From Desulfovibrio legallii (GTDB lineage Bacteria; Desulfobacterota; Desulfovibrionia; Desulfovibrionales; Desulfovibrionaceae), in the NCBI RefSeq assembly GCF_004309735.1, contig NZ_SIXC01000004.1:125796-189795 (forward strand): 64,000 nucleotides of DNA, written 5' to 3'. Shown here piece after piece: positions 1 through 64,000 of this stretch (its first letter is position 1; every line of letters begins with the position of its first letter). Under the pieces are notes generated by a model. That model saw nothing but the letters and a program-made list of their open reading frames with translations. It made no database searches and had not been told where the DNA came from. Position numbers and translations under genes: made by a program.

Positions 1-1182
1 GAACTGGCGGCGGATCCGGCCAACAAGGTTCTGTTTCTTTCCCACTACCGGCGCAAGGATCTGAACGTGCCCAAGGTGGAGTGGCGGCAGGTGCCTCTCC
101 CCGCTGAAGAAAACACCCCCAGTTCGCCGCGCAAAAAATATCTTACCCTGCTGGCGCAGGGCGAGCGTTTTGCCGACGCCATGGTGGCCCTGCGCAAGGA
201 GGGCTACAGGCCGGACCTTATCTACGGCCATGTGGGCTTCGGCTGCTGCATCTACGCACCGGACATCTTTCCCGACGCGGCCCACGCCGGCTTTTTTGAA
301 TGGTACTATTCCGCCGACGCGGACACACGTTTTTTTGCCGGCAACAAGCCCGTGGCGCTGAATACCCGGGCCGAAAACCGCCAGAGCAACATGTGCACCC
401 TTTCGGCCCTCAAGGAATGCGTGCTGGGCATTGCCCCCACCGAATGGCAGCGCATACAGCATCCGCCGGAATTTCTGCACAAAATCCATACCCTGCACGA
501 CGGCATAGACACGCAGTTTTTTTCGCCCCAGGCGAATAAAACACCCCTCAAGCTCAAGAGCCTGGATCTCTCCCAGGCCGAGGAAATCGTCACCTACGCC
601 ACGCGCGGGCTGGAGCCCTACCGCGGCTTTCCCACCTTCTACCGCAGCCTGCCCGCGCTGCTGGCGGCCCGGCCCAAGGCCCATGTGGTCATTATGGCCG
701 ACGACCGCGCGGCCTACAGCGGCAAGCGTAAGGACGGCAAAACCTGGAAGGACGTGCTGCGCGAGGAAGTGCACGTAGACGAAAGCCGCGTGCACTTTAT
801 CCCCTTTCAGCCGTATGATCAGTACCGCGCGCTCTTGCGCGCCTCGGACGTGCACGTCTACCTCACCGCGCCCTTTGTGCTTTCCTGGTCCATGCTGGAG
901 GCCATGAGCTGCGGGTGCCTGCTGGTGGCCTCCAATACCGAGCCCGTGCGTGAAGTGGTGCAGGACGGCGTTAACGGCTTTCTGGCGGATTTCTGGGACC
1001 ACGAGGCCTTGGCCCGGCGCGTGGTTGCCTGTCTGGCCAACCGCGCCAAACTGGACCAGGTGCGGGCCAATGCCCGCAAAACTATCCTGGCGCGCTACGC
1101 CCTGCACAAGCTGTTGCCCAGGCACGTGGCCCTGCTCAAGGCCGCCTGCTACCTGAATCAGGCGCAATTTCCCAAAAGGTAA
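1..1182 (+). CDS. Glycosyltransferase, GT4/group 1 type (5' end cut off by window)
   Basis: The reading frame is open from the first base, so the true start lies upstream. The visible 393 residues look like a GT-B glycosyltransferase. The C-terminal half has the usual nucleotide-sugar site: a strand and loop around YATRGLEPYRGF, then SWSMLEAMSCGCLLVASNTEPVREVV, in which an acidic residue before AMSCG sits at the expected EX7E-like position. The product should be cytosolic and transfer an activated sugar to a glycan or protein. It ends 2 bp before a type I secretion ABC transporter, so the two are probably co-transcribed, and the sugar could be placed on the exported protein. Family call is by motif and fold pattern; acceptor and sugar cannot be told. 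Confidence 0.8.
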   Translation, partial: ELAADPANKVLFLSHYRRKDLNVPKVEWRQVPLPAEENTPSSPRKKYLTLLAQGERFADAMVALRKEGYRPDLIYGHVGFGCCIYAPDIFPDAAHAGFFEWYYSADADTRFFAGNKPVALNTRAENRQSNMCTLSALKECVLGIAPTEWQRIQHPPEFLHKIHTLHDGIDTQFFSPQANKTPLKLKSLDLSQAEEIVTYATRGLEPYRGFPTFYRSLPALLAARPKAHVVIMADDRAAYSGKRKDGKTWKDVLREEVHVDESRVHFIPFQPYDQYRALLRASDVHVYLTAPFVLSWSMLEAMSCGCLLVASNTEPVREVVQDGVNGFLADFWDHEALARRVVACLANRAKLDQVRANARKTILARYALHKLLPRHVALLKAACYLNQAQFPKR

Positions 1183-1184
1183 GC

Positions 1185-3707
1185 ATGCAATTTCCTACTT
1201 CTATTGTTCCTTGTCTGGCTCTGGCCGCGCATTTGTGCAAGCTGCCCGCCCCTGCCTCCATCAGCGTGCCGCAGAAAGGCACTGTGCCCGAAGCCGACCT
1301 TGAGGCTCTGGCCCAGCGCCTGGGGATCGGCATCAATGTGGTGCACGGGGAACCCTTGGCGGACATAGCCGCCAGGCCCCTGGCCGGCCCCGTGGCCCTG
1401 CCGCTTAAAAACGGCGCTTCCGTGTTGTTTGTGGGCAAGGTGCGGGGCAAGCCCCTGGCCAGTGTCATTGATCCGGCCCAGAAGCCCCTCAAGCAGGTCA
1501 ATATCCCCTTTGCCGATCTGGAGCCCCAATGGACGGGCGTGGCCCTGCTGCTCACCCCCCAGCGCCAGCCCCACCGGCACGTCCAGGCCCTGGTGAGCAT
1601 CGCCCGCCATTACAACAAAGACCTGGCCGCCGACGACCTTATCCATTCCTACCTGCTTCAGAACGGCGAGCCGGACCCCAAACTTTTTCTGCGCATGCTG
1701 GGCGACAACGGCTTTCAGGGCCACACCGCCGCCCTGGGCCTGGATGGCCTTGTGCAGATGCAATCCGCCCTGCCGGCCGTTCTGCACTGCCAAGGCGGCG
1801 GCCTGCTCATCCTCTGGCAGATCAACGAGGACGGCAGCCTGGAAATAGAGAACCCAGATCGCCCCTTTGCCGGGCACGTTTCTTTGCCCAGGGCCGAGGT
1901 GGAGCCCCTGCTTACTGGGCAGGTGACCTTTGTCAAATCCCTGCATGTGGAAAGCGCTATTCCGCCGCCGCCAAAGAAGTTCGGATTTTCATTTTTTCTT
2001 AATGAAATAAAGCAGATGAAGGCTAATATGGCCGAAGTGGGCCTGGCCGCCATTGCACTGCAGGTGCTGGGCCTGGCCATGCCCCTGTTTTTTCAGATTA
2101 TTATTGACAGGGTGGTGACCCACCACGCGGAAATCACCCTCCATGTGCTGGCCCTGGGCATGCTGGCGGCCATCATTTTTGAGGCTGTCTTCGGCTGGCT
2201 GCGCTCCTACCTGCTGCTCTACGCCACCAGCGTTATTGACCTGCGCCTGGCCATCCGCACTTTTGAGCATCTCACCAGCGTGGCCCTGCCCTTTTTTGAG
2301 CGCACCCCGGCCGGCGTGCTCATCAAACATATGCAGCAGCCTGAAAAAATTCGTGAATTTCTTACGGGCCGTCTGTTCGGCGCCATGCTGGACAGCGTCT
2401 CGCTCTTTGTGGTGCTGCCCATCCTGTTTGCGTACAGCTGGCGGCTGACCGTGCTGGTGCTGCTTTTTTCCGGCCTTTCGGCTCTGATCATCTTTCTGGC
2501 CATGGGGCCCTTCCGTCAGCGCCTGCAGGATCTCTACGCCACTGAAGGCGAGCGCCAGGCTTTTTTGGTGGAAAATATCCGGGCCATGCCTACGGTTAAA
2601 TCTCTTTCGCTGGAGCCCCTGCGCCGTCGCGGCTGGGACAATCGCGCCGCTGTGGCCACGGGCATGCGTTTCCGTGTGGGCAAAATGTCCATAGCCATCA
2701 GCACGTTTATGCAGGTCATGCAAAAGTGCATGACCCTGGCCATCATTTGGTGGGGCGTATACCAGGTTTTTGACAACACCATGACCGTGGGCGCGCTGGT
2801 GGCCTTCAACATGTACTCCGCCCGCGTTACGGGCCCCCTGGTGCAGATTGCCGGGCTTATCCAGCAGTATCAGGAAACGGGCATCTCCATGCGTATGCTG
2901 GCCCAGGTTATGGACGAACCTCCGGAAGACGGCGGCGCGCGCGGCGTGCTGCCCCGCATCAACGGGGCCATCCGCTGCCGTAACCTCACCTTTCGCTATA
3001 CCAAGGACGGCGCCCCCGCCCTCTCGGATGTCAGCTTCGACTGCCCGGCGGGCAGCGTGTTGGGCGTCGTGGGCCGCTCCGGTTCGGGCAAGAGCACGCT
3101 TACCAGGCTTATCCAGCGGCTGCAGCCCTTGCAGGAAGGCGATATCTGGATTGATAACCACAATATCCGCGATATCGATATGGCCCATCTGCGTCGCTCC
3201 ATTGGCGTGGTTTTGCAGGAAAATTTCCTCTTTCGCGGCCGCGTGCGCGATAACATCGCCATGACCAGGCCTACGGCCACTCTGGAGGAGATCGTCCACG
3301 CCGCCCGCATGGCCGCGGCCCACGAGTTTATTGAAAAATTGCCCGAAGGCTACAACACTGTGCTGGAAGAAGGCGGATCCAACCTCTCCGGCGGGCAGCG
3401 TCAGCGCCTGGCCATTGCCCGCGCCCTGCTCACAGATCCCAAGCTGATGATCTTCGATGAGGCCACCAGCGCCCTGGACCCCGAAAGCGAAGCCGAAATC
3501 CAGGGCAATATTAATACCATCGGCAGAGGACGTACCATGATCATTGTGAGCCACCGTCTTTCCATGCTGCGCCACGCCGATCAGATTCTGGTGCTGGACG
3601 GCGGCCGCCTGGTGGGCGCCGGCGCGCATGAGGACGTCTATGCCAACTGCCCCATCTACCGCTCGCTCTGGGACCGCCAGAACGCCGTCCAACAGGGGGC
3701 ACTGTGA
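1185..3707 (+). CDS. Type I secretion ABC transporter (HlyB/LapB-like) with two N-terminal C39-like domains
   Basis: 840 residues, longer than the usual 700-740 for this family. Order of parts: a first degenerate C39 peptidase-like domain (about 1-130), a second C39-like domain (about 131-265), a six-helix membrane domain (about 280-560), and an ABC ATPase. The ATPase has Walker A GRSGSGKST near 629, signature LSGGQRQR near 734 and Walker B LMIFDEATSALD just after. Neither N-terminal domain shows the Cys/His pair of an active C39 protease, so they should bind substrate (CLD-like) rather than cut it. The protein would energise export of a large, possibly RTX-type, protein through the inner membrane. 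The start ATG follows the glycosyltransferase stop by 2 bp and the 3' end overlaps the adaptor gene by 4 bp. The outer-membrane TolC partner and the substrate are not in the window. Confidence 0.92.
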   Translation: MQFPTSIVPCLALAAHLCKLPAPASISVPQKGTVPEADLEALAQRLGIGINVVHGEPLADIAARPLAGPVALPLKNGASVLFVGKVRGKPLASVIDPAQKPLKQVNIPFADLEPQWTGVALLLTPQRQPHRHVQALVSIARHYNKDLAADDLIHSYLLQNGEPDPKLFLRMLGDNGFQGHTAALGLDGLVQMQSALPAVLHCQGGGLLILWQINEDGSLEIENPDRPFAGHVSLPRAEVEPLLTGQVTFVKSLHVESAIPPPPKKFGFSFFLNEIKQMKANMAEVGLAAIALQVLGLAMPLFFQIIIDRVVTHHAEITLHVLALGMLAAIIFEAVFGWLRSYLLLYATSVIDLRLAIRTFEHLTSVALPFFERTPAGVLIKHMQQPEKIREFLTGRLFGAMLDSVSLFVVLPILFAYSWRLTVLVLLFSGLSALIIFLAMGPFRQRLQDLYATEGERQAFLVENIRAMPTVKSLSLEPLRRRGWDNRAAVATGMRFRVGKMSIAISTFMQVMQKCMTLAIIWWGVYQVFDNTMTVGALVAFNMYSARVTGPLVQIAGLIQQYQETGISMRMLAQVMDEPPEDGGARGVLPRINGAIRCRNLTFRYTKDGAPALSDVSFDCPAGSVLGVVGRSGSGKSTLTRLIQRLQPLQEGDIWIDNHNIRDIDMAHLRRSIGVVLQENFLFRGRVRDNIAMTRPTATLEEIVHAARMAAAHEFIEKLPEGYNTVLEEGGSNLSGGQRQRLAIARALLTDPKLMIFDEATSALDPESEAEIQGNINTIGRGRTMIIVSHRLSMLRHADQILVLDGGRLVGAGAHEDVYANCPIYRSLWDRQNAVQQGAL

Positions 3708-5296
3708 GTCTTTTCACCCTTCTTTCGCAGCTGCGCGAGCGCGCCATCGCCCTTGTGCCCGCCCGTTTCCGTCCCGCGCCGCCGTCGCCCCTGCCCTTGC
3801 CTGTCACCGAAAGCGCAGTTCAGGCGCAACAGCCTTCGGAACAGCAGGAACAACAAAAACCGGAGCAAAAAGCTCAGGAGCAACAGCCCCCGCAGCCGCG
3901 CGAGGTGCCCCGCGACATCCTGCGCTTTCAGCCCGACCGCGTCCTTCTGGAGCGCGCCACTCCCCCTCTGGGGGCCCGCTGGACCCTCTTTACCCTGGCG
4001 GGCGTGCTCTGTGTGCTCATCCTCTGGGCCATTGTGGGCAAAATCGACAAAATCGTTTCCGCCGAGGGCAAAATCGTCACCGTGGCCACGCCCGTGGTGC
4101 TCCAGTCCTACAGCATCTCGCTTGTCAAGGATATCCGCGTGGTCATGGGGCAGCGTGTGCACAAAGGCGACCTGCTGGTAGTGCTGGACCCCACCTTTGC
4201 CCAGGCCGATCTTTCCCAGCTGCAGGAGCGCATCATCAGTCTTACCGCCCACGCTACGCGCCTGCAGTGCGAAATGGACGAAATTCCTTACCCCCCGCCG
4301 GCCTCGGAAACATCGGCCCCAGAAACATCGGCCCCAGAAGCGTCGGTTCCCAACGCGCCGCCCCCCAGCGCCTCGCAGCAGCGCGAACAGCGTGTGCAGG
4401 CCGATATTTACAATAATCGCCACGCCGAGTTTGCGGCCCGCATCCGGACGTATGAGGAGCAGGAAAAACGCCTGGCCTCTGAAATCGCCTCCACCATTGA
4501 CGACCTCCAGCGCCGCAAGGAACGCCTCAAAATTTATCGTGAATTTGAGGAAATGCGCCGCAAGCTCTACGAACAGGGCATTGAAGCCCGCGCGGGCTTT
4601 CTGGAAGTGAAAAAAGACCGCCTTACCGTGGAAAGCGACGTGCTGCGCCTGGAAAGCAGCATTCAGGAACTGCGCTACGAGGCCGCCAGCGTGGAGTCGG
4701 ACAAAGCCGCCTACCTTACCGGCTGGCGCAGCAGCACGGCCCAGGAACTGGTCTCCGTGCGCCGCGACCTGGACCAGGCCCGCGAACAGTTCAATAAAGC
4801 TCAGAAAATGAACGAACTGGTTAACATCCGTGCGCCTATGGACGCCGTGGTGCTGGAAGTGGCCAAACGCAATGTGGGCTCCGTGGCCGACGAAGCCGAA
4901 GCCCTGGTTACCCTGGTGCCCCTCAACAGTCCTTTGGAAGTGGACGTGGAAATCCAGCCCCAGGATATAGGCTATGTGCGCGTGGGGCAGACCGCCCGCG
5001 TCAAACTCGCTACCATGCCCTTCCAGAAACACGGCAAAATTGACGCCACCGTCCTGGCCGTGAGCGAAGACGCCTTTCTTAAAAAAACTGCCGCCGGCGA
5101 ACAAAGCGTCTACCGCGCCCGCCTTGAACTGCCCCCTGATCCCCTGTCCTCTATGCGTAATCTGCCCCAGGGATTCACGATCCTGCCCGGCATGACCGTC
5201 TCGGCCGAAATCAACGTGGGCGAACGCCGTATTATTGAATACTTCCTCTATCCCATTATCGCCGGCTTCGACCAGAGCCTGCGCGAACCACGCTAA
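3704..5296 (+). CDS. HlyD-family membrane fusion protein of type I secretion
   Basis: 530 residues starting at a GTG that overlaps the stop of the ABC transporter gene, a sign of translational coupling. A cytosolic N-terminus rich in Gln, Glu and Pro (about residues 35-65) precedes one membrane helix near 94-116. A first half-lipoyl segment (EGKIVTVATPVVLQSY), a long alpha-helical hairpin (about 165-370) and the second half-lipoyl plus beta-barrel follow (VNIRAPMDAVVLEVAKRNVG). An insert near 200-225 repeats ETSAPE-type units (SETSAPETSAPEASVP), a short low-complexity run in the hairpin. The protein should bridge the inner-membrane transporter to an outer-membrane TolC-like channel. It ends the operon; a large hairpin repeat follows directly. 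Confidence 0.92.
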   Translation: MSLFTLLSQLRERAIALVPARFRPAPPSPLPLPVTESAVQAQQPSEQQEQQKPEQKAQEQQPPQPREVPRDILRFQPDRVLLERATPPLGARWTLFTLAGVLCVLILWAIVGKIDKIVSAEGKIVTVATPVVLQSYSISLVKDIRVVMGQRVHKGDLLVVLDPTFAQADLSQLQERIISLTAHATRLQCEMDEIPYPPPASETSAPETSAPEASVPNAPPPSASQQREQRVQADIYNNRHAEFAARIRTYEEQEKRLASEIASTIDDLQRRKERLKIYREFEEMRRKLYEQGIEARAGFLEVKKDRLTVESDVLRLESSIQELRYEAASVESDKAAYLTGWRSSTAQELVSVRRDLDQAREQFNKAQKMNELVNIRAPMDAVVLEVAKRNVGSVADEAEALVTLVPLNSPLEVDVEIQPQDIGYVRVGQTARVKLATMPFQKHGKIDATVLAVSEDAFLKKTAAGEQSVYRARLELPPDPLSSMRNLPQGFTILPGMTVSAEINVGERRIIEYFLYPIIAGFDQSLREPR

Positions 5297-5317
5297 GGGA
5301 AAGAGCAGAAGGATTTT

Positions 5318-5363
5318 GTGGGGGGAAGGGAACTTTTGTTCACAAAAGTTCCCTTCCCCCCAC
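5318..5363. repeat. Repeat A, copy 1: 22-bp-arm hairpin after the secretion operon
   Basis: A perfect inverted repeat with two 22-bp arms (5318-5339 and 5342-5363) and a 2-nt loop; the arm begins GTGGGGGGAAGGG. It is followed by an AAAAAACTTTTTTT run at 5378-5390. The block from here to about 5423 matches 21951-22056 closely, so the unit is about 105 bp. Its place just after the last gene of an operon suggests terminator or mRNA-stabilising function, but no T-run touches the stem. Confidence 0.85.
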
Positions 5364-5418
5364 ACCCTCCATCCCTCAAAAAACTTTTTTTCCTCACAGA
5401 ACCGCGCTGGGCGTACCG

Positions 5419-5565
5419 TAGAGCAGATCCCTTTAATGGGTATTCTCAAAGGTTACGGCACGCTCGGTTCGGCGTTTAGCCGCGCAATACAGAGCACTGC
5501 TGTCTTTGCCCGTAACTTCCTTCGTCGTAACGGGCCAAGCTCCTGTGTCGCAGTCGGCCAAGCAA
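5419..5565 (+). repeat. Repeat C, copy 1
   Basis: Starts at TAGAGCAG and carries the family blocks GGTTACGGCACGCTCGGTT, then CGTAACTTCCTTCGTCGTAA and GGGCCAAGCTCCTGTG. It is related to copies near 22.9, 24.6, 33.7, 38.3, 55.6 and 58.0 kb. No open frame is conserved between copies. Confidence 0.75.
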
Positions 5566-5620
5566 CCCCAACGTGAAGTTTTCTCCAGGTGTTGCCAGTT
5601 GTTGGGGAAGTTGCGCGCGA

Positions 5621-5851
5621 CATAAAGGGGTGCGGCGCTTGCGCGTCGCGTCCCAGCCGCGCCGGACACCGTTACGCTGTCGCCCAGCCGGCGTTGAGGA
5701 AAGGCGGAAGGCAAACGCTGTGACAGGTTGTGGGGCGACGTTGCCGGCTGGTCATGGGACGCGGTTGCGGCTACGGGCTATGGGGGCTGCGGTTGTTGTG
5801 CCCGGCATAAGGGGCGCGGCCGCGTGAGCGGTCGCGTCCCAGCCGCGCCGG
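5621..5851 (+). repeat. Local direct repeat pair (family E)
   Basis: The segments 5621-5665 and 5806-5851 are near-identical, both running from CATAA-GGGG to GTCCCAGCCGCGCCGG. They are about 185 bp apart in otherwise unassigned DNA between the secretion operon and a membrane protein gene. No credible coding frame is seen here. Confidence 0.7.
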
Positions 5852-5902
5852 CCATGGCCGGGCTGTCTTTGGAAGCGGGGGTTATGGGGGGTGTGGGGGG
5901 CC

Positions 5903-6146
5903 TAAGGGGGGACGCAGTCCCGCCCTTGGCCCCCTGCCCTCGCCGGAGGCGGCCCAAACACTGTATGCAGAAAAACCGCCATGCCCGCAGGGCAGCAAAA
6001 ACTTCCGGCCGGGGTACGGCCTGGCCCAGCCCCGCGGCCTCATGCGCAGCCCCTGCCCTCGCCGGAGGCGGCCAAACACTATATGCAGAAAAACCGCCAT
6101 GCCCGCAGGGCAGTAAAAACTTCCGGCCGGGGTACGGCCTGGCCCA
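5903..6146 (+). repeat. Repeat D, two tandem copies
   Basis: Copy 1 (5903-6028) and copy 2 (6051-6146) share a core of about 95 bp starting CCCTGCCCTCGCCGGAGGCGG, with period near 119 bp. A third copy lies at 22175-22298. Each copy carries the short inverted blocks CATGCCCGCAGGGCA and GGCCGGGGTACGGCC. Frames through it are not conserved, so it is treated as non-coding. Confidence 0.85.
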
Positions 6147-6195
6147 ACCGGCCAACCTAACCGAGCCCAGCCGTCTCCTCCTTCTCCCGCAGACG

Positions 6196-7059
6196 TCAGC
6201 GAGCGGATTCCGCCTCAGGGGTGAAATAATTGGTGCCCCAGGTTAGGGCCAGAACAAATACGGCGGCAAACAGCCCGATGACGGGGCTCCACAGAGGGCT
6301 GGCGGAAAGGGCCAGCCGCATGAGCAGGGTGCCGATGACAAAGCCGGAATTGCGAAACACGGCGTGAAAGGCGGGCATGTAGCGCTGCGCGATGAGCACC
6401 AGGGCGATATCCGCAACGATGAGCACGGTATAGAGAGTTTCAAAGAAGTTCTGGTCTGCACCGGTACGGATAAAAAAGATGAAATCCCGCACGCCGATGA
6501 ATAAAAAAACGCAGAACAGAGTCAGGGCCAGCAGTTTTTTGCTCAGCACATAGCCCATACGCAGCTGGGGGCCCTGGATAAAGTGCGGATGGCAACGGGC
6601 CATGCGGCGGTACAGGCCCAGACACAGATAAACGCAGAGCGCGCCCGCGCCGGAAACGGCAATGTTGTACACGGGCTGCATATCGTTGACCACGCTGACC
6701 GGCTCCGGCAGGTTGGCCAGTTCTTTGAAGGCATTGCGCAACAAAATGAGGGTGAGGATTTCGAACTGTTTGCCCATGGATTGGGACAGGGAACTGGGAA
6801 TGACCAGAATAAGGCTCATGACCTCCAGCCCCAGAATGAGGGTGAAGGCCAGATGGATGGCATAGAAATGGCTGAGGGGCGTCACGGCGGCCAGCCAGGG
6901 GGGCAAAAGCCCTTGTCGGCGCAGTTCTACGCCCAGCAGGGCCAGCAAATAGACCCAGAGGATGCAGAAGGCTACGCGGCGTTGGGTGGTGGCGTGCTCC
7001 CAGGCCACATGCAGCCAGTCAAAGGCGTCGGTGAGAGGTTGCAGTTTGAGGATAAGCAT
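6196..7059 (-). CDS. Multi-pass inner membrane protein of unknown function
   Basis: 287 residues from the ATG at 7059, chosen because ACGGAGGT lies about 9 nt upstream; an earlier in-frame ATG at 7104 has no such site. About seven hydrophobic helices are visible, including VAFCILWVYLLALLGVEL, HLAFTLILGLEVMSLILVIP, VYNIAVSGAGALCVYLCLGL, LLALTLFCVFLFIGVRDFI and PVIGLFAAVFVLALTW. The loop between helices 2 and 3 holds QSMGKQFEILTLILLRNAFKELANLPEPVSV. No family is recognised with confidence. It is transcribed away from the large oxidoreductase gene and shares a 240-bp divergent upstream region with it, so the two could be co-regulated. Confidence 0.75.
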   Translation of the reverse strand: MLILKLQPLTDAFDWLHVAWEHATTQRRVAFCILWVYLLALLGVELRRQGLLPPWLAAVTPLSHFYAIHLAFTLILGLEVMSLILVIPSSLSQSMGKQFEILTLILLRNAFKELANLPEPVSVVNDMQPVYNIAVSGAGALCVYLCLGLYRRMARCHPHFIQGPQLRMGYVLSKKLLALTLFCVFLFIGVRDFIFFIRTGADQNFFETLYTVLIVADIALVLIAQRYMPAFHAVFRNSGFVIGTLLMRLALSASPLWSPVIGLFAAVFVLALTWGTNYFTPEAESAR

Positions 7060-7297
7060 AAAAACCGTGCACCTCCGTTTGGACGCGGGCACATGGCGCA
7101 GCATAGCCGCTCCGGGGCAAAAGTCAAAGGGGCGACGGGCTTGCCAAGCGGCGGCTTACAACGTAGAAAAAAGGCTTCCCCCGCAACCGGGCGAAGCGCC
7201 ATACGGGCTGTTTCGCCTGCCGTCCAGGGCGATGCCCGCCCGGTCGGGCACCGGCCCGAACCGAGCGCCCCCGCCGGAATTCACGAGGTACGCTGTC

Positions 7298-10200
7298 ATG
7301 CCCCACAAGGGTCCGCACATTTCTATTGCTCCAGATTATGTGGTGAACCGTATTCTGCGCATCAATATCGACGATTTTGCCGAATGGCCGGAATCGGTGC
7401 GCAATCTGGCCATCGCCATTGCCGAAGAGCTTTTTCTGGTGGCCTATAATCCCTTCATCGACGCGGAAACCGTGCGCCAGAGCGTGCGGGAAAGTTTTGA
7501 AAAGGAATCCGTGTCCCTGGCTCACTATTATGCCACGGCCATTGGCGAAGGCATTACCATGTTCTGGTCCGCCTACGAGGCCGAGGCGGATTTTCGCGAC
7601 AAGCTCATTGAGGCCCTGCAGCGCATGCTGCCGGCCGAGTGCGTGCTCACCGACCCGGCGGCTTTGGTGGAATCGGCCACGGACGCCACGGACCTGCGTA
7701 TGGAGCTGCCTTTGCTGGTGGTGGAGCCGGACAGCACGGAACAGGTGGCCCACCTGGTGCGCCTGGCCAATGAGATGAAGTTTGCCCTTATTCCGCGCGG
7801 CGGCGGTTCGGGCATGACGGGCGGGGCCGTGCCCGCGCGCAAGCGCACGGTTATTGTCAGCCTTACCCGCCTTACCCGCATCGGGCCTGTGGACCTTGAA
7901 ACCATGACCGTCACCTGTGAGGCCGGGGCCATTACCCAGGCCGTGGCCACGGCCGTGGACCAGGCAGGCGCGCTTTTTTCCGTGGACCCGGCTTCCAAGC
8001 AGGCTTCCAGCATTGGCGGCAACGTGTCGGAAAATGCCGGCGGCCCCATGGCCTTTGAGTATGGCACCACTCTGGACAACCTGCTCTGGTGGCGCATGGT
8101 CACGCCCACGGGCGAGATCATCACCGTGGAGCGAGAAAATCACCCCCGCCACAAGATCCTGCCCGACGAAACCGCCGTCTTTGTGGTCAAGGACGTGAGC
8201 GGCGGCGTACGCAACGTGGTGCATCTGCGCGGCGACGAAATCCGCCTGCCCGGCCTGGGCAAGGACGTGACCAACAAGGTGCTGGGCGGCCTGCCCGGCA
8301 TGCAGAAAGAGGGCGTGGACGGCATCATTACCGAGGCCTGTTTTATCGTCCACCCCAAGCCCAGGTACAAGCGGGTTATGGTGCTGGAATTTTTTGGCCG
8401 CTCCATGCACCCGGCGGCCGTGGTGGTGCGCGAACTGGTGGCCCTGCGCAACCGCATCCGTGAGGAGGGCGACTACGCCCACCTTTCGGCTATGGAAGAA
8501 TTTAACGCCAAGTATGTGCAGGCCATCGACTACAAGCGCAAATCCGAGAAGTATGAAGGTCTGCCCATTTCGGTGATTATCCTGCAGGTGGACGGCGACG
8601 ACCCCTATCTGCTGGACAAGTGCGTGGGCGACATTGTGAGCGTGGTGGAACGCCAGGAAAACGTGGATATTATTGTGGCCGAGGACGACAAAGAGGCTGA
8701 ACGCTTTTGGGAAGACCGCCACAAACTTTCCGCCATTGCCAAGCGCACTTCGGGCTTCAAAATGAACGAGGACGTGGTCATCCCCATGAACCGCATCCCC
8801 GATTTCGCCCTTTTCCTGGAGCAGATCAACCTGGAGTGCACGGCCGCAGCTTACCGGCACGCTCTGCAGGAGGTGGGCCGTCTGCCCGGCTTCCCGCTGG
8901 AGGATAAAGATTTTAACCGCGAGTTTTCGCAGGTTTCCAAGGCCGCATCGGGCGACGTGCCGGCCGGTGAGGTTTCGGATACGGAAATGTCCGCCCGCGC
9001 CACGGCTTTTTTGGAAGCTCTGCAGGAAAAATATCCTCATCTGGCCAAGAAGATTGCGGGCCTGCGCGACTACATGGAGGCCAGCCGCATTGTGGTGGCC
9101 AGCCATATGCACGCGGGCGACGGCAACTGTCATGTGAATATCCCGGTCAACTCCAACGACGCCCGGATGCTGGAAGAGGCCGAGGAAACCGCGGCCCGCG
9201 TCATGGCCGAATGTCAGGAAATGGGCGGCGAGGTTTCGGGCGAGCACGGCATCGGCATCACCAAGATTGCCTTTTTCGGCAAGGAAAAAATGGACGCCCT
9301 GCGGGCCTTTAAGGAGCGTGTGGACCCGCGCGACGTCATGAACCCCGCCAAGCTCGTCTACCGCGAACTGCCCGTGCGGCCCTTTACTTTTTCCTTCAAC
9401 CGGCTCATTCGCGACATCCGTGAAAGCGGCCTGCCGGATAAAGATAAGCTCATCAGCCTGCTCACGGCCATCCAGGTCTGCACGCGCTGCGGCAAGTGCA
9501 AGCAGGTCTGCGCCATGTGCTATCCGGAACGCTCCATGCAGTACCATCCCCGCAACAAAAACATGGTGCTGGGCATGCTGCTGGAGGCCGTCTACTACAG
9601 TCAGGTCAACAAGGGGCGCATTGACGAGCGTCTGCTCAAGGCCATGCGCGACCTGGTGGAGCACTGCACGGCCTGCGGCCGCTGCATGGCCAACTGTCCG
9701 GTCAAGATCCCTTCGGGGGAAGTGGCCTTGACCCTGCGCGCGCTGCTGGAGCACGAAGGGGCCAGCGGCCATCCCATCAAGGACCGCGCCCTGGAGTGGC
9801 TTGCCCGCGATATTGCCCACCGCGCGCCCAAGGCCGCCAAAATGGCCTCTCTGGGGCAGAAGATGCAGAACAAAGTTCTGGGCTTTGTGCCGGAAATATG
9901 GAAGCGCCGCATGCAGAGCCCCATGTTTTCCGGTCGAGGCCCCAAAATGGGCTACACCAACCTTTACGAGGCCCTCAAGCTGCACCGCGGCTCTGTCTTT
10001 GCGCCTGCGGAGCCCGCGCCCGGCATGCCCTGCGTGCTTTATTTTCCTGGCTGCGGCGGCGCGCTTTTCTATGACCGCATCGGCATGTCCTCCATTATGC
10101 TCCTGCTGCGGGCGGGCTTTGCCGTGGCGGTGCCGCCCCGGCACCTTTGCTGCGGGTTCCCCCTGCTGGCCGCGGGTCTGGATACGGCCTTTGAGGACAA

Positions 10201-10906
10201 CCTGGCCCAGAACCGCCAGTACCTGACCTCCATGCTGCGCGGCCTGACCAAACAGGGCTTCAGCGTCAAACATCTGGCTACGGCCTGCGGCTCTTGCCGC
10301 GACGGACTGGAACGTATGCACATGGAAGCCCTTTTCCCGGACGTGACCATCCGCGACGTGGGTCAAATCGTGCTGCCCTTGCTGCACAAAGAAGATCTGG
10401 CTGCGCCCCTGCCGGCAGGGACGGAGCTTATTTATCACGGGGCCTGCCACTGCGAATGGGCCGACGTGCACAAAAGCAAGGGGCAGAACCAGATTGTCCG
10501 GGCGCTTGCCGATTTCAGCGGGGCCAAGGTGCGCCTCAACCCCGGCTGTTGCGGCGAATCGGGCATGGGCGCGGTAACTTCACCGCAGATCTACAACCTG
10601 CTGCGCGCCCGCAAGCAGGAGCGGCTCGCCAAAGAGTTTGCAGGCGGCTATGCAGGCCCGGTGGTGGTGGGCTGCCCATCGTGCAAGATCGGCATTGCCC
10701 GCGGCCTGATCAATATGCACGACAAGCGCCCGGTGCTGCACGTCATGGAATGGCTGGCCGGTCTGCTGGACGGCGAGGACCGTCGTCAGAGCTTCCGCAA
10801 AAAAGTTAATGAAACCCGCGGCGAAGTCCGCGTGGTGGACCTGACCGGCACGGCGCCCGTGGCCGGGGCAGCGGTGGAAGAAAAGCAGGAGGACAGCGAC
10901 GCCTGA
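7298..10906 (+). CDS. FAD/Fe-S D-lactate (2-hydroxyacid) dehydrogenase-like oxidoreductase, fused GlcD-GlcF type
   Basis: 1202 residues from the ATG at 7298, preceded by CGAGGTA. After about 100 unassigned residues comes an FAD_binding_4 (PCMH) domain with RGGGSGMTGG near 167. The FAD-oxidase C-terminal domain follows, with the SHMHAGDGNCHVNIPV and GGEVSGEHGIG motifs. Two [4Fe-4S] ferredoxin motifs are CTRCGKCKQVCAMCYP near 727 and CTACGRCMANCPVKIP near 789. Two cysteine-rich CCG domains (FPGCGG...LCCGFP near 916 and NPGCCGESGMG near 1083) complete it. The fusion matches the large oxidoreductases of Desulfovibrio thought to oxidise D-lactate or a similar hydroxyacid and pass electrons to the membrane pool. 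Substrate is inferred; glycolate or another 2-hydroxyacid is possible. Confidence 0.88.
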   Translation: MPHKGPHISIAPDYVVNRILRINIDDFAEWPESVRNLAIAIAEELFLVAYNPFIDAETVRQSVRESFEKESVSLAHYYATAIGEGITMFWSAYEAEADFRDKLIEALQRMLPAECVLTDPAALVESATDATDLRMELPLLVVEPDSTEQVAHLVRLANEMKFALIPRGGGSGMTGGAVPARKRTVIVSLTRLTRIGPVDLETMTVTCEAGAITQAVATAVDQAGALFSVDPASKQASSIGGNVSENAGGPMAFEYGTTLDNLLWWRMVTPTGEIITVERENHPRHKILPDETAVFVVKDVSGGVRNVVHLRGDEIRLPGLGKDVTNKVLGGLPGMQKEGVDGIITEACFIVHPKPRYKRVMVLEFFGRSMHPAAVVVRELVALRNRIREEGDYAHLSAMEEFNAKYVQAIDYKRKSEKYEGLPISVIILQVDGDDPYLLDKCVGDIVSVVERQENVDIIVAEDDKEAERFWEDRHKLSAIAKRTSGFKMNEDVVIPMNRIPDFALFLEQINLECTAAAYRHALQEVGRLPGFPLEDKDFNREFSQVSKAASGDVPAGEVSDTEMSARATAFLEALQEKYPHLAKKIAGLRDYMEASRIVVASHMHAGDGNCHVNIPVNSNDARMLEEAEETAARVMAECQEMGGEVSGEHGIGITKIAFFGKEKMDALRAFKERVDPRDVMNPAKLVYRELPVRPFTFSFNRLIRDIRESGLPDKDKLISLLTAIQVCTRCGKCKQVCAMCYPERSMQYHPRNKNMVLGMLLEAVYYSQVNKGRIDERLLKAMRDLVEHCTACGRCMANCPVKIPSGEVALTLRALLEHEGASGHPIKDRALEWLARDIAHRAPKAAKMASLGQKMQNKVLGFVPEIWKRRMQSPMFSGRGPKMGYTNLYEALKLHRGSVFAPAEPAPGMPCVLYFPGCGGALFYDRIGMSSIMLLLRAGFAVAVPPRHLCCGFPLLAAGLDTAFEDNLAQNRQYLTSMLRGLTKQGFSVKHLATACGSCRDGLERMHMEALFPDVTIRDVGQIVLPLLHKEDLAAPLPAGTELIYHGACHCEWADVHKSKGQNQIVRALADFSGAKVRLNPGCCGESGMGAVTSPQIYNLLRARKQERLAKEFAGGYAGPVVVGCPSCKIGIARGLINMHDKRPVLHVMEWLAGLLDGEDRRQSFRKKVNETRGEVRVVDLTGTAPVAGAAVEEKQEDSDA

Positions 10907-10986
10907 GGGCAACGGTCTTTGCCGCAGCCCGGCCGCTGTGGGGGCAATCGTCCGCCGCGCAGGCATGAGCGCAGATAACATGCAAT

Positions 10987-11035
10987 CCGGCCCCCGCAAC
11001 GCCTGCAGCGCGTTGCGGGGGCCGGATTTTTGTTT
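10987..11035 (+). terminator. Rho-independent terminator after the large oxidoreductase
   Basis: Arms CCGGCCCCCGCAACGC (10987-11002) and its exact complement (11010-11025) with a 7-nt loop, followed by ATTTTTGTTT. A 16-bp GC-rich stem plus T-run makes this one of the clearest terminators in the window. Confidence 0.93.
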
Positions 11036-11131
11036 GGCCCGCAACTTGCAGCTATTTTGAGCGTCCGCATCCTGTGCGGCAAATTTGACCCCTACGCCCG
11101 GCTTGGGCGCGCAACACGCGAGGACGCCAGC

Positions 11132-11389
11132 ATGGAAATTTCCAATATCAACGCCGCCAATCCGTTCAATTTCGTTCTTCCGGAAAAAGACGGTTCGGGT
11201 TCCGCCGCTCCAGCCGCGTCGGCCGCTGTGGGCGATGTGGTCAGCCTGAGCACCGCCGACCTTTTGACCGACGCAGAGGCCGAGGGCGTGCTGCACGAAA
11301 CCCAGGGCATGATCCTGGGGGACAGCGCTGGCGCACTGGCCGCGCACAGCCTGAACCAGAGCCGGGTTTTCGCCCTGCTGGGCCTGTAG
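11132..11389 (+). CDS. Small protein of unknown function, 85 aa
   Basis: Starts at the ATG at 11132 with GCGAGGA 8 nt upstream. The sequence begins MEISNINAANPFNF and is rich in Ala, Ser and Leu, with no membrane helix, no Cys, and a helical C-terminal half (AEGVLHETQGMILGDSAGAL). It stands alone between a strong terminator and pyrK. The N-terminal ISNINAANPF style resembles short flagellar or motility-linked peptides, but that is only an impression. No function is assigned. Confidence 0.65.
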   Translation: MEISNINAANPFNFVLPEKDGSGSAAPAASAAVGDVVSLSTADLLTDAEAEGVLHETQGMILGDSAGALAAHSLNQSRVFALLGL

Positions 11390-11483
11390 GGCAGAGTATT
11401 TTCAGATTGCGCATCCCGCGCCGCTGGTCCGCTTCCTGCTGCGCGCTGTTGACCGGGCCGGACTCTGCGCCTATAGTCGACGC

Positions 11484-12293
11484 ATGTCGCAACCAACCTC
11501 CTGCGAGCTTGAGGTTCTGGATCTGGTGCCTTTTGGCCAGACAGGCCATGAAAGCCGCTTCTTCGCCCTGCGGCTCGCCCGTCCGGAATGGACGCAGTGG
11601 AAGCCGGGTCAGTTTGTGATGCTCCGTCCCCACAACTTCGGGCTGGACATCCCTTGGGCGCGTCCTCTGGGCATTTGCCACATGACGGCCCGTCATATGA
11701 TTTGCTTCTTCCAGGTGCGGGGCAAGGGCACCAAACGCATGGCCCAGCTCAAGGCTGGGGACAGCGTGCGCGTCTGGGGCCCCTTGGGCAACGGCTTTGT
11801 TATGGAGCCGGATACCCCCACCCTGCTCCTGGCCGGGGGCATGGGCATTGTGCCCTTTGTGGGCTATGTGAGCGAGCATCCCAAGCCCTGGAATCTGACC
11901 ATGCTTTTCGGCCACCGGGAGCCCCTCAGCTGCTACCCCGTGGACAGCATTAACGAGCATGTGCCCCTGGACTCCCTGCGGGAAACCGTACCCGGCGATC
12001 TGGACAACTTTATCTTTACCCTGCAGGAACGCATGGGCGAATATGCCGAGCAGAAAGGGCTGGTGCTGGCCTGCGGGCCCGCGCCTTTTTTGCGCACGGT
12101 GCAGAAGTTCGCCGCCGAAATGGGCGTGCGTTGTCAGCTTTCGCTGGAAAACCGCATGGCCTGCGGCGTGGGCGCATGCCTGGGCTGCGTGACCAAAACA
12201 ACGGAGGCCTGGCCCGTGCCCGAAAAGCGCGAGGGCTATGTGCAGGTGTGCAACCACGGGCCGGTGTTCTGGTCCAACCAGATAGAACTGTAA
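11484..12293 (+). CDS. pyrK: Dihydroorotate dehydrogenase B, electron transfer subunit
   Basis: 269 residues. A ferredoxin-reductase-like FAD-binding barrel (about 1-105, with RPLGICHM) is followed by an NAD-binding domain (LLLAGGMGIVPFVGYV near 112-128). A C-terminal [2Fe-2S] motif reads MACGVGACLGCVTK near 225 with a fourth Cys in VQVCNHG, which is the PyrK signature. It passes electrons from dihydroorotate oxidation by PyrD to NAD+. The gene lies upstream of pyrD on the same strand, but 240 bp separates them, more than is usual for this pair. No strong ribosome site precedes the ATG. Confidence 0.93.
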   Translation: MSQPTSCELEVLDLVPFGQTGHESRFFALRLARPEWTQWKPGQFVMLRPHNFGLDIPWARPLGICHMTARHMICFFQVRGKGTKRMAQLKAGDSVRVWGPLGNGFVMEPDTPTLLLAGGMGIVPFVGYVSEHPKPWNLTMLFGHREPLSCYPVDSINEHVPLDSLRETVPGDLDNFIFTLQERMGEYAEQKGLVLACGPAPFLRTVQKFAAEMGVRCQLSLENRMACGVGACLGCVTKTTEAWPVPEKREGYVQVCNHGPVFWSNQIEL

Positions 12294-12295
12294 CG

Positions 12296-12340
12296 CCCGC
12301 GCGCGGAGCCGTTCGCACGCCGGGCGCGGGTTCCCTTTTT
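12296..12340 (+). terminator. Possible weak terminator or attenuator between pyrK and pyrD
   Basis: CCCGCGC (12296-12302) pairs with GCGCGGG (12324-12330), and TTCCCTTTTT follows. The loop is long (21 nt), so stability is uncertain. The remaining 190 bp to pyrD hold a direct repeat TGCGGACGGT (near 12484 and 12516) but no gene. Confidence 0.35.
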
Positions 12341-12533
12341 GGGGGGCAGTCCTGATCGGGGCAATTTGCCCCCGGCCGAGGCTGAGCCGGCCGCAACGGG
12401 TCCGCCTGCCTGGGCCCCTGCCCCGAACCGACTTGTCTGAACCTGCTCCTGGGGTCGCCGTTTTGCGGCTTCCTTCCGGAGCGTTGCGGACGGTTTTAAG
12501 AATGCGCGCAATGCTGCGGACGGTGGAGAACGC

Positions 12534-13463
12534 ATGAACCTTTCCGTCACTCTCAAGGGCCAGACCCACGATCTGACCTTGAAAAATCCTGTACTTACGG
12601 CTTCCGGCACGTTCGGCTACGGGCTGGAGTTCGCCTCTTACGGCGACCTGGCCTCTCTGGGCGGACTGGTCACCAAGGGCCTTTCACTCATGCCCCGGCC
12701 CGGCAACCCCACGCCGCGCATTGTGGAAACCACGGCCGGCATGCTCAATGCCGTGGGCCTGCAGAACGACGGCGTGGAGGACTTTTGCGCCCGCAAACTG
12801 CCTCTGCTGCCCTGGCAGGAAACGGCCGTCATCGCCAATATCTATGCCGCTACGGTGGAGGAATTCAGTCAGCTGGCCGCGCGCCTCAATGCGGAGGAAG
12901 GCGTGGCCGCGCTGGAGGTCAACGTCTCCTGCCCCAACGTGCGGCAGGGGGGCATTGCCTTCGGCCAGGATCCCGGCATGGCCGCCCAGGTCACGGAAGC
13001 TGTGCGCAAGGCCGCGCCGGACAAGCACATCATGGTCAAACTTTCGCCCAATGTCACGGACCTGGCCCTCATGGCCCGCAGTGTGGAGGCCGCCGGGGCG
13101 GACAGCATTTCCTGCATCAACACACTGCTGGGCATGGCAGTGGATCTGCAGGTCCGCAAGCCCCGGCTGGCCAACGTGGTGGGCGGGCTTTCCGGTCCGG
13201 CCATCAAGCCCGTGGCTCTGCGCTGCGTGTGGCAGGCCGCGCGGGCGGTGCGCATTCCAGTGGTGGGGGTGGGCGGCATTCTCACCGCCGAGGACGCTCT
13301 GGAATTTCTGCTGGTGGGCGCGCAGGCCGTGCAGGTGGGCACGGGCAACTTTTTGCGGCCCGACTGCGCCTTTGCCCTGGCCCAGGATCTGCCCGGCGCC
13401 TGCCAGAGCCTGGGCATCGACAACCTGGCCGCCTTTTGCGGCAGCCTTGAGCTGGACTGCTAG
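12534..13463 (+). CDS. pyrD: Dihydroorotate dehydrogenase, catalytic subunit (class 1B)
   Basis: 309 residues, the normal length for class 1B. It is a TIM-barrel FMN enzyme of pyrimidine synthesis, oxidising dihydroorotate to orotate. Visible motifs: NPVLTASGTFGYG at the N-terminus, VTKGLSLMPRPGNPTPR, the catalytic-cysteine region EVNVSCPNVRQGG, MVKLSPNVTD, NVVGGLSGPAIKPVALR and the FMN phosphate site GVGGILTAEDALEFLLVGA. The active-site Cys (rather than Ser) and the nearby pyrK agree with the NAD-linked heteromeric type. The stop lies 2 bp before the next gene. Confidence 0.96.
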   Translation: MNLSVTLKGQTHDLTLKNPVLTASGTFGYGLEFASYGDLASLGGLVTKGLSLMPRPGNPTPRIVETTAGMLNAVGLQNDGVEDFCARKLPLLPWQETAVIANIYAATVEEFSQLAARLNAEEGVAALEVNVSCPNVRQGGIAFGQDPGMAAQVTEAVRKAAPDKHIMVKLSPNVTDLALMARSVEAAGADSISCINTLLGMAVDLQVRKPRLANVVGGLSGPAIKPVALRCVWQAARAVRIPVVGVGGILTAEDALEFLLVGAQAVQVGTGNFLRPDCAFALAQDLPGACQSLGIDNLAAFCGSLELDC

Positions 13464-13465
13464 GC

Positions 13466-14626
13466 ATGGGGCTTTGCATCCAACCTGTGCGTTCGGAGCG
13501 TGAGCTCACGAGCTTTGTGGACCTGCCCTTCGGGCTGTACGCGCCCGATTCCCCTTGGGTGCCGCCTCTCAAAAGCCAGGACCGCCGCCTGCTGACCCCC
13601 GGCAAGCACCCCTTTTGGGAAACGGCCCGACGCGAGCTTTTTCTGGCCCTGCGCGACGGCGCGCCTGTGGGGCGCATTGCCGCCATTGTGGACGAAAAAA
13701 GCAATGCCTACACGCAGGAAAACTGCGGAGCTTTCGGCTTTTTTGAGTGCGCCGACGACCGCGAAGCCGCCCACGCTTTGCTTGCAGCCGCACGGCAATG
13801 GCTGGCTGACCAGGGCATGGCCTTCATGCGCGGGCCGCTCAACCCTTCCACCAACTATACCTGCGGCCTGCTGGTGGACGGCTTTGCGCTTGCGCCCACC
13901 ATCATGATGCCCTGGAACCCGCCCTACTACGCCGAACTGCTGGAAAGCTGGCATCTGCGCAAAGAGCAGGATCTTTTTGCCTACCTCATTGAGCGCAATC
14001 ACATGACCACGCCTTCATGGCTCAGTACGGAAGTGGCCCGGCTCAAGGCGGAGTCCCGTTTTACCTGCCGCACTTCCAGCAAGGCCACCTTGAAGGAAGA
14101 CATCCGGGCCATGCTGGAAATCTACCGGGTTTCCTGGGCCAAAAACTGGGCTTTTGCGCCTCTTTCCGAGGGCGAGGCCAATGAGCACGTCAAGGAGCTC
14201 TCCGGCATTCTGGACCCGGAGTTTTTTGTACTCTTTTTCCATAAGGACGAGCCCGCTGCGGGCATGGTGGCCTTGCCGGACATGAACCCCCTGCTCAAGC
14301 GGCTCAACGGCGGTCTGGGCCCCCTGGCCCCCTGGCACTGGTGGCGCTCCCGCGCGGCCATCCGCAGCGGCTACCGCATCATCCTGTTTGGCATCAAAGA
14401 GGAATATCGCCTGCTGGGCCTGCCCTTGCTGCTGCTGGACTATATGCTGGAAACGGCCCGGCGCAAGCCGGAATTCCAGTGGGTGGAAGGCTCCTGGGTG
14501 CTGGAGGACAATGTGGCCATTGATGAACTGATCGAGGATTTTTCCGGCCGCATCACCAAACGCTACCGCATTTACCGGCGGGAAATAGCGGCGGAAGCGC
14601 CGGATACGGACGGAGCCGCAGTATGA
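13466..14626 (+). CDS. N-acyltransferase-like protein (YghO/GNAT-type fold)
   Basis: 386 residues starting 2 bp after pyrD, so probably in its operon. The N-terminus (IQPVRSERELTSFVDLPFGLY) and the segment MRGPLNPSTNYTCGLLVDGF with MMPWNPPYY are typical of a family of large GNAT-related proteins found in deltaproteobacteria and actinobacteria. A C-terminal GNAT-like half (about 210-375) ends with WVEGSWVLEDNVAIDELIEDF. No membrane helix or signal peptide. It may acylate a lipid-precursor or amino substrate, but neither donor nor acceptor is evident. It overlaps the following SDR gene by 4 bp (ATGA), so the two are likely to work together. Confidence 0.75.
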   Translation: MGLCIQPVRSERELTSFVDLPFGLYAPDSPWVPPLKSQDRRLLTPGKHPFWETARRELFLALRDGAPVGRIAAIVDEKSNAYTQENCGAFGFFECADDREAAHALLAAARQWLADQGMAFMRGPLNPSTNYTCGLLVDGFALAPTIMMPWNPPYYAELLESWHLRKEQDLFAYLIERNHMTTPSWLSTEVARLKAESRFTCRTSSKATLKEDIRAMLEIYRVSWAKNWAFAPLSEGEANEHVKELSGILDPEFFVLFFHKDEPAAGMVALPDMNPLLKRLNGGLGPLAPWHWWRSRAAIRSGYRIILFGIKEEYRLLGLPLLLLDYMLETARRKPEFQWVEGSWVLEDNVAIDELIEDFSGRITKRYRIYRREIAAEAPDTDGAAV

Positions 14627-15813
14627 CGCCTTCCCCGTCCACGCCGCAGAGCGCTCCCCCCGTATCGGAGTCGCGCCGCGAGGCTGCGGGGCACGCTTCT
14701 CCGGCAACCGCTTCCGCCGACCCTTCCGCGGTGGCCGCCCCGGAAGCCGCCGGGGCGGGTCTGTCCGGCAAAAACGTGCTGCTTACGGGCGGCACGGGCT
14801 TTGTGGGGCGGCATCTGTTGCCGCAGTTGCTGGCTGCGGGCGCGCGGGTCACCTGCCTGGTGCGGGCCACGTCCCGCACAGACCGTCTGCCGCAGGGCGT
14901 GGCCACGGCCCAGGCGGATCTGGCCACCGGCGCAGGGCTTGCGGCGGCCCTGAAAGGGCAGGACGTGTGCATCCACATGGCGGCCATGCTCTTTGGCCTG
15001 GGCTGGCAAGACTATCTGCGGGCCAACGCCCTGGCGGCCCGTACCCTGGCCCAGACCTGCACGGCTTTGGGCGACGCGGGGCCGGCGCGGGTGGTGCTGG
15101 TTTCCAGCCTGGCGGCCACAGGGCCCTGCGCCACGGCCCCCGGCGTTGCGGACGCGACGCCCCCGGCCCCGGTTTCGGCCTACGGCTGGTCCAAGCTGCT
15201 TGCGGAACAGATTCTGGGCCGTGCCTTGGGCGAACGGCTGGTGACGTTGCGGCCTCCCATCATTTATGGTTCCGGGGATAAGGGGCTGTTGCCCGTCTTT
15301 CAGGGCGTGCGGCGCGGTCTGGCCGTGAGCCCCGGCGCGGGACGTGATTTCCCTGTCAGCGCCGTGCACGCCGAAGACATGGCCCAAGCTGTGCTCTGCG
15401 CCTGCAAACCGCAGGCGCGCGGGGTCTACCACCTCAGCGACGGCGGGGTCTACACCATGGGTGGCTTCTGCCAGGTCATGGGCGCGGCCGTGCGCGCGGT
15501 CACGGGGCGGCCCAAAGGGCCGGTGCGCATCCTGCGTCTGCCCTTGCCGGTCATGGCGCTGACCGCCGGCGGCTGCTCGGCCCTGGCCTGCTGCGCCGAC
15601 GCGCTGCTGGCCCGCTGGCCGCGCTCCCTGGGCGGCGGCCGTCTTAAGCGCGCGCCCAACTGGAATCTGGACAAGTACCGCGAAGCCCGCCAGGTCGGCT
15701 GGCTGTGCGACAACAGCCGCCTCTGCCGCGAACTGGGCTTTGCCCCGCAGGTAGGCCTGGAGGCGGGCATGCAAGAAGCCGCGGAGGGCTATCACCGCGA
15801 GGGTCGTCTGTGA
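14623..15813 (+). CDS. NAD(P)-dependent epimerase/dehydratase, extended SDR family
   Basis: 396 residues. A proline- and alanine-rich N-terminal extension of about 48 residues precedes the Rossmann motif LLTGGTGFVGRHLLPQLL. The SDR catalytic triad is plausible: SSLAATGP (Ser), then SAYGWSKLLAEQ, which holds the YxxxK motif. The substrate-binding part includes RPPIIYGSGDKGLLPVFQ. Related enzymes act on nucleotide sugars, sterol-like or hopanoid-like lipids. Start and stop both overlap the neighbours by 4 bp, giving a tight acyltransferase-SDR-ABC-F chain. The N-terminal extension may be disordered, or the true start may be internal. Confidence 0.82.
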   Translation: MTPSPSTPQSAPPVSESRREAAGHASPATASADPSAVAAPEAAGAGLSGKNVLLTGGTGFVGRHLLPQLLAAGARVTCLVRATSRTDRLPQGVATAQADLATGAGLAAALKGQDVCIHMAAMLFGLGWQDYLRANALAARTLAQTCTALGDAGPARVVLVSSLAATGPCATAPGVADATPPAPVSAYGWSKLLAEQILGRALGERLVTLRPPIIYGSGDKGLLPVFQGVRRGLAVSPGAGRDFPVSAVHAEDMAQAVLCACKPQARGVYHLSDGGVYTMGGFCQVMGAAVRAVTGRPKGPVRILRLPLPVMALTAGGCSALACCADALLARWPRSLGGGRLKRAPNWNLDKYREARQVGWLCDNSRLCRELGFAPQVGLEAGMQEAAEGYHREGRL

Positions 15814-17825
15814 AGATTACTATCCAAGAACTTTCCAAATCCTTTGGTGGACGGGACATTTTCAACAATTTTTCGCTGGAGGTGGATTCCGGCGTGCGGC
15901 TCTGCGTGTGCGGTCCCAACGGCACGGGCAAATCCACCCTGCTGCGCCTGCTGGCCGGGGTGGAAAGCCCGGACGCGGGGCGGGTCATTTTGCCGCGCGG
16001 CTGCCGTCTGGGCTTTGTGGAGCAGGAACTTTCCGACGCCGCCCTGGATACGCCCCTGCTGACCTTTGTGCTGGACGTGCTCCACGACTGGAACGACTTC
16101 TGGGCCCAGTGGGAGGACGCCGCGGCTCGCAAGGATGAAGCTCTGCTTGCCGGGCTCATGCAGCGTCAGACCGAGCTGGAAGCGCAGTACGGCTACAATC
16201 CGGAGCACCGGGCCAAGGCCGTGCTTTCCGGTCTGGGCTTTTCCGAACGCAAGTGGGGGCGCACCCTGCGAGAGCTTTCCGGCGGCTGGCGCGAAAGGGC
16301 CAAGCTGGCCCGCGTGCTTACGGCCGGGGCCGACGTGCTGCTGCTGGACGAACCCACCAACCACCTGGACGTGGAAGCCGTGGAGTGGCTGGAGTCCTTT
16401 CTTCTGGACTTCAAGGGCGCGCTGGTTTTTGTGGCCCACGACAGGGTTTTCATGGACAATGTGGGCAGCCATGTGCTCTATCTGGGCCTTTCCAAGCCTG
16501 TGTTCCGCAAGGCCACCTATACGCAGTTCCTGGCCCTGCAGGAGGAATACAACGCCCAGCGCGAACGTGAGGCCCGCGCCCTGCAAGACGACCTGAACCG
16601 TAAAATGGCCTTTGTGGAGCGCTTCCGGGCCAAGGCCACCAAGGCCCGTCAGGCCGGTTCCCGACAAAAGATGGCCAAGAAGCTGGAAAAACAGCTGGAA
16701 GACTACCGGCCGGAGCCCAAGCGCAAGGAGCTCAGCTTCACCTGGCCCGAAGCCCCGCACCTGGAAAAGGTGGCCTTGGCCGCAGCGGACCTGGCCTTCC
16801 ACTTTGAGGACGGTCGCGAACTCTGGCCCGCGCTCACCTTTACCCTTTATCGGGGGCAGCGCGTGGCCCTGGTGGGCCCCAACGGCTGCGGCAAATCCAC
16901 CCTGCTGCGGCTGCTGGCCGGGCGGCTGGAGCGCTGCGGCGGCAATGTGGTCACGGCCCCGCAGCTGCGCCTGGGCTTCTACACCCAGCACCAGATGGAC
17001 ACCCTGCGCCCGGACACCACGGTGCTGGGCGAAATCCGCCGCCTGGCCGACCCGCGCACCACGGAAGAAGAGCTCATGAGCGTGCTGGGCCTTTTTTTGT
17101 TGGGGCAGGAATATTTCGACCGTCAGGTCAGCGCCCTTTCCGGCGGCGAAAAAAGCCGGCTGGTGCTGGCCAGCCTGTTCCTCAGACGCTGCAACTTCCT
17201 GCTGCTGGACGAACCCACCAACCATCTGGACCTGGAAAGCCGCGAGGCCCTCATCAGCGCCCTGCAGAAATTTGACGGCACGCTGCTGATGGTGGCCCAC
17301 GACCGCTGGCTGCTCTCCCAGGTGGGCGCGGAAGCCTGGGAGCTGACCCGGCGCGGCCTGGACCTCTACCCTGATTTTACTTCCTATGACACGGCCCGGC
17401 GCGCGCGGTTGGCCCAGCCCTTGGGCGCGGCCAAATCCGGCCCGGCTGCCGCCTCTAAGGCAGGTCCGAAGGCAGGTCCGGGCGAACAACCCGTATCCGC
17501 CCTTTCCCGCGAAGAGCAAAAGCGTCTCAAACGCGAACAGGCCGCACGTCGCAACGCCCTGCACAAGGAACTCAAGCCCCTGCAGGAGCGCTATGCCGCC
17601 CTGGAAAAGGATCTGGCCGCCGTGCTGGAGGAACAGAGCGCCGTGGAAGCCCAATTGGCCGACCCGCAGGTTTACGCGGACCACAACCGTTCCAACGAGC
17701 TGCTGCGCGCCTTTGACGCGCATAAGCAGCGCAGTGAACAGCTTCTGGAAGAGATGACGGCCCTGGAAGAATCCCTGCAAGAAACCCGCGTCCGCTGGGG
17801 CGAGGATAACAGCGCTGCGGAGTGA
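15810..17825 (+). CDS. ABC-F family ATPase (Uup-like)
   Basis: 671 residues from a GTG that overlaps the preceding stop. Two ABC domains without membrane segments: Walker A GPNGTGKSTLL near 36 and GPNGCGKSTLL near 355, signatures LSGGWRERAKLA and LSGGEKSRLVLA, and Walker B DEPTNHLD twice. Between them is the basic, alpha-helical ABC-F linker (FVERFRAKATKARQAGSRQK). A C-terminal coiled coil (about 575-665) resembles the DNA-binding tail of Uup. Such proteins act on the ribosome or on DNA intermediates rather than in transport. The assignment to Uup over other ABC-F groups is based on the C-terminal coiled coil. Confidence 0.9.
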   Translation: MKITIQELSKSFGGRDIFNNFSLEVDSGVRLCVCGPNGTGKSTLLRLLAGVESPDAGRVILPRGCRLGFVEQELSDAALDTPLLTFVLDVLHDWNDFWAQWEDAAARKDEALLAGLMQRQTELEAQYGYNPEHRAKAVLSGLGFSERKWGRTLRELSGGWRERAKLARVLTAGADVLLLDEPTNHLDVEAVEWLESFLLDFKGALVFVAHDRVFMDNVGSHVLYLGLSKPVFRKATYTQFLALQEEYNAQREREARALQDDLNRKMAFVERFRAKATKARQAGSRQKMAKKLEKQLEDYRPEPKRKELSFTWPEAPHLEKVALAAADLAFHFEDGRELWPALTFTLYRGQRVALVGPNGCGKSTLLRLLAGRLERCGGNVVTAPQLRLGFYTQHQMDTLRPDTTVLGEIRRLADPRTTEEELMSVLGLFLLGQEYFDRQVSALSGGEKSRLVLASLFLRRCNFLLLDEPTNHLDLESREALISALQKFDGTLLMVAHDRWLLSQVGAEAWELTRRGLDLYPDFTSYDTARRARLAQPLGAAKSGPAAASKAGPKAGPGEQPVSALSREEQKRLKREQAARRNALHKELKPLQERYAALEKDLAAVLEEQSAVEAQLADPQVYADHNRSNELLRAFDAHKQRSEQLLEEMTALEESLQETRVRWGEDNSAAE

Positions 17826-17965
17826 GGCGGTGCGGCCTCCGGCGGCCCAAGGGCGCGGCCCCTTGGGAATCCCTTTCTGCTCTGCTGCGGTGTGGCTGGG
17901 CAACGCATGGGGGTCGGGCCGCGGGGCGTTACGGCAGAGAATAACGTTTTGTGAAAGGCTGGGGG

Positions 17966-18012
17966 TGTGGGGAAGTTACAACTTTTGTTCACAAAAGTTC
18001 CCCTTCCCCCAC
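17966..18012. repeat. Repeat A, copy 3 (imperfect hairpin)
   Basis: Imperfect palindrome centred on TTTTGTTCACAAAA, with flanking GTGGGGAAG and CTTCCCCCAC. It ends 28 bp before the Nudix gene and lies after the ABC-F gene, so it could act as a terminator for the upstream operon. Confidence 0.75.
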
Positions 18013-18040
18013 GGATACCTTCCTGCCAAGGAGGGAACGC

Positions 18041-18469
18041 ATGCGGCATATTGAAGTGGCGGCGGGCATTGTCTGGCGCGGCGGGGCGTTTTTGGCGGCG
18101 CAGCGGCCTGACGGCAAGCCCATGGCGGGCTACTGGGAGTTTCCCGGCGGCAAGGTGGAAGGCGCGGAACGGCCGGATCAGGCCTTGCGGCGAGAGTTGG
18201 CCGAGGAACTGGGCATAGGCGTGCGCCAGGCCGCCCTGTGGCGCACGGTGGAACACTGCTATGCCGAGCGCGACCTTCTGGTGCGGCTGCACTTTTTTCA
18301 TGTGACGGCCTTCAGTGGCGAGCCCTGCCCTGCCGAGGGGCAGAATCTGCGCTGGATCAGCCCGGCAGAGGCCCCCAGGCTGGATTTTCTGCCTGCGGAC
18401 GCGGGCCTGCTGGCGCAGCTGGCGCGCATGTCGCCGCCGGAGGCAGGGACAGCAGACCCTGGAAAATAG
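18041..18469 (+). CDS. MutT-like Nudix (deoxy)nucleoside triphosphate pyrophosphohydrolase
   Basis: 142 residues from the ATG at 18041, preceded by AAGGAGGGA. The Nudix box is complete: GKVEGAE, then seven residues, then RELAEELGI. The N-terminus (HIEVAAGIVWRGG) and MAGYWEFPGGK match the MutT/8-oxo-dGTP group, whose members remove oxidised nucleotides. Other Nudix substrates cannot be excluded. It lies between two copies of the hairpin repeat A, so it is probably transcribed on its own. Confidence 0.88.
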   Translation: MRHIEVAAGIVWRGGAFLAAQRPDGKPMAGYWEFPGGKVEGAERPDQALRRELAEELGIGVRQAALWRTVEHCYAERDLLVRLHFFHVTAFSGEPCPAEGQNLRWISPAEAPRLDFLPADAGLLAQLARMSPPEAGTADPGK

Positions 18470-18482
18470 CATTTTTTGCAGA

Positions 18483-18527
18483 GTGGGGAGGGAAACGTTT
18501 GTCCACAAGAGTTCCCTCCCCCCTCAC
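18483..18527. repeat. Repeat A, copy 4 (imperfect hairpin)
   Basis: GTGGGGAGGGAAACGTTTGT pairs imperfectly with ACAAGAGTTCCCTCCCCCC. It lies 14 bp after the Nudix gene and 40 bp before aroC; a TTTTTT run (18472-18477) precedes rather than follows it. Confidence 0.7.
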
Positions 18528-18566
18528 AAGAGAATTGCATAACCTCCTCACCATGCGAGGACGCAC

Positions 18567-19664
18567 ATGGCTGGCAACACCTTTGGGCGCGCGCTGCGCC
18601 TGACCACATTTGGCGAGTCCCACGGTCCCGGTCTGGGCGGCGTGCTGGACGGCTGCCCGGCGGGCATTCCTCTTTGCGAGGCGGACATCCAGAAAGAGCT
18701 GGACCGCCGCAAGCCCGGTCAGGGCCCCACGGCCACCAAGCGCAAGGAGGCGGACGCGGTGCGCCTGCTTTCGGGCGTGTTTGAGGGCGTGACCACGGGC
18801 ACTTCCATTGCTTTTTATATTGCCAATGAGGACCAGCGCTCTCACGACTACGGCAATTTGGCCGAGGTTTTCCGGCCCGGGCAGGCCGACTGGGCCTATT
18901 TCAGGAAATATAACGGCGTGCGGGATTATCGCGGCGGCGGCCGGGCTTCGGGGCGGGAAACGGCCGCGCGGGTGGCGGGCGGCGTCATTGCACGCAAGAT
19001 TCTGGCCCTGCGCGGCGTGGAAGTGCTGGGGGCCTGCGTGGCCCTGGGCGGCGTGGCCGTGCAGGACTGGGCCGCTCTGGACCTGGAAGGCGCGCGCAAC
19101 CGCCCCTACTGCGCGGCTACGGACGCCATGCCGGCCTTGTGGGACAAGGCCGTGGCCGCAGCCCGCAAGGCCGGGGATACTCTGGGCGGCATTGTGCGGG
19201 TGGAGGCCCGGCATGTGCCCGCCGGTCTGGGCGAGCCTGTATTTGACAAGCTGGAAGCCCTGCTGGGGCACGCTATTATGAGTGTGGGCGCGGTCAAGGG
19301 CTTCAGCGTGGGCGAGGGCTTTGGCGCGGCGGCTTTGCGCGGTTCGCAGAACAACGATCCCTTGCTGCCGCAGACGCCGCCGTGCCCCGGTGCGGCAGAT
19401 TTTGCCTCCAACCACGCGGGCGGCATTCTGGGCGGTATTTCCAGCGGGCAGGATATTGTACTGCACGCGGCGGTCAAGCCCATTGCCTCCATAGCCATCC
19501 GGCAGCGCACCGTGGACAAGCAGGGCCAGGCTGCTGAGGCGCTTATTGGCGGGCGGCACGATCTGGCCGCCATTCCGCGCATTGTGCCTGTGCTGGAGGC
19601 CATGACCGCCCTGACCCTGGCGGACGCCCTGCTGCTGCAGCTGCGCATGGATCTGACCCGGTAG
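18567..19664 (+). CDS. aroC: Chorismate synthase
   Basis: 365 residues, normal length. It catalyses the last step of the shikimate pathway, removing phosphate from EPSP to give chorismate with reduced FMN as cofactor. Signature regions: the N-terminal FGRALRLTTFGESHGPGLGG, the basic patch KRKEADAVRLLSGVFEG, the FMN/substrate segment YRGGGRASGRETAARVAGG, and the C-terminal SNHAGGILGGISSGQDIV plus RQRTVDKQG. The ATG is preceded by CGAGGACGCAC. No other aro genes are nearby. Confidence 0.97.
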   Translation: MAGNTFGRALRLTTFGESHGPGLGGVLDGCPAGIPLCEADIQKELDRRKPGQGPTATKRKEADAVRLLSGVFEGVTTGTSIAFYIANEDQRSHDYGNLAEVFRPGQADWAYFRKYNGVRDYRGGGRASGRETAARVAGGVIARKILALRGVEVLGACVALGGVAVQDWAALDLEGARNRPYCAATDAMPALWDKAVAAARKAGDTLGGIVRVEARHVPAGLGEPVFDKLEALLGHAIMSVGAVKGFSVGEGFGAAALRGSQNNDPLLPQTPPCPGAADFASNHAGGILGGISSGQDIVLHAAVKPIASIAIRQRTVDKQGQAAEALIGGRHDLAAIPRIVPVLEAMTALTLADALLLQLRMDLTR

Positions 19665-19671
19665 AAACGTG

Positions 19672-21933
19672 ATGGATACGCCCAGGAATGACCTGCCCCT
19701 GCTGCGCAATCCCGATGCCGCGGAACTGACCGGCACGGTGGAACGCGTGGTCTTTCACAACGAAGAGAACGGCTATACCGTGCTGCGCCTTGCGCCCACC
19801 CCGGCCGAGGGCGCGCGTGAGCGCGACGCCGTGACCTGTGTGGGGCATATGGTCAGTCCGCAGGCGGGCGTACAGCTCAAGGTGGAGGGGCGCTGGGTTA
19901 ACAATCCGCGCTTTGGCCGCCAGCTGGAATTCAGCGCGGCCGAAGAGGTCTTGCCCGCCACCAGCGAGGGCATCCGCCTGTATCTGGCTTCGGGCCTGAT
20001 CAAGGGCGTGGGGCCGGAAATGGCCGGGCGCATTGTGGCGGCCTTCGGCACGGAAACCATCAATGTGCTGGATGCGGCCCCGGAACGCCTGCTTTGCATC
20101 CGCGGCGTGGGCAAAAAGACGCTGGAGCGCATCCGGGCTTCCTGGGCAGAGCACCGGGGCATGCGCGATCTGCTGCTTTTTTTGCAGCCCCACGGCATCA
20201 CGCCGGCCTACGCCGTGCGCGTTTATCGGGCCTACGGCGCGGAAGCGCTGGAGATCGTGCGCGAGAACCCTTACCGCCTGGCCATGGACATCCACGGCAT
20301 CGGCTTTGTGACGGCCGACGCCGCGGCCCACAAGCTGGGCTTTGCCCACGACAGCCCATTGCGGGTACAGGCGGGCACGCTTTACACGCTGCAAAAGGCC
20401 ACGGACGAAGGCAACGTTTATTTGCCGCAGCCCGTGCTGCTGGACGCTGTTTGTGCCCAACTGGGCGTGGATGCGGACCTGGCCCTGGAGGCCCTGGACG
20501 CCCTGGAGGCCGACGAGCGCATTGTCCGCGAAACGTTGCCTGTGGAAAGCGTCGCAGCCGAGCAGGACGCCCCTGCGGACGACAGTGAGGAAACCGGCGT
20601 TTACCTGCGGCGCTACCACCATTGCGAGTCCAAAACAGCCTTTTATTTGCAGCGCCTGTTGCGTTCGCCCAAGGCCGTGCGTTTTGAAAATCCCGACAGC
20701 CTGGTGGATACGGTAGTGGCGGGCCTGGACATTGCCCTTGCGCCGGAGCAGCTTGAGGCCGTGCGCGCCGCTGCCCGCAGTAAGGTCATGGTGCTTACGG
20801 GCGGGCCCGGCACGGGCAAAACCACTATTATTAACGCCATCATCCGGCTGTTCGGTCAGGTGCGTTCCCGCATCCTGCTGGCCGCGCCCACGGGCCGCGC
20901 CGCCAAGCGCATGGCTGAAACTTCCGGACGCGAGGCCTGCACCATCCACCGTCTCCTGGAATACAGTCCCAAGGAGGACGGCTTCGCCCGCAACGAGGAT
21001 AATCCCCTGGCCTGCGGTCTGCTGGTGGTGGACGAAGCCTCCATGATGGATACCCTGCTCTTCTACCACCTGCTCAAGGCCGTGCCCCTGGGCGCTACCG
21101 TGGTTCTGGTGGGCGACGTGCACCAACTGCCCTCGGTGGGCCCCGGCAATGTGCTGGCCGACATCATCGCCTCTGGGGCCGTGCCTGTGGTGGAACTGAC
21201 TGAAATTTTTCGCCAGTCGGCGGAAAGCGCCATTATCTGCAACGCGCATATGATTAATCGGGGCGAGGTGCCTTCTTTGGAATCCAGCAAAGAGCGCCTT
21301 TCGGACTTTTATTTCATCCATCAGAACGACCCGGAACGCGCCGCCGACCTTATGGTGGACCTGGTGCGCAATCACATTCCCCGCCGCTTTGGTCTGGACC
21401 CTGTGGACGATATCCAGGTGCTCACCCCCATGCACAAAGGGGCCGTGGGCGCGGGCCGCATGAACGCCCGTCTGCAGGAGGCCCTTAATCCCCACGGCCT
21501 GGAAGTGCGCCGAGGCGACCGCGCCTTTCGCCTTCACGACAAGGTCATGCAGGTGCGCAACAATTACGATAAAGACGTGTTTAACGGCGATATGGGCCGC
21601 ATTACCCATATGGACCCCGAAGAACGCAGCCTGAGCGTCACCTTTGACGACCGCGTGGTGCCCTATGATTTCAACGAGCTGGACGAACTGGCCCCGGCCT
21701 ACGCCATTTCCATCCACAAGTCGCAAGGCTCGGAATACCCCGCCGTGGTTATTCCCATTATGATGCAGCACTACGTTCTGCTGCAGCGCAATCTCATCTA
21801 TACCGGCGTCACGCGTGGCAAACGCCTGGTTATCCTTGTGGGTGAGGCCCGCGCCCTGCATATGGCCGTCAAAAACAACCGCACCCGCAAGCGCTATACC
21901 CGCCTGGCCCGCCGCCTGCGCCCGGAGGGGTGA
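19672..21933 (+). CDS. recD2: RecD2-like ATP-dependent DNA helicase (SF1B)
   Basis: 753 residues; a GTG at 19669 directly before the ATG is an alternative start. The long N-terminal region has OB-fold-like sequence and helix-hairpin-helix repeats (GLIKGVGPEMAGRIV, CIRGVGKKTLERI, DIHGIGFVTADAAA), as in RecD2 proteins that work without RecB/RecC. Helicase motifs follow: Walker A TGGPGTGKTT near 377, motif II LLVVDEASMMD, GDVHQLPSVGPG, and the motif VI-like YAISIHKSQGSEYPAVV. It is expected to unwind DNA 5'-3' in repair. It follows aroC by 7 bp and is followed by three repeat elements. Confidence 0.92.
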   Translation: MDTPRNDLPLLRNPDAAELTGTVERVVFHNEENGYTVLRLAPTPAEGARERDAVTCVGHMVSPQAGVQLKVEGRWVNNPRFGRQLEFSAAEEVLPATSEGIRLYLASGLIKGVGPEMAGRIVAAFGTETINVLDAAPERLLCIRGVGKKTLERIRASWAEHRGMRDLLLFLQPHGITPAYAVRVYRAYGAEALEIVRENPYRLAMDIHGIGFVTADAAAHKLGFAHDSPLRVQAGTLYTLQKATDEGNVYLPQPVLLDAVCAQLGVDADLALEALDALEADERIVRETLPVESVAAEQDAPADDSEETGVYLRRYHHCESKTAFYLQRLLRSPKAVRFENPDSLVDTVVAGLDIALAPEQLEAVRAAARSKVMVLTGGPGTGKTTIINAIIRLFGQVRSRILLAAPTGRAAKRMAETSGREACTIHRLLEYSPKEDGFARNEDNPLACGLLVVDEASMMDTLLFYHLLKAVPLGATVVLVGDVHQLPSVGPGNVLADIIASGAVPVVELTEIFRQSAESAIICNAHMINRGEVPSLESSKERLSDFYFIHQNDPERAADLMVDLVRNHIPRRFGLDPVDDIQVLTPMHKGAVGAGRMNARLQEALNPHGLEVRRGDRAFRLHDKVMQVRNNYDKDVFNGDMGRITHMDPEERSLSVTFDDRVVPYDFNELDELAPAYAISIHKSQGSEYPAVVIPIMMQHYVLLQRNLIYTGVTRGKRLVILVGEARALHMAVKNNRTRKRYTRLARRLRPEG

Positions 21934-21950
21934 GAGAAGGAGAAGATCTT

Positions 21951-21995
21951 GTGGGGGAAGGGAACTTTTGTGAACAAAAGTTCCCTTCCCCCCAC
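21951..21995. repeat. Repeat A, copy 2, after recD2
   Basis: Hairpin arms starting GTGGGGGAAGGGAAC with loop GA, nearly identical to 5318-5363. The following 60 bp, to GCGTACC near 22047, also match copy 1, including the CCATCCCTCAAAAAAC block. The position 17 bp after the recD2 stop fits a terminator role. Confidence 0.85.
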
Positions 21996-22047
21996 ACCCC
22001 CATCCCTCAAAAAACTTTTTTCCCCACAGAACCGCGCTGGGCGTACC

Positions 22048-22175
22048 TTAGAGCAGTTATCGAATGAAATGAGCTAACTGCTCTGCAAGGATTTTCTTGA
22101 AAATCCTTGCCACAAAATGCGAGAAGGCAGGCTTTTGCCTGCCGTAAGCGAGCATTTCAAGTGTTAAATGCTCTA
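22048..22175 (+). repeat. Repeat B (MITE-like), copy 1
   Basis: About 127 bp bounded by TTAGAGCAGTTA and TAAATGCTCTAA, inverted ends with one mismatch. Four hairpins lie in series: 22051-22083; a perfect 12-bp stem at 22085-22096/22099-22110; GGCAGGC/GCCTGCC at 22126-22143; and GAGCATTT/AAATGCTC at 22150-22173. Copies 2-4 are at 33579, 38108 and 58066. The TA next to each end could be a target duplication, as in Tc1/IS630-type MITEs. Confidence 0.88.
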
Positions 22176-22298
22176 AGGGGGCGCAGTCCTGCCCTCGGCC
22201 CCCTGCCCTCACCGGAGGCGGCCCAAACGCTGTATGCAGAAAAGCCGCCATGCCCGCAGGGCAGCAAAAATTCCCGACCAGGGCGCGGCCCGGCCCAG
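22175..22298 (+). repeat. Repeat D, copy 3
   Basis: Matches the tandem pair at 5.9-6.15 kb from GGGGCGCAGTCC through CATGCCCGCAGGGCAGC to GGCCCGGCCCA. It abuts repeat B directly. The remaining 75 bp to rnhA show no gene. Confidence 0.8.
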
Positions 22299-22372
22299 GC
22301 TGGGCCCGCCGAATCCAGCCCGGCCTGGCCAACCCGGTTTGCACAACAAAAAATTTAAGGTAACAGCATCAT

Positions 22373-22843
22373 ATGAAAAAAGTTGTCATCCATACGGACG
22401 GTTCCTGTTTGGGCAATCCCGGCCCTGGCGGCTGGGCCGCTGTTTTGTGCCTGGAGGGCGCAGCCCACCGCAAGGAGCTTTCGGGCGGCTACGCCCGCAC
22501 TACCAACAACCGTATGGAGATTCTGGCGGTGGTGGAGGCTTTGTCGGCCCTGACCGAGCCCTGCGAGGTGGACCTTTTTACCGATTCGCAGTACGTGCGC
22601 AACAGCGTGGAAAAACGCTGGCTGTGGGGCTGGCAGAAAAAAGGCTGGATCAAGGCGGACAAAAAGCCCGTGCTCAATGTGGATTTGTGGCAGCGCCTGC
22701 TGCCGCTGCTGGAGCGCCATCAGGTGCGTTTTCACTGGCTGCGTGGGCATTCCGGCCATGTGGAGAATGAGCGTTGCGACGTGCTGGCCCGGGCCCAGGC
22801 CGGGCGGCGCGATCTGCCCCCGGATACGGCCTATGCGTGCTGA
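22373..22843 (+). CDS. rnhA: Ribonuclease HI
   Basis: 156 residues, typical for bacterial RNase HI, which cuts the RNA strand of RNA-DNA hybrids. The catalytic carboxylates are visible: Asp in [17 protein letters not shown], Glu in [12 protein letters not shown], Asp in DLFTDSQYV, and the last Asp in [13 protein letters not shown]. The basic handle region ([17 protein letters not shown]) is present. The ATG has GGTAAC 8-13 nt upstream, a weak site. The gene stands alone between repeats. Confidence 0.96.
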
Positions 22844-22864
22844 GGGCGGATCAGAGCGGATTTC

Positions 22865-23055
22865 CTTTGCGAATATAAAGGGTCCGGCACGCCCGTTTTG
22901 GCGTTTACGCGCGCAAAGACACAGCGCTGCTGCCTTGGCCCGTAACTTTCTTTGTCATAACGGGTCTGGCTCCTGTGCCGCAACGGCTGCAGCTGTGCTT
23001 GCGCTCCCACGGCGGGCGTCTGTTTACGCAACGGCCAGGGCAGGGTAAAGGTAAC
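22865..23055 (+). repeat. Repeat C, copy 2
   Basis: Carries the family blocks CCGGCACGCCCG, CGTAACTTTCTTTGTCATAA, GGCTGCAGCTGTGCTTGCGC and CACGGCGGGCGTCTG. It fills most of the 348-bp gap between rnhA and the next gene; the last 130 bp hold no recognisable feature. Confidence 0.75.
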
Positions 23056-23191
23056 ATGCCCAAGTCTGGCGCGCAGGTTTTTTGTTGACGCCGCGCGTGT
23101 TGTGCGGGCGGGTACGGTAAGGCTCTGCGGTGCGGGTATGGGCGGCGTGCCCAGAAATCTTTGTGACAGGGGCGTTGCCTGGGAATGTTTG

Positions 23192-24160
23192 ATGGACGGT
23201 CTTTCATTGGTTGAAATCTGGTCAGCTTTGGGGCGGCCGCTGCTGCGGCTGCTGTTGGGCCTGGCTTGCGGCCTGCTGGTGGCCAATCTGCTGGAGGCCC
23301 TGCGCTGGACGCGGCATCTGGCCCGTCTGGCCGCGCCCCTGGCCCGCGCCGCCCATTTGCGGGAGGTGGCGGGCGCGAGTTTTTCTTTGGCCTTTGTTTC
23401 TCCGGCGGCGGCCAATGGCCTGCTTTCGCAGAGTCACCAGCAGGGCGAGATTTCTGACCGGGAGCTTATGCTGGCCAATCTTTTTAACAGCCTGCCGGCC
23501 TATCTGGTGCACACGCCCACCATTTTTTTGTTGACCTGGCCGGTATTGGGCTGGCCGGCCCTGGTTTATGTGGGCCTGACTTTGCTGGCGGCAATCGGGC
23601 GTACGGGCTTTACCGTGCTGCTGGCCCGGCGCGTGCTGCCCGTGCCGCCGCGGGGCTGTATGGTCTGTCTGACAGACGAGGCCCCCCCCACCGACTGGGG
23701 CGCGGCTCTGCGCAAGGCCTGGCGGCGGTTTTTGCGCCGTCTGCCCAAGCTGGTCTATTTTACTGCGCCCATCTATGTGCTTATGTTTTTGCTGCAGCGC
23801 TACGGTTTTTTTGACCTGGCTGAGCAGTGGCTGGCCGAGCACATGGACTGGCTGGGATTTCTCAAACCGCAGGCCATGGGCATTATTGTGCTGCATCTGG
23901 CTGCGGAGCTGGGCGCTGCCTTGGGCGCGGCGGGCAGCGTGCTGCACGCCGGCGGGCTTTCCGCCCGCGACGTGGTGCTGGCCCTCATGGTGGGCAACAT
24001 CCTTTCCACGCCCATGCGCGCCGTGCGGCACCAGTTCCCGTCCTACGCCGGTTTTTTCCGTCCGGCGCTGGCATTGCGTCTTATTTTGGCCAACCAGGGC
24101 CTGCGCGCCGCCAGCATGGCCCTGGTGACCGTGTTCTACTACTATGCCGGGCGGGCGTAA
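23192..24160 (+). CDS. Nucleoside-recognition (Gate) domain membrane protein
   Basis: 322 residues from the ATG at 23192 (weak GGGAA upstream). Hydrophobic helices occur along the whole length, with two Gate-like halves. The first includes VSPAAANGLLSQSHQQGEIS and LANLFNSLPAYLVHTPTI; the second includes MDWLGFLKPQAMGIIVLHLA and LALMVGNILSTPMRAVRHQF. This pattern is that of nucleoside-recognition or SpmA/YjiH-like permeases. A substrate cannot be named. Regulation is unclear because repeat C fills the upstream region. Confidence 0.78.
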   Translation: MDGLSLVEIWSALGRPLLRLLLGLACGLLVANLLEALRWTRHLARLAAPLARAAHLREVAGASFSLAFVSPAAANGLLSQSHQQGEISDRELMLANLFNSLPAYLVHTPTIFLLTWPVLGWPALVYVGLTLLAAIGRTGFTVLLARRVLPVPPRGCMVCLTDEAPPTDWGAALRKAWRRFLRRLPKLVYFTAPIYVLMFLLQRYGFFDLAEQWLAEHMDWLGFLKPQAMGIIVLHLAAELGAALGAAGSVLHAGGLSARDVVLALMVGNILSTPMRAVRHQFPSYAGFFRPALALRLILANQGLRAASMALVTVFYYYAGRA

Positions 24161-24287
24161 GGCTCTGTGCCTTGCGGACGTTTTGCAGCCCCCCCAATAA
24201 ACGGCTTTTGCCGGAGGGTTGCGTGTTCTGGCTTCAGCCTGCAGGCAGCGCAAACAGTACATAGTAAAATTCAAGGATATCCACAAG

Positions 24288-24560
24288 ATGCAAGCAAATC
24301 CCTCTGCCGCCATAGCGGCGCAGCCGCAGCCCAAGGTTCTGCGTCCGGAACACACGGGCGCACGGGTAACGGTGCTGGTGCAGCCGGAAGAAAGCCTGCT
24401 CTCTTTGCCCCGGCCCAAAACTGCCCGCCAACTGCTGGAAGTGCTGGGGCTGGCGGAAGAGACCGCCCTGGTGGCTCGTGAAGGCCAATTGTTGACGCCG
24501 GACCGGCGGGTCTGGCCGGGCGACAACCTGCTGGTGCGCAAGGTTACGTCCTCAGGCTAG
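24288..24560 (+). CDS. ThiS/MoaD-like beta-grasp protein without a C-terminal Gly-Gly
   Basis: 90 residues from the ATG at 24288, with AAGGA 11 nt upstream. After an Ala/Pro-rich start of about 20 residues, the core ARVTVLVQPEESLLSLPRPK-TARQLLEVLGL-EETALVAREGQLL-WPGDNLLVRKV follows the ThiS-like ubiquitin fold. Sulfur carriers end in GG, which is thiocarboxylated; here the protein ends in SSG. The stop codon is the TAG that begins a repeat C copy, so the original C-terminus may have been altered by insertion. Without GG it is unlikely to be a sulfur donor; it may instead be a structural homologue. Confidence 0.7.
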   Translation: MQANPSAAIAAQPQPKVLRPEHTGARVTVLVQPEESLLSLPRPKTARQLLEVLGLAEETALVAREGQLLTPDRRVWPGDNLLVRKVTSSG

Positions 24561-24780
24561 AGCCAGAGTATCGTTGAGAATATGTATTCTCAACGGTTAC
24601 AGCACGCTCGGTCCGGCGCTTAAGCGGGCATGGACATAGCGCTGCTGTCTTTGTCCGTAACTTTCTTCGTCGTAACGGGCCAAGCTCCTTCGCCGCAATG
24701 GCTGAAGCTGCGCCTGCGCCTCCACGGCGGGCCGGCGGGCGTCTGCTTCCGCAACCGCCAGGCATGGTAACGTTGCAATG
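24558..24780 (+). repeat. Repeat C, copy 3
   Basis: Begins with TAGAGCC, whose TAG is the stop codon of the preceding gene. A perfect hairpin with 11-bp arms (24572-24582, CGTTGAGAATA; 24585-24595) follows, then the family blocks GCACGCTCGGTCCGGCGCTT and CGTAACTTTCTTCGTCGTAA. The rest of the gap, 24781-24946, is AT-rich at its end (TTATTAATTATAATAC) and holds no gene. Confidence 0.8.
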
Positions 24781-24946
24781 TCCGCGTTTTTGCTGCAGGT
24801 TTGCTGTTTTGCAAGCCGGGTTTCAGGGAGAGTTTGGCGGCGCGGCTTTGGACTTGCGCCGTTTTTTTGTCGTGGGACGGTGCGGCATGCGTTATTTTTA
24901 TGCCTGCAATATTTATTAATTATAATACATAGTTATCTTGTTGTGG

Positions 24947-25522
24947 TTATGGTGCGTCGGCATTGCGGTTGCGCAGCGCCCGCCCCATCCACTGCCGCAG
25001 CTGTTCCAGGTCGGCTTGCTGTGTCTTTTCAGAGGATTCCAGTAAAATGCGCAAATGCGCAAGCTCGCGCTGCAGCGCGTCAACGGAGGCCGATGGCGTG
25101 CTTGGAGGCGATGCGGGCAGGCGTTCCACCAACAGGCGCAGCACGGCAGCAATGGCTTCCACGGCGGTGGTTTGCCGTTCCAGAAGTTGCAGGGCTGCGT
25201 CGGGAAAGGCGGTAACGGCTGCAGCGGTGTTCTGGTCCGGCGGCTGCGCCGGGGCCACCACCAGCGCATTGCGGGGAAAGCGCGTTTGCAGGGCTTCTTC
25301 CACTGTGGCGGCGGTGCGGGATTTTTGCATCTGTTCCAGAATGGCGGCAATAACCGTAAGGGTTTCGTGCCGGTAGCGACGGCGGCGGCCTTCGCCCACA
25401 CTGGGAATATAGGCGGCAAAACGTTTGCAGTAGTATCTGGTGGTGGATTCCGGCAGGGAGAAATGGCGCGAAATATCCGCAATGCTCAACAGGCTTGCCG
25501 TCGCTGTAGCTTTGCGTGGCAT
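24947..25522 (-). CDS. MerR-type winged-helix DNA-binding regulator
   Basis: 191 residues; the ATG at 25522 has GGGAGGA 5-11 nt upstream. Residues 10-65 form a MerR-like HTH (LLSIADISRHFSLPESTTRYYCKRF followed by GRRRRYRHETLTVI). The middle (70-130) is variable. The end (about 145-185) is a predicted coiled coil with heptads (LQRELAHLRILLESSEKTQQADLEQL). There is no effector-binding domain or metal-binding Cys, so it may resemble RacA- or HspR-like structural or stress regulators. It is isolated, with a long gap on each side. Target genes are unknown. Confidence 0.75.
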   Translation of the reverse strand: MPRKATATASLLSIADISRHFSLPESTTRYYCKRFAAYIPSVGEGRRRRYRHETLTVIAAILEQMQKSRTAATVEEALQTRFPRNALVVAPAQPPDQNTAAAVTAFPDAALQLLERQTTAVEAIAAVLRLLVERLPASPPSTPSASVDALQRELAHLRILLESSEKTQQADLEQLRQWMGRALRNRNADAP

Positions 25523-26106
25523 ACGTCCTCCCTCGCTGCGGGCGTTCGGATCAGGCTTTTTGTGGCCTTGCGGACCGGCATTCTGAAACGCATTTTCACT
25601 ACGCTGCTGCGTTTAGAAAAAACGTAAGCAAAATCCTCTGCCTTGGCAAGCTGCCCGCTTTTTTTGCGCAGCATTCAGCGTTTTTTGAGGGCTTGCGGCC
25701 TGGCCGACATATGTGCCTTGCGGTTTGCTGCACTGGTGCACGGTCGGAGCCGTCCTTGATCTTTTGCCGCTTTTCTGGTGCGGCGTGGAAGCGTCCACAC
25801 GGCCTGAAAGGACAGGATTGCAGAACGGGGCTGCAAGCGGGCTTGCCCCCTGCGCGGTCCTTGTTGTGGTTTGACGGTCTTGTGGCTGTTTTGAGCTTGC
25901 AGAAAAAACGAACGACAGGGCCTGCCGTTGGGTGGAGTTGTGCTGCCTGGATAGCTTGCGGATTGGCGCGGGGGATTGCGACGTTATGCGGCGAGATGCC
26001 CACGAGGCAAGGCTTTTTTCTACGCTTTTTGCAGGGACGGGAGGGCACTGTCCGTCTCGCCCTGCTTGCGGTGATGCGAGACGGCAGAAGGACGTGGCGG
26101 AGAGGC
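25523..26106. other. 584-bp gap with no supported gene
   Basis: Open frames exist on both strands but show no family resemblance, lack ribosome sites, and contain runs typical of chance frames. The region is upstream of the MerR-like gene and downstream of the NlpC/P60 gene, so it probably holds the MerR-like gene's promoter. No repeat of families A-D is seen here. Confidence 0.5.
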
Positions 26107-26601
26107 TCAGCGCACGACGCGCCGCACTGAGACAAGCCGGCTGCGCCAATAGGGGATGTCCATATTCTCCATACGCACTTTTTCGCCCCTGCGCGGGCTG
26201 TGGATAAAGGAGTTGCCCCCGGCGTAGATGCCGGTGTGCAGTCCACGCGGGCTTGCGCTCGTGCGGAAGACCACGATGTCGCCGGGGCGCACTTGCTCGC
26301 GCGGCACAGACTGCCCGATTCTGGCCTGGTCCACGGTGATGCGGGGCACTTTTACGCCGTTTTTGTTGTACACCCACCAGATGAGCCCGGAACAATCAAA
26401 ACCTTTTTGTGGCGAAGCGCCGCCAGATCGGTAGTTTTTTCCCATCTGGGCATAGGCGGTGCGCACCACCCCTTTGGCGGCCTCTGGCGTGGGGCCTGTG
26501 TCCACATTGCGCCCCAGCAGCCCGCAGCCGCTCAGCAACAGCACGCTGAGGCCCACCAACAGGGCGGAGCGTACCGTTTTGGCAACCGCGTGTCCTTGCA
26601 T
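26107..26601 (-). CDS. NlpC/P60 family lipoprotein (cell-wall endopeptidase)
   Basis: 164 residues from the ATG at 26601, preceded by GAAGGGAAGGA. The N-terminus is a lipoprotein signal (SALLVGLSVLLLSGCGLLG) with lipobox LSGC. The NlpC/P60 domain has the catalytic Cys in KGFDCSGLIWWVY, the His in RGLHTGIYAG and a further His in NSFIHSP. It should cut peptide stems of peptidoglycan in the periplasm while anchored by lipid. At about 164 residues it is a minimal single-domain member without SH3 or LysM parts. Confidence 0.92.
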   Translation of the reverse strand: MQGHAVAKTVRSALLVGLSVLLLSGCGLLGRNVDTGPTPEAAKGVVRTAYAQMGKNYRSGGASPQKGFDCSGLIWWVYNKNGVKVPRITVDQARIGQSVPREQVRPGDIVVFRTSASPRGLHTGIYAGGNSFIHSPRRGEKVRMENMDIPYWRSRLVSVRRVVR

Positions 26602-27565
26602 TGTCCTTCCCTTCCTTCGCCTACGCGGGGGCCTTGCCAGCCCCGGCGTGTTTTGCCTTTGTGCCGCAAGGCCTTGCGGGCTTCTTTGCACCTGTGGCTT
26701 CCCTCGGCTACAGGCTGTGCCGCGGCCATAAGGCTTTTTTATTGAGAGCTGTATGTTGCGCTTCTGCGGCGCTGGCCCTTTTACCGTATTTCATGGCCTG
26801 AGGCGTTGCTTTTTTGACACAACTGCCTGTGCGTATTGCATAGCAAATCTCGTGCCGCATTTTTCCCGCTGCTATAACTTCTATCTCCTATAAGCCGGGA
26901 ATCGTCAAAAAGGTCAAGTCCCATTTTCTCTAGAGATTTGATATAAAAGTTACAGACACAGTGCGTCATCTGCCCTGTTTTTGCCAGCCTGCAGGGAAGT
27001 GTTATTCCATCCCCCCCCCCGTTATTTTGCCGACTTTGTAGCGCTTGCCGTATGGCGTCGCTGTTCTTGTTCCAGTGACGCTTTACCCAGAGCGTATTCT
27101 TGTTGTTGTCGAGGAGTGGATATGTTTTGCCCCCCAGCACTTTTACCGTGAGGTTTCGGCAGCTTTTTTGTCTCAACCTCACGGTATGCAGCGTGGCGCC
27201 GGCGCCTACGTCTTTGTTCCTGGTAAAATTTCAGTTGCACTGGCTTTGGTGAAGGCGTGCACAGACGTCCACAGACACCCGGGGGGCATCGGCGCTGCTT
27301 TTGGGGGCGGGAAAGCGTCTGCGGGAGCGTTTAAAAGTTGTACGAATATGCTTGCAACATGGAAATGCGCAGACGCTGCAAGCCCCCAGGCCGCACTGCG
27401 CGGTATGGGGGCTTGCAGGAGCTTGTTTGTCTGGATGTGGCGCGTTGGGGGCGAACGGCCCGCGTATGGTTCCGTTGCATGCGCGCGTGCGGTGGTCAGC
27501 TCTGCCGCCTGCGTCTTGTCGCAGGGTCTGGCTCCTGACGGGCACGGGCTTTGCCCGATCAGTTC
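26602..27565. other. 964-bp gap with no supported gene
   Basis: No family-like open frame is seen on either strand. The middle (26,800-27,200) is lower in GC than the surroundings and contains a run of ten C at 27011-27020. A minus-strand frame over 26781-27182 has a plausible length but no recognisable motif. The region may be decayed coding DNA. Confidence 0.5.
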
Positions 27566-28363
27566 TTATTTGTCGGCTTGTTTTTTGAGGGCCATGTCCA
27601 CAGCGTCTTTAAACAGATCCAGGGGCAGGGCTCCGCGCAGCACCATATTGTTGACCAGAAAATAGGGGGTGCCTTCCACGCCCAGTTTTTGCGCGTCTTC
27701 CTGGTCTTGGGCTAAAATGGTTTTGACCTTTTTGCTGTGCAGATCTTTGACCAGGGTTTTCATATCGACGCCCAGTTCCTGGGCCGTTTTTTTCAAATAC
27801 GCTTCACCTTCCGTTATTAACTGGTCCCGGTTGGCAAAAAGCGTTCGGTAAAAGGCCCAGGCCTTATTTTCGTCCTGTTGCGCAATAGCCGTAAAGTAGG
27901 CTGCAGAGGTGGCCCCCGGACCTTTTTCGTCCAGAGGCAGATTTTTGAAAACCAGGCTCACGTCTTTGCCGTATTGCCGCATGAGGGCGTCCAGGGTGTG
28001 AGACGCCTGCTGGCAAAAATGGCAGGTGAAATCTGAAAACGCCACGATCCTGACCTTGGCGTTGGCCGGTCCCAGTACGGGCCTGTCCGCCGTGCGTACG
28101 GACTTGGGCGTTTTCATGTCTTCTGCCCACTGGGCCTCCATGCTGCGCTTGCGCCGTAGGTTGGAACCTTGCTGTGCGATATCCAGGACAGATTCGCTGT
28201 TGCGGCGCAGCACGTCCATGACCAGATCCGGACGTTCTCGAAAGATTTTTTCCAGAGCCTGGGTCAGATTTTCATCACTGATGGGCGCAGCTTTGGTCTG
28301 CGCCCCCCAAAGCAGGCCTGCCGCCATAAGGGCTGCCAGCACAAATGTTTGCATAGTCCGCAT
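27566..28363 (-). CDS. Periplasmic DsbA/ScsC-like thiol oxidoreductase
   Basis: 265 residues. A signal peptide (MRTMQTFVLAALMAAGLLWG, cleavage near AKA-AP) leads to an N-terminal helical segment of about 60 residues, as in ScsC/BdbD-like proteins. The thioredoxin-fold domain starts with DRPVLGPANAKVRIVAFSDF and has the active site CHFC. The cis-Pro loop is GVEGTPYFLV. It should form, shuffle or protect disulfides in the periplasm. The DsbB or DsbD partner is not in the window. The ATG at 28363 has CGGAG 8 nt upstream. Confidence 0.9.
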   Translation of the reverse strand: MRTMQTFVLAALMAAGLLWGAQTKAAPISDENLTQALEKIFRERPDLVMDVLRRNSESVLDIAQQGSNLRRKRSMEAQWAEDMKTPKSVRTADRPVLGPANAKVRIVAFSDFTCHFCQQASHTLDALMRQYGKDVSLVFKNLPLDEKGPGATSAAYFTAIAQQDENKAWAFYRTLFANRDQLITEGEAYLKKTAQELGVDMKTLVKDLHSKKVKTILAQDQEDAQKLGVEGTPYFLVNNMVLRGALPLDLFKDAVDMALKKQADK

Positions 28364-28770
28364 AGATACTCCGCTCTGTTACTCTGTCCTTTTTTGCTGC
28401 TGTCGCTTGTGGCCAGGGCTATTCTCTGACGCACGCCGCTTTGCCCGTGCTGACGGTCACGACAGGCCTGCGCCTTGCCCCGGCGCTGTGTGCGTTTTTT
28501 GGGGGCGCGCAGTTCTCCCCCCTTCTCAGGCGGGACAGTCATGTTTAGATTGTTACGTCCGCGCTGTCCAGAGCACGGCAGCCGCATTTTTGGCAGTGCG
28601 TTGTTGCCCCGCCCCTTCCCCCCAATCAGGGGCTTGCCCGTCTTCTGCCTGTTCTGCAGAGTTCTTTTTTGGGGGGGGCTGTGCCGCGACCGAGGACCCT
28701 TTGCGGCAGTAATCCATGGTCATATTTTCCCCCGAATGCCCGCCACCAGCCCTGCAGGTCCGGATAAATT
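28364..28770. other. 407-bp gap with no supported gene
   Basis: No coding frame of recognisable family. Contains T6G8 at 28665-28678. This stretch holds the promoter of the DsbA-like gene and the 3' end of the response regulator transcript. Confidence 0.5.
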
Positions 28771-29196
28771 TCACCTTTGCATTTGTTGCCTGGTGTTTTC
28801 CGGCGAGGTGTCCGCCCCGACTTCAAGGCTGCTTTGGGTGAACGCATCTTCCAGCTTGAAGATCAATTCGTCCAGATCTACGGGCTTCATGAGATAGCCA
28901 AAAGCCCCTTGGCTCATGGCCTGCACTGCCAGCTGCATGTCAGCGTGTCCCGACAGCAGAATAACTTTAATCTGCGGCCACTGCTGGTGGATTTGCTGCA
29001 GAGCGGCCATGCCGTCCAGCACCGGCATCTTCACATCCATGACAACCAGGCCGCAAGGGTCGTTGGTTAGGGCCGCTAAAGCCTCTTGGCCGTTGCTGGC
29101 CATTGCGCAGACATACCCCCTCTTGCCCAGGCGCTTGGCTAAAATGCGCGTCACATCCGGTTCGTCATCCACCAGCAGGATTTTTTTTGTCCCCAT
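28771..29196 (-). CDS. Single-domain response regulator (CheY-like)
   Basis: 141 residues from the ATG at 29196, preceded by GGGAGCAAC. A complete receiver domain: acidic pair in ILLVDDEPDV, phospho-acceptor Asp in LVVMDVKMPVLDG, Thr/Ser position in VILLSGHAD, and Lys in GYLMKPVD. A short polar tail (about 120-141) carries no output domain. The alpha4-beta5 face (QAMSQGAFGYLMKPV) is typical of regulators paired with sensor kinases. No kinase is adjacent. A perfect parS site lies 30 bp upstream of its start. Confidence 0.9.
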   Translation of the reverse strand: MGTKKILLVDDEPDVTRILAKRLGKRGYVCAMASNGQEALAALTNDPCGLVVMDVKMPVLDGMAALQQIHQQWPQIKVILLSGHADMQLAVQAMSQGAFGYLMKPVDLDELIFKLEDAFTQSSLEVGADTSPENTRQQMQR

Positions 29197-29225
29197 AGTT
29201 GCTCCCTGTTCTGCGCCGTCCGTCA

Positions 29226-29241
29226 CGTTTCACGTGAAACG
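29226..29241. promoter_or_regulatory. parS: parS centromere-like site 1
   Basis: The perfect palindrome CGTTTCACGTGAAACG agrees with the chromosomal parS core TTTCACGTGAAA bound by ParB. It lies between the response regulator start and the region leading to parA. Confidence 0.9.
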
Positions 29242-30900
<1,659 letters not shown>

Positions 30901-31506
30901 TGCGGTATGCTAACGTAGTCATTATGTCGCGGTTTATTTGTATTTTCCAGAACCGCAATGTGCTTGCGTTGTTTGCTTGGGGAAAATTCTCGCGTCTGAT
31001 GCGCCCAAGCGGTTCAGGCGCGCGGTCCCGCTGCGGCGCAGGCAAACCGGTTTTTGCAGCGTCGGCATATTCCTGAAGGATCTGTCGGCTTGAAAAGGCG
31101 CAAAGGGACGTCGGCAAAAGCTCACGAGGTCGCGCAGCGTCCATCAGAGGGCCAGCCCCGGAGCGAGTTTCGGCACGGCCCCTTACGGTCCCTTGTGCCG
31201 CCCACTACGCCCACATGGGGCAGAAAGTGCGCCCGCGGCGGTCAACAGGTTGCGCCAAAGGGGCAGACACAACGGCAAGGCCGAGCGCCGTAGCCGGGTT
31301 TTGCCCGGCGGTGCTTCGGCGCGCGGGTTCGACATCGACGCGGCTGTGCCAGGAGGCAGCGGAGGGCGTTTCCTTTGGCCCAAGCGCCTTGGGCTGCGGC
31401 GCCATGTGGTTGGGCCATCCTCACCGACCGTGGTCGCGTGGGTTTGCCCACACTACCCCCCGCCTGTGTTGTCGGCCCGACGCTGACGCCCCAGGCGTGT
31501 GTTCGC
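30901..31506. other. 606-bp GC-rich gap between parA and the zinc-ribbon gene
   Basis: No supported gene or RNA family. Several short hairpins are visible, such as GTGGGTTTGCCCAC near 31437-31450. The conserved cores of RNase P RNA, tmRNA and SRP RNA were looked for and not found. Confidence 0.45.
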
Positions 31507-31911
31507 TCAGCAGTGCGGCGTACTGTGCTCCAGGGCCTGGTGGTCGCGGAAATGCTTTTGTCGGATGGTGGTGCCGCAGGCCCGGCAATGGAAGACCAGC
31601 AGCCCGCCGATATTGGCGTTGGTCAGTACAAAAGGCTGGGCTGGGTCCGTGCGCCAGTCTTCGGTGGCCGCGCCGCAGTGCGGGCAGGAAACGGCCGGGC
31701 TGTAGGGATAGCGAAAGTCCCAGGTCCGCAGCAGCGCGTCAAAATCGGCCAGCGGACCTAGGGGCTGCTCCAGATTTTCCGGCTGTTGGGGCTTAGCGTG
31801 CAGAGCGGCGGCCTGCGGCTCCAGGCGACGCCAAAGATCCCAGGGCAGGATCACATATTCCACATTGCCTTTGGCGTCGGTGACATAACGCAGCGCGTCT
31901 TTATACGACAT
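31507..31911 (-). CDS. Zinc-ribbon protein with Phd-like N-terminus, unknown function
   Basis: 134 residues from the ATG at 31911, chosen because AAAGGGG lies 9 nt upstream; an ATG three codons earlier is too close to it. The N-terminus (DALRYVTDAKGNVEYVILPWDLWRRL) resembles the beta-strand and helix of Phd/YefM-type antitoxins. A CPHCG...CRACG pair, about 40 residues apart, should bind one zinc. It is transcribed against parA and parB and lies between them. No toxin partner is evident next to it. The function is unknown; regulation of neighbouring genes is one possibility. Confidence 0.7.
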   Translation of the reverse strand: MSYKDALRYVTDAKGNVEYVILPWDLWRRLEPQAAALHAKPQQPENLEQPLGPLADFDALLRTWDFRYPYSPAVSCPHCGAATEDWRTDPAQPFVLTNANIGGLLVFHCRACGTTIRQKHFRDHQALEHSTPHC

Positions 31912-32055
31912 GGTTTGCATCCCCTTTAATGATAGGCCGTAAGATGACGCGCGGCTGTAAAAAAAGTCAAGGCCCAGCCCGTCATCGGCGCACATCCGCA
32001 ATAGCGCAAGATAGGGGCCGGTCAGCCTGGATAGACGGTAGCCTACATGGCATCT

Positions 32056-32073
32056 TAGTGATATATCGCACTA
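32056..32073. promoter_or_regulatory. Candidate operator between the zinc-ribbon gene and parB
   Basis: Inverted repeat TAGTG-N8-CACTA with ATATATCG in the middle, in the 271-bp divergent region. The ten-base string ATATCGCACT also occurs at 38595-38604 upstream of the urea operon. No binding protein is known. Confidence 0.25.
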
Positions 32074-32182
32074 TTATGCATGGTTCGGCGCGGCATGGAA
32101 CGCAGGAAGAGCCCTTGGCAGAGCAAAACCGCAAGGGAAATAAAGAAATGCTATTGCAAAATGCAGTGTACAAGGAGCAGCC

Positions 32183-33103
32183 ATGAGCGGCAGCAGCAAA
32201 GGACTGGGACGGGGGTTGGACGCCCTTTTCGCCGGCTCGGCGGCACAGAAGGAAGTGAGCAGCGCTGTGGCGGAGGTGGCGGTGAAGGATTTGCACCCCA
32301 ATCCGGATCAGCCCCGGCGGCGGTTTGACGACGCGGGCCTGCAGGAGCTGGCGCAATCCATCAAAATGCAGGGCATTATGCAGCCTTTGCTGGTGCGGCC
32401 CCTGCCCGGCGGTCAGGGCTATCAGATTGTGGCGGGCGAACGGCGCTGGCGGGCGGCGCAGCTGGCGGGCCTGCAGCAGGTGCCGGTCTATGTGCGCCAG
32501 ATGTCGGAAGAAGAGGTCATGGCCGCTGCGCTGATTGAAAATCTGCAGCGCGAAGACCTGAACCCCATTGAAGAGGCCGAGGCCCTGCAGGCCCTGCGCC
32601 GGACCCTGAATTTGACGCAGGAGGAATTGGCCCTGCGCCTGGGCCGCAGCCGACCTTCGGTGGCCAATGCCCTGCGGTTGTTGCAGCTGAGCCCGCAAGC
32701 GCGCAAGGATCTGGAGGAGGGGCGGCTCACCGCCGGGCACGCCCGCTGCCTGTTGGGCGTGGACGAGGCCGCGGCGGCGGAAAACCTGCGTTGCCGCATT
32801 GTGGAACACAATCTTACTGTGCGCGAGGCCGAGGATGCGGCCGCCTACTGGCGCGGCAACAACGCCCTGCCCTGGGATCTGGCGGATGCGGCGCCCGTTG
32901 TGCCGAAGGCGCGTGTTCCCCGCAAAAAAAGCCCGGAGCTGAAGGCCCTGCAGCAGGACCTCAGCCGCAGTCTGGGCTGTCGGGCCCGCATCAGCGGCGA
33001 CGAAAACGCGGGACGCATCGCCCTGCCCTACGCCAGTCGCGAAGAACTGGGCGCCCTGCTGCACAGGCTGGGCATGGATGCGGACAAGGGCGAACAGGTC
33101 TGA
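32183..33103 (+). CDS. parB: Chromosome partitioning protein ParB (Spo0J)
   Basis: 306 residues; AAGGAGC lies 5-11 nt before the ATG. The N-terminal ParA-contact motif LGRGLDALFAG is followed by the ParB/Srx CTPase domain with NPDQPRRRFDD, QPLLVRP and the CTP-binding ERRWRAA motif. An HTH comes next (LTQEELALRLGRSRPSVANALRLL) and then a C-terminal dimer region (ELKALQQDLSRSLGCRARISGDENAGRI). It should load onto the parS sites at 29.2-29.8 kb and spread. It appears to be transcribed from its own promoter because the gap from parA contains an opposing gene. Confidence 0.96.
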   Translation: MSGSSKGLGRGLDALFAGSAAQKEVSSAVAEVAVKDLHPNPDQPRRRFDDAGLQELAQSIKMQGIMQPLLVRPLPGGQGYQIVAGERRWRAAQLAGLQQVPVYVRQMSEEEVMAAALIENLQREDLNPIEEAEALQALRRTLNLTQEELALRLGRSRPSVANALRLLQLSPQARKDLEEGRLTAGHARCLLGVDEAAAAENLRCRIVEHNLTVREAEDAAAYWRGNNALPWDLADAAPVVPKARVPRKKSPELKALQQDLSRSLGCRARISGDENAGRIALPYASREELGALLHRLGMDADKGEQV

Positions 33104-33137
33104 TGCGGGCCCGGCGGCTATGTCATTGACGGCGCTA

Positions 33138-33569
33138 TCAGCGCCGCATGACCAGTACCAGGCCGGCCAAAATGAGCAGCAGGCCCACGGCTCTGCGCCA
33201 GTCCAGCGGCATGGGGGTCAGGCCAAACCAGCCAAAATGGTCGATGACAGAGGCCATGAACAGGTTGCCGAGGATCATGGCCACGCCCGTGGCCAGAGCG
33301 CCGATGCGCGGCACGGCCAGTACCGTGCTGAAGACCATGCAGGCGCCCAACACCCCGCCCACCCACTGCCAGGCAGGGGCTTCGGTCAGGCGCAGAACGT
33401 GCCCGCGCCCCAGAACCAGACTCATCAGCCCCAAAAACAGGGCCCCTACCGTAAAGGAAATAAAGCTGCTTTCCAGGGTGCCCACGGCGCGGGCCAGGGC
33501 CGCGTTGATGGGGGCCTGCAGGGCCACCATGCAGCCGGCAAAGATCATCAGAGCGAGGGTCGGCAGCAT
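33138..33569 (-). CDS. YdcZ/DUF606-type small membrane transporter (DMT superfamily)
   Basis: 143 residues with five hydrophobic helices (starts LALMIFAGCMVALQAPINAAL; ends LLLILAGLVLVM). The motif QAPINAALARAVGTLESSFISF is characteristic of the YdcZ family. These act as half-size drug/metabolite transporters, often as pairs; here it is single. The ATG at 33569 has an AGGAGG 5-10 nt upstream that touches a repeat B copy, so any promoter must lie in or beyond that repeat. Confidence 0.85.
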   Translation of the reverse strand: MLPTLALMIFAGCMVALQAPINAALARAVGTLESSFISFTVGALFLGLMSLVLGRGHVLRLTEAPAWQWVGGVLGACMVFSTVLAVPRIGALATGVAMILGNLFMASVIDHFGWFGLTPMPLDWRRAVGLLLILAGLVLVMRR

Positions 33570-33578
33570 TGGGGCCTC

Positions 33579-33678
33579 CTAGAGCATTTAACACTTGAAA
33601 TGCTCGCTTACGGCAGGCAAAAGCCTGCCTTCTCGCATTTCGTGGCAAGGATTTTCAAGAAAATCCTTGCAGAGCAGT
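33579..33678 (-). repeat. Repeat B (MITE-like), copy 2, inverted
   Basis: Inverted relative to the other copies. It begins with TAGAGCATTTAAC and holds the same hairpins, but the last part is cut short after GCAGAGCAGTTAC and runs directly into repeat C. Confidence 0.85.
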
Positions 33679-33870
33679 TACCTTTGAGAACAGGTATTCG
33701 CAACGTTTACGGCACGCTCGTTTCGGCGCTTAAGCGCGCAAATGCATAGCGGTGCTGTCTCCATCCGCAGCATTCTGTGTTGCAACGGCTGAAGCTACGC
33801 TTGCGCCCCATGGTGGACATCTGCTTACGCAGCCGCCAGGGCATTGCAATGTTGCAGTGCCTGGCGGCTG
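33679..33870 (+). repeat. Repeat C, copy 4
   Basis: Family blocks: AGGTATTCGCAACGTTTACG, GGCACGCTCGTTTCGGCGCT, GCAACGGCTGAAGCTACGC and CGCCAGGGCATTGCAATG. It ends about 24 bp before the stop of the PfkB-type kinase gene on the other strand. Confidence 0.78.
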
Positions 33871-33893
33871 CGCCAAGCGGCGCAGAACCGTGC

Positions 33894-34844
33894 TTACAGA
33901 ATGCCCTGGGGCAGGGGGCCGAAAGCCGCTTCGTAGCGCTGACGAAATTGCTCCGGTGTGTAGCTGTGTTCCTGCGTGCCCAGTTTTTCCAGGGCAAAGC
34001 TGGCGCTTACAGAGCCCAGTCTGGCGGCTTCGGGCATGGTCAGGCCGTGGGTGAGGCCCTTGAGCAGGCCCGCGCGGTGCGCGTCGCCGGCGCCGGTAGG
34101 ATCCTGTACGGCAGTGCAGGGCACGGCCGGAATGCGCGTTTCCGTGCCGTCTGCGCCGCGCACCACGGCCCCGTCCGCGCCCAGGGTGGTGACCAGCCAG
34201 AGGGTGCGGCCCACGAGTTCGTCTTCGCTTTTGCCTGTGGCCTTGCAAATCATGTTCAGCTCATAATCGTTGGTGATGCAGGCAAAGGAGCCTTCAATGG
34301 CGGCCAGCAGGTCCGCGCCGGAAAGTACGGGCAGCTGCTGACCGGGGTCGTAGATGTAGGGCACGCCCTGCTCACGGAAAAAGCCGGGCAGGCGGCGCAT
34401 GTCTTCCACATTGCCGGGAGAGATGATGGCCATGTCCGCTTCGGGGTCCAGATGGGGGAAGGCGTAGTGGGCGGGCAGCGTCATGGCCCCGGGATAGAAG
34501 CCGGTGATTTGGTTGCTGTTGAGGTCTGTGGTGATGTAGCAGAGGGCCGTGAAGATGTCGTCCTGACGGCGTATGCCTTCCAGCGGCAGGCCCAGCCGCT
34601 CCAGCGCCGTGGCGTAGGGGCCGAAGTCCCGCCCGGCGGCGGAAATGATGACCGGCTTTTCGCCCAGCAGGGCCAGAGAATAGGCGATGTTGCCCGCGCA
34701 GCCGCCCCGCCGTTCGTCCATGCCGTCCACCATAAAGCTCACATTGATCATGTGCAGCTTGTCCATAAGGATGTGGTCCTGAAAATTGCCGGGAAAGGTC
34801 ATGATGCGGTCAAAGGCCAGCGAACCGGAAACGTAGATGGACAT
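33894..34844 (-). CDS. PfkB-family carbohydrate/nucleoside kinase (adenosine kinase-like)
   Basis: 316 residues from the ATG at 34844, with GAGGCAAC just upstream. PfkB signatures: the N-terminal GGCAGNIAYSLALLG and the C-terminal anion-hole DPTGAGDAHRAGLLKGL with catalytic Asp, preceded by VTTLGADGAVV. The sequence around MSIYVSGSLAFDRIM and the lack of a ribokinase lid pattern bring it closer to adenosine-kinase-like PfkB proteins. It would phosphorylate a sugar or nucleoside with ATP. It may form a unit with cutA upstream (40 bp). Confidence 0.88.
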   Translation of the reverse strand: MSIYVSGSLAFDRIMTFPGNFQDHILMDKLHMINVSFMVDGMDERRGGCAGNIAYSLALLGEKPVIISAAGRDFGPYATALERLGLPLEGIRRQDDIFTALCYITTDLNSNQITGFYPGAMTLPAHYAFPHLDPEADMAIISPGNVEDMRRLPGFFREQGVPYIYDPGQQLPVLSGADLLAAIEGSFACITNDYELNMICKATGKSEDELVGRTLWLVTTLGADGAVVRGADGTETRIPAVPCTAVQDPTGAGDAHRAGLLKGLTHGLTMPEAARLGSVSASFALEKLGTQEHSYTPEQFRQRYEAAFGPLPQGIL

Positions 34845-34884
34845 GGTTGCCTCATTGCCGAAAAGGACAAGGGTGAAAGAAACG

Positions 34885-35205
34885 TTATGCCAGGGGCCGA
34901 CTGTTGCGTTCGATCCAGCGCAAAAAGGGTTTGAGGCCGTCTGCCAGGGGCAGGGCCAGCACGCAGGGCAGCTGGTAGGGGTGCCCGCTGCGGACAAAGG
35001 CCTGCACGTCCGCAAAGGCCGCATCGCTGACCTGCGCAAGCAGCAGACACTCTTCGGCCTCGTGCACCCTGCCCTGCCAGCGGTACACAGATTGCGCGCC
35101 GGGCAGCACGTTGACCCCGGCGGCCAGCCGGCGCTCCACCAGGCCGCGGGCCAGACGCAGAGCCGCTTCACGGCCTGGTACGGTCATATAGACAAGGTAG
35201 GGCAC
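34885..35205 (-). CDS. cutA: CutA1-like divalent cation tolerance protein
   Basis: 106 residues, the normal size for CutA1, a trimeric PII-like fold protein. Visible family features: VYMTVPGREAALRLARGLVERRLAAGVNVLPG near the N-terminus, YRWQGRVHEAEECLLLAQV in the middle, and HPYQLPCVLALPL at the end. The exact role in metal tolerance is debated in other bacteria. Downstream on the same strand is the PfkB-type kinase, 40 bp away. Confidence 0.93.
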   Translation of the reverse strand: MPYLVYMTVPGREAALRLARGLVERRLAAGVNVLPGAQSVYRWQGRVHEAEECLLLAQVSDAAFADVQAFVRSGHPYQLPCVLALPLADGLKPFLRWIERNSRPLA

Positions 35206-35266
35206 TCGCGCCTCCTGCCCCGCATTCTACACGCAGACTGTGGAAAAACAAAGGGCGAACCGGCCG

Positions 35267-35962
35267 TCACGCTGCGGTCAGGGCAAAGGCAACCGCGCTC
35301 AGGGCGTGGATTTCCGTGGTGTCAAAAAGGGGAATGGGCGTGTCGCTCTGGCGCAGCAGCAGGCCGATTTCCGTGCAGCCCATGATAATGCCCGCACAGC
35401 CGCGCACCGCAAGATCTTCCACTGCACGCAGATAAAATTCGCGGGAGCGCGCGGCAATGACGCCGTGGCAGAGCTCTTCAAAAATGATGCGGTTTATTTC
35501 CCGGCGCTGTTTCTGTGGGGGAACTATAACCTCAATGCCCGCCGCCATGATTTTTTCTTTATAAAAAGTCTGCTCCATGGTGTAGGCCGTGCCGAGCAGG
35601 CCCACCCGGCGCAGACCGCGCGCCAAAACCGCTTCGGCCGTGGCGTCGGCAATGTGGATCAGCGGCAGGCTTACGGCCGCCCGCACCTGGTCAAAAACTT
35701 TGTGCATGGTGTTGGTGCAGATAAGCAGCACTTCTGCCCCGCCCCGTTCCAGGGCTTGACCCGCCTTGGCCAGGATGCGGCCGCTTTTCTCCCATTGCCC
35801 GGACTTCTGGCAATCCTCAATGGCTTGAAAATCCACACTATAGAGAAGACATTGGGCGGAATGCAGTCCGCCGAGCCTTTGGTTTACGGCCCGATTGATG
35901 ATTTGGTAATAGCTGACCGTGCTTTCCCAGCTCATGCCTCCCAGCAAGCCTATGATCTTCAT
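35267..35962 (-). CDS. Aspartate/glutamate racemase family protein
   Basis: 231 residues. Cofactor-free racemase fold with the first catalytic Cys in LLICTNTMHKV and the second in IIMGCTEIGLLL. The start GLLGGMSWESTVSYYQIIN is typical of the YgeA/RacX branch. It should interconvert L- and D-forms of aspartate, glutamate or a broader set of amino acids in the cytosol. No peptidoglycan gene lies nearby. It is separated from cutA by 61 bp on the same strand. Confidence 0.92.
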   Translation of the reverse strand: MKIIGLLGGMSWESTVSYYQIINRAVNQRLGGLHSAQCLLYSVDFQAIEDCQKSGQWEKSGRILAKAGQALERGGAEVLLICTNTMHKVFDQVRAAVSLPLIHIADATAEAVLARGLRRVGLLGTAYTMEQTFYKEKIMAAGIEVIVPPQKQRREINRIIFEELCHGVIAARSREFYLRAVEDLAVRGCAGIIMGCTEIGLLLRQSDTPIPLFDTTEIHALSAVAFALTAA

Positions 35963-36292
35963 AATTTACACCTGTTAAATCGGCATGTTGTGAAAAATCC
36001 GTCGCGGCAGGGCCGGTGACGGCCAAACGTCCGGGGTGGCGTCGGGTGAAGTGCCCCGAAGCAAGCCAAGGTTAAGGGAGAACAGCGCCAGCATGCCAAA
36101 CCCCGGGCCCAAGGTCGAGCAAAAAACGCTTGCCTCTATGGCAGGAAAGGGTTGCCGTATGGCGAAAACGTTCCGGCGCGGGCACGGGAGACACAGCTGC
36201 TGCCCGTAGCGGCCCGGATATTTTTGGGAACGTCCCGCGCGGGCACGGAGGACGCCCTTGCGGCGGGCAACAGGCTATGGCATAGCAGGCCC
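35963..36292. other. 330-bp divergent gap between the racemase gene and nth
   Basis: No gene supported. A short direct repeat GCGCGGGCACGG occurs near 36177 and 36237. Presumably holds promoters for both neighbours. Confidence 0.45.
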
Positions 36293-36985
36293 ATGAGCAC
36301 AAAAAACGACCGCCAAGAGCGGGCTTCCCGCACGCTTGCGGCCCTGCAGGCGCGCTATCCCGCGCCGCACACCCACCTGGACGCCCGCAACGCCTGGGAA
36401 CTGCTGGTGGCCACAGTGCTGGCCGCTCAGTGTACGGACGCGCGGGTCAATACCGTCACCCCGGAGCTGTTCCGGCGCTGGCCGGACGCCGCGGCACTGG
36501 CCGAAGCCGCGCCGGAGGAGCTGGAAGCCGTCATCCGGCCTACGGGCTTTTACCACAGCAAGGCCAAAAACCTGCTGGGCGCGGCGCGCCGCCTGCGGGA
36601 TCAGTTTGGCGGCTCGGTGCCGCAAACCCTGGCGGAGCTGGTGACCCTGCCCGGCGTGGCGCGTAAGACGGCCAACGTGGTGCTGTTCGGGGCCTTTGGC
36701 ATCAATGAGGGCCTGGCCGTGGACACGCACGTCAAGCGCATCTGCTATCGGCTGGGCCTTACGGACGCCACAGACCCCGTAGAAGTGGAGCGCGACCTCA
36801 TGGCGTTGCTGCCCCGCGAGGAGTGGGGTGACTTCAACCACCGCATGGTCTGGTTCGGCCGGGAGGTTTGCGCGGCGCGCAAGCCCCAGTGCGGGCAATG
36901 CCCCATGGAAGGGTTTTGCCCCAGGCGCGAGCCGCCCCGTGCGGGCGGCAAGGGCGCGCCGGGGCGCAAGGTTGTCCTGTCCTGA
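36293..36985 (+). CDS. nth: Endonuclease III (DNA glycosylase/AP lyase)
   Basis: 230 residues from the ATG at 36293. Helix-hairpin-helix motif LVTLPGVARKTANVV with the catalytic Lys, catalytic Asp in AVDTHVKRI, and the C-terminal [4Fe-4S] loop C-X6-C-X2-C-X5-C (CAARKPQCGQCPMEGFC). It removes oxidised pyrimidines from DNA and cuts the abasic strand. A short basic tail rich in Gly/Arg/Lys follows the cluster. An earlier in-frame ATG at 36152 would add 47 residues without similarity to the family, so the later start is preferred. Confidence 0.95.
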   Translation: MSTKNDRQERASRTLAALQARYPAPHTHLDARNAWELLVATVLAAQCTDARVNTVTPELFRRWPDAAALAEAAPEELEAVIRPTGFYHSKAKNLLGAARRLRDQFGGSVPQTLAELVTLPGVARKTANVVLFGAFGINEGLAVDTHVKRICYRLGLTDATDPVEVERDLMALLPREEWGDFNHRMVWFGREVCAARKPQCGQCPMEGFCPRREPPRAGGKGAPGRKVVLS

Positions 36986-37156
36986 TTTTTTTCTGGCGGC
37001 GGTCTGGGGCGTCTTAAGAAAATCGCGGCCTTGCCGATGAGCTTTACAAGTCGCAATATACAGCTTTGCCAAGGACGCAGACCAGTGCCGGCGTGGGTGA
37101 CGCAAGCACCGGGGAAGCCTTCTTCCCGAAGTGAAACTGTTTGAGGGTAGGACGCC

Positions 37157-38110
37157 ATGTCGCAGAACAGCTTGCTCAACGTCAGCAATAACGAACTGGA
37201 AATCATTGAATTTCTTATTGACGAAAAGCAGCCGGACGGCAGCGCCTACAGCGGGCGCTACGGCATCAATGTGGCCAAGGTGCTGGAGATCATCCGCCTG
37301 CCCAGCATCACCAGTGTGCCCAGCAAGCACGACCCCTCGGTGCTGGGCACCTTCAATCTGCGGGGCAAGGTGCTGCCTCTGCTGGATCTGGCGGCCTGGC
37401 TGGGCAAGGAGATGTCCACGCGAGAAAACGCCAAGGTCATCGTCACAGAATTCAGCGGCGTGCAGGCGGCCTTCCTGGTGTCTTCGGTCACCAGCATCCA
37501 CCGCATGACCTGGGACCGCATTGAGCCGCCCAACCGCTATGTGCAGACGTATTCGCGCGACAGCATCACTGGCGTGCTGCGCATCCAGGACCGCGTACTG
37601 TTCATCCTGGATATGGAAAAAATTCTGGCCAATCTGGACAGCAGCCTGGACATGTCCAAGGTGGAGCTGGACAGCAGCCCGGTGGAAGGGGCCGCACAGT
37701 TCCACCTGCTGGTGGCGGACGACTCTAACTCCCTGCGGCACATTATTCGATCTTCACTGGAAAAATCCGGCTTTCAGGTCACGGCTGTGGGCAGCGGACG
37801 GGAGGCCTGGGAATTTTTGCTGAAAACCCAGGCCGAGGCGCAGGCCCAGGGCAAGGAACTCACCGACCTGGTGCACCTGGTGGTTTCAGACATCGAAATG
37901 CCTGAAATGGACGGCCACATGCTCACGGCCAAAATCAAGGAAGCGCCGGGCATGCACCACCTGCCCGTCATCCTGTTTTCTTCGCTCATTACCGAAGCGC
38001 TCTACGCCAAAGGCGTCAAAGTGGGGGCGGATAAGCAGGTTTCCAAACCCGACCTGCCGGGCCTGAGCACCATCATCCGCGAACTCATCGCCCAAAAGCT
38101 GCACAAATAG
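37157..38110 (+). CDS. cheV: CheV: CheW-receiver chemotaxis coupling protein
   Basis: 317 residues. An N-terminal CheW-like domain (about 15-165; YGINVAKVLEIIRLP, LGTFNLRGKVLPLLDLAAWL, ITGVLRIQDRVLFILDMEKIL) is joined to a receiver domain (about 183-315). The receiver has the acidic pair in VADDSNS, phospho-acceptor Asp in VVSDIEMPEMDGH and Lys in KQVSKPD. Such proteins link chemoreceptors to CheA and are tuned by phosphorylation. No che cluster surrounds it. The stop codon is the TAG at the very start of repeat B copy 3. Confidence 0.93.
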   Translation: MSQNSLLNVSNNELEIIEFLIDEKQPDGSAYSGRYGINVAKVLEIIRLPSITSVPSKHDPSVLGTFNLRGKVLPLLDLAAWLGKEMSTRENAKVIVTEFSGVQAAFLVSSVTSIHRMTWDRIEPPNRYVQTYSRDSITGVLRIQDRVLFILDMEKILANLDSSLDMSKVELDSSPVEGAAQFHLLVADDSNSLRHIIRSSLEKSGFQVTAVGSGREAWEFLLKTQAEAQAQGKELTDLVHLVVSDIEMPEMDGHMLTAKIKEAPGMHHLPVILFSSLITEALYAKGVKVGADKQVSKPDLPGLSTIIRELIAQKLHK

Positions 38111-38234
38111 CGCAGTTTACGAATGAAATGAGTTAATTGCTCTGCAAGGATTTTCTTGAAAATCCTTGCCACGAAATGCGAGAAGGCAGGCTTTTGCCTG
38201 CCGTAAGCGAGCATTTCAAGTGTTACATGCTCTA
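38108..38234 (+). repeat. Repeat B (MITE-like), copy 3
   Basis: Starts TAGCGCAGTTTA, so its TAG is the cheV stop codon, and ends TTACATGCTCTAGA. The four-hairpin layout is the same as copy 1, including the perfect 12-bp-arm stem. Confidence 0.88.
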
Positions 38235-38425
38235 GAGCAACGCACCGTTGCGAATAGGTATTCGCAAAGGGTAAGGCACGCTCGCTCCGGCGTTTCAGCG
38301 CGCAAATCAATAGCGATTGCTTGCATCCGCAGCATCCTGTGTCGCAACGCTGAAGCTGCGCTTGCGCCTCCACGGCGGGTGTCTGCTTACGCAACCGCCA
38401 GGGCATTGCAGCATTGCCATCCCTG
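38232..38425 (+). repeat. Repeat C, copy 5
   Basis: Starts with TAGAGCAACG, sharing the CTCTAG junction with repeat B, then a perfect hairpin TTGCGAATA-GG-TATTCGCAA (38248-38267). Family blocks GGCACGCTCGCTCCGGCG and CACGGCGGGTGTCTGC follow. Confidence 0.8.
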
Positions 38426-38467
38426 ACAGCGGCAAAAAGCCGTCGAAAGCCCATTTGAGAGCCCATT

Positions 38468-38503
38468 GCCCTGCACCGCCTTTTGCGGTGCAGGGCTTTT
38501 TTG
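38468..38503 (+). terminator. Rho-independent terminator upstream of the urea operon
   Basis: GCCCTGCACCGC pairs perfectly with GCGGTGCAGGGC (12-bp arms, 5-nt loop) and is followed by TTTTTT. It should stop cheV transcription before the urt promoter. Confidence 0.92.
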
Positions 38504-38510
38504 TGCGGTA

Positions 38511-38534
38511 GTATAAAACAAAAATGTTTTATAC
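38511..38534. promoter_or_regulatory. Upstream activator palindrome 1 for the urt-ure operon
   Basis: GTATAAAACA-AAAA-TGTTTTATAC, a perfect inverted repeat with 10-bp arms and a 4-nt spacer, centred about 127 bp before the expected transcription start. Good position and shape for an enhancer-binding protein site. Confidence 0.7.
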
Positions 38535-38545
38535 TCGGGGCAAAA

Positions 38546-38559
38546 AAACAAAAATGTTT
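38546..38559. promoter_or_regulatory. Upstream activator palindrome 2 for the urt-ure operon
   Basis: AAACA-AAAA-TGTTT, the same core as site 1, with its centre exactly 30 bp away (about three helical turns). Same face of the helix is therefore expected for both sites. Confidence 0.65.
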
Positions 38560-38623
38560 CGGTAAAGCGGGATACTTTAAAAAAATATTATTACATATCG
38601 CACTGATATAAAAAAATCCAAGC

Positions 38624-38639
38624 TGGCACATCGCTTGCT
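38624..38639 (+). promoter_or_regulatory. Sigma-54 promoter (-24/-12) of urtA
   Basis: TGGCAC-N5-TTGCT matches the RpoN consensus TGGCAC-N5-TTGCW fully. The urtA start codon is 71 bp after it, leaving a 5' leader of about 60 nt. Confidence 0.85.
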
Positions 38640-38710
38640 ACCCAAAGGCAACAACGCACCGCGTCCCATGGGGGCCGGGCGCGTACACCCCGTGTTCCCA
38701 GGAGGAAGCG

Positions 38711-39991
38711 ATGTTGAAGAAAATGTTGGCACTGCTGGCGCTGGCCCTGACCCTTGGCGGCGTTACCGGCGCACGCGCGGCAGACACCATCAAGGTGGGC
38801 ATTCTGCATTCATTGTCCGGCACCATGGCCATCAGCGAAACTACGCTCAAGGACGCCATGCTCATGCTCATTGACGAGCAGAACAAAAAAGGCGGCCTGT
38901 TGGGCAAAAAGCTGGAGCCTGTGGTGGTGGACCCCGCCTCCAACTGGCCCTTGTTTGCGGAAAAAGCCCGCGAACTGCTGAGCAAAGACAAGGTAGCCGT
39001 GGTCTTTGGCTGCTGGACCTCGGTTTCGCGCAAGTCTGTGCTGCCCGTGTTTGAGGAGCTCAACGGCCTGCTCTTCTATCCCGTGCAGTATGAAGGCGAG
39101 GAGTCTTCACGCAACGTCATCTACACCGGGGCCGCGCCCAACCAGCAGGCCATCCCCGCCGTGGACTATCTGATGAACGACCTGGGCGTGCAGCGCTGGG
39201 TGCTGGCCGGCACGGACTATGTCTTTCCCCGCACGGCCAACAAGATTCTGGAGGCCTACCTCACCGCCAAGGGCGTGAAAAAGGAAGATATCCTTATCAA
39301 CTATACGCCCTTTGGCCATTCCGACTGGCAGTCCATTGTGGCGGAGATCAAAAAATTCGGCAGCGCCGGCAAAAAGACCGCCGTGGTTTCCACCCTCAAC
39401 GGCGACGCCAACGTGCCCTTCTACAAAGAGCTGGCCAACCAGGGCGTTTCTGCGGCGGATATTCCGGTCATGGCCTTTTCTGTGGGCGAGGAAGAGCTTT
39501 CGGGCATCGACACCAAGCCCTTGGTGGGCCACCTGGCGGCCTGGAACTACTTCATGAGTGTGGACACGCCCGCCAACAAGGCCTTTATCAAAAAATGGCA
39601 CGCCTACATCAAGAATAACAAGCGCGTGACCAATGACCCCATGGAAGCCCACTACATCGGCTTCAACCTCTGGGTCAAAGCCGTGGAAAAAGCTAAAAGC
39701 ACGGATGTGAACAAGGTGCTCAAAGCCATTGTGGGGCTGGAAACCCCCAACCTCACCGGCGGCATGGCCAAGGTGCTGCCCAACCACCACATTACCAAGC
39801 CCGTGCTGATCGGCGAAATCCAGGCCGACGGTCAGTTCCAGGTGGTCTGGGAGACGCCCAAAGTGGTGCCCGGCGACGCCTGGTCCGATTACCTGCCCGG
39901 CTCCAAAGACCTGGAAGCGGACTGGACCGACCCCATTAACTGCGGCAACTACAACGTAAAAACAAAACAGTGCGGCGGCGCTGCCAAGTAA
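38711..39991 (+). CDS. urtA: Urea ABC transporter, periplasmic urea-binding protein
   Basis: 426 residues, preceded by AGGAGG. A Sec signal peptide (MLKKMLALLALALTLGGVTG, cleavage near ARA-AD) leads to a type I periplasmic binding fold: IKVGILHSLSGTMAISE, DPASNWPLFAEKARELL, VFGCWTSVSRKSVLPVFEEL, and LFYPVQYEGEESSRNVIYTG. These segments are characteristic of UrtA and the related AmiC/FmdD-type binders. It should capture urea and hand it to UrtBC. It is the first gene of a twelve-gene block and sits behind a sigma-54 promoter; a stem-loop follows it. Confidence 0.96.
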   Translation: MLKKMLALLALALTLGGVTGARAADTIKVGILHSLSGTMAISETTLKDAMLMLIDEQNKKGGLLGKKLEPVVVDPASNWPLFAEKARELLSKDKVAVVFGCWTSVSRKSVLPVFEELNGLLFYPVQYEGEESSRNVIYTGAAPNQQAIPAVDYLMNDLGVQRWVLAGTDYVFPRTANKILEAYLTAKGVKKEDILINYTPFGHSDWQSIVAEIKKFGSAGKKTAVVSTLNGDANVPFYKELANQGVSAADIPVMAFSVGEEELSGIDTKPLVGHLAAWNYFMSVDTPANKAFIKKWHAYIKNNKRVTNDPMEAHYIGFNLWVKAVEKAKSTDVNKVLKAIVGLETPNLTGGMAKVLPNHHITKPVLIGEIQADGQFQVVWETPKVVPGDAWSDYLPGSKDLEADWTDPINCGNYNVKTKQCGGAAK

Positions 39992-40035
39992 GGCCGCACG
40001 TCCAAAGCTCATAGAGCCTCCACCCTGCAACCGGA

Positions 40036-40064
40036 GGGGGCCGACCCTGCCCGCGTCGGCCCCC
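40036..40064 (+). promoter_or_regulatory. Intercistronic stem-loop between urtA and urtB
   Basis: GGGGGCCGAC (40036-40045) pairs perfectly with 40055-40064 across a 9-nt loop. No T-run follows, so it is unlikely to be a full terminator. Such hairpins often protect the mRNA of the binding protein and raise its level over the permeases. Confidence 0.65.
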
Positions 40065-40127
40065 CTCCCCCACCGGCTGTCCCCTCCGGCTGTCATGCCG
40101 GAGAGCCCCCCGGACAAGGATATGTCT

Positions 40128-41813
40128 ATGCGCGCGGTGTTATCCCTTCTTTTTTGCATCCTGTGCGGCTTGCCCTTGGCAATGCCCACTGCCGCTCCGG
40201 CGGCGGGCGCTGCCTCCGGAGACGCGGCGCTGACTCCCGCCACGACTCCGGAGCCCAGCCCGACCCAGGAGCAGGCCGGGCTGTCCACAGCCCTGCCTGC
40301 GGAACTGCTCCGGGCTTTGGTCAGCCCCAAGGTTATGGACAGGGACAAGGCCCTGGACCTGTTGGACACCCTGCCCGTCGACCTTCAGGACAGGCTGCTG
40401 CGCGCCCTGCTCCACGGCCGTCTGTTGGCGGATCAGGAAACCCGGACTCTCTATGTGGCGGCCGCTGATGGTGCCGCCCGGCCACTGCTTGCGCCGGAAG
40501 CGTCGGCCCGGCCCGCTGAAGGACTGCGCCGCGTGGGCACCAGCAACCGTCAGCGCCAGCGCATCACCGATGTTCTGAACGCCCGCGCCCTCACTGCGCC
40601 CAACGTGCTGCGCCGCCGCGCCGCGGCCGCCGCACTGATGGAAAGCGCCGTACCGCCGCTCAAAGCCCCGGCCCTGCGCGCCTTGCTGGATGTGGAAAAG
40701 GACGCTCCCACCCGCGCCAGCCTGGAAGCCGCCCTGGCCCTGCACACGGCGGCGGACAAAAGCGCCACCCCTGCAGACCTGCTGCAGGCCGTAGCCGCGC
40801 TCGACGCCAACGGTGCGCCCACGGCCTGTAACGCCCTGAACGCCCTTGCCGACAGTGCTGACCCGGCGGTGGCCAAGGCGGCGCAGGACGCCCTGTACAG
40901 ACAGCGTGTGGCCGCCCAGTGGGGCGGGTTTTTTGAAATGTTCTTTTTCGGCCTCAGCCTGGGATCCATTCTGGTGCTGGCGGCCACTGGTCTGGCCATC
41001 ACCTTTGGCGTCATGGGCGTCATCAACATGGCCCACGGCGAATTTATCATGCTGGGGGCCTACACGGCCTGGGGCGTGCAGCAAATGCTGCCCGGCCGCC
41101 CCGGCCTGGCGCTGCTGCTGGCCGTGCCCGCCGCCCTGCTGGTCAGCGGCGGCATGGGCGTGCTGCTGGAGCGCACGGTCATCCGCTTTCTCTACGGCCG
41201 GCCGCTGGAAACCCTGCTGGCCACCTTTGGCGTGAGTCTGGTGCTGCAGCAGGCCGTGCGCAGCGTGTTTTCGCCCCTCAACCGGGCCGTGCAGACCCCG
41301 GACTTCATGAGTGGCGTGTGGCAGATCACTCCGCACTTTGCCCTGACCTGCAACCGCGTCTACATCATGCTGTTCTGCCTGGGAGTCTTTGCCTGCATCC
41401 ACGCGGCCATGCACCGTACCCGACTGGGGCTGGAGGTGCGCGCCGTATCGCAAAACCGGCCCATAGCCCGCTGCATGGGCGTGCGCGCCGCGCGGGTGGA
41501 CGCCCTGACCTTCGGCCTGGGTTCCGGCGTGGCCGGCATGGCCGGCGTGGCTCTGAGCCAGGTCACCAACGTGGGGCCCAACCTGGGCCAGGGCTACATT
41601 ATTGATTCCTTCATGGTGGTGGTCTTCGGCGGGGTGGGCAACCTCTGGGGCACGCTCACGGGCGGCCTGGCCCTGGGCGTGGCCAACAAGTTTCTGGAGC
41701 CCGTAAGCGGGGCCATGCTCTCCAAGATCATCATTCTGGTCTGTCTTATCCTGTTTATCCAGAAGCGGCCGCGCGGGCTCTTTCCGCAGAAGGGCCGGGC
41801 GGTGGAGGCATAA
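40128..41813 (+). CDS. urtB: Urea ABC transporter permease UrtB
   Basis: 561 residues from the ATG at 40128, 7 nt after AAGGA; in-frame ATGs at 40122 and 40095 are less well placed. A signal sequence (AVLSLLFCILCGLPLAMPT) and about 240 residues of extracytoplasmic helical sequence precede the LivH-like membrane domain. That domain begins near 275 (FGLSLGSILVLAATGLAITF) and contains GVMGVINMAHGEFIMLGAYT. The N-terminal extension is normal for UrtB. The C-terminus has the conserved VVVFGGVGNLWGTLTGGLAL. It pairs with UrtC to form the urea channel. Confidence 0.95.
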   Translation: MRAVLSLLFCILCGLPLAMPTAAPAAGAASGDAALTPATTPEPSPTQEQAGLSTALPAELLRALVSPKVMDRDKALDLLDTLPVDLQDRLLRALLHGRLLADQETRTLYVAAADGAARPLLAPEASARPAEGLRRVGTSNRQRQRITDVLNARALTAPNVLRRRAAAAALMESAVPPLKAPALRALLDVEKDAPTRASLEAALALHTAADKSATPADLLQAVAALDANGAPTACNALNALADSADPAVAKAAQDALYRQRVAAQWGGFFEMFFFGLSLGSILVLAATGLAITFGVMGVINMAHGEFIMLGAYTAWGVQQMLPGRPGLALLLAVPAALLVSGGMGVLLERTVIRFLYGRPLETLLATFGVSLVLQQAVRSVFSPLNRAVQTPDFMSGVWQITPHFALTCNRVYIMLFCLGVFACIHAAMHRTRLGLEVRAVSQNRPIARCMGVRAARVDALTFGLGSGVAGMAGVALSQVTNVGPNLGQGYIIDSFMVVVFGGVGNLWGTLTGGLALGVANKFLEPVSGAMLSKIIILVCLILFIQKRPRGLFPQKGRAVEA

Positions 41814-41814
41814 T

Positions 41815-42999
41815 ATGCGCACGCTACTCTCCACGGCGCCGGTCCTTCGCGCCGGGCAGGATCCTCTGCCGCACGAAGGGCTCTTCAACCGCTCCACCCG
41901 CGTTTTTCTGCTGCTTACGGCACTGTTCGCCCTGGCGGTCTGCGGCGGCAGCCTGCTGCCCCAGGCCAGCGCCCTGCATGTGCCGGGCTATCTGGTCGCC
42001 TTGCTGGGCAAGTACCTGACCTACGCCCTGCTGGCCCTTTCCGTGGATCTGATCTGGGGCTACATGGGGGTGCTCAGCCTGGGGCACGGGGCCTTTTTTG
42101 CCTTGGGCGGCTATGCCTTCGGCATGTACCTCATGCGCCAGATCGGCGCGCGCGGCGTGTACGGCAATCCGGACCTGCCGGATTTCATGGTCTTTCTTAA
42201 CTGGAAGGAACTGCCCTGGTTCTGGACCGGCAGCGAGCATTTCTGGGCGGCGGCTCTGCTGGTGGCGCTGCTGCCGGGCGTGACGGCCTATGTGTTCGGC
42301 CGACTGGCTTTCGGCTCGCGGGTGTCGGGGGTCTATTTTTCCATCATGAGTCAGGCCATGACCTACGCCCTTATGCTGGCCTTTTTCCGCAACGAAATGG
42401 GCTTCGGCGGCAACAACGGGCTTACGGACTTTAAGTCCTTGCTGGGGTTTGACATCCAGACCGATGGCATGCGCACGGCGCTCTTTGCCTGTTCGGCGCT
42501 GGCCCTCATGGCGGGCTATTGTCTGTGCCGGGCCGTGACGGCCTCGCGCCTGGGGCGGGTCTGCGTGGCCATCCGCGACGCCGAAGACCGCACGCGCTTT
42601 CTGGGCTACAGGGTGGAGCGCTTTCAGGTGGCGGTGTTCACCCTTTCCGCTGTGCTGGCGGGCGTGGGCGGCGCACTCTATGTGCCGCAGGTGGGCATTA
42701 TCAACCCCGGCGAGTTTTCACCCCTCAATTCCATTGAAGTGGTGGTCTGGGTGGCCCTGGGAGGCCGCGGCAGGCTTTACGGCGCGGTATTGGGGGCCAT
42801 TGCGGTCAATGCCTTCAAAACCTGGTTCACGGGCGTGCTGCCGGAGGTCTGGCTATTTGCCTTGGGCGGGCTGTTTGTGCTGGTCACCGTGTTCCTGCCC
42901 CAGGGGCTGGCGGGACTGCCTGCGCAACTGCGCGCATGGCTGCGTCGTCAAAGGCCCTCTGCGCCTTCCGAGGCCGCAACGCAAGGAGGCGCGGCATGA
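41815..42999 (+). CDS. urtC: Urea ABC transporter permease UrtC
   Basis: 394 residues, starting 2 nt after the urtB stop. LivM-like permease with about ten hydrophobic helices. The family loop DLIWGYMGVLSLGHGAFFAL is followed by the conserved FGGNNGLTDFKSLLGFDI of UrtC, the EAA-like RVCVAIRDAEDRTRFLGYRV, and GALYVPQVGIINPGEFSPLN. It forms the membrane pore with UrtB. The 3' end overlaps urtD by 4 bp. Confidence 0.95.
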   Translation: MRTLLSTAPVLRAGQDPLPHEGLFNRSTRVFLLLTALFALAVCGGSLLPQASALHVPGYLVALLGKYLTYALLALSVDLIWGYMGVLSLGHGAFFALGGYAFGMYLMRQIGARGVYGNPDLPDFMVFLNWKELPWFWTGSEHFWAAALLVALLPGVTAYVFGRLAFGSRVSGVYFSIMSQAMTYALMLAFFRNEMGFGGNNGLTDFKSLLGFDIQTDGMRTALFACSALALMAGYCLCRAVTASRLGRVCVAIRDAEDRTRFLGYRVERFQVAVFTLSAVLAGVGGALYVPQVGIINPGEFSPLNSIEVVVWVALGGRGRLYGAVLGAIAVNAFKTWFTGVLPEVWLFALGGLFVLVTVFLPQGLAGLPAQLRAWLRRQRPSAPSEAATQGGAA

Positions 43000-43886
43000 A
43001 ATCCTCTCGCGACTATCTGCAGGGCCGTAGCCTGGAGGAAGTGGAAGCAGCGGCCAAAGCCTACGAGGCCAGCCACACGCCCTTTGACAAGCGTCCGCTC
43101 CGGGAGCGCGTGCAGCCTCCCCGCGCCATGCTGGAAAAGCCGCGCATCGCCCTCTATCTGGAACGCATCGGCGTGAGTTTTGACGGCTTCAAGGCGCTCA
43201 ATGACCTGACCTTCTATGTGGACGAAGGGGAGCTGCGCTGCGTCATCGGCCCCAACGGCGCGGGCAAGACCACCATGATGGACGTCATCACGGGCAAGAC
43301 CCGCCCCGACGCGGGCACAGCCTGGTTTGGCCGTGACTGCAACCTGCTGCAGATGGACGAGGTAGCCATTGCCCAGGCGGGCATCGGCCGCAAATTCCAG
43401 AAGCCTTCGGTCTTTGCGGCTTTGACGGTGGCCCAGAATCTGGAGCTGGCCCTGGCGGGCCGTAAAACCGTGTGGGGCGCTTTTCGCGCGCGGCTCAACG
43501 GCGAACAGCGCGACAGCCTGGAGGAAGTGCTCACCCGTATTCGCCTCGCGGAGCAGGCCCGCATGCCCGCGGGCAGCCTTTCCCACGGGCAGAAGCAGTG
43601 GTTGGAAATCGGCATGCTGCTTATGCAGAAGCCCCGCCTGCTGCTGCTGGACGAACCTGTGGCGGGCATGACCCCGGAGGAAATGGATCGCACCATTGAG
43701 CTGTTGCACGAGCTGGAAGGTAAGCAAAGCATCATGGTGGTGGAACACGATATGGAATTTGTTCGGGCCATTGCCCACAAGGTCACGGTGCTGCATCAGG
43801 GCAGCGTGCTGGCCGAGGGCAGCATGGAGGCCATGCAGAACCATCCGGCCGTGGTGGAGGCCTACCTGGGCGAACCCTTGGAGTAA
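42996..43886 (+). CDS. urtD: Urea ABC transporter ATPase UrtD
   Basis: 296 residues from the ATG at 42996 (GGAGG upstream). A UrtD-type N-terminal extension of about 45 residues is followed by an ABC ATPase: Walker A GPNGAGKTTM, the LivG-like AGIGRKFQKPSVFAALTV, signature LSHGQKQWLEIGMLL, and Walker B LLLLDEPVAGMTPEEM. It hydrolyses ATP at the inner face of the UrtBC channel together with UrtE. The extension has no known motif. Confidence 0.95.
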   Translation: MKSSRDYLQGRSLEEVEAAAKAYEASHTPFDKRPLRERVQPPRAMLEKPRIALYLERIGVSFDGFKALNDLTFYVDEGELRCVIGPNGAGKTTMMDVITGKTRPDAGTAWFGRDCNLLQMDEVAIAQAGIGRKFQKPSVFAALTVAQNLELALAGRKTVWGAFRARLNGEQRDSLEEVLTRIRLAEQARMPAGSLSHGQKQWLEIGMLLMQKPRLLLLDEPVAGMTPEEMDRTIELLHELEGKQSIMVVEHDMEFVRAIAHKVTVLHQGSVLAEGSMEAMQNHPAVVEAYLGEPLE

Positions 43887-43891
43887 ACGTC

Positions 43892-44587
43892 ATGCTGCGG
43901 ATAGAAAATCTCAATCAGTATTACGGATCCAGCCACATCCTGCGGGATGTGGAGCTGGAAGTGGCCGCCGGTTCCTGCGCCTGCCTCATGGGCCGCAACG
44001 GTGTGGGCAAAACCACGCTGCTGCAGTGCGTCATGGGCGTGCTGCCCGCGCGCTCCGGCCATATTTTCCTGGAAGGGAAGGACTTGCTCCCGCTGCCTGT
44101 GGAGCGTCGTGCGGCCCTGGGCATAGGTTATGTGCCCCAGGGCCGCCAAATCTTCCCCTTGCTTACCGTTCGGGAAAACATGGAGCTTTCCCTGCCCATG
44201 CGCCGGGACGGCCTGCGCAGCATTCCGTCCTTCATCTTCGACTTTTTCCCGGTGCTGGGCGAAATGCTCTCCCGTCGGGGCGGCGACCTTTCCGGCGGGC
44301 AGCAACAGCAGCTGGCCATTGCCCGCGCCCTGGTTCTGGAACCGCGCCTGCTCATCCTGGACGAACCCACCGAAGGCATCCAGCCCAATATCGTGCGGGA
44401 TATCGCCGTCGCCATCCGGCGGCTGAACGCGGAGCTGGGCCTTACCGTCCTGCTGGTGGAACAAAAAGTGCCCTTTGCCCGGCGTATGGCCGATACCTAT
44501 ATGATCATGGACCGGGGGCACATTATGGCTCAGGGCCCCATGCAGGGCCTGGACGCGGCCACGGTCAAAGCCTTTTTGAGCGTCTGA
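43892..44587 (+). CDS. urtE: Urea ABC transporter ATPase UrtE
   Basis: 231 residues, 5 bp after urtD. LivF-like ABC ATPase: Walker A GRNGVGKTTLLQ, RAALGIGYVPQGRQIFPLLT, signature LSGGQQQQLAIARAL, Walker B LLILDEPTEGIQPNIV, and the switch His replaced by Gln in LLVEQKVPFARR, as is normal for LivF. It completes the five-component urea importer and is followed 9 bp later by the first urease accessory gene. Confidence 0.95.
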   Translation: MLRIENLNQYYGSSHILRDVELEVAAGSCACLMGRNGVGKTTLLQCVMGVLPARSGHIFLEGKDLLPLPVERRAALGIGYVPQGRQIFPLLTVRENMELSLPMRRDGLRSIPSFIFDFFPVLGEMLSRRGGDLSGGQQQQLAIARALVLEPRLLILDEPTEGIQPNIVRDIAVAIRRLNAELGLTVLLVEQKVPFARRMADTYMIMDRGHIMAQGPMQGLDAATVKAFLSV

Positions 44588-44596
44588 GGCCCCGCT

Positions 44597-45649
44597 GTGC
44601 TGCCCCCTTCCCCCCTTGCCCCTTCCCCCTGCTTTGCTGCGCCTGCGGCGCACGACGACGCCGGGCACGGGTTCGGGCCGGACCGCCGCTGGAGCGCCGG
44701 GCTGGACCTTATTTTTGAAGCGCGGCTGGCGCGCAGCGTGCTGACCAGGATGTCTTTTCACGGTCCCCTGCGCGTGCAGCGCCCCTTTTACCCGGAAGGG
44801 CCTTTGCCGGGCGCGCCCCTGGCCGCAGCTGCCTTGGCCGAGCCCTGCCACTGCTGTTTGCTGCATCCGCCCGGCGGCCTGGTAAGCGGTGACGATCTGC
44901 GCATAACCGCCTTGGTGGAGCCCCAGGCCCATGTGCTGCTTACCACGCCCTCGGCCGCCAAGTGTTATGCCGCGGACGCCTGCCAGGTGCCCCAGGCCCA
45001 GCATGTGGCGTTGCGGGTGCGCGGCGGCCTGCTGGAGTGGCTGCCGCGTGAAACCATCGTCTATGACGGCGCGCGGGCCGAGCTGACAACGGCCATTGAC
45101 CTGGATGCCACGGCCTGTTGCCTGGGCTGGGAGGCCCTTTGTCTGGGCCGTGCGGCGGCTGGAGAACGCTTTACGCGCGGCCGTCTGCGTCAGCGATTGA
45201 GCCTTTGGCGCGCGGGCCGCCCCCTGCTGCACGAGACGTTGGACCTCACGGCCGGGGATGAGCTGCAGCACGGGCCTTTCGGCCTGCAGGGAGAAACCGT
45301 GTGTGCCACGCTGTTTGCCGTGGGCCGGGCAGAGGCGCAAGGCGGCCCCGGCCCGGACCAGGCGGCCCTGGAAGCGGTCTGCGCCCAGTTGCAGGAAGGG
45401 CTGGCCCCGGAGAGCCCCTGTACGCCCCTGATCTCCGGTGGCCGTCCCGGCCCCGGCCCGGTTCGCGCGCTGTCCCCCGCGTCGGGGCGGGCCGGGGCCA
45501 CCCTGCGCCAGGGCGTGCTGTTGTTGCGCTATCTGGGGCCGGATATGGAAGCGGCCCGGCGGCTGTTTTTTCAGGTCTGGGCCTTGCTGCGTCCTGTACT
45601 GGCGGGCCGGGCGCCCTGCCCGCCGCGCGTCTGGGCCGGAGCTTTTTGA
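44597..45649 (+). CDS. ureD: Urease accessory protein UreD
   Basis: 350 residues from a GTG 9 nt after the urtE stop; no strong ribosome site, so translation may be coupled to urtE. UreD/UreH family pattern: [55 protein letters not shown] and [14 protein letters not shown]. It works with UreF and UreG to insert nickel into the urease apoprotein. Its first 35 residues and the Gly/Pro/Ala-rich segment 270-310 are less conserved than the rest. Confidence 0.92.
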
Positions 45650-45692
45650 AAAGATGGGTGGGGGTGTGAAATTCTCCATCCAAGGAGGCATT

Positions 45693-45995
45693 ATGGAACT
45701 GCTGCCCAGAGAAAAGGACAAACTTTTGCTGTTCACGGCCGGGCTGCTGGCGGAGCGGCGCAAGGCGCGCGGGCTTCGGCTCAACTATCCGGAAGCCGTG
45801 GCCTACATCAGCCTGGCGGTATTGGAAGGCGCGCGGGATGGGCGGAGCGTGGCCGAGCTCATGGGTTCGTGCCGCAATCTGCTCAGCCGTGAGGACGTCA
45901 TGGAGGGCGTGCCGGAGATGGTCCGCGAGGTACAGGTGGAGGCCACCTTTCCCGACGGCACTAAGCTGGTTACGGTGCACGATCCCATTTTGTAG
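45693..45995 (+). CDS. ureA: Urease gamma subunit
   Basis: 100 residues, the classical length for a separate gamma subunit ([20 protein letters not shown] at the start, [39 protein letters not shown] at the end). AAGGAGG lies 6-12 nt before the ATG at 45693. With UreB and UreC it forms the (alpha beta gamma)3 enzyme that hydrolyses urea to ammonia and carbamate. It is separate from the beta subunit, unlike the fused gamma-beta form of Helicobacter. Confidence 0.96.
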
Positions 45996-46010
45996 CAAGG
46001 AGAGGGCCTT

Positions 46011-46349
46011 ATGATCCCCGGCGAATACATGCTGGCGGCGGGCGAAGTGGTCTGCAACGCCGCGTCGGAAGGGCGCGAAGTGGTGCTGGAAGTAGCCAAT
46101 ACGGGCGACAGGCCCATTCAGGTGGGTTCGCACTACCATTTTTATGAGGTCAATCCCGCGCTGGTCTTTGAGCGGGAAAAGGCGCGCGGCATGCGGCTGG
46201 ATATTCCGGCCGGCACGGCCGTGCGACTGGAGCCGGGGCAGAAGCGCGAGGTGCGGCTTATTCCCTATGGGGGGCTGCGGCGCGTCTACGGCTTTCGGGG
46301 GCAGGTGATGGGGCCGCTGGACGTTGTGGTCGGGGAGGAAGAAGCATGA
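46011..46349 (+). CDS. ureB: Urease beta subunit
   Basis: 112 residues; AAGGAGAGG precedes the ATG. Family features: [39 protein letters not shown]-type core (seen as [20 protein letters not shown]), [20 protein letters not shown] and RFEPGQ-like [11 protein letters not shown] full-length independent beta subunit. The stop overlaps the start of ureC by 4 bp. Confidence 0.95.
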
Positions 46350-48067
46350 TCCGCATACCAAGAAGCCAGTACGTCGAGCTGTACGGCCCCACCACGGGCG
46401 ACCGCATCCGCCTGGCGGATACGGACCTCTGGATTGAGGTGGAGCGCGACCACACCGTGCCCGGCGAAGAAGTCTGCTTTGGCGGGGGCAAGGTCATCCG
46501 CGACGGCATGGGGCAGAGCCAGCGCGGCAATGCCGAAGGCGCCATGGACACGGTCATCACCAACGCCGTTATTCTGGATGCGGCGCTCGGCGTCATCAAG
46601 GCCGATCTGGGCATTCGGGACGGGCGCATAGCCTGCATGGGCAAGGCCGGCAACCCGGACGTGCAGCCGGACGTGGACGTGATCATCGGCCCCGGCACGG
46701 AGATCATTGCCGGCGAAGGCTGCCTGCTCACAGCCGGGGGCATGGATTCCCACGTCCACTTCATCTGCCCGCAGCAGGTGGAGGAGGCGCTGGCCAGCGG
46801 CATTACCACCATGCTGGGCGGCGGTACGGGCCCGGCCACAGGCACCAACGCCACCACCTGCTCGCCCGGCCCCTGGCATCTGGAGCGCATGCTGGCCGCC
46901 ACGGACCTGCTGCCCATGAACTTCGGCTTTCTGGGCAAGGGCAACGCCGCCCTGCCCGACGCCCTGCGCGAACAGCTGGAGGCAGGAGCCTGCGGCCTTA
47001 AGCTGCACGAGGATTGGGGCAGCACCCCGGCGGCCATCGACAACTGCCTGTCTGTGGCCGACGAATACGACGTGCAGGTGGCCATCCACACGGATACGCT
47101 CAACGAGGCCGGTTTTGTGGAAGATACTCTGGCCGCCTTCCGGGGGCGAACCATTCACACCTACCACACGGAGGGCGCGGGCGGCGGACACGCGCCGGAC
47201 ATTCTGCGGGCCTGCTCTCTGCCCAACGTGCTGCCTTCGTCCACCAATCCCACCAGACCCTATACGGTCAACACCGTGGACGAGCATCTGGATATGCTCA
47301 TGGTCTGCCACCACCTCAACCCTTCGCTGCCGGAGGACGCGGCCTTTGCCGATTCGCGCATCCGGCGCGAAACTATTGCCGCGGAAGATATTCTGCAGGA
47401 CATGGGCGTCATTTCCATGATTTCTTCCGATTCCCAGGCCATGGGGCGGGTGGGCGAGGTGATCATCCGCACCTGGCAGACAGCCCACAAGATGAAAGTG
47501 CAGCGTGGCCCCCTGCCGGAAGATAAAGACCACGGCAACGACAATTTCCGTGTGCGGCGCTATCTGGCCAAATACACCTGCAACCCGGCCATTACCCACG
47601 GCCTGTCCCATGCCGTGGGCGCTGTGGCGCCGGGCCTGCTGGCTGACCTGGTGCTCTGGAAACCGGCGTTTTTCGGGGTCAAGCCTTTGCTGGTGCTCAA
47701 GGGCGGGCAGATAGCCTGCGCCCCCATGGGCGACGCCAACGCCTCCATTCCCACGCCCCAGCCCATGCACAGCCGCCCCATGTTCGGAGCCCTGGGCCAG
47801 GCGGCGGCAGCGGCCAGCCTGAGCTTTGTTTCCCGCGCGTTTATGGAAAACGGCGGGGAAGGCCGCCTGCGCGAACTGGGCCTGCTGCGCGGGCTTTCGG
47901 CCTGCCGGGGCACGCGCGCCCTGCGCAAGAGCGACATGCTGCTGAACAGCGCCACGCCCGCCCTTTCCGTCAACCCGCAAACCTATGAGGTGCGCGCCGA
48001 CGGCGAAATCCTCAGCTGCCCGCCGGCGGAGGTGCTGCCCATGGCGCAGCGCTATTTTCTGTTTTAG
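46346..48067 (+). CDS. ureC: Urease alpha (catalytic) subunit
   Basis: 573 residues. Nickel and catalytic residues are intact. The HxH pair is in [14 protein letters not shown], and the carbamylated Lys in [13 protein letters not shown]. His ligands lie in [11 protein letters not shown] and [15 protein letters not shown], the mobile flap Cys and catalytic His in [20 protein letters not shown], and the Asp ligand in [15 protein letters not shown]. It hydrolyses urea in the cytosol. The start overlaps ureB by 4 bp. The following 180 bp before ureE hold no gene, a break in the otherwise compact operon. Confidence 0.97.
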
Positions 48068-48247
48068 GTGGCGAAGAGCAAAGTCCGCTCCTTCGCGGCC
48101 TTGCACTGGATTGGCGGCCCCAGGCGACGTGACAAGGTCGTTTCCCCTCCGGCCAGGGTTCGCCCGGCGCACGCCCTGAGAAGAGAAGCGCTTTTTGAAG
48201 GATGGCGCGCGGGGGAAAGCAGTTCCAACTTCACAGGAGGAGGTTCC

Positions 48248-48688
48248 ATGCTGGAATTTACGGAAAATCTGGGCAACCGCGACGATCTGCAGCCCACGGA
48301 ACGGCTGACGTTGGCCTATGAGCAGCGCGGCAAGTGCCGTCAACGGCTGCGGTTGGACAGCGGGCAGGAAGCGGGCCTGTTTTTGCAACGGGGGCAGGTG
48401 CTGCGGGAAGGGGACGTGCTCCGCGCGGGGGAAACCCTGGCCGTGGTGCACAATGCTCAGGAGCCGGTAGTGACGGCCGTGGCCCCCAACTGGGAGACGC
48501 TGGCGCGGGCCTGCTATCATTTGGGCAACCGCCATGCGCCTCTGCAGCTGGGGCACAAGTGGCTGCGCTTTACGCCGGACCATGTGCTGGAAGAACTGGC
48601 GGAAAGCCTGGGCCTGCGCCTGCGGCGGGAAAACGCGGCCTTCGTGCCCGAAGGGGGCGCGTATGACGGCCCGCACAGCCATGCCTGA
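48248..48688 (+). CDS. ureE: Urease accessory protein UreE (nickel chaperone)
   Basis: 146 residues from the ATG at 48248, preceded by AGGAGGAGG. The two UreE domains are visible: an N-terminal peptide-binding part (RLTLAYEQRGKCRQRLRLDSG, LFLQRGQVLREGDVLRA) and the metal-binding part with CYHLGNRHAPLQL. The C-terminal tail is short (GPHSHA) and holds only two His, so it lacks the long His-rich tail of some homologues. It delivers nickel to UreG. It overlaps ureF by 26 bp. Confidence 0.93.
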   Translation: MLEFTENLGNRDDLQPTERLTLAYEQRGKCRQRLRLDSGQEAGLFLQRGQVLREGDVLRAGETLAVVHNAQEPVVTAVAPNWETLARACYHLGNRHAPLQLGHKWLRFTPDHVLEELAESLGLRLRRENAAFVPEGGAYDGPHSHA

Positions 48689-49466
48689 AGCCTCCGCGCC
48701 CGGATCTGCACTGGGGGGCGCGGTCACGGGGGTCTGGTCCGGGCCGGACCCGGCCCTGCTGCCCCTGCTCTATCTGGCCGGGCAGACTTTGCCCGTGGGC
48801 GGTTTTGCCTGGTCCCAGGGGCTGGAGGCTGCCGTGGAACAGGGCCTGGCGGGCGACGCTGCGGGCTTGCGGCGTTGGCTTGCGGGCGTGCTGCACTACG
48901 GCCTGGCCCGCAACGATCTGCCCTTGCTGCTGCGCCTGCACCGGGCGGCAATGACGCAAGACGCGACGGGCCTGCGCTTTTGGAACGATCGTGTGCTGGC
49001 AAGCCGCGAGAGTGCGGAACTGTGGCAGGAGGAAGTGCAGATGGGCCGGGCTTTGCGGCGGTTGCTCACGGATACGGGGCTGCTGGCTGCCGCGGGGCCC
49101 CTGCCGGGTATGGATTTGCCGGATGACGCGGGCTATACGGCCTGTTTCGCGGCGGCGGCGGCTTTGCTGCAGACGCGCGCCGCAAAGGCGGCCCCTACGC
49201 CGGGGCAGGCGGCGTCCTTTGGGCTGAACGCGGCCTGCGCCTATGCCTGGAGCTGGCTGCAGAACCAGACCGCCGTGGCCTGCAAGACCGTGCCCCTGGG
49301 CCAGACCGCCGCCCAGAAGCTGTTGCTGGAATTTTTATCCCTGCTGCCGCAGGAAGCGGCACAGGCCGCCGCGCTGGACGATACGGCGGTGGGGGCGTCC
49401 CTGCCGGGGCTGGCCCTGTGCAGCGCCGCGCACGAACGGCAGTATTCACGTTTGTTCAGGAGTTGA
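48663..49466 (+). CDS. ureF: Urease accessory protein UreF
   Basis: 267 residues from the ATG at 48663, inside the end of ureE; an ATG at 48681 is an alternative. All-helical UreF pattern: [62 protein letters not shown], and C-terminal [23 protein letters not shown]. The first 30 residues are extra compared with most homologues. It bridges UreD and UreG on the apo-urease. Confidence 0.92.
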
Positions 49467-49470
49467 AACC

Positions 49471-50121
49471 ATGACTGCAAGACCCTGCCTGCGTGTGGGC
49501 GTGGGCGGCCCGGTGGGTTCGGGCAAGACCGCCCTCCTCCGCCATCTCTGCCTGCGCATGCGCAAAGACTACAATATGGCCGTGGTCACCAATGATATTT
49601 ATACCCGCGAGGACGCGGAATTTCTGCTGCGGCACAACGCCCTGGAGGCCGACCGCATCCTGGGCGTGGAAACGGGCGGCTGCCCGCACACGGCCATACG
49701 GGAAGACGCCTCCATGAACATCCAGGCCATTGAGGCGCTGCAGCGCCGCCATCCCGGCCTGGAACTGGTGCTGGTGGAAAGCGGCGGGGACAATCTTTCC
49801 GCCACGTTCAGCCCGGAACTGGCGGACCTGACCCTCTATGTCATCGACGTGAGCGGCGGCGATAAAATTCCCCGCAAGGGCGGGCCGGGCATTACCAAAT
49901 CCGACCTGCTCATCATCAACAAGGTGGATCTGGCCCCCATGGTCCACGCTTCGCTGGACGTTATGGAGCGGGATACGCGCAGAATGCGCGGGCAGCGGCC
50001 CTATGTGCTCACGGAGCTGCTTTCCGGCGCGGGTGTGGAGGCGGTGGTGGCGTTTATTGTGCGCGAAGGGATGCTGCGGCCATTGATGCGGGAGCAGCAG
50101 GCGGGCTGTTGCCGTAGCTGA
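49471..50121 (+). CDS. ureG: Urease accessory GTPase UreG
   Basis: 216 residues; TTCAGGAGT lies just upstream. SIMIBI GTPase: P-loop [14 protein letters not shown], the nickel-binding Cys-Pro-His motif in [48 protein letters not shown] and NKVDLAP. GTP-dependent nickel delivery to urease. It is the last gene of the block; the 98 bp after it, before the converging sahH, hold a GC-rich hairpin. Confidence 0.96.
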
Positions 50122-50180
50122 AGGCCCGGACCGGCCGGGGCAGCGGCGGTAGCGCGCTTTCCCGTTGCCGGACCGGGCCG
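50122..50180. terminator. GC-rich hairpin between convergent ureG and sahH
   Basis: AGGCCCGGACCGG (50122-50134) pairs with CCGGACCGGGCC (50168-50179) with one mismatch and a long loop. No T-run follows. It could reduce read-through between the two converging operons. Confidence 0.4.
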
Positions 50181-50219
50181 TTGAGGCGGCGGGCAACAGC
50201 CGCGCCGCCCCGGAGAGCC

Positions 50220-51641
50220 TCAGTAGCGGTACATTTCAGCTTTGTACGGCCCTTCCACGGGCACGCCGATGTAGTCGGCCTGCTCCTGGGTAAGGGTGGA
50301 GAGCTTGACGCCCAGGCGGGCCAGATGCAGGCGGGCCACCTCTTCGTCCAGCTTTTTGGGCAGGATGTAGACCTTTTTTTCCAGATTTTCTGCGGCCAGC
50401 TTGAGCTGGGCCAGGGTCTGGTTAGTGAAGCTGTTGGACATGACGAAGCTGGCGTGCCCTGTGGCGCAGCCCAGGTTGACCAAACGTCCCTCGGCCAGCA
50501 CCAGAATGCTGCGGCCGGACTTGAGCGTCCACTTGTCCACCTGCGGCTTGATGTTGGTCTTGGTGACGCCGGGGGTGTTCTCCAGGTAGGTCATTTCGAT
50601 TTCATTATCAAAGTGACCGATATTGCAGACAATAGCCTCGTCCTTCATGCCTTCCATGTGCTTGCCGGTAATGACGTGATAGTTGCCCGTGCAGGTAACG
50701 TAGATGTCGCCGCAGGGCAAGGCGTCTTCGATGGTGATGACTTCAAAGCCTTCCATGGCGGCCTGCAGGGCGCAGATGGGGTCGATTTCCGTCACCAGCA
50801 CGCGCGCGCCGAAGCCGCGCATGGACTGGGCGCAGCCTTTGCCCACGTCGCCGTAGCCGCAGATCACCACCACCTTGCCGGCCACCATGATATCCGTGGC
50901 GCGTTTGATGCCGTCGGCCAGGGATTCGCGGCAGCCGTAGAGGTTGTCAAACTTGGACTTGGTTACGGAATCGTTGACGTTGACAGCCGGGAAAAGCAGT
51001 TTGCCCGCGGCGGCCAGCTGGTAAAGGCGGTGTACGCCGGTGGTGGTTTCTTCAGACACGCCGCGGACCTTGGCGGCCACGTTGTGCCAGTGCCGCGGGT
51101 TGTCCTGTAGCCGCAGCTTCAGACGATCCAGCACGCACTGAAATTCCTTGCTGTCGGCTTTTTTGTCCAGCATAGCGGGATTTTCTTCGGCCTCCACGCC
51201 CGTGTGAATAAACAGGGTGGCGTCGCCGCCGTCGTCCACGATAAGGTCCGGGCCGCTGCCGTCAGGCCAGGTAAGGGCCATTTCAGTGCACCACCAGTAG
51301 TCTTCCAGGCTTTCGCCCTTCCAGGCAAAAACCTTGGCCAGGCCCTGTTCCACAATGGCGGCGGCGGCGTGGTCCTGGGTGGAAAAAATGTTGCAGGAGG
51401 CCCAGCGGATGTCCGCGCCCAGGGCATGCAGCGTCTTGATGAGCATGGCCGTCTGAATGGTCATGTGCAGGGAGCCCGTGACCTTGAAGCCCTTGAGAGG
51501 CTTGGAAGGACCGTACTTTTTGATGCATTCCATAAGGCCCGGCATTTCGCGTTCGGAAAGCTGCATTTCTTTGCTGCCGAAGTCGGCCAGGCTCATGTCC
51601 GCCACTTTGTGCGCCAGGGTCAAATCCAGTGCTTTGGTCAT
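50220..51641 (-). CDS. ahcY: S-adenosyl-L-homocysteine hydrolase
   Basis: 473 residues; AAGGAGA lies 5-11 nt before the ATG at 51641. Splits S-adenosylhomocysteine into adenosine and homocysteine with bound NAD. Motifs: [16 protein letters not shown], catalytic Asp in [13 protein letters not shown], the Lys/Asp centre in [20 protein letters not shown], the NAD site [15 protein letters not shown], and the C-terminal [11 protein letters not shown]...[10 protein letters not shown]. It lies directly downstream of a SahR-type regulator gene (54 bp), so the pair is probably one operon controlled by that regulator. Confidence 0.97.
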
Positions 51642-51695
51642 AATTTCTCCTTGAACCCTCTGTTTTTTATCTGTTTGCTGAATTTATTGATTTAA

Positions 51696-52634
51696 TTAGT
51701 CAACCGCATCGGCCTGAAGCAACAGCAGGGTCAGGCCCCGTCCCACGGGCTTGCGCACGGCACTGTGTACGGCAAAGCCTGCCTTCTGCAGAACCGTGGC
51801 CAGGGCGTCTTCGGCAAAGCCTAGCCAGCGGTCGCCGTAGCGGTTGCGCATGGCCTCGTCGGTATGGCGCAGAAAATCCGCCACGAACAGCCGCCCGCCG
51901 GGCGGCAGGATCCGCCGGATTTCGCCCAGGGCCTCGGCCGGTTGCGAAAGGTGGTGGAGCACCAGGTTTATGCAGGCAAAATCCGCCTCGTGGTCGCGCA
52001 AAGGCAAATGGCTCAGATCGCCGATGCGCAAAGAAACCCGCTCCGCCGACAGATCCTCCGGGGCGAAGCGGCGGCGACAGATCTCCAGCATGCGGGCCGA
52101 ACCGTCCACGCCGATGACCCTGTGCGCCAGGGGCAAGAGCCTGGCCAGTACGGCTCCGGTGCCGCAGCCCAGGTCCACGGCCGTGCCGCAACCTTGCGGG
52201 ACGGCGGCGCAGACGGCCGCGGGCAGGTCAAAATCGCCCAGCACTTCATTATTCAGCTCGTCCCAGTTTTCCGCAATGGCGTTGAAAAACTGGCGGGTCT
52301 TGCGGGCGCGCTCCTCCAGCATCTGCGCGGCCATGGCCAGGTCGGCCCGCATGTGGGCATCGGGCTGCACAAAGGCCATGAGGGCGCGCAGCAGATCGTG
52401 GCGCTCGCCTGTTTTGGGCGCAGCGTAAAAAACCCACAGTCCGTCCCGACGTGAACCCAGCAGGCCCGCTTCCGTAAGAATTTTCAGGTGGCGCGACACG
52501 CGCGACTGGCCCATATCCAGAATGTGGACCAGTTCGTTGACCGAAAGCTCATAATGCAGCAGGATGTAGACCAGCCGTAAACGGGTTTCGTCGGAAAGCG
52601 CCTTGAAGCAGAGCAGGGCCGTGCCGTTGTCCAT
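51696..52634 (-). CDS. SahR-like ArsR-family regulator fused to a SAM-methyltransferase domain
   Basis: 312 residues from the ATG at 52634. Residues 5-80 are an ArsR-type winged helix (CFKALSDETRLRLVYILL, LDMGQSRVSRHLKILTEAGLL) without the metal-binding Cys motif. Residues about 145-250 are a class I methyltransferase fold: VDLGCGTGAVLARLLP, VIGVDGSARMLEICRR, ACINLVLHHLSQP. This architecture, next to ahcY, is that described for SahR in Desulfovibrio relatives, which senses S-adenosylhomocysteine and represses the methyl cycle. An active methyltransferase paired with the HTH is the alternative. A candidate operator lies 120 bp upstream. Confidence 0.85.
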   Translation of the reverse strand: MDNGTALLCFKALSDETRLRLVYILLHYELSVNELVHILDMGQSRVSRHLKILTEAGLLGSRRDGLWVFYAAPKTGERHDLLRALMAFVQPDAHMRADLAMAAQMLEERARKTRQFFNAIAENWDELNNEVLGDFDLPAAVCAAVPQGCGTAVDLGCGTGAVLARLLPLAHRVIGVDGSARMLEICRRRFAPEDLSAERVSLRIGDLSHLPLRDHEADFACINLVLHHLSQPAEALGEIRRILPPGGRLFVADFLRHTDEAMRNRYGDRWLGFAEDALATVLQKAGFAVHSAVRKPVGRGLTLLLLQADAVD

Positions 52635-52753
52635 AATGCCGGTTGTCCTGAAAAAAGGTGGAAGCGCAGGGGCGCAAAAGCCGGTCGCCGGGCTGCGCCC
52701 GGACCTCGGTGACGGCCCCTGTGGAGTGAGGTGGGGCCGCAATATGAATGTAA

Positions 52754-52774
52754 ATATCAAGATATATGCATATA
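52754..52774. promoter_or_regulatory. Candidate SahR-type operator in the divergent sahR/dciA-like region
   Basis: Two overlapping palindromes, ATATC-AA-GATAT (52754-52765) and TATATGCATATA (52763-52774), in a short AT-rich island within GC-rich DNA. Position between divergent genes fits autoregulation by the adjacent ArsR-type protein. Confidence 0.45.
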
Positions 52775-52819
52775 GTCAATACGGCTTTGCGTCGCCGCTG
52801 TGGCCAGGGGGGCGGCCTC

Positions 52820-53335
52820 ATGGCCCGGCGCAAGCGTAAGCGCACGGCGGCTTCAGGCCCTATGCCCGTGGGCGAGGCTCTGGCGGGGGTCTTTGCCGGG
52901 CTGGGTCTGGACCCGGAGGAAGCGGCCCGCCGCGCTCGCCTGCAAAGCCTGTGGGAGCACTGGGAAAGCGTTATGGGGCCGGATCTGGCCCCCCTGGCGC
53001 GGCCCCTGGGGCACCGGCGCGACCTGCTGCTTATTGGGGCAGAAGACGCCATGCTGGCTCAGGAGCTGCACTACCTAAGCCAGGAACTGCTGGACCGGGC
53101 CAATGCCTTTATGGAAGCGCCGGTGTTTCAGAGCGTGCGGGTATCCTTGCTCCTGGGCAAGAACGGGCTGGACGTTTCGGCTGCAAGCCCTCTGCCGGTC
53201 ACGCGCACCCGTCCCGTGGGGCGCAGCAAGCCCCTGCCTCGCCCCAGCGGCGAACGCCTTGTAGGCATGGACCCCGCCTCGCCCGTGGCCCGTGCCTACG
53301 CGCTGTTTGCCGGTCGCAAGCCACGGGCGCAATAA
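52820..53335 (+). CDS. DUF721/DciA-like protein
   Basis: 171 residues from the ATG at 52820, with GGGGGGCGG upstream. After a basic N-terminus (ARRKRKRTAA), residues 18-110 show the DUF721 pattern: VGEALAGVFAGLGLDP, LWEHWESVMGPDLAPLARPL, LLLIGAEDAMLAQELHYLSQELLDRAN. DciA proteins of this domain help load the replicative helicase in bacteria without DnaC. The C-terminal 60 residues are Pro/Arg-rich and unassigned. Divergent from the SahR-type gene. Confidence 0.78.
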   Translation: MARRKRKRTAASGPMPVGEALAGVFAGLGLDPEEAARRARLQSLWEHWESVMGPDLAPLARPLGHRRDLLLIGAEDAMLAQELHYLSQELLDRANAFMEAPVFQSVRVSLLLGKNGLDVSAASPLPVTRTRPVGRSKPLPRPSGERLVGMDPASPVARAYALFAGRKPRAQ

Positions 53336-53654
53336 GCGGCCTGCGCCTTCGGTGTGATGCGTGTAAGGGTTTTCCTGCGTCAGCAGCCAGTTATATGGTG
53401 CCTGCACAAAACCGCATTGCGTTTTTGTCGTTGCTTTTGCCGCAGGCGCGCTCCCCTCTCCACCGCAAGTTCGGCCCTGCCGCGAAATTTTTTTAGCGTG
53501 TTATTTTGCATAAATAAAAAAATATTGGCGCTCCTCAGCCTGCGCCCTTGTTGTGCGCTTGCTGCGGTTATTGACAACGCTTCCGCCGGAGTGCTAGCTT
53601 GCTGCAAGCACCGTCCGCCAGTGCCGGACCGGACGGAAGAGCGCGGAGGATGGA
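53336..53654. other. 319-bp gap with a promoter candidate
   Basis: No gene seen. An AT-rich block (53501-53527, with AAATAAAAAAATATT) precedes a TTGACA at 53571. Confidence 0.5.
53571..53600 (+). promoter_or_regulatory. Sigma-70-type promoter of the small orphan gene
   Basis: Perfect -35 TTGACA at 53571-53576 and a -10-like TAGCTT at 53595-53600, spacer 18. It lies 55 bp before the next gene. Confidence 0.5.
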
Positions 53655-54032
53655 ATGCAGATGCGGAAAGTCATGGAAGACATTTGTCTGAAACACGACA
53701 ATGGCTGCGATTTCACCTTTCGCGGTCGCCTGTTCTCCGAATGCTCGTGGTATGACGAAGGCCTTGGCATGCTCACCCGTCAGAAGCTCTATGTGACCGA
53801 TCACAACGAACAGGTCTACTACATCGTCCGCTCCAGCGGGCAGGAACGCAGCCGTCACGCCTATAAGCTGCGCATGCACGGCGACAATTGCATCATCGAT
53901 AACGGCGTCAGTGAAATGGCCCTGCAGTTCGACCTGCTCATGCTGGCCGTGCGCGGTCTTTGCGGGCTGGACGCCGCCGCCACCCCCACCCTTTCCATGG
54001 TGGAAGAGATGCTCAAGGCCGCCAATGCCTGA
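53655..54032 (+). CDS. Conserved-looking small protein of unknown function, 125 aa
   Basis: GGAGGA lies 4-9 nt before the ATG at 53655; an in-frame ATG at 53661 is also possible. The protein has an N-terminal part with two Cys (DICLKHDNGCDFTFRG), a probable beta-rich core (KLYVTDHNEQVYYIVRSSGQ, YKLRMHGDNCIIDNG) and a C-terminal helix (TLSMVEEMLKAANA). No signal peptide, membrane helix or HTH. It has its own promoter and terminator, so it is a monocistronic unit. Function unknown; it may be specific to this lineage. Confidence 0.75.
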   Translation: MQMRKVMEDICLKHDNGCDFTFRGRLFSECSWYDEGLGMLTRQKLYVTDHNEQVYYIVRSSGQERSRHAYKLRMHGDNCIIDNGVSEMALQFDLLMLAVRGLCGLDAAATPTLSMVEEMLKAANA

Positions 54033-54091
54033 GCCGCACCACGGCCATCAGCCACGCCGCCCTCCAACCAGGCGGCGGCAGCCTCCACAGT

Positions 54092-54115
54092 AAAGGCCCC
54101 GCAAGGGGCCTTTTT
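54092..54115 (+). terminator. Rho-independent terminator after the small orphan gene
   Basis: GGCCCC-GCAA-GGGGCC flanked by AAA and TTTTT; a tight six-pair stem plus A/T extension. The following 295 bp to tyrS hold no gene and no convincing T-box or riboswitch. Confidence 0.9.
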
Positions 54116-54410
54116 CACAACCGTCATCATTGCGGACGGGCCTTGGTGAGGACGAGGCGTCCGGTAAGAGCGGCGTGGTGCAGACTTTCCCCGTCACCGC
54201 GATAAAAAAGCCTTTTTGTGCCGCTGCAGCCTGCGGCGGTTTTTATCGGTCACGGGCGGAAAGCGTTCCGTTTTGTCCGGCCTTGAGGATGAACATCCCC
54301 AAAGCCGGGCGGTTCCGGTTTGACACTGCCCAGAGCCGGGGCTATCAAAGAAAGCCGTGCGCCGTTGCCGCGGCGTCGCCGCCAACCGTTTTTCCACAAG
54401 GATATGCACC

Positions 54411-55607
54411 ATGACGGATATCGACCGCCAGATGGCCGCCATTAGACGTGGCGTGGCCGAGCTTATCGACGAGGGCGAACTGCGCAAAAAACTGGCGCGG
54501 GGCGTCCCCCTGCGCGTGAAAGTAGGTTTTGACCCCACCGCCCCGGACCTGCACCTGGGCCATACCGTGGTCATGCACAAGATGCGCCATTTTCAGGAGC
54601 TGGGCCACAAGATCATCTTTCTTATCGGCGACTTCACCGGCCGCATCGGCGACCCTTCCGGCCGTTCAGAAACCCGCCCTCCCCTTACCGAAGAACAGGT
54701 CATGGCCAATGCCGAGACCTACAAAAAACAGGTCTTTAAAATTTTGGACCCGGAAAAGACCGAGGTGGCCTTCAACTCCGCTTGGCTGGGTTCCATGAAC
54801 GCCGCGGACTTCATCCGTCTGGCCTCCTGCTGCACCGTGGCCCGCATGATGGAACGCGACGACTTTGAAAAACGCTTCCGCGAGCAACGCCCCATCTCTA
54901 TCCACGAGTTCCTCTACCCCCTCTGCCAGGGCTATGACTCCGTGGCTCTCAAGGCTGACGTGGAAATGGGCGGTACGGACCAGAAGTTCAATCTGCTCAT
55001 GGGCCGCACCCTGCAGGCCCATTATGGGCAGGAAAGCCAGTGCATCCTTACCATGCCTCTGCTGGAAGGCACGGACGGCGTGCGCAAGATGTCAAAATCC
55101 TACGGCAATTACATCGGCATAGACGAAGCGCCTTCCCAGATTTTTGGCAAAGTCATGGCCATTTCTGATGCGCTCATGTGGCGCTACTACGAACTGCTCT
55201 CCAGCAAATCTCTGGAGGACATCGCCGCCCTCAAGGCCGCCGTGGCCAACGGCAGCGTCCACCCCAAGGCCGCCAAAGAGGCCCTGGCTCACGAAATGGT
55301 CGCCCGCTATCACAGCCCCAAAGACGCCGATGAAGCCCAGCAAGGCTTCAACGCCGTGTTTGCCGGCGGCGGCGTGCCCGATGAAATGCCCCAATACGCC
55401 TGCTCTTCCGGCGAAGCCAGCACGCCCCCGGCCTTCCTTGAAGCCGCCGGACTGGTAAAAAGCCGCGGCGAAGCCAAACGGCTTATTAAAGAAGGCGCCC
55501 TCTCCATCGACGGCCAACGCTGTGACGACCCCCTCTCTTCCCTTGCCAGGGGCTCCTATGTCGTCAAACTGGGCAAGAAACGTTTCCTCAAACTGCTGGT
55601 GCAGTAG
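54411..55607 (+). CDS. tyrS: Tyrosyl-tRNA synthetase
   Basis: 398 residues from the ATG at 54411 (AAGGATATGCACC upstream). Class I synthetase: HLGH at the HIGH position in [57 protein letters not shown] in [15 protein letters not shown], and a C-terminal S4-like RNA-binding region ([14 protein letters not shown]). The length and the extended [11 protein letters not shown] form place it in the TyrZ-like bacterial branch. It charges tRNA-Tyr with tyrosine. Confidence 0.96.
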
Positions 55608-55611
55608 GGAT

Positions 55612-55715
55612 CTTCTGAGTGCTGCTGTCGTTGCCCGTAACGAGTGTTGCCTCTTTGTCAGCTTCCTTCGCCGCAACGGGCTAAGCTCCTTCGTCGCAAC
55701 AATTGAAGCTGCTAT
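55612..55715 (+). repeat. Repeat C, copy 6 (partial)
   Basis: Central and right blocks only: GTGCTGCTGTCGTTGCCCGTAAC, split here by a small insertion, then CTTCCTTCGCCGCAACGGGC and AAGCTCCTTCGTCGCAAC. It begins 5 bp after the tyrS stop. Confidence 0.6.
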
Positions 55716-55727
55716 GGCGCAGAACAC

Positions 55728-55760
55728 AAAAAGGCCGCCCCCAAGGGGGCGGCCTTTTTA
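55728..55760. terminator. Bidirectional terminator between tyrS and the lactate permease gene
   Basis: AAAAA-GGCCGCCCCC-AA-GGGGGCGGCC-TTTTT: ten perfect GC-rich pairs flanked by A and T runs, so it can end transcription from both converging genes. Confidence 0.95.
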
Positions 55761-55779
55761 GTGTAAAGCAGGAAGTGGG

Positions 55780-57420
55780 CTACGGCAGCATCCAGTGCAG
55801 CACGCCGGACTGCAGGTAGGTCAGCACGCAGATGAAGGCCGTCATGGCCAGGCTGTGGCCCAGGGTGAAGCGGAAGAGGTTGCCCTCGTTGCCCACCAGG
55901 CCGGTAGCCGCGGTGGCCACGCTGATGGATTGGGGCGAGATCATCTTGCCGGTAACGCCGCCCGAGGAGTTGGCGGCCACGGCCAGGTAGGGGTCCATGC
56001 CCACCACTTCGGCCGTGGAGCGCTGCATGCCGCAGAACAGGGCGTTGGAAGAAGTGTCCGAACCGGTGAGGAACACGCCCAGCCAGCCGAGCAGCGGCGA
56101 GAAGAGCGGGAAGAGCGGCCCGGTCAGGGTAAAGGCGATGCCCAGGGTAGAGCTCATGCCAGAGTAGTTCATGAGGTAGGCCAAGCCCAGGATGGTGGCG
56201 ATGGTCAGGATGGGGAAGCGCAGCTGGTAGATGGTGCGGAAGAAGCAGGCCACCGCCTTGCCGAAGCTGTAGCCCTTCATGAAGGGCACGGAAAGGAAGC
56301 CGGCAATCAGGATGGCCGTGCCGCCCGCAGAGAGCCAGTTAAGGGTAAAGATGGCAGGATAGTTGGGATCTTTGCCGGCGGCCAGAATGGGCGCGGCTTT
56401 GTTGATCATGCCGTCCAGAGCGGGCCAGGAGAACTTGAGCACCGCGCCGGGCACGGCGTTGAGCATACCCTTGAACTGGGGCAGGCCCCACAAAAAGACC
56501 ATCAGGGCCAGGATGATGTAGGGCAGCCATGCGCGCAGCACCACGCCGAAGCTGGGGGCTTCGCCCGCCAGGGGGGTTTCCTTTTCGCCTTCAAAACGCC
56601 AGATGCGGGCGGGCTTCCACACGCGCAGCAACAGCACCATGGAAATGATGGTGATGATGGCGGACATGATGTCGGGGAGGGTCGGGCCGTGGAAGTTGGA
56701 GAAGGCAAACTGCGAGGCGGCGAAGCTCACGCCGGCCACCATGATGGCGGGCAGCACTTCCAGAGAGCGTTTGAAGCCGCACATGACCACGCACAGCCAC
56801 AGGGGCACGATGACGGAAAGGAAGGGCAGCTGACGGCCCACAATGGCGCTCACGTGCAGGTCGCTCAGGCCGGAAACCTGGGCGCCCACGATGACCGGAA
56901 TGCCGATGGCGCCGAAGGCCACGGGGGCGGTGTTGGCAATCAGACAGATGCCCGCAGCGTACAGGGGTCTGAAGCCCAGGCCGGCCAGCATGGCCGCGGT
57001 GATGGCCACGGGCGTGCCGAAGCCGGCGGTGCCTTCAAGGAAGGAACCGAAAGCAAAGGCGATAAAGATGGCCTGGAGGCGGCGGTCGTCGGTAAGCCGG
57101 GCCAGCGATTCTTTGATGTACTCAAATTCGCCGGATTCCACGGTCATGTTGTAGACCCACACCGCCGTGACGACGATCCAGATAATCGGGAAGAGCCCGA
57201 AGGCCACGCCGTAGCTCAGTGCGCCCACGGCCGTGCCGAAGGGCATGCCCCACACGGCCACGGCCAGGATGAAGGAAAGGGCCACCGCCACCAGCGAGGC
57301 GTAGTGCCCTTTAGCCCGGCGTACGGCCAGCATGTAGAACAGGCTGAACAGCGGGATTGCTGCCAGCAGGGCGGAGACCACTGCTCCGCCTACGGGATCG
57401 TAAACTTGCGTCCATGCCAT
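55780..57420 (-). CDS. L-lactate permease, LctP family
   Basis: 546 residues from the ATG at 57420, with GAGGGT about 10 nt upstream. Around thirteen hydrophobic helices. LctP/LldP signatures: SFLEGTAGFGTPVAITAAML, AVAFGAIGIPVIVGAQV-like PVAFGAIGIPVIVGAQVSGL, the central GSDTSSNALFCGMQRSTAE, and ANSSGGVTGKMISPQSISVA near the end. It imports lactate with protons, supplying the main electron donor for sulfate reduction. The matching D-lactate-type oxidoreductase is 45 kb away in this window; no lactate gene is adjacent here. Confidence 0.95.
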   Translation of the reverse strand: MAWTQVYDPVGGAVVSALLAAIPLFSLFYMLAVRRAKGHYASLVAVALSFILAVAVWGMPFGTAVGALSYGVAFGLFPIIWIVVTAVWVYNMTVESGEFEYIKESLARLTDDRRLQAIFIAFAFGSFLEGTAGFGTPVAITAAMLAGLGFRPLYAAGICLIANTAPVAFGAIGIPVIVGAQVSGLSDLHVSAIVGRQLPFLSVIVPLWLCVVMCGFKRSLEVLPAIMVAGVSFAASQFAFSNFHGPTLPDIMSAIITIISMVLLLRVWKPARIWRFEGEKETPLAGEAPSFGVVLRAWLPYIILALMVFLWGLPQFKGMLNAVPGAVLKFSWPALDGMINKAAPILAAGKDPNYPAIFTLNWLSAGGTAILIAGFLSVPFMKGYSFGKAVACFFRTIYQLRFPILTIATILGLAYLMNYSGMSSTLGIAFTLTGPLFPLFSPLLGWLGVFLTGSDTSSNALFCGMQRSTAEVVGMDPYLAVAANSSGGVTGKMISPQSISVATAATGLVGNEGNLFRFTLGHSLAMTAFICVLTYLQSGVLHWMLP

Positions 57421-57863
57421 AATGAGACCCTCATACAAAAAAGATGTTGTTGATGGGCATGCCGGAAGGGCGGGCACAGAACGCCCGTGCGCCCCGGCGT
57501 CCGGTCACGCCCCCGCGACCAGAGCAGGCGCCGTCAAAACGTGCGCGCATCCGCTAGGATTTACCCGAAAATCCTTTTGCTATCGGCCGAAATACAGATG
57601 TCGTCTGTTTTCGTCATCAGGCAGGGCGGAAACTACTCTGGGCTATGTTTATCCTGTTTTGTCCTGAAAAACAACGGGGTGAAGCCCGGCGAGAGGAAAA
57701 AAACAGAAAATCCCAGGTGTAGTAAAAAATTCAAGACAACAGGGTTGTTACAGCTGGGCGATAAGAAAAAGCACAGTGCAGAGGGCCCCGCATGACCCTG
57801 CGGCAGCATCGCCCTGCCCTGCAGAACCAGGATGCGGCAAAGGGGCGCGCTTCGTGCACTGTC
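57421..57863. other. 443-bp upstream region of the lactate permease gene
   Basis: No gene seen. A short inverted repeat ACAGA-N5-TCTGT (57594-57608) and a direct repeat TCCTGTTTTGTCCTG (57649-57663) are possible regulator sites for the permease promoter, at low confidence. Confidence 0.4.
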
Positions 57864-57935
57864 TGATGGAAAAAGGTTTTGCAGGATGGAGGCTGCGGAG
57901 GCAGGAATTTTTGTGAACAAAAGCGCCCTGCCCGC
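57864..57935 (-). repeat. Repeat A, copy 5 (inverted, degenerate)
   Basis: The central TTTTGT-GA-ACAAAA hairpin is preceded by GGAAAAAGGTTTTGCAGGATGGAGG, the reverse complement pattern of the A-family tail. The outer stem is eroded. Confidence 0.55.
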
Positions 57936-57947
57936 CCTTGCTTCTGG

Positions 57948-58071
57948 GCATTACAACGTTGCAATGCCCTGGCAGTTGCGTAAGCGCTATGTCTTTGCGC
58001 GCGGAAGCGCCGGAACGGGCGCGCCGTAAACGTTGCGAATACCTGTTCTCAACAGTGCGTTGTGCTAGAGC
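57948..58071 (-). repeat. Repeat C, copy 7 (inverted, internally shortened)
   Basis: Reads on the minus strand from CTAGAGCACAACGCAC to the block GCAACTGCCAGGGCATTGC. The middle CGTAACTTTCTTCG block is missing. It meets repeat B copy 4 at a shared CTAGAGCA. Confidence 0.75.
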
Positions 58072-58192
58072 AGTTTACGAATGAAATGAGTTAATTGCTC
58101 TGCAAGGATTTTCTTGAAAATCCTTGCCACGAAATGCGAGAAGGCAGGCTTTTGCCTGCCGTAAGCGAGCATTTCAAGTGTTAAATACTCTA
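58066..58192 (+). repeat. Repeat B (MITE-like), copy 4
   Basis: TAGAGCAGTTTA at the left, TTAAATACTCTAG at the right, all four hairpins present. Its last TAG, read on the minus strand as CTA/TAG, is the stop codon of the family 2 glycosyltransferase gene. Confidence 0.88.
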
Positions 58193-59200
58193 GCGGCGCA
58201 GGGCGGCAGGCAGGGCAAAGTAGAGGCGGGCGGCCAGATCAAAGCAGGCGCCCGGCAGGTAGCTGGCCCACCAGAAAAGCTGGTATTTGCGCCCGGCGGC
58301 GCGCCAGGGGCGCAGGACGCGGCGAGCTTCGGCGTTGTGCCCTTGCCGCCAGAGGTCCACGGCTTTCTGGAAGGCGGCGCGGCGGTTGAGCAGGCTGACC
58401 AGGTCGGCGTAGTCCGCGTCGTAGCCGGGGTAAAGGCGGCGGTGTTTCTTCAGAATGCGCAGGGTTTCGTCTGCAAACTGGCCGAATTTGCGGAAAGTAG
58501 TATTGGCCCCGTGCACTCGCCAGAGCGTCAGGGGGGCGTCCACATGGTCCAGTTCCCAGTCGTGGGCGATGCGGTAGAAGACGTCGGCTTCTTCACAGAC
58601 GTTGAGGCTTTCGTCAAACCAGCCGCCGTTTTGACCCGTGCCGGGGGCCACGCCCGCAGAGGAAAGCCCGGTGAGGGCAGTGGCCCGGATCATGGCCGAG
58701 GACATGGAAATCCACTGCCGTTCCATGAGGGCGGCAAAGGCTTTGCCGCGCACGGGCGCGGCTTCGGCGAAAAGGCGGCGGCGCATGCCCCGGCCGTCAA
58801 AGATTTCCGTGTCGGTGCAGGCAAGGCCCACGCGGGGGTTGACCTCAAAAAGGGCCGTCTGCGCCGCCAGTTTTTCGGGCCGCCAGAGGTCGTCGCAGTC
58901 CAGAAAGGCCAGGTAGCGGCCCCTGGCCTGGGCCAGGGCCAGATTGCGGCCCGCGCCCAGGGGTACGATAGTCTCGCCCCGGAAGTAGCGCACCTTGGGA
59001 CCGTAGCTCTGCGCTATGGCCGGGCTAGCATCGGTGGAGGCATTGTCCCAGAAGATGACCTCAAAATCGGTAAAGGTCTGGGCCATGAGGCTGTCCAGGG
59101 CTTCACGCAGGTGGCGGGAGCTGTTCAGACAGTTCATGATCACGGAAACGGCCGGGGCCTCCGTGACGGCGGGACGCGGGGCGTCTGCAGGCGTCTGCAT
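58190..59200 (-). CDS. Family 2 glycosyltransferase
   Basis: 336 residues. GT-A fold: VSVIMNCLNSSRHLREALDSL, IFWDNASTDASPAIA, the DxD-type metal site in YLAFLDCDDLWRPEKL, and VGLACTDTEIFDGRG. The C-terminal 130 residues are helical and end in LPGACFDLAARLYFALPAALRR, which could lie against the membrane. Transfers a sugar to a cell-surface glycan or protein; acceptor unknown. It follows the aminotransferase gene by 5 bp. The stop codon is inside repeat B copy 4, so the original C-terminus may have been shortened or lengthened. Confidence 0.9.
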   Translation of the reverse strand: MQTPADAPRPAVTEAPAVSVIMNCLNSSRHLREALDSLMAQTFTDFEVIFWDNASTDASPAIAQSYGPKVRYFRGETIVPLGAGRNLALAQARGRYLAFLDCDDLWRPEKLAAQTALFEVNPRVGLACTDTEIFDGRGMRRRLFAEAAPVRGKAFAALMERQWISMSSAMIRATALTGLSSAGVAPGTGQNGGWFDESLNVCEEADVFYRIAHDWELDHVDAPLTLWRVHGANTTFRKFGQFADETLRILKKHRRLYPGYDADYADLVSLLNRRAAFQKAVDLWRQGHNAEARRVLRPWRAAGRKYQLFWWASYLPGACFDLAARLYFALPAALRR

Positions 59201-59205
59201 GGCGG

Positions 59206-60351
59206 TCAGTCCAGGGCGGCGGCCAGGGCGTCGCAGACGTGCTCCACGTCTGCGCGGCTCAGGCCGGGGTGCAGGGGTACGGTCAGGATTTGACTGTAGA
59301 GGGCTTCGGTCACGGGCAGACTGGGTTTGCCGCCGCCAAAGAAGCTCAGCAGGTGGTTGGGCTTGTAGTGCACGCCCGTGGGGATGCCCCGGTCGGCCAG
59401 GACGCGGACCACCTGATCTTTGCGGCCTTCCCGCACGCAGACGGGCAAAATATGGGGCACAATATAATCCTGCGGGTCTGTGGCAAACAGGTGCAGGCCC
59501 TTGAGGGGGCTAAGGCGCTGGGCATAGAGGGCGGCCAGGTCGCGCCGGGCCGGGGCAAATTCCTTATCCAGGCGGCCCAACTGCACGCGGCCCACAGCGG
59601 CCATGATGTTGCTCATATGGTAGCGCCATCCCTGGCGCTTTACGTCCGGATCCCAGGAGCGCGTGCCGGAAAAGCGCTTTTGGGCATCGTTTTCCACGGA
59701 GAGCAGGCGGGCGTCCGAGGCCAGGCGGACCACTTCGGGGTCAAAGGAAACCAGGCAGCCGCCTTCGCCGCAGGTGATGTTCTTGATGCCGTCGAAGCTG
59801 AAGCAGACCACATCGCCGAAGCTGCCGATTTTGCGGCCGTGGCGCAGACAGCCGAAGGCGTGGGCCGCGTCCTCTATCACGCGCAGGCCGTGGCGGCGGG
59901 CAAAGGCGTAAACCTCTTCCAACTGCCAGGGGTTGCTGGCGTAGTGCACGGGCATGACGGCGATGGTGCGGGGGGTCAGGCGGCGGGCGGCGTCTTCCAG
60001 GTCCAGGGTGCCCGTTTCGGGCAGCGCGTCGCAGGCCACGGGACGGCAGCCCGCAGCGCTGATGGCCTGAAAGGAGGCCACAAAGGTCAGGCTGGGCACC
60101 AGCACTTCCGGGCGGCCGTCTTTGACGGCGCAGCCGGCGGCCACGGCGTCCACAGCCAGGTGCAGGGCGGCCGTGCCGGAGTTGGTGGTGACCACCTGTG
60201 CGGGCTTCACGCCCAGGTAAGCGGCCAGTTCTTCTTCAAAGCGGCGCACTTCCGCGCCCATGCCCAGATAGCCGTCTTCCAGCAGCACGCGCGCCACGGC
60301 GCGCGCCTCCGCCTCGCCCACAATGGACCGGGACAAACGCATGGCCGACAT
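59206..60351 (-). CDS. DegT/DnrJ/EryC1/StrS-family sugar aminotransferase
   Basis: 381 residues; AAGGAGG lies 5-11 nt before the ATG at 60351. PLP enzyme with VVTTNSGTAALHLAVDA at the N-terminal domain, VMPVHYASNPWQLEEV, the PLP lysine in CFSFDGIKNITCGEGG near 187, and the C-terminal GIPTGVHYKPNHLLSFFGG. Such enzymes make amino sugars from nucleotide-linked keto sugars. Next to two glycosyltransferases it suggests a surface-glycan or glycoprotein locus. Confidence 0.93.
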   Translation of the reverse strand: MSAMRLSRSIVGEAEARAVARVLLEDGYLGMGAEVRRFEEELAAYLGVKPAQVVTTNSGTAALHLAVDAVAAGCAVKDGRPEVLVPSLTFVASFQAISAAGCRPVACDALPETGTLDLEDAARRLTPRTIAVMPVHYASNPWQLEEVYAFARRHGLRVIEDAAHAFGCLRHGRKIGSFGDVVCFSFDGIKNITCGEGGCLVSFDPEVVRLASDARLLSVENDAQKRFSGTRSWDPDVKRQGWRYHMSNIMAAVGRVQLGRLDKEFAPARRDLAALYAQRLSPLKGLHLFATDPQDYIVPHILPVCVREGRKDQVVRVLADRGIPTGVHYKPNHLLSFFGGGKPSLPVTEALYSQILTVPLHPGLSRADVEHVCDALAAALD

Positions 60352-60369
60352 ACAGCCTCCTTGTGGGGT

Positions 60370-60894
60370 CTAACCCACTTCGGCCTTCGTGTCGCTCAAT
60401 AACGTGTCCAGGTCAAGCAGAATCAGCAGCCGGTCGTCCAGCTTGCCCACGCCCCTGATGTATTCCGAGCCCACGCCGCAGACCACGGGGGGCGCGGCCT
60501 CCACCGTGGAGGCGGGAATGCGCAGCACTTCGGAAACGCCGTCCACCAGAAAGCCCACGATTTTCTGGTCAAATTCCATGACCACAATGCGGGTGCGGCT
60601 GTCGCGTTCTACCGGCGGCAGGTTGAAGCGGGTGCGCATGTTGATGACCGGGATGACCTTGCCGCGCAGATTAATGACGCCTTCAATGTAGGCGGCCGCG
60701 TGGGGCACCATGGTGATCTGTATGGGGCGGATGATTTCCTGTACCGCAAGGATGTCCACGCCGAATTCTTCGTCGGCAATATGGAACGTGACCAGCTGCA
60801 GCAGGTCGCCTTTATGGGCGGCAGCCTGGTCGGCGGCGGTCTGGCTGGTGGCCGTCGGCGATGCGCCGGCGGCGGGGGTGGTGGTTTGCGTCAT
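60370..60894 (-). CDS. cheW: CheW chemotaxis coupling protein
   Basis: 174 residues. An Ala/Thr-rich N-terminal tail of about 30 residues precedes a full CheW domain: LLQLVTFHIADEEFGVDILAVQEIIRP, YIEGVINLRGKVIPVINMRTRF, VVMEFDQKIVGFLVDGVSEVLRIP, and YIRGVGKLDDRLLILLDLDTLL. It links chemoreceptors to CheA at the membrane. It starts at an ATG that overlaps the stop of the damaged glycosyltransferase gene upstream, so it belongs to that transcription unit. Confidence 0.94.
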   Translation of the reverse strand: MTQTTTPAAGASPTATSQTAADQAAAHKGDLLQLVTFHIADEEFGVDILAVQEIIRPIQITMVPHAAAYIEGVINLRGKVIPVINMRTRFNLPPVERDSRTRIVVMEFDQKIVGFLVDGVSEVLRIPASTVEAAPPVVCGVGSEYIRGVGKLDDRLLILLDLDTLLSDTKAEVG

Positions 60895-61319
60895 GATGGT
60901 GTCTCCGTGCTTTCCGGAACATGCCCCAACGTCTGCGCGCGGGGGCGGCCGTGGAACGTCGCGTCTTTCTTATCGGCAGCGCCCGGCAGGACTTCAGGGC
61001 CGCTTCCCAGCTTTGGGCCGGGGCGCGTTCGTCCGGGCGCAGGGAGTCCGGCCAGACGCGGCGTACGTAGTCGAAGTGGTTGACGCGCAGGTTCGCACAG
61101 CGTTGTCTGTGAGGGGGAGAGTCCGCCGGGCGTGATGCGCGGGCGGTGGCGCGCTACGGGGATGTTTTCCGTCGCCAGGGTGGCCTGCAGGGCCGGGTCC
61201 GCGCCGGCGTAGACGCAGAGACAGTCCGCGCCGGGGGGCACGGCCCGCAGGGAACGCACGGCGGCTTTGAGCAGCAGCAGGTAGGAAGGTTTGTGGTCCA
61301 GGCAGAAAATCACTTTCAT
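60891..61319 (-). pseudogene. Family 8-like glycosyltransferase remnant, internally deleted
   Basis: The first ~60 residues (MKVIFCLDHKPSYLLLLKAA, VYAGADPALQATLA, ENIPVARHRPRI) look like the N-terminus of a GT8-type glycosyltransferase. The frame then runs on as Pro/Arg-rich sequence of low quality. In the next frame, about 61,100-60,980, the DNA reads LRVNHFDYVRRVWPDSLRPD, which resembles the C-terminus of the same family. The whole is about 142 codons where about 280-300 are expected, so the middle with the DxD site seems lost together with a frame change. Both ends overlap their neighbours by ATGA, as an intact operon gene would. A short functional protein cannot be ruled out. Confidence 0.55.
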
Positions 61320-64000
61320 GACTGGGGGGCCTCTTCGGGGCTGGGCGCGGGGTTCTCCAGCCTTTCCAGCAGCAGATTGGCGCGGCGGGCCATGCCCTCC
61401 GTGTCGAAATCGCGTAGTCGGTGCAGAATGTCCGTCACGTCGCCGGCATAGGGCGTGCCTTGGGTCAGGGGGGCGAAGCGCGCCAGAGCCGCTTCGGCCC
61501 CGCCCCAGTCTGTAACCATACGTTCTGGCAGGGTTTCCAGCACCTCGTGCAGAGCCTCCAGCCGGGCTGCCGACAGCCGCCGTTGGCCGCCTGTGGTCGC
61601 GTCGCCGTGCCGTTGCAGGGTGCTGATCTGGGCCAGGGCTTCGGCCATGCTGTGGGCAAAGTCGGTCATGAGCTCCTGGGGGGGCGCGCTGTGGGGCAAA
61701 TTGGCCTCCATCTCCGTGGTGAGCTTGCGGATGCGCTCTACCCCCAGGTTGGCGGCCACCCCCTTGACCGTGTGGGCCAGGCGCGCGGCGGCGCGGTAGT
61801 CGCCGGCGGCCAGCAGGGCTTCCAGTTCGCGCGGGCTGTCGCCGTAGTGCTCCATGAAGCGCAGCAGCAGGTCGCTGTACAAGCCATTGTTGCCGCCCAC
61901 AGTGGCGAGTCCGGCTTCAAAATTGATGGGTGGGTCGCTCGGCGTGGCGTCCGGGCGGGCGGCGTCGGGGGCAATCTTTTCGTCGTCGCCGGCGGAGGCG
62001 GTGGCCGTGGTTTTATCCGGAGACGACGCGTCCGGCGTGGGCCCGACAGGCGCCGTGCCCGTGTCGGGGCAGCAGGGCAGCCCGCCGGGCAGCCAGCGGC
62101 ACAGGGCGTCGTAGAGGGCGGTGGGGTCCACGGGTTTGGTCAGATAGTCGTTCATGCCCACGGCCTTGCCGTCGTGGCGCGAGGCTGCGTCCGTGTGGGC
62201 GGTCATGGCGATGACGGGCAGACTGTGCGGCGTATGCCCCAGGGCGCGGATGCGGCGGGTGGCCTCCAGGCCGTCCATAACCGGCATCTGCACGTCCATA
62301 AGCACCACGTCCACGCCGCCCTGGCGTACCGTCTCCAGCGCTTCCTGGCCGTTATTCGCCAGACGCACTTCCAGACCCGCCCGGAGAAGCAGCTCCCTGG
62401 AAATTTGCGCGTTGATTTCATTGTCGTCCACCACAAGGACCACGGGGCGCAGCTGGGTCGGGTTCGGGGCCGGGTCCGGCTCTGCCGCAAGGGTCTGGGG
62501 CCGCGCGAAGTCCAGGGCAAAGGAAAAGGTCGTGCCTTTGCCGGGGACGCTTTCCACCTGCAGATCCCCGCCCATGAGGTGCACCAGCTGCCGGGCCAGG
62601 GCCAGGCCCAGGCCCAGACCGCTGTCCGCGCGGGTGAGGGATTCATCGCCGGGGGTAAAGGGATCGAACACGGTGCAGAGCTGCTGGGCGTCCATGCCCG
62701 GCCCGGTATCGGCCACCACAAAGCGCAGTCGCAGCCTGTCGGGCGCGGAGGCGGCAAGGGGATCTTCAGACGGGGGGGCGGGCTGCGCCCGGCACTCCAC
62801 TACGCCGCGACTGGTGTAGCGTACGGCATTGTCCAGGAGGATGCGCAGAACTTCTTCCAGATGGCACTCGTCGCCCGTGATTGTGGCGGGCAGGGCGGGG
62901 TCGAGCACAAAGCGCAGGTCCAGTTTTTTTTCCAGAGCCGCGCCGGCCACGCTCTGGCGCAGCAGCTCCACGAATCTGGCCAGCACAAAGGGCTGCGGCT
63001 CCAGTTGCACATGGCCTTCGCTGGCGCTGGAAAAGTCGAGAATGCGGTTGACCATGTCCAGCAGCACGCTGCCGGATTTGTTGATTTGCGCCAGGTAGTC
63101 GCGCTGCACGCCGCTGAGCTCTGTCTGCAGGCTCAGGTAGCTCATGCCGATGATGGCGTTGAGGGGCGTGCGGATTTCGTGGCTGATGCGGCGCAGGAAA
63201 TCATCTTGCACGCGGGAGGCCCGCTGGGCCAGCTCCAGGGAGGTGAGCGCCTGAGTTCTGGCCTGCACGGCCTGCTTGCGGTTGTTGCGGGCCGTGAGCT
63301 CTGCGGCTTTGAGCGCGTTGATGCGGGCCTGCAGGGTGGCCTGCATGTGCTGTAGGGTGGCGAACATGCCGGCCAGTTCGTCCTGGTGGCGCAGGCGCAG
63401 GGGGGGCGGATCTTCCCCCGCGGCCACGGCGGCCGCGTAGCGGTTGACGGCCCGCAGGGGCCGCACCACCCTGGTGTGGCAGACGTAGATATTGATCACA
63501 GCGCTCACGGCCAGCAGGCTCAAGCCCGCCAGCACGGCGGCCAGCAGAGGCAAAAGGCTGGCCTGGCGCGCCTTCATTTCGTTCAGAAAGTCCCCGCGCC
63601 AGCGTTCGCGCAGTGCGCGCATGCGGCTTTCGAGCTCCAGGGGCAGGCGGTCCAGTCCCGTGCTGCGCAGCATGCGCCGCGCGCCTTCCGGATCCGGCGG
63701 GCGGCCTTCGGCCCTGGCCTCGCCCATGGCGCGGCCCACGGTGGCTTCCGTAAGGTAGGCGAGTTGGGCTGTTTCGTTGAGCAGTGCGCGAACCTGATCC
63801 AGAACTCCCGGCGGCAGGATAAGGCCTTCGGCTAGGGCGTTGAGAGAAACTGTTTGCCCTGGCGCAAGGCGCGAGCTTTGCGGTCGCGGGGCTTCCCCCT
63901 GGGCCACCTGCAGGTTGTGCTGCCAGGCCTCCAGGCTGGCTTTGTCGCCTGTGACCACAAAGGCCAGGGCATCGGCGTAGGTCTGCTGCACCGAATCGCC
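61316..64000 (-). CDS. Hybrid sensor histidine kinase with HAMP, receiver and Hpt domains (5' end cut off by window)
   Basis: The frame is open to the window edge; at least 894 residues are seen. Order (from the visible end): periplasmic sensor part (to about 145), membrane helix LLPLLAAVLAGLSLLAVSAV, HAMP-like linker, HisKA with phospho-His in RRISHEIRTPLNAIIGMSYL near 270. Then HATPase_c (DNAVRYTSRGVVE, DTGPGMDAQQLCTVFDPFT, SGLGLGLALARQLVHLMGG), a receiver with phospho-Asp in VVLMDVQMPVMDG near 566, and an Hpt domain with His in ARLAHTVKGVAANLG near 740. TorS/BarA-like four-step phosphorelay architecture. The final target regulator is not in the window. It overlaps the next gene by 4 bp. 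Confidence 0.93.
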   Translation of the reverse strand, partial: GDSVQQTYADALAFVVTGDKASLEAWQHNLQVAQGEAPRPQSSRLAPGQTVSLNALAEGLILPPGVLDQVRALLNETAQLAYLTEATVGRAMGEARAEGRPPDPEGARRMLRSTGLDRLPLELESRMRALRERWRGDFLNEMKARQASLLPLLAAVLAGLSLLAVSAVINIYVCHTRVVRPLRAVNRYAAAVAAGEDPPPLRLRHQDELAGMFATLQHMQATLQARINALKAAELTARNNRKQAVQARTQALTSLELAQRASRVQDDFLRRISHEIRTPLNAIIGMSYLSLQTELSGVQRDYLAQINKSGSVLLDMVNRILDFSSASEGHVQLEPQPFVLARFVELLRQSVAGAALEKKLDLRFVLDPALPATITGDECHLEEVLRILLDNAVRYTSRGVVECRAQPAPPSEDPLAASAPDRLRLRFVVADTGPGMDAQQLCTVFDPFTPGDESLTRADSGLGLGLALARQLVHLMGGDLQVESVPGKGTTFSFALDFARPQTLAAEPDPAPNPTQLRPVVLVVDDNEINAQISRELLLRAGLEVRLANNGQEALETVRQGGVDVVLMDVQMPVMDGLEATRRIRALGHTPHSLPVIAMTAHTDAASRHDGKAVGMNDYLTKPVDPTALYDALCRWLPGGLPCCPDTGTAPVGPTPDASSPDKTTATASAGDDEKIAPDAARPDATPSDPPINFEAGLATVGGNNGLYSDLLLRFMEHYGDSPRELEALLAAGDYRAAARLAHTVKGVAANLGVERIRKLTTEMEANLPHSAPPQELMTDFAHSMAEALAQISTLQRHGDATTGGQRRLSAARLEALHEVLETLPERMVTDWGGAEAALARFAPLTQGTPYAGDVTDILHRLRDFDTEGMARRANLLLERLENPAPSPEEAPQS

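Follow-up and report, generated by a model that had tools for sequence, protein, structure and literature searches.

Upstream of the urea transport and urease genes of Desulfovibrio legallii lies a sigma-54-type promoter with two palindromes, and the locus raises the question of which activator reads them. The window, the whole stretch of DNA analysed, comprises 64,000 nucleotides (G000:C4:125796-189795) of a 2.68-Mb genome (G000). Behind the promoter, urtABCDE and ureD, A, C, E, F and G were called, and ureB obtained no separate call (Table 1). Judging from sequence comparison, segment 38510-38639 is probably an enhancer pair of a sigma-54 promoter, serving a DVU1949-type, NifA-like, non-NtrC activator of nitrogen scavenging.

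Table 1. Positions of the control elements and genes of the urt-ure locus in the window.
Feature	Position	Strand	Remark
Strong intrinsic terminator-like hairpin with T tract	38468..38496	+	3' of upstream CheW/receiver gene (37157-38110)
Distal putative activator site AGTATAAAACA-AAAA-TGTTTTATACT	38510..38535	.	core ACA starts 106 bp before -24 TGG
Proximal putative activator site AAACA-AAAA-TGTTT	38546..38559	.	core ACA starts 76 bp before -24 TGG
Sigma-54 promoter TGGCAC-N5-TTGCT (-24/-12), TGGCACATCGCTTGCT	38624..38639	+	exact match to consensus spacing
Ribosome-binding site AGGAGG of urtA	38700..38705	+	read in sequence
urtA, urea ABC substrate-binding protein	38711..39991	+	TIGR03407, 577 bits, above cut-off
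urtB	40095..41813	+	TIGR03409, above cut-off
urtC	41815..42999	+	TIGR03408, above cut-off
urtD, true start probably internal	42936..43886	+	TIGR03411, above cut-off
urtE	43892..44587	+	TIGR03410, above cut-off
ureD	44597..45649	+	Pfam PF01774
ureA (gamma subunit)	45693..45995	+	Pfam PF00547
ureC (alpha subunit)	46346..48067	+	TIGR01792, above cut-off
ureE	48068..48688	+	Pfam PF05194/PF02814
ureF	48732..49466	+	Pfam PF01730
ureG	49471..50121	+	Pfam PF02492 (CobW/HypB/UreG); UreG from operon position

The earlier note had read a full-match -24/-12 element 71 bp before urtA, and this was confirmed. The motif TGGCAC-N5-TTGCT occurred once in the window against an expected 0.09. At least one copy was also found in 8 of 100 shuffles, so the element by itself is only suggestive. 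It has the GG at -24 and the GC at -12 at the fixed spacing of sigma-54 promoters, and the best place within 320 bp matched all eight scored bases of TGG.A......TTGC in each of 14 urt upstream regions. A scan of 38100-38760 for sigma-70-like promoters gave none, against an expected 0.6. No IHF site was found upstream of the G000 urtA gene; a match at -38 was present in just two of the 14 urt upstream sequences, which leaves IHF bending unproven. A dispersed repeat, recognized by eye from translations sharing LEMLAYGRQKPAFSHFVARIFKKILAEQL or its reverse-strand reading, occurs at about 33550-33720, at 38110-38260 and in L143 near 8700. The copy at 38110-38260 lies directly upstream of the terminator preceding the urt promoter, and there are others elsewhere in the genome. 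Titles and abstract openings of open-licence PMC articles contained no report of a Desulfovibrio urt promoter; one may exist elsewhere.

Inspection of the upstream region located the palindrome centers at 38522.5 and 38552.5, exactly the 30-bp separation described earlier. A sigma-54 promoter is expected to initiate transcription some 12 bp downstream of the GC in its -12 element. Under this assumption, the centers lie about 127 and 97 bp before the start, in line with the previous estimate. The distal palindrome was likewise present, with arms of 11 bp, one pair longer than first given. The pattern AAACAN4TGTTT occurred twice in the window (0.04 expected), a count reached in none of 100 shuffles.

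Searching G000 for further copies upstream of RpoN promoters, a check proposed in the earlier note, was partly successful. AAACA-N4-TGTTT was found at five distinct places, the two in the window and three others, one of which precedes a perfect -24/-12 element. This is AAACAATTTTGTTT, 229-231 bp before the element of a TRAP-eutB operon whose EutB belongs to PF06751. The remaining two were set aside. AAACAATGCTGTTT at C2:205829 lies in a feoB-like upstream region (by eye) with no sigma-54 element seen and no evident link, and the palindrome at C2:301633 runs across the start predicted for a kor-like operon (by eye), so that it lies on the wrong promoter side. A gene for a PrpR-type activator is found near the latter operon.

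The shorter core, ACA-N4-TGT, was counted 11 times in the 260-bp stretches before 92 sigma-54-like matches of G000, including both window sites and one shared site counted twice, while ACA-TGT spacings of 2, 3, 5 and 6 gave 1-2 each. These 92 were taken from 102 matches; those left out include four in the window and one near a contig end. The arrangement TGT-N11-ACA was likewise frequent (10 in the same 92 stretches). Groups of TGT/ACA half-sites are described for other D. vulgaris activators in PMC4641369. Two divergent sigma-54-like promoters at G000:C2:100302-100574 (L189, L247), which serve a methyl-accepting chemotaxis protein and a large cache-like protein (by eye), have one ACAATTTTGT site in common, hinting at nitrogen-linked chemotaxis.

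UrtA is present in 14 of 79 genus genomes. The urt upstream region was readable in 13 of them (in G011, urtA is at a contig edge and was left out), and a named relative, L064, one of 80 loci found, was added as the 14th sequence. The proximal ACA-N4-TGT was perfect in 11 of the 13 genus loci, 75-78 bp before the TGG; it has one mismatch in G088 and is missing in G026. A distal core stands at -105 or -106 in nine further genus genomes, among them G068, which keeps the 30-bp spacing with one core mismatch. Eight of the 13 loci combine two perfect cores with a spacing of 29-30 bp. In G010 the distance to the second site is 41 bp, about one helical turn more, and L064 (Nc350) carries two related dyads, ACTTAAATGT, with one-mismatch cores 51 bp apart, about two turns more. 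The arrangement in G026 and G027 differs from the phased pair.

Between G000 and ten relatives, the 66-bp spacer was 29-48% identical. The proximal core was 80-100% identical in nine of the ten, and that of G068 is one base out of register. The sites were held at fixed distances while the spacer diverged. The conserved consensus is ACAAAAWTGTTTTA, a core ACA-N4-TGT whose flanks are AT-rich, one of them carrying TTTTA. Thus, the palindrome core of the earlier note is conserved, but the long palindrome is not, its outer GTAT...ATAC arms being found in G000 alone. The kept arrangement, phasing and sigma-54 element in the relatives support the enhancer-pair layout that had been proposed: two like dyads facing the same side of the helix, some 80-200 bp upstream and at a conserved spacing, as is expected of tandem activator sites. 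UrtA of named gammaproteobacteria (Competibacter and others) is 84-86% identical to the G000 protein, compared with 83% for that of one named Desulfovibrio isolate; this equal or greater closeness suggests horizontal transfer of the urt genes.

G000 encodes 16 strong sigma-54 activators, with two additional weak matches. Among these, the most likely activator of the urt pair is, by gene distribution and linkage, the L026-type protein, which is encoded on a contig other than that of the window (G000:C15, L144:8395-9990; 531 aa). It consists of a GAF domain, an AAA+ domain with GAFTGA and a Fis HTH, the composition of a one-component activator. Its gene was detected in 15 of 79 genus genomes (E 1e-90), including 11 of the 14 with urt. 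In G061, G062, G063, G072 and G084 it is the immediate upstream neighbor of urtA, and the phased pair lies in the interval between the two genes. The G013 genes are separated only by an inserted block, which by eye looks formate-dehydrogenase-like. The G089 gene precedes amtB, and the pair found there is 29 bp apart with an imperfect -24/-12 element, TGGCATGATGCATGCA, matching 8 of 11 bases. A second amtB copy in G089 has two cores 111 bp apart, as at the amtB promoters of the paralogue discussed below. In G085 the gene adjoins a TRAP-eutB operon. Single palindromes were found at eut in G000 (at -229, an unusual distance) and in G085 (at -178). Neither G000 nor its close relative G068 has the L026-type gene linked to urt. 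The proximal site is retained in G010 and G027, where no L026-type gene was detected at E 1e-90; it can therefore probably be read by another protein. The sigma-54 activator gene that the earlier note anticipated has a candidate in G000, linked to urtA in sister genomes. Its supposed lineage specificity did not hold, as the clade of the protein takes in ior-linked activators across the order.

The phased pair was then sought in the whole genus with the pattern ACAAWWWTGT-N19/20-ACAN4TGT. Matches were obtained in 10 of 79 genomes, and the reversed-pattern control gave one. All ten belong to the 15 genomes with the L026-type gene, and none to the 64 without it (Fisher p 2e-9, uncorrected for phylogeny). 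The genomes are related; hence Fisher values overstate the association and are not independent tests. A perfect pair was missing in five of the 15: G068 and G088 have one mismatch each, the urt upstream region of G011 is unreadable, and G066 and G085 are without a pair. The pairs occupy 13 distinct places, namely eight urt promoters, one amtB gene, one gamma-glutamyltranspeptidase gene and three solute-binding-protein genes (the last two kinds by eye). At the five non-urt pairs, the -24/-12 element matched 8 of 11 bases in G089 and G070, 9 in G061 and G084, and 10 in G062; the opposite-strand match was 6 to 8 in four of the five places.

A search for ACAAN3TGT followed by a sigma-54 element gave 46 matches, compared with three for the control. 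A gap of 65 or 66, two of the 31 allowed values, was observed in 16 of the 46, and 15 of these 16 came from genomes with the L026-type gene. Gaps were calculated by hand, and downstream genes were viewed for 11 matches in addition to the urt ones. One match with this gap, on the minus strand of G063, has no evident nitrogen gene, and its site is common to a divergent promoter. By eye, the genes behind the matches include a branched-chain-type transporter and a polar amino-acid transporter accompanied by two agmatinase-like genes. The latter combination was seen behind the motif in G061, G062 and G063 (L190, L191, L188). The agmatinase-like operon also holds a gene recalling urea-carboxylase-associated proteins (by eye), for which the piece scanned gave no Pfam match; the operon possibly allows the use of guanidino compounds, supplying urea to the urease.

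A second protein has to be weighed at this point. L017, another NifA-like GAF activator, is encoded beside amtB (G000:C5:23769-25385, L143), and the pair could be real but read by L017 as a general nitrogen activator that uses all ACA-N4-TGT sites. Relatives of L017 occur in 67 of 79 genus genomes; of the genomes with urt, G011 alone, which is 63% complete, has none. AmtB was recognized just downstream of the L017-type gene in 21 of 30 loci read, and ACA-N4-TGT lies between the two genes in 19 of these 21. In 15 further amtB loci, the 600 bp before the gene contained the core in 9 of 13 loci from genomes with the paralogue and in one of two from genomes without it. L017 may use a similar core at amtB, and it would account for the proximal sites of G010 and G027. 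Since amtB upstream regions carry ACA-N4-TGT as well, the specificities of the L026-type protein and L017 may overlap. We nevertheless consider this explanation unlikely. L017 is found in most genomes that have no phased pair at all, and its gene was not found beside urt. The amtB sites differ in their flanks (TCNACA...TGTA), and paired ones are mostly about 40 to 119 bp apart rather than 29-30 bp. The pair tracks the L026-type gene instead, and does so within G089 too, where both promoter types occur; for this reason L017 was demoted from first candidate for the urt pair. Several amtB upstream regions have a -24/-12 element ending in GTGC. The G026 urt promoter (L008) carries other repeated dyads, AAAACGTAGTTTT and GAAACGTGGTTTT, 51 bp apart, and the recognition helix of the G026 L017 is changed too, in this one case only. 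Among plasmid records, the closest to one of the activators came from Nitratidesulfovibrio (44%).

The palindromes might instead be operators of a regulator that does not act through sigma-54, either a repressor or, given the nickel requirement of urease, a nickel regulator of the NikR kind. Many repressors typically have perfect dyads as their sites, and at the distal site the GTAT...ATAC ends bear a superficial resemblance to NikR-like operators. These ends are unconserved, however, and the distances to the predicted start, about 97 and 127 bp, suit an enhancer. Pairs of this kind also stand before amtB, before transporter genes and, by eye, before gamma-glutamyltranspeptidase; the common theme of these genes is nitrogen and not nickel. 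An operator function is accordingly quite improbable. The consensus site of NtrC is of the TGCACC-N5-GGTGCA type, and the earlier note was right that the palindrome departs from it: the best half-site match in G000 within 140 bp of the TGG was 6 of 10 bases, and the best among the 14 urt upstream sequences 7 of 10. The window contains no exact TGCACC-N5-GGTGCA site that would place the locus in an NtrC regulon. NtrC-type two-component control through the hairpin is hardly credible and was discarded for want of a site with the right spacing, for although G000 has receiver-domain sigma-54 activators, NtrC controls urea genes in several Proteobacteria and the stem does hold a superficially NtrC-like TGCACC-N9-GGTGCA, these half-sites are separated by 9 bp instead of 5 and form part of a terminator-like hairpin that has a T tract.

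With the enhancer pair and the L026-type protein as the preferred reading, we infer the following course of activation, in which binding, the nitrogen signal, sigma-54 dependence and looping are all predicted. Under nitrogen shortage, the one-component GAF-AAA+-Fis protein would use its Fis-type HTH to bind the two sites. The bound dimers, about three helical turns apart, would oligomerize on one face of the helix. Looping of the DNA would then allow the activator to remodel RNA polymerase-sigma-54 at TGGCAC-N5-TTGCT. The remodeled polymerase would switch on urtABCDE and the ure genes behind.

The wider family of the L026-type protein was traced across the order, where 53 of 81 sampled genomes matched it at E 1e-75, seven of the 53 belonging to the genus. 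In 15 of 17 order-level loci read, all outside the genus, iorA-iorB precede the activator gene. Neither IorA nor IorB was found beside the L026-type gene in G000 or in 13 other genus loci (by eye). In a midpoint-rooted tree, 14 genus and 14 ior-linked activators (of 15 ior-linked loci, L373 was left out) formed one clade with a support of 1.0, which stands apart from the amtB-linked paralogue and from NifA-like proteins.

The same dyad appears before some of the ior operons. ACA-N4-TGT was the commonest of 26 dyads there, with 11 sites in 8 of 17 genomes. The shuffle mean was 1.2 genomes, and none of 1000 shuffles reached as many; the upstream stretch scanned was picked after a first look. The runner-up, ACA-N6-TGT, had six sites, and a perfect ACA-N4-TGT core is missing before 9 of the 17 operons. 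Five of the eight core-bearing genomes (G040, G045, G049, G057, G109) belong to one genus and the other three to three genera, so the support comes from four genera. This single-genus skew and the contrast within G089 act in opposite directions, and our weighing of the readings was left unchanged.

The closest published counterpart is DVU1949 of D. vulgaris Hildenborough, for which Kazakov et al. 2015 (PMC4641369) predicted a nitrogen regulon of nine operons. According to that paper, its gene shares a transcript with a hypothetical gene and also, in four genomes, with iorAB; the predicted targets concern nitrogen metabolism and transport and include DVU1231-DVU1233, and the word "urea" is absent from the main text (PMC4641369). 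By this published description, the L026-type protein resembles DVU1949 in being a one-component sigma-54 activator with order-wide relatives behind iorA-iorB. Unlike DVU1949, the genus gene lies by urtA, amtB or eut, or elsewhere, and in the loci read not by ior. The L026-type protein appears to represent, in this genus, the ior-linked family that matches the description of DVU1949.

We propose more broadly that, in Desulfovibrio-type bacteria, a one-component NifA-like GAF activator reading phased ACA-N4-TGT pairs fills the nitrogen-scavenging role of NtrC, and that its gene moves between target operons (urtA, amtB, eut) whose promoters keep the pairs afterwards. We regard this generalization as evenly balanced between right and wrong. 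Scavenging would here span urea, ammonium, amino acids, amidino compounds and ethanolamine. The proposal yields a predicted activator, site and target list where scans before these genes gave no NtrC-like site. It ties urea use to one candidate protein, and it gives a concrete motif to a regulator family otherwise familiar from comparative prediction in D. vulgaris.

Comparison with the classical systems places the locus further. NifA binds upstream sites of the form TGT-N10-ACA. The L026-type protein resembles NifA (TIGR01817) in its GAF-AAA+-Fis composition, and this is its best NCBIfam match, but 418 bits fall below the cut-off of 528.85. TGT-N10-ACA is absent from 13 of 14 urt upstream sequences, including that of G000, and the one copy, in G084, lies outside the conserved sites; identity with NifA was rejected on both counts. 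The candidate targets also differ, being nitrogen scavenging rather than nitrogenase. With the NtrC-controlled urea and urease promoters of Proteobacteria, the urt locus has in common that a sigma-54 promoter with activator sites upstream of it precedes urea genes. In alpha- and beta-Proteobacteria, ure genes are described as being under sigma-54 control (PMC12316311). The urt locus departs from the NtrC systems in its predicted one-component GAF activator without a receiver domain and in a different site. Overall, it probably represents a known kind of system, a nitrogen activator of the DVU1949 type, to which the present comparison adds urt as a target and a likely definition of the site.
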